Origin: Bacilli bacterium
Lineage (GTDB): Bacteria > Bacillota_I > Bacilli_A > RF39 > UBA660
NCBI GenBank assembly: GCA_028685275.1
Contig: JAQUEG010000004.1
Span: forward strand, 1,813 to 14,620
DNA: 12,808 nt
Reading direction: 5' to 3'
The translations under genes and the position numbers were made by a program. Positions 1 through 12,808 of the stretch are shown piece after piece; position 1 is the stretch's first letter; every line of letters begins with the position of its first letter. The notes beneath the pieces were generated by a model. The model ran no database searches. It was not told the origin of the DNA and was given only the letters and a program-made list of their open reading frames with translations.

Positions 1-400
1 CATATGCTGATATCTTATTATTAGGATCCATTCGCATATCAAGTCTTGCATCTTGATGATAACTAAATCCTCTTTCGGGATTGTCTAATTGAGGACTTGA
101 TACTCCTAAATCAAATATGATCCCATCTACTTTACTAATATTATGTTTTTTTAGTTCCTCCTTAAAATAACGAAAATTTTGCTTTATTATTTGAAAACGA
201 TTTGATATTAACTTTAACTGTTGTTCACTATATTTAACAGCAACTGGGTCCTGGTCAAAGGCGAATAAGAACCCCTTATTAATTCTTTTCAAGACTTCCC
301 TACTGTGACCAGCATACCCTAAAGTTAAATCTACATAGATTGAATCTTCTTTAATATTTAAATTATTAATGGTTTCGTTTAATAATACACTAACATGCAT
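1..400 (-). CDS. rsmH: 16S rRNA (cytosine1402-N4)-methyltransferase RsmH, N-terminal part
   Basis: The first 133 codons of RsmH (MraW), which methylates N4 of C1402 in 16S rRNA using S-adenosylmethionine. The gene runs off the window at base 1, so the C-terminal half is not seen. I translated it directly: it begins MHVSVLLNETINNL, the usual RsmH opening. It then shows the SAM-binding loop DLTLGYAGHS (residues 24-33), an acidic FAFDQDP segment, and the family motifs DLGVSSPQLD, RGFSY and LDMRMD. The start is the ATG at 398-400, one base after the mraZ stop, with an AGGAG Shine-Dalgarno (407-411) inside the last mraZ codons. This implies translational coupling with mraZ and shared control by the mraZ promoter. 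The mraZ-rsmH order is the conserved head of the dcw cluster. Identification is secure. Confidence 0.96.
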   Translation of the reverse strand, partial: MHVSVLLNETINNLNIKEDSIYVDLTLGYAGHSREVLKRINKGFLFAFDQDPVAVKYSEQQLKLISNRFQIIKQNFRYFKEELKKHNISKVDGIIFDLGVSSPQLDNPERGFSYHQDARLDMRMDPNNKISAY

Positions 401-401
401 T

Positions 402-833
402 TTAAACTCCTATATCAAACAAATTATCAGCAATATCAGATAAACTTTCCTCATTATGGGCAAAGAATTCATCAAATTTTTCTTTCGACCATATTTCTAA
501 GCGGTCGTTTACGCCGATCACTACACATTCTTTGGTAAGATCGGCGTAAGCCGCTAATGGAGAGGTAATATTTATTCGACCTTGCTTGTCGAATTCACAT
601 TCAGTGGCACTAGAGATAAAAAAACGCATAAAAGTTCGAGCATCTTTTTTGGTAAATGGTAGAACTTTTAATTTAGATATGATTGATTCCCATTCGTTTT
701 TTGGATAAACAAACAAGCAACCATCTAATCCTTTAGTAATAATAAATTTTTCGCCTAATTCATATCTAAATTTCGATGGAATAATTAATCGGCCTTTATC
801 ATCAATGTTGTGATGGTATTCACCTATAAACAT
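402..833 (-). CDS. mraZ: Transcriptional regulator MraZ
   Basis: A 143-residue protein of normal MraZ length, starting [15 protein letters not shown]. MraZ forms a ring of AbrB-like double-psi barrels and binds direct repeats ahead of its own operon. Both DXXXR signatures are present: D11-R15 (DDKGR, followed by LIIPSKFR) and D82-R86 (DKQGR). The frame stays open 14 codons further upstream to a GTG at 875, but those codons lie in the GTGG repeat operator and the conserved family start is the ATG at 831-833, so I use that. A GGGGG-type ribosome site lies about 6 bases upstream. It is followed after one base by rsmH. Autoregulation through the operator at 842-875 is very likely. It represses in E. 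coli and is reported as an activator in Mycoplasma, so the direction of control here is open. Confidence 0.97.
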
Positions 834-841
834 ATTATCCC

Positions 842-875
842 CCACTTTCCACCACTTGTTGCCACTGTCTACCAC
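842..875 (-). promoter_or_regulatory. MraZ operator: four GTGG direct repeats at 10-bp spacing
   Basis: Read on the minus strand, four decamers follow each other without a gap: ATTGTGGTAG, ACAGTGGCAA, CAAGTGGTGG, AAAGTGGGGG. The GTGG cores sit at 872-875, 862-865, 852-855 and 842-845, a perfect 10-bp period. This matches the known MraZ box design (TGGG/GTGG-type direct repeats at about one helical turn, 3-4 copies, near the mraZ start). The array begins directly after the -10 element and its last copy forms the G-rich ribosome site of mraZ. Confidence 0.92.
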
Positions 876-876
876 A

Positions 877-905
877 ATGATACTATATTTTAAATATCTT
901 GTAAA
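877..905 (-). promoter_or_regulatory. Promoter of mraZ-rsmH
   Basis: A sigma-A-type promoter: -35 TTTACA (900-905), a 17-base spacer and -10 TATCAT (877-882). Predicted transcription start is near 870, inside the first GTGG repeats, giving a leader of about 35 bases. Its position next to the operator supports it more than the individual hexamers do. Confidence 0.7.
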
Positions 906-935
906 GTCTTTTTAGTAACTTTTTTAAAATTTTAC

Positions 936-972
936 AAAATAAAAATATTCCTACTAAAAATAGGAATATTTT
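936..972 (-). terminator. Rho-independent terminator after the LysM-G5-M23 gene
   Basis: A perfect 12-bp stem (arms 942-953 and 961-972) with a 7-base loop. On the minus strand it is followed by TTATTTTG, a T-rich tail. It lies 20 bases past the M23 stop and upstream of the mraZ promoter, so it insulates the mraZ operon. The stem is AT-rich with a short GC core (TCC/GGA). Confidence 0.75.
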
Positions 973-991
973 AAACTTAATTTAATATTTG

Positions 992-2470
992 TTATTTATA
1001 TAATAGCATTGGATTAATATGAGCTGAACCTGAACTATAGGGCTCACCAATCCAAACCGCAAAGTGTAAATGGGTACCAGTTACTGATCCAGTTTTACCC
1101 ATACCACCAATTACTTGTCCCTGACTAACATGAGCACCAAATTTTACATTAGTTCTTGATAAATGAGCATAAAGAGTATAATAATTATTATCATGTTTAA
1201 TTATAATATTATTTCCTAACGAACTATTATACCCAACTTTAAATATAGTGCCTTCCCTAGCCGCAAAGATTGGCGAACCTTGACCAGTGCCGGAAATATC
1301 AATAGCCGCATGGAATTGTCGTTTTGTTGTAATTGGATGCCTACGCCAACTATAACTACTAGTAATAATATATGGCGTTTTTGTTGGCCATGCCCATTTT
1401 CCATCGCTACTAATGATAACATTACCAATATTATATTTAGTACCGCGCTCAATAATCTCATCAACCGCTGGCTTAATTACTTCGGTATTTATTACTAAGG
1501 CATTAAGTATTTGACCATTTTCTTTTTTTAGTTTTTGTACTACTCGCTCAGTACCATTAACACCTTTACGTTTTACAATCGAACGACCATATGCCAAAGT
1601 TGGATTATACACAACTTCCGTTTTATATTGCTGTACTTTATCTTCTACCACATGTTCTTCTACTACCACATTAAATAACGGATCAATTGCACCTACAGTA
1701 ACTGTTTGTCCTAATGATAAAAGAGTATTTTCACTAGATATATCAGGGTTAACTAATAAAAATTCTCCTGTCCCTAAATTATTATTAAACGCAACATTTT
1801 CAATGGTGTCACCTTCTTGAACAATATATTGTTTTTGTTGTTCAAGCGTACCAAACAAAAGATATTTAGATAATTCATCTTTATCAGTTAAAATATTATC
1901 ATCAACATCAATATAATCTTCTTTAATAGTAATTTTTTCTTTAATATATATATCTTCAATTAAATTACCAATCGTTTTTATTTCTTCTTGTGTTTCATTT
2001 ATAAACTGTTGATATTTTTCTTTCGGTACAAAAGCTTCAATAGTAGTATTAACTGCATCAATAAATAAATCACGGTCTAAAATTTTAATGGTTTTTGGTT
2101 TTTCACCATTAATAGTAACAACATATCCTTTAATTGTAAAAGGATTTTTTTCTTTAATAATTTCATATATTACATCTTCATTAACAATTTTATCATTATA
2201 ACTAATATATTTTTGAATATGTAAATTTTTTGGTGGATAAACATAAGAAACACCATATTTATTTTTTACTTCTTGTTGTTTTTCATTAATATAATTTTCT
2301 AATGCTTCTTTTGACTCAATAACACCAATTTTATTACCATCTAAATATACTTGATATAATTCTTTTGGATTTTCTTTGGCAAACATAGTTTCAAAATCTA
2401 AACCAACAATTAACAAAAAAGAAATAACCATTATGATCAAAACTGTTAATCCTAATTTAATCAATTTCAT
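992..2470 (-). CDS. Membrane-anchored M23 peptidoglycan endopeptidase with LysM and G5 domains
   Basis: A 492-residue envelope protein, probably cutting peptide cross-links of peptidoglycan. Residues 1-25 form a positively charged start and one hydrophobic segment (LGLTVLIIMVISFLLIVGL) with no clear signal-peptidase site, so it may stay anchored. Residues about 36-210 hold a repeat-like N-terminal region found in Firmicute metallopeptidases. Then come a LysM glycan-binding domain (214-260, YIVQEGDTIENVA), a G5 domain (265-345, containing RKGVNGTE and ending in ERGTKY) and a C-terminal M23 domain (about 360-485). Zinc and catalytic residues are complete: H387 and D391 (HAAID), H436 (YAHLS), H467 and H469 (HLH). 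I start at the ATG 2468-2470 with SD GGTGAT (2474-2479); the in-frame GTG at 2485 lacks a ribosome site. It has its own promoter and terminator. Confidence 0.93.
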   Translation of the reverse strand: MKLIKLGLTVLIIMVISFLLIVGLDFETMFAKENPKELYQVYLDGNKIGVIESKEALENYINEKQQEVKNKYGVSYVYPPKNLHIQKYISYNDKIVNEDVIYEIIKEKNPFTIKGYVVTINGEKPKTIKILDRDLFIDAVNTTIEAFVPKEKYQQFINETQEEIKTIGNLIEDIYIKEKITIKEDYIDVDDNILTDKDELSKYLLFGTLEQQKQYIVQEGDTIENVAFNNNLGTGEFLLVNPDISSENTLLSLGQTVTVGAIDPLFNVVVEEHVVEDKVQQYKTEVVYNPTLAYGRSIVKRKGVNGTERVVQKLKKENGQILNALVINTEVIKPAVDEIIERGTKYNIGNVIISSDGKWAWPTKTPYIITSSYSWRRHPITTKRQFHAAIDISGTGQGSPIFAAREGTIFKVGYNSSLGNNIIIKHDNNYYTLYAHLSRTNVKFGAHVSQGQVIGGMGKTGSVTGTHLHFAVWIGEPYSSGSAHINPMLLYK

Positions 2471-2515
2471 TTTATCACCACTCACATAATATTGTCTTAT
2501 TTAAAAGACATCAAA

Positions 2516-2545
2516 ATTATACCACACTTTTTGATTGTTTTTCAA
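2516..2545 (-). promoter_or_regulatory. Promoter of the LysM-G5-M23 gene
   Basis: -35 TTGAAA (2540-2545), 18-base spacer and a consensus -10 TATAAT (2516-2521) preceded by TGG, an extended -10. It sits in the gap directly after the polC stop codon and about 45 bases ahead of the M23 start. No convincing terminator separates it from polC, so read-through from polC is possible. Confidence 0.75.
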
Positions 2546-2548
2546 TCT

Positions 2549-3145
2549 TTATAAATCAAACAAACTTAACTGACTTGATTCTGGTAAACCATCTAATACT
2601 CCCATTATTCGCATTTTATCAATAATAGTTTGTGATACTTTTCCGCGGCTTTGTAAATCTTCAATACTAACAAAAGCCCCTTTCATCCGCTCTTTTACAA
2701 TTTTTTTAGCAACTATATCACCTAAACCATCAATGGTTCGAAATGGTGGAATTAATGTTTTTTCATCTTCATCGATTAAAAAGTTAGTAGCATCTGATTT
2801 ATATAAATCAATAGATCCAAATTTAAAACCACGAGCTGCCATTTCTAAAGCACTTTCTAACCCATCTAAAATTGCTATTTCTTTATTACTTTTTTCATAC
2901 CCTTTATTATTTATTTCTATTATTTTTTCTTTTATTTTAGAATAACCACCTAACATTGTATCAATATCATAATCAGTAATACGGACACTAAAATAAACGG
3001 CATAATAATATATTGGATAATATACTTTAAACCAGGCTACTCTAAATGCCATCATTACATAAGCAGTAGCATGTGCTTTGGGAAACATATATTTAATTTT
3101 TTGACAAGATTCAATATACCAATCAGGAATCTTCTTTTCTTCCAT
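2549..3145 (-). CDS. polC: DNA polymerase III PolC, C-terminal fragment after an in-frame stop
   Basis: This frame continues the upstream PolC frame without a shift. Five more homologous codons (KFVQL, 3146-3160) lie between the TAA at 3161-3163 and the first ATG here. The 198 residues begin in the fingers region (IPDWYIESC, KYMFPKAHATAYVMM at about 19-32), followed by a helix-hairpin-helix region (about 136-186, TIDGLGDIVAKKI) and end with QLSLF (192-196), the beta-clamp binding motif. No Shine-Dalgarno precedes the ATG at 3143-3145, so independent translation looks poor. If the stop were a sense codon the whole protein would be 1426 residues, close to Bacillus PolC. The fragment shows no further damage, so the break is recent, an artefact, or bypassed. 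Confidence 0.85.
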   Translation of the reverse strand: MEEKKIPDWYIESCQKIKYMFPKAHATAYVMMAFRVAWFKVYYPIYYYAVYFSVRITDYDIDTMLGGYSKIKEKIIEINNKGYEKSNKEIAILDGLESALEMAARGFKFGSIDLYKSDATNFLIDEDEKTLIPPFRTIDGLGDIVAKKIVKERMKGAFVSIEDLQSRGKVSQTIIDKMRIMGVLDGLPESSQLSLFDL

Positions 3146-3160
3146 TAATTGAACAAACTT

Positions 3161-3163
3161 TTA
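3161..3163 (-). other. In-frame TAA interrupting polC
   Basis: The reading is ...AAA TGG TAA AAG TTT GTT CAA TTA ATG..., with PolC homology on both sides in the same frame. One codon change separates this from an intact gene; GAA to TAA (G to T) is one option, CAA or AAA others, because this residue is not strongly conserved in the family. Confidence 0.9.
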
Positions 3164-6100
3164 CCATTTTTTAGGATCTTTACTTGGTTTACCTTTACGA
3201 ACAAATTCCATAATATTAAAAGCATCAATCGGCTCTAAACCATGGTACATTAAATAAGTCATAATATCATCACGACACCCAATGACATCTTTAAAAGCAC
3301 ATATATCATGTCTAATTAAATCCTGGGCATTTCCCAACCAAACATCAGTTCCATGTGATAAACCAGATATTTTAACTAATTCCGCAAAAGTATTTGGTTT
3401 TGTATCATTAAGCATATCAATAACAAACCGCGTTCCAAATTCAGGAACCCCTAAAGTACCAGTTTCACACATAATTTGTTCTTTTGTAACATTCAATACA
3501 TCTGGTTTTGAAAACAAACTTAATACTTTTTTATCATCAAAGGGAATCGTTAAAATATCAATCTTTGTTAAATCTTGTAACATTTTTAAAGCAGTAGGAT
3601 CATCATGCCCAAGAATATCTAATTTTAAAACATTATCATGAATCGCATGAAAATCAAAATGAGTAGTATACCAACTAGCATTAATATCATCAGCTGGATA
3701 TTGATAAGGAGTAAAATCAAAAATATCCATATAATCAGGAATAACAATAATACCACCTGGATGTTGACCAGTTGTACGTTTTACGCCAGTACAACCAATA
3801 GCAAGACGGTCTTGTTCAGCCATTCGTAATGATTTATGTTTATCTTCCATATATCCTTTAACAAAACCAAAAGCGGTTTTACTCGCTACTGTTCCAATTG
3901 TGCCAGCACGGTAAACATTACCCTCACCAAATAATTGCTTGGTATAATTATGAGCTTTCGCTTGATATTCACCAGAGAAATTCAAATCTATATCAGGAAC
4001 TTTATCACCCTTAAACCCAAGGAATGTTGCAAATGGCATATCTTGTCCTTCTTTTTGCATTTTTGTACCACAAGTACATACTTTATCTGGTAAATCATAG
4101 CCACTAGAATAGTTTGACCCTAATGAAACGCCATCAACTTCAAAAATTGATTTTTTACATTTTAAACAAACATAATGCGGTGGTAAAGGATTAACTTCCG
4201 TAATTCCCATCATCGTTGCCGCAAAAGAAGAACCAACTGATCCTCTACTACCAACAATATAGCCATCATCATTTGACTTTTTAACTAGTTTTTGAGCAAT
4301 TAAATAAATCACATCAAACCCATTACTAATAATACTATTTAATTCTTCATCAATTCGCTTTTGTACAATTTCTGGTAATTCATCCCCATAAACTAATTTG
4401 GCCTTAGTATAAACCATATCAGTAACTATTTTATCGGAATCAGCCATTTTAGGCGTGTATAATTTATCTTTAATAATTTGTACTTTATCAATCATATCGG
4501 CGATTTTATTAGAATTAGTAACCACCATTTCATATGCAAGGTCTTGATCTAAAAAAGAAAAAGCATTTAACATTTCATTAGTAGTTAAAAAATGTTGACT
4601 AGGAATATTTTTAATATTTTCCCGATTTAAAGGATGACGTCCCCCACCAGGAACTTTTTGATTAATAAATATTTCCCGATATATTTTATCTTTTTCATCT
4701 AAATGATGAACATCACCAGTTGCTACTACTAATTTATTATTATTTTTTGCAATCCGAATAATCTTCTTAACATGCTCTTTTAATTCCTCATCATTAGCAA
4801 AATCTTTTCTTTGAATTAACGGACTATAAATATTTAATGGTTGTACTTCAATATAATCATAAAACTGCATAATATTACTCATCTCATCATCAGTTTTACT
4901 TCTTGCTAAAGTAAATACTTCTCCGTTATAACAACTACTACCAATTAAGATACCTTCCCGATGATTAATAATTTCACTTCTTAAAATTCTTGGTGTTTTT
5001 GATAAATATTTGGTATTCATTAACGATACAATTTTAAACATATTTTTTAACCCAATATTATTTTTAGCTAATAAAGTAATATGATAAATATTGCCAAACT
5101 TATGAATTTCATCCTTTGCTACTAAATCATTAATTTTATTAATTTTTTCAATATTACGACTAGTTAATTTATCAATCATCTTCGCAAAAACAAGGGCTGT
5201 TTTTTCAGCATCATATATAGCACGGTGATGACTATTTTCATCAAATTCAACTTCATACCGTTTAACAATATGCGATAAACTATGACGTCCATAACTAGAA
5301 TCTAAAGCCCTACTTAACTCTAATGTATCAATAATCGGATTAGTTAATTCCCCTAAATTATATTTATAATAAGCATTTTCTAAAAAAGAAACATCAAATT
5401 TAGCATTATGAGCAACTAATGGTAAATCGCCAATCCATTCTTTAAATTTATTAATTACTATATCTTCAGAATCTTTATCTTTTAACATATCATCAGTAAT
5501 ACCCGTAATATTAGTTATCGTTTCATTTAATGTAACGCCTGGATTAATTAATGCTTGAAACTGATCAATTATTTTTCCATTATGTAATTTTACAGCTCCT
5601 ACTTCAATAATAGAGTCGCCACTCGTAGCATTAAAACCAGTTGTTTCAAAGTCAAAAACAACATATGTACTATCATTAATATCTTCTTCACTACCTCTTA
5701 AAACAATATCAATAGAGTCATCAATCATTCCTACTTCAACCCCATAAATAACTTTTATATCTTTCGCATTATAATAAGCTTCCGGAAATGCTTGACAACT
5801 ATTATGATCAGTAATCGCAATTGCTTGATGTCCATAATCTTTTGCTCTTTTAATTAAATCATTAACACTTACTACTCCATCCATTTGACTCATATAGGTA
5901 TGGGTATGTAGTTCAACTCTTTTTACTTCTGCTTCATCAATTCTTTTATCATCTTTTGACTCAATTACCATAACATCACGAAGGTTAATAACTAAATCAC
6001 GAGCATATCGATCATTTTTTACATAACCACGAAAACGATACCAATTACCTTCTTTTAAATCATTACTTAAACGATTATATTCATCTTGATTCTGCGTAAA

Positions 6101-6829
6101 TATTTTTGCAAAAATACTATCAGTATTATCACTTATTTTAATCGTAATAATTTTATAATTATTTTTATTCGATTCAAAAAAATTTAGCCCAAAAATATAA
6201 CCTTCTATTACAACATTATCTAATTCACTAATAATATCATTAATTGCCATAATCTTCCTTGCTTTTATTTCATTACCATAAATAATTGGATTATTCTTTA
6301 CTTGCTTTTTATTTACTTTTATTACCGTTTCTTCTTTTATTTCATTTTTTACTTTTTCCCTTTTTTCTTCATTAATAATAATTTTCAATTCTTTATCAAA
6401 TCCAGCTTGCTTTAAACCATTCTCAATCTTTTCTTTATATTTACCTAATTTATCATATTCAATTTTATTAAGTACTTCTAAAATAATATGATCATTAGTT
6501 TTTATATAACGATCAACAAAATTATTTAAACTCTTTATATTAGATTGATTAATAATATTAATATAATACTCATTAAGAAATTCATAATTAATATTTTCAA
6601 CTTGATAATTAATATTAATATAATTTAAATTGTTAAATTCTTGTCTCATTAAATCATTTATATGATTATAAATAGTTACTGGTAAAGTATCTTTAATATT
6701 AATAATAAAAATCCATTCTTTTTTCTTATCATTAATAACTAATTTTTCTATTTTAGCACCATTAAAAAAAGAATAATATTCTTGCTCTAACTTTATTTTT
6801 TCTAATAATAACTTTAATTTATCCTGCAT
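3161..6829 (-). CDS. polC: DNA polymerase III PolC-type alpha subunit, main part (residues 1-1222)
   Basis: The essential leading-strand replicase of low-GC Gram-positives. Domains in order: N-terminal domain (1-190, Lys/Asn/Ile-rich), OB fold (about 195-290), PHP part 1 (from 305, ELHTHTYMSQMDG), DEDDh proofreading exonuclease (388-560; D393 and E395 in DFETTG, D479 in HNAKFD, H535 and D540), and PHP part 2 (about 575-760). The polymerase core follows with GSRGSVGSSF (860-869), a Cys zinc site (C888, C891, C918, C920), PDIDLNF (D946, D948) and LDILGHDDP (D1071) as palm carboxylates, and HPGGI near 1023. The in-frame TAA ends it at KKW, removing part of the fingers, the helix-hairpin-helix region and the clamp motif. 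The truncated protein would not be expected to work. ATG 6827-6829 has AAGG (6837-6840) at 7 bases. Confidence 0.95.
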   Translation of the reverse strand: MQDKLKLLLEKIKLEQEYYSFFNGAKIEKLVINDKKKEWIFIINIKDTLPVTIYNHINDLMRQEFNNLNYININYQVENINYEFLNEYYINIINQSNIKSLNNFVDRYIKTNDHIILEVLNKIEYDKLGKYKEKIENGLKQAGFDKELKIIINEEKREKVKNEIKEETVIKVNKKQVKNNPIIYGNEIKARKIMAINDIISELDNVVIEGYIFGLNFFESNKNNYKIITIKISDNTDSIFAKIFTQNQDEYNRLSNDLKEGNWYRFRGYVKNDRYARDLVINLRDVMVIESKDDKRIDEAEVKRVELHTHTYMSQMDGVVSVNDLIKRAKDYGHQAIAITDHNSCQAFPEAYYNAKDIKVIYGVEVGMIDDSIDIVLRGSEEDINDSTYVVFDFETTGFNATSGDSIIEVGAVKLHNGKIIDQFQALINPGVTLNETITNITGITDDMLKDKDSEDIVINKFKEWIGDLPLVAHNAKFDVSFLENAYYKYNLGELTNPIIDTLELSRALDSSYGRHSLSHIVKRYEVEFDENSHHRAIYDAEKTALVFAKMIDKLTSRNIEKINKINDLVAKDEIHKFGNIYHITLLAKNNIGLKNMFKIVSLMNTKYLSKTPRILRSEIINHREGILIGSSCYNGEVFTLARSKTDDEMSNIMQFYDYIEVQPLNIYSPLIQRKDFANDEELKEHVKKIIRIAKNNNKLVVATGDVHHLDEKDKIYREIFINQKVPGGGRHPLNRENIKNIPSQHFLTTNEMLNAFSFLDQDLAYEMVVTNSNKIADMIDKVQIIKDKLYTPKMADSDKIVTDMVYTKAKLVYGDELPEIVQKRIDEELNSIISNGFDVIYLIAQKLVKKSNDDGYIVGSRGSVGSSFAATMMGITEVNPLPPHYVCLKCKKSIFEVDGVSLGSNYSSGYDLPDKVCTCGTKMQKEGQDMPFATFLGFKGDKVPDIDLNFSGEYQAKAHNYTKQLFGEGNVYRAGTIGTVASKTAFGFVKGYMEDKHKSLRMAEQDRLAIGCTGVKRTTGQHPGGIIVIPDYMDIFDFTPYQYPADDINASWYTTHFDFHAIHDNVLKLDILGHDDPTALKMLQDLTKIDILTIPFDDKKVLSLFSKPDVLNVTKEQIMCETGTLGVPEFGTRFVIDMLNDTKPNTFAELVKISGLSHGTDVWLGNAQDLIRHDICAFKDVIGCRDDIMTYLMYHGLEPIDAFNIMEFVRKGKPSKDPKKW

Positions 6830-6854
6830 ATTACTACCTTACCTCTCCATATAA

Positions 6855-6860
6855 AGTATA
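6855..6860 (-). promoter_or_regulatory. Extended -10 promoter of polC
   Basis: TATACT preceded by TGT, an extended -10 element, about 27 bases ahead of the polC start. It lies directly after the T-tract of the pyk terminator. No good -35 is visible (only TTTATT at a suitable distance), so the call rests on the extended -10 and on the need to restart transcription after the terminator. Confidence 0.5.
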
Positions 6861-6862
6861 AC

Positions 6863-6900
6863 AAAAAAAAGACTTTAAATAAACCATTTTAAGTCTTTTT
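6863..6900 (-). terminator. Rho-independent terminator of the dnaE-pyk gene group
   Basis: A 10-bp stem AAAAAGACTT / AAGTCTTTTT (arms 6891-6900 and 6866-6875) around a 15-base loop, followed on the minus strand by an unbroken run of eight T. It stands 26 bases after the pyk stop. The stem is flanked by A and T runs on both sides, so weak action on the other strand is also possible. Confidence 0.85.
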
Positions 6901-6925
6901 TAAATATTATTTTTTATAAATATAT

Positions 6926-8338
6926 TTATTTTATTTCTTCTATTTTTATAAAATTAGTATTACGCTCTTTATTCATTGGAAACCCACCAGTAATGATAAT
7001 ACGTCCTTCATCAGTTTCAAACTTATCTTTATATGTATTAATTGCATTATTAACTATTTCATCAGTACTATTAAACATTGGTGATAAAACTGGTTTAACA
7101 CCCCAATTTAAAGATAAACTACTTGCTACTTCTTGATTAGGAGTAACGGTAATAATTGGACATATTGGTCTAAAATTACTAACTTTACGAGCCGTATAAC
7201 CAGATATTGTTGATACTAAAATGGCATCTGCTTTTAACTTACTAGCACTACTAACCACATTATAAGCAATAATAGTCGTAATATCTTCTTTATCACCTAT
7301 TTCTTTACTATCTAATATTTTTTCATAATCTAATTCTTGTTCAATATTGGTAATTATTTTAGCCATCATTTCAATTGTTTTAATCGGATAATTACCAATG
7401 GCGGTTTCGCCACTTAACATAACAGCATCAGTATTATCAATTACAGCATTGGCAACATCACTAACTTCTGCTCTAGTTGGCATTGGAATTTCTTGCATTG
7501 ATGATAACATTTGAGTTGCCACAATACATATTTTATCTGATTTAAAGCATTTACTAGTAATTTTCTTTTGAATACCAGGTACTTGTTCAATTGGTATTTC
7601 AACTCCTAAGTCACCTCTTGCAATCATTACCCCATCACTAACTTTAATTATATTATCAATATCTTCAATCGCACTTTCATTTTCAATTTTAGCTATAATT
7701 TGAATATGTTCATTCTTTAAACCAATTAACATATCGTTAACATCTAATATATCATTAGCATTTCGAACAAAGGATAAAGCAATAAAATCAACATTATTTT
7801 TAGCCGCAAAAACAATATCATTTTTATCTGCTACTGATAAAAAATCAAGATCTAAATCAACACCGGGAATATTAACACTAGTATTATTTCTAATTGAACC
7901 ACCATTTAAGGCTTCACATTCAACATCAGTTTCCGTTACACTAATTACTTTTAATTCAATTAAACCATCATCTAATAAGATTTGATCGCCCACTTTTATG
8001 CCATTAATAAAATCAGGATAACTTACTAAAAACTTATTTATATCGGCACCATGTTTGCTAGTTAAAGTAATAGTATTACCTTTATCTAAATAAATATTTT
8101 CATATTTACAATTAACTAATCTTACTTTTGGTCCTTTAATATCCATTAAAATACCAACACTAGTTTTTAGTTCTTTATTTAAATTTCTAATGTTTTTAAT
8201 AATTCTTTCAGCAAATTCATGATCACCATGGGATAAATTAATTCTTACTACATCCATTCCGGCTTTTATCATATCTGCTAACATACCTTTACTAGTTGTT
8301 TGTGGTCCGACCGTACAAATAATTTTTGTTTTCTTCAT
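6926..8338 (-). CDS. pyk: Pyruvate kinase, short form with Lys at the K+-site position
   Basis: Converts phosphoenolpyruvate and ADP to pyruvate and ATP at the end of glycolysis. The protein has 470 residues and lacks the extra C-terminal PEP-utiliser-like domain of Bacillus pyruvate kinases. Motifs: KIICTVGP at the start, RINLSHG (32-38), DIKGPKVR (66-73), the active-site signature IIAKIENES, then ARGDLGVEIP, ATQMLSSM, TRAEVSDVANAV and DAVMLSGETA. K71 replaces the Glu that coordinates K+ in many pyruvate kinases (see findings). The start is ATG 8336-8338 (MKKTKIICTV), preceded by GAGGAGTGA (8343-8351). An in-frame ATG at 8353 overlaps the upstream gene and is less likely. The racemase TGA stop is inside this ribosome site, so the two genes are coupled. 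Closeness of dnaE and pyk is also seen in other Bacilli. Confidence 0.97.
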   Translation of the reverse strand: MKKTKIICTVGPQTTSKGMLADMIKAGMDVVRINLSHGDHEFAERIIKNIRNLNKELKTSVGILMDIKGPKVRLVNCKYENIYLDKGNTITLTSKHGADINKFLVSYPDFINGIKVGDQILLDDGLIELKVISVTETDVECEALNGGSIRNNTSVNIPGVDLDLDFLSVADKNDIVFAAKNNVDFIALSFVRNANDILDVNDMLIGLKNEHIQIIAKIENESAIEDIDNIIKVSDGVMIARGDLGVEIPIEQVPGIQKKITSKCFKSDKICIVATQMLSSMQEIPMPTRAEVSDVANAVIDNTDAVMLSGETAIGNYPIKTIEMMAKIITNIEQELDYEKILDSKEIGDKEDITTIIAYNVVSSASKLKADAILVSTISGYTARKVSNFRPICPIITVTPNQEVASSLSLNWGVKPVLSPMFNSTDEIVNNAINTYKDKFETDEGRIIITGGFPMNKERNTNFIKIEEIK

Positions 8339-8342
8339 TACT

Positions 8343-8645
8343 TCACTCCTCATTATTAGTTTCTTTTATATTTTTACCACTTAATAAAATGGTTTTCAGT
8401 GCTAAAACGGTTAAGGAATCAATAATAATATCATTTTTTATTTCATCATTTTTATTAATAATTGATAATTCAGTACACCCTAAAATAATTTTTTCGACTC
8501 CTTGTGCTACTAATGAATCAATAATTTGATGAAATGATTCTATATCAATTTCTTTACCAGCTTTAATACCATCATAAATTAATTCATCTACTTTAACTTG
8601 TTCTTCTTCGGTCGGAAGAATACATTTTATTCCATACTTATTCAT
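8343..8645 (-). CDS. Aspartate racemase, C-terminal fragment after an in-frame stop
   Basis: This is the second half of the racemase domain that begins in the upstream gene. Homology resumes directly after the TGA at 8694-8696: 16 codons (LLATKATVEHHLYEKV, 8646-8693) lead in frame into the ATG at 8643-8645. The 100 residues include ILGCTEL with C57, the second catalytic Cys of the Asp/Glu racemase family; the first Cys is in the upstream part. Half an active site is useless alone. No Shine-Dalgarno precedes the ATG. It ends on TGA (8343-8345), overlapping the pyk ribosome site. With the internal TGA read as sense, the whole protein has 650 residues. I read it as part of one gene, not a separate one. 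Confidence 0.85.
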   Translation of the reverse strand: MNKYGIKCILPTEEEQVKVDELIYDGIKAGKEIDIESFHQIIDSLVAQGVEKIILGCTELSIINKNDEIKNDIIIDSLTVLALKTILLSGKNIKETNNEE

Positions 8646-8693
8646 TACTTTTTCATATAAATGATGTTCAACCGTAGCTTTAGTTGCTAAAAG

Positions 8694-8696
8694 TCA
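8694..8696 (-). other. In-frame TGA interrupting the ligase-racemase gene
   Basis: The reading is AAA AAA GTG TGA CTT TTA GCA ACT, i.e. KKV-stop-LLAT. Aspartate racemases normally read KVGLLAT here, so the stop replaces a Gly and a single GGA to TGA change (G to T on the coding strand) explains it. UGA followed by C is a comparatively leaky stop context. Confidence 0.9.
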
Positions 8697-10295
8697 CACT
8701 TTTTTTAATTCCGGATTTTCTTTTAAAGCATAAAGAATTGTTTCCTCAATTATATTAATAATCGGAATATTAACTTTACCTTTAATTTGTTTATAAAAAG
8801 CATGAACAGTATTACAAGGAATAACAATGAAATTAGCCCCCATTTGCTCTAATTTCTTGGCATCTTCAATCATTTTTAAAGCTGGATTTTCTATCCCTTT
8901 ATACATTAAATATTGGGTTCGATCAGGAATTGTCGCATGGTTAATTACAATCATATTAACATGATCTTGATCTTTATTAGCATCTGTATTATTAATTACT
9001 AAATCCATAAAATAAGTTGTAGCCAGTGGCCCTAAACCACCTATTACCCCAACAAACTTCTCTTTTTTAATTGATTCTTTAATAATCTCATAATATTTAT
9101 AATATTTACGAATTTGATTTAACATACTAGCTTTAATATAAAAGTAACGTTTAAAATTCATATCTTTTTTATAAATTAAAGGATGACTAACTTGTTTCTT
9201 TTTAATTAAAATTTTAACTTGTTTTTTTAACTCTTGATCATGTAAATAACGAAATAAAATAAGCTTTGGTACTGCCAAAAATAAATGTTCTTTTTTCGCT
9301 ACTATTGGTTTTATTTCTTTATCATAAATATACTCATCAACAATAAACTTTGCCACATTGTAACCACTAGCAGTAACATAATAATTACTGCGCCCTAAAC
9401 GGGTATTAATTTCAAAGAATTTATATTTTCCATCACGCGGATCATATTTAATATCAAAATTAGAAAAACCAGTATATTTTACATGCTCTAAAAATCTTTT
9501 TGCTTGCGCAAAAATTTCTTCATTTACTTCATTCTTAATAGCTACATAATTACCAATCGCTCCTGGTGTATGTTCTTCTAATAATACATGTCCTAAAGCA
9601 TAAAATTTTACTTTCCCTTTTTTATCACTATAACAAGTTAAAACATACATATTAGAATCAGCGCCTGGAATATAATCTTGAATTAAAAACTTTCCCTCAT
9701 AACTAGATGTTCTTAAATTATTAAGCATTGTTTCTAATTCATTTTGATCATGAAATTTAAAACCTTTTTTCTTTCCTGGAAATTGAGCATAATGATATGC
9801 TACCCCGTCTACTGCTTTCGCTGCCACTGGATAACCAAAATTAAAATCTAATTTAGTGTTTTCTTTTACATCATAAACAAAAGTTTCGGGATGATCAATC
9901 TCTAATTCGGAACATATTTGATAAAATGAATCTTTCATCACTAATTTCTTCATTAAATTATAACTAACATATGGAATGATATAATACTTAGCAAGTTTTT
10001 TCTTATTTTGGACAATCATTTTTATATACCAATCACCGCAAGCAAAAAGAATTAATTTCTTATTACTTTTATTTTTAGCAATCGTAATTAACGTTTCAAT
10101 AAAAACATCTTTTTCTTCTAATCTTTCTTCCACGATATTTTCAATTATTTTACTATTATTAGAAGGACCCCATAAGTATTTACTTAATACAATTGATTTT
10201 ACTTGATACTCCTCATGAAAAGTACGTGCGATTGTATAAGCATTAATATCTGCTCCAATAATAACTGGCATGAATGGTTGTTCTTTAATTAGCAT
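8694..10295 (-). CDS. D-aspartate ligase (ATP-grasp, Aslfm-like) fused to aspartate racemase N-terminal half
   Basis: Residues 1-405 resemble the Enterococcus faecium D-aspartate ligase, which joins the beta-carboxyl of D-Asp to the stem-peptide Lys of peptidoglycan precursors using ATP. Landmarks, judged from memory of that family: FMPVIIGADINAY, ACGDWY (85-90), SFYQICSE, FLIQDYIPGADSNM (203-216), PGAIGNYVAI (244-253), and TGFSNFDIKYDPRDGKY with FEINTRLGRS (294-303), the ATP-grasp metal and nucleotide region. Residues 413-533 start an Asp/Glu racemase domain: VGVIGGLGPLAT, IPDRTQY and PCNTVH with the first catalytic C494. The frame ends at TGA in mid-domain. The ligase half is complete. The ATG at 10293-10295 has SD GAGGTG (10301-10306) at 5 bases. 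It follows the M23 gene by 23 bases, so they are probably co-transcribed. The amino-acid substrate is inferred from family and fusion partner. Confidence 0.88.
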   Translation of the reverse strand: MLIKEQPFMPVIIGADINAYTIARTFHEEYQVKSIVLSKYLWGPSNNSKIIENIVEERLEEKDVFIETLITIAKNKSNKKLILFACGDWYIKMIVQNKKKLAKYYIIPYVSYNLMKKLVMKDSFYQICSELEIDHPETFVYDVKENTKLDFNFGYPVAAKAVDGVAYHYAQFPGKKKGFKFHDQNELETMLNNLRTSSYEGKFLIQDYIPGADSNMYVLTCYSDKKGKVKFYALGHVLLEEHTPGAIGNYVAIKNEVNEEIFAQAKRFLEHVKYTGFSNFDIKYDPRDGKYKFFEINTRLGRSNYYVTASGYNVAKFIVDEYIYDKEIKPIVAKKEHLFLAVPKLILFRYLHDQELKKQVKILIKKKQVSHPLIYKKDMNFKRYFYIKASMLNQIRKYYKYYEIIKESIKKEKFVGVIGGLGPLATTYFMDLVINNTDANKDQDHVNMIVINHATIPDRTQYLMYKGIENPALKMIEDAKKLEQMGANFIVIPCNTVHAFYKQIKGKVNIPIINIIEETILYALKENPELKKV

Positions 10296-10318
10296 TTTTT
10301 CACCTCATTATTTTAATA

Positions 10319-11527
10319 TTAATTATATTTGTTTATGCGATTATACCAATAAGTACTTTTATTTGATGGGAAATTAACTACAGCACGAGGATTAACTAAA
10401 TGATCAACAAAAGCAGCATATGTACTATAATCTTTATAATATAAACCAGTAGCAATTGAAAGATGAAGATGAGGACCAGTAGAATTACCAGTGCTACCCA
10501 TAATTGCTAATACCGTATCTTTGGTTACTAAATCACCCTTTTTTACCTTAATGGTACCTGTTTTTAAATGTAAATATTGGGAGGTGTATTTTTTTCCATT
10601 AATATTATGATGAATAGTAATATAATTACCCATTGAACTAGTATATCCAATAACTACTACTTTCCCATTAGCAGCTGCATATATTTTAGTATTATATTTA
10701 TCCGAATTACTTAAATCAATACCAGAATGAAACTTTTTAGTTCCGTATATAGGATGAATTCGGTCACCATATTCACTAGTTACATATCCTTGTACCATTG
10801 GTCGCCAAAATCTAGTGTCAGGAGGTAATAAACGATTAGCACATACATTTATATCTTCGTTCGCACCACAACCAGCTTTTTCATACATATCAATAACTCC
10901 ACGCGCGGTTTTTATTTCATCAGCAATACTACGTTCAAATTCATATAAATTATTTTTTTCCTTATCTAAAGAATTTATTTTGGCTTTTAAATTAATTTCC
11001 TTTTGTTTTAAATCTTCTTTATGTTTTTTTAATTCAATTTTACGATTTTCATTCGCTTCAATCATATCATTCATTTCATTAATTAAATCATTATTATGTT
11101 TAGTTAATTGTTCACTAACTGACATTCGATAAATAAAATCAGTAATTGAGTCGGCTTCAAAAATAAACTCTAAATAAATGGAGTTTCCTGATGATAACTG
11201 TAAATTATTAATAGTTGCTTTAATTTCCTGATCTTTTTCGATTATGTTTTGATCTAATTCTTTAATTTCTGCCGTTTTTTGAATTATTTCATCATTAATA
11301 TTTTCAATATCAATATTAATTTGACCAATTTCATTACGAGTTTGCGTAATTCGTTGTTCCGTATTTGTTATTTGCTTTTTATTAGCTTTATCTTTCGCTT
11401 CTAATTCATTTAATTCGGCTTTTAAATCATTAATTGTTTTTGCTTCTACTTTTATATTAGACCAACTTAAAAAACAACTACTTAGTAATATTAATACAAT
11501 TATTAAATTAATTAATTTTTTTAACAT
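10319..11527 (-). CDS. PcsB/CwlO-like coiled-coil M23 peptidoglycan hydrolase
   Basis: A 402-residue exported cell-wall hydrolase. The N-terminus is a signal sequence: hydrophobic 5-17, then a lipobox-like LSSC (15-18) and also a type I site candidate VEA at 27-29, so it may be either a lipoprotein or a released protein. Residues 31-210 are long coiled coil broken by SIYLEFIFEADSITDFIYRM (116-135), the pattern in PcsB, CwlO and EnvC-type partners of the FtsEX complex. The M23 domain covers 245-385 with complete metal and catalytic residues: H267 and D271 (HSGID), H320 (YLHL), H353 and H355 (HLHL). Two Cys (C220, C229) in the linker could form a disulfide. The start is ATG 11525-11527 with AAGGG (11537-11541). 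Activation by FtsEX is inferred from architecture; ftsEX is not in the window. Confidence 0.92.
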   Translation of the reverse strand: MLKKLINLIIVLILLSSCFLSWSNIKVEAKTINDLKAELNELEAKDKANKKQITNTEQRITQTRNEIGQINIDIENINDEIIQKTAEIKELDQNIIEKDQEIKATINNLQLSSGNSIYLEFIFEADSITDFIYRMSVSEQLTKHNNDLINEMNDMIEANENRKIELKKHKEDLKQKEINLKAKINSLDKEKNNLYEFERSIADEIKTARGVIDMYEKAGCGANEDINVCANRLLPPDTRFWRPMVQGYVTSEYGDRIHPIYGTKKFHSGIDLSNSDKYNTKIYAAANGKVVVIGYTSSMGNYITIHHNINGKKYTSQYLHLKTGTIKVKKGDLVTKDTVLAIMGSTGNSTGPHLHLSIATGLYYKDYSTYAAFVDHLVNPRAVVNFPSNKSTYWYNRINKYN

Positions 11528-11559
11528 ATTATCAATCCCTTTATTAATTTTGTACTTAA

Positions 11560-11568
11560 ATTATAACA
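11560..11568 (-). promoter_or_regulatory. Candidate extended -10 promoter ahead of the PcsB-like gene
   Basis: TGTTATAAT, a consensus -10 with the TG extension, in the 48-base gap after dnaE and 32 bases before the M23 start. No recognisable -35 (that position falls in the dnaE 3' end, reading CGAGAA). It could be an internal promoter; in DNA this AT-rich, chance matches are common. Confidence 0.45.
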
Positions 11569-11575
11569 TAATAAT

Positions 11576-12808
11576 TTATAATTTCTCGATTTTGGAAGCA
11601 ATTAATTGATAACTTGACATTCGCTTTTCAACCTTACCAAAAATTAAATAAATAGCATCTTTTTTTATATTTTGATATAAACTATATATTTTGGGAAACA
11701 TGACAATATCAACCATCCCAACTTCATCACTGCCACTAATAAAAGCCATTTCTTCTCCTTTTTTTGTTTTTATAACTCTTATTTTTTCTACTTTAATAAT
11801 TAAATTAACCATTTGATCAAAATAATTAGATAAATCAATCGTAGGAATTGCATTAGGAATTTTAGTTTTATATTTAGTAGTAGGATGAGAACGTAAACTT
11901 ATACCTAAACAAATAATTTCCCTTTTAATTAATTCATCTTGATCAAATTCAGAAACAACTTCCATTATTGGTTTATCAATTAATGAGTCATCTAGTTTAT
12001 TATATATTTCCGCATAATTAATGGCTTTTTTTAAATTATGATGTAATGTTTTTTGATTATAACCAAAAACGCGAAAGCAACCAGCATCAATTAATGTTTC
12101 AATCGTTTTATTATTAACTGCTATTCCATAAGTACGTCCAACAAAATTAAAGAAATCAGTAAATTCACCTTTCATTCTTTCTTTAATTATCTCTTTACAA
12201 GTAATACCACCAACATTTTTAATCGCTGCTAAACTAAATCTAATTCCTAATTCTTCACTTTTATAATGGTAATCACTCATATTTATATCAGGTCCTAAAA
12301 CGGGAATGCCTAATGCTTTACATTCAGTTAAATATAATTTAGTTTTACTTTCATTACCAAGCGCATTAGTTAATAAACTACTTATAAAATATTTTGGATA
12401 ATGCACTTTTAAATAAGCCATCCGATAACCAATTAAAGCATACGCAACCGAATGTGCTCGGTTAAAACCATAATCAGCAAATTTTAAAATTAATTTATAT
12501 ACTTTAATTGCGGTCTTTTCATCATAACCTTTATCAATACTTTGTTTAATAAATTTAGTTTGTTCTTGCTCTAAAACTTCTCGTTTTTTCTTACTCATTG
12601 CTCTTCTTAATACATCAGCTTCCCCTAAAGAATAACCAGCCATGATATTAGCAATTTGCATAATTTGTTCTTGATAGACAATAATGCCATAAGTAGGCTC
12701 TAAAACTGGTTTTAAATCAGGATGTAAATAATCAATCTTTTCTTGCTTATATTTTCGTTTTATATAATGACCAATATTAGCCATCGGTCCTGGACGAAAT
12801 ACAGCAAC
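11576..12808 (-). CDS. dnaE: DNA polymerase III DnaE-type alpha subunit, C-terminal part
   Basis: The frame is open to the window edge; the eight codons before the first ATG (12784) read VAVFRPGP, which with the following M gives the conserved FRPGPM of DnaE, so the gene continues upstream and the start is outside. The 410 visible residues hold the end of the polymerase core (PTYGIIVYQEQIMQIA, LRRAMSKKK, FADYGFNRAHSVAYALIGYRMAYLK), a helix-hairpin-helix region (SLAAIKNVGG..., then TIETLIDAGCF) and an OB-fold segment near the end. It stops shortly after the OB fold with ASKIEKL and no clear clamp motif. This short C-terminus fits the Gram-positive DnaE that extends RNA primers beside PolC. The catalytic palm and PHP domains lie beyond the window. 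It is 48 bases upstream of the PcsB-like gene. Confidence 0.95.
   Translation of the reverse strand, partial: VAVFRPGPMANIGHYIKRKYKQEKIDYLHPDLKPVLEPTYGIIVYQEQIMQIANIMAGYSLGEADVLRRAMSKKKREVLEQEQTKFIKQSIDKGYDEKTAIKVYKLILKFADYGFNRAHSVAYALIGYRMAYLKVHYPKYFISSLLTNALGNESKTKLYLTECKALGIPVLGPDINMSDYHYKSEELGIRFSLAAIKNVGGITCKEIIKERMKGEFTDFFNFVGRTYGIAVNNKTIETLIDAGCFRVFGYNQKTLHHNLKKAINYAEIYNKLDDSLIDKPIMEVVSEFDQDELIKREIICLGISLRSHPTTKYKTKIPNAIPTIDLSNYFDQMVNLIIKVEKIRVIKTKKGEEMAFISGSDEVGMVDIVMFPKIYSLYQNIKKDAIYLIFGKVEKRMSSYQLIASKIEKL

Follow-up and report, generated by a model that had tools for sequence, protein, structure and literature searches.

The locus raises the question of whether one bacterial gene encodes both a D-aspartate ligase and the aspartate racemase that would supply it, and whether such a gene is intact and exists beyond a single assembly. 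In the window (the whole stretch of DNA that was analyzed, 12,808 nucleotides), ligase and racemase domains share one minus-strand reading frame of 650 codons at positions 8343–10295. Our preferred reading, to which we give a probability of about 0.62, is that this frame specifies a predicted bifunctional enzyme that would make D-Asp and ligate it to the peptidoglycan stem, and that it arose by fusion of tandem ligase and racemase genes.

Domains of the fused gene and its neighborhood

Structure matches to the fused protein covered residues 5–406 and 412–641, and the racemase model matched residues 412–637. The original prediction of two activities in one continuous frame (about 1–405 and 413–650) was therefore right about the shared frame and close on the limits of the domains, but continuity did not hold for the assembly at hand, in which a TGA at codon 534 splits the frame under table 11. 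Along the minus strand, a Shine-Dalgarno-like GAGGTG read from the sequence (10301–10306) precedes the ATG at 10293–10295; the D-aspartate-ligase-type half (residues 1–402; 9090–10295), a linker (residues 403–411; 9063–9089) and the aspartate-racemase half (residues 412–650; 8346–9062) follow, and the gene ends in a TGA stop at 8343–8345. The lowest inter-domain model confidence was found at the linker (pLDDT 63 for the block 401–410).

The gene for a PcsB-like M23 peptidase (10319–11527, minus strand) lies 23 bases upstream, and the pyruvate kinase gene pyk (6926–8338, minus strand; its second in-frame ATG was chosen as the start) is directly downstream. These genes belong to a co-directional block comprising a partial gene for DNA polymerase III alpha, the PcsB-like M23 peptidase, the fused gene, pyk, polC, a G5-M23 peptidase, mraZ and rsmH, in which the identity of rsmH and the pairing of the polC pieces were assigned by eye. 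Farther along, the same contig encodes a protein with PBP dimerisation and transpeptidase domains. The window's gene neighbors were not common to L002, which carries another fusion, or to the six other loci compared.

Residues 1–402 were assigned to the ATP-grasp carboxylate-amine ligase fold on the basis of a PF02786 score over the cut-off and of fold matches. This half grouped with ligases named D-aspartate ligase by JGI, and also with a Latilactobacillus curvatus 'carboxylate--amine ligase' adjoining an amino acid racemase; the proposed D-Asp type is supported as an assignment by homology to these relatives and by their names. The same homology and names suggest D-Asp as the substrate. Genetic linkage to an aspartate racemase was seen as fusion in the window and nine other clusters, and as tandem genes in 52 of 80 loci. 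PylC, the L-lysine epsilon-amine ligase of pyrrolysine synthesis, differs in its free lysine acceptor, its low identity (12–13%) and the absence of a racemase.

Scores for the second half agreed with the claim that it is of the aspartate type: the asp_race model gave 228.1 bits (cut-off 93.1), whereas glut_race gave only 47.2 bits (cut-off 146.65), and a glutamate racemase identity was rejected on this score. The best PDB match was P. horikoshii AspR, whose Arg48, Cys82, Lys164 and Cys194 align with Arg459, Cys494, Lys578 and Cys607 of the database protein P0002. We take Cys494 and Cys607 to be the catalytic pair, and Arg459 and Lys578 to be substrate residues. Both cysteines, the arginine and the lysine are kept in 9 of 11 fused racemases and in all 65 unfused ones, which were chosen by likeness to the window's racemase. 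Residues 412–640 are predicted to form a PLP-independent aspartate racemase.

The CuyB cysteate-racemase model (NF052483) also scored over its cut-off (216.6 versus 190 bits), which would fit a fused racemase that serves another substrate (cysteate, or D-Glu for MurD) beside a ligase that adds something other than D-Asp. The genome content is compatible with such a role, as a single Asp/Glu racemase domain is encoded: the search for a separate racemase found no second domain of this kind elsewhere in the genome (~82% complete), and neither MurI nor a D-amino-acid transaminase was found there. We nevertheless regard a different substrate as quite unlikely. The glut_race score lies far below its cut-off, and the CuyB cut-off was also passed by four of the five unfused racemases scored from the vicinity of such ligases (L004, L055, L061 and L142; L143, at 185 bits, fell below), so the model does not discriminate here and cysteate racemase was dropped as a decisive label. 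Moreover, the genome is incomplete, and absence of MurI appears common in the family, since 119 of 193 family genomes contain no PF01177 match at all.

The in-frame TGA

Under table 11, the shared frame yields ORFs at 8694–10295 (533 aa) and at 8343–8645 (100 aa from the first ATG), with a single TGA between them at codon 534 (8694–8696, minus strand), within the racemase half; Lys578 and Cys607 lie beyond it. P0002 (650 aa; 7 contigs, the longest of 79,979 bases), which is known here from the protein record alone, differs from the window's protein only at codon 534 and is uninterrupted. In the alignment, codon 534 corresponds to glycine in most relatives' rows, and codes in which TGA is read as glycine or tryptophan were tested for this reason.

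Translation through the TGA as one protein by reassignment (Trp, table 4; Gly, table 25) would agree with the relatives' glycine, but the genome-wide evidence makes it highly improbable. The genome encodes RF2 (505.6 bits versus a cut-off of 370), and the RF2 gene contains a G-rich Shine-Dalgarno-like run followed after three bases by CTT TGA C, an arrangement that we take to be the canonical RF2 UGA frameshift site. In 36 sampled contigs, TGA ends 57 of 251 frames of at least 80 codons, a count of frames unfiltered for real genes; the same sample held 24 in-frame frame pairs, and its scan returned 3 tRNAs, a number uninformative about UGA-reading tRNAs. No internal TGA was present in the window's other genes, and reading TGA as Trp would extend the fused gene beyond its terminal stop and into pyk. 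Because RF2, its frameshift site and the TGA terminators all contradict it, reassignment was rejected. Thus, TGA is a true stop in this genome, as indicated by RF2 with its frameshift site, by the TGA-terminated frames and by the other window genes free of internal TGA.

The polC gene on the same contig likewise contains one in-frame stop, a TAA at 3161–3163 just before the end of the finger-domain model, after which the polC sequence resumes at once. Neither table 4 nor table 25 would explain this TAA, and a second in-frame stop hints at assembly errors or a strain mixture.

If the TGA is real, the gene would be a genuine pseudogene or a ligase-only gene, whose ligase half is made while the racemase half is lost in this strain. 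That TGA works as a stop codon in the genome, and that a sister lineage also carries a damaged racemase half, speak for such a loss. We consider it unlikely, however, given that P0002 is otherwise identical over 650 residues and has no stop, that the polC stop points to sequence error, and that conservation continues past the TGA to the end of the protein. On the strength of P0002 and the polC stop, the window's TGA is most likely an assembly error or a strain variant.

Distribution and repeated origin of the fusion

A profile search, in which scoring was confined to the 7,998 candidates with the most shared words, revealed among the best 120 of 3,180 matches at least 10 fused representatives (90%-clusters). 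Together these clusters comprise 223 member sequences, and that of P0056 accounts for 201; between fused and ligase-only proteins the score dropped from 972 to 647 bits. The nine fused representatives besides P0002 are 40–67% identical and open across both domains. These ten fused clusters establish the fusion beyond the assembly, and they show that the orthologues are not all separate genes; separate genes throughout had been named as grounds for abandoning the idea. In the search with the racemase region, the known ligase fusions among the 120 of 602 matches listed were P0002–P0007 only. The matches P0122–P0235 include many proteins of ~470–510 residues, roughly double the length of the single named Asp/Glu racemase domain that each contains.

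Of the 124 loci found, 80 were classified: 52 held the ligase followed by the racemase in tandem, 18 a ligase without a racemase, 7 a neighboring pair in divergent orientation and 2 some other arrangement, and a single locus carried a fusion. Some contigs are short, and racemases may have been missed in the ligase-only class. Across the 193 family genomes, 52 matched the query, 40 of those in the ligase half (table count), and both halves were matched in one place only in G000 and G084; loci were retrieved for 20 of the 40 ligase-half genomes, and the genus is represented by one genome. L002 and L157 denote the same contig of G084, within which L083 also lies. The ligase of G092, from the same family, is identical to that of L050, which is deposited as 'uncultured Erysipelotrichaceae bacterium'. 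Ligase-racemase fusions look rare, and they look to have arisen more than once.

Several tandem pairs were noted in other settings. On a 215 kb Subdoligranulum variabile plasmid (L142, 4908–6965), ligase and racemase lie in one frame, one TAG apart; the plasmid match H1, which appeared as one piece in tblastn, was rejected as a fusion for this reason, being two frames with one stop between them. Tandem pairs were also present at L067 (2622–4675), deposited as Candidatus Dojkabacteria (UBA5749), and at L041 (1584–3419), deposited as Bifidobacteriaceae; the L041 ligase clusters with ligases from lactobacilli plasmids.

On the ligase tree (128 rows), 6 changes of the fused label are required, at least 3 of them forced by well supported branches; the racemase tree (76 rows) requires 3, of which at least 2 are forced. 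AU tests on the racemase tree rejected a single clade of all fused proteins (p 0.00007), as well as the union of clade A (the window, P0003–P0007 and L002) with clade B (P0056, P0088 and P0107; p 0.00026); the trees were quick ones, the groups were named after inspection of the tree, and P0008 is a long branch. A single origin of the fusion is rejected, and the number of origins is probably three. Unfused ligases sit inside the fused clades of the ligase tree, P0009 and P0010 within clade A and P0236 within clade B, which counts against a simple history; they may represent losses, truncated sequences or separate genes.

Unfused relatives close to the fused proteins often have the two genes in tandem. 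Among 56 tandem pairs, 19 lie in one frame, and 14 of those have exactly one stop between the ligase and racemase frames (the identical L050 and L084 are both among the tandem pairs). At the junction of the fused proteins, a few residues separate the end of the ligase from the beginning of the racemase. Given this junction and the one-stop pairs, loss of one stop codon would be a sufficient route, and the fusion most likely formed by loss of the stop between tandem genes with the ligase first. The tandem pairs of Lachnospiraceae, Oscillospiraceae and other Clostridia MAGs (e.g. L003–L011) encode both proteins in this ligase-first order, but as two genes. In the L. curvatus plasmid pair (L143), the homologues are also adjacent, but the racemase comes first and the genes are separate; together they are ~36% identical to the query.

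The damaged racemase half of the sister lineage was found in L002 (5593–7521) and P0007, in which Ser replaces the second catalytic Cys and Ile replaces the substrate Arg, although the domain is full-length; the other 9 fused rows retain all four residues, as do the 65 unfused racemases. The two sequences come from different contigs and are one residue apart, which makes an error in a single assembly unlikely. In G084 (~80% complete), the search gave no further Asp/Glu racemase domain. Repeated fusion with a racemase half kept for a second, non-catalytic job, for example dimerising or regulating the ligase, is possible, though we hold it only tentatively. If so, fusion would serve assembly as much as D-Asp supply, and the L002/P0007 lineage would import D-Asp or ligate another amino acid.

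Predicted function and cell wall context

One contig encodes MurE, a transpeptidase and MraY (the last assigned by eye), a D-Ala-D-Ala ligase (Ddl) domain is encoded in the genome, and six transpeptidase matches, some of them fragments, were counted genome-wide. From MurE, the transpeptidases and the Ddl domain, a wall is expected; the cell is probably not wall-less, and the description of the lineage as near wall-less bacteria does not make it so.

MurE (L145) carries DNPR, the motif of mDAP-adding enzymes. S. aureus MurE has DNPA in its place, and the motif is not the sole determinant (PMC3829189). The DNPR suggests that the acceptor may differ from AslA's L-Lys; either Lys or mDAP could take this role. 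DapB, FemAB, asparagine synthase, a D-amino-acid transaminase and a second racemase of the Asp/Glu type, for example MurI, were not found in the 82% complete genome. The combination of a DNPR-type MurE with no dapB found would reflect either an assembly gap or import of the diamino acid for the wall. Of the two cross-bridges originally proposed, D-Asn is not favored, since an asparagine-synthase domain was not found in that genome, and D-Asp is the better guess.

Aslfm of Enterococcus faecium is reportedly a D-aspartate ligase of peptidoglycan precursors and is said to be unfused; likened by description rather than by sequence, it shares with the window's ligase half the predicted ATP-grasp D-aspartate ligase activity. 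In Lactococcus lactis, the genes for RacD and AslA share an operon; RacD makes D-Asp, which AslA activates as beta-aspartyl phosphate and attaches to L-Lys (PMC4155827). In some Gram-positive walls the cross-bridge is built from D-Asp side chains, whose state influences autolysis, sensitivity to lysozyme and the binding of endolysins (PMC4155827). Set beside AslA/RacD by description and not by sequence, the window is alike in the genetic linkage of both predicted activities, but has one gene instead of two and an mDAP-type MurE motif instead of the L-Lys acceptor. No fused D-aspartate ligase-racemase enzyme was found in the literature searched, outside which most subscription papers fell, and we rate the fused gene as a novel form of the already known Asl/RacD pair.

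In the proposed mechanism, the racemase half would need no cofactor and would use two cysteines to convert Asp between its L and D forms. The ligase half would activate D-Asp at the expense of ATP, by analogy with AslA in the form of beta-aspartyl phosphate, and join it to the side-chain amine of the stem's third residue, giving a side chain or bridge made of a single D-Asp. Channelling of D-Asp from one half to the other, as originally suggested, would be a hypothetical further feature. The single gene would have formed when tandem ligase-first genes, an order kept by most sampled relatives, lost the intervening stop. Both domains, fusions in several separate assemblies, conserved active-site residues, tandem relatives and more than one origin are observed, and we infer the substrate, the acceptor, the wall incorporation and the stop-codon-loss route. 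The TGA in frame, the DNPR of MurE, the damaged racemase of L002/P0007, the unfused P0009 and P0010 in clade A, and the CuyB score over the cut-off count against this proposal.

The source is an uncultured small-genome lineage known here from metagenome assemblies only, and if the TGA were real, its strain would make a ligase with a truncated racemase. A single polypeptide predicted to produce D-Asp and also to attach it offers a compact enzyme that lends itself to testing. The repeated origin of the fusion beside in-frame tandem genes would represent a natural case of gene fusion by stop-codon loss, and the L002/P0007 lineage provides a natural experiment on the purpose of the fusion.
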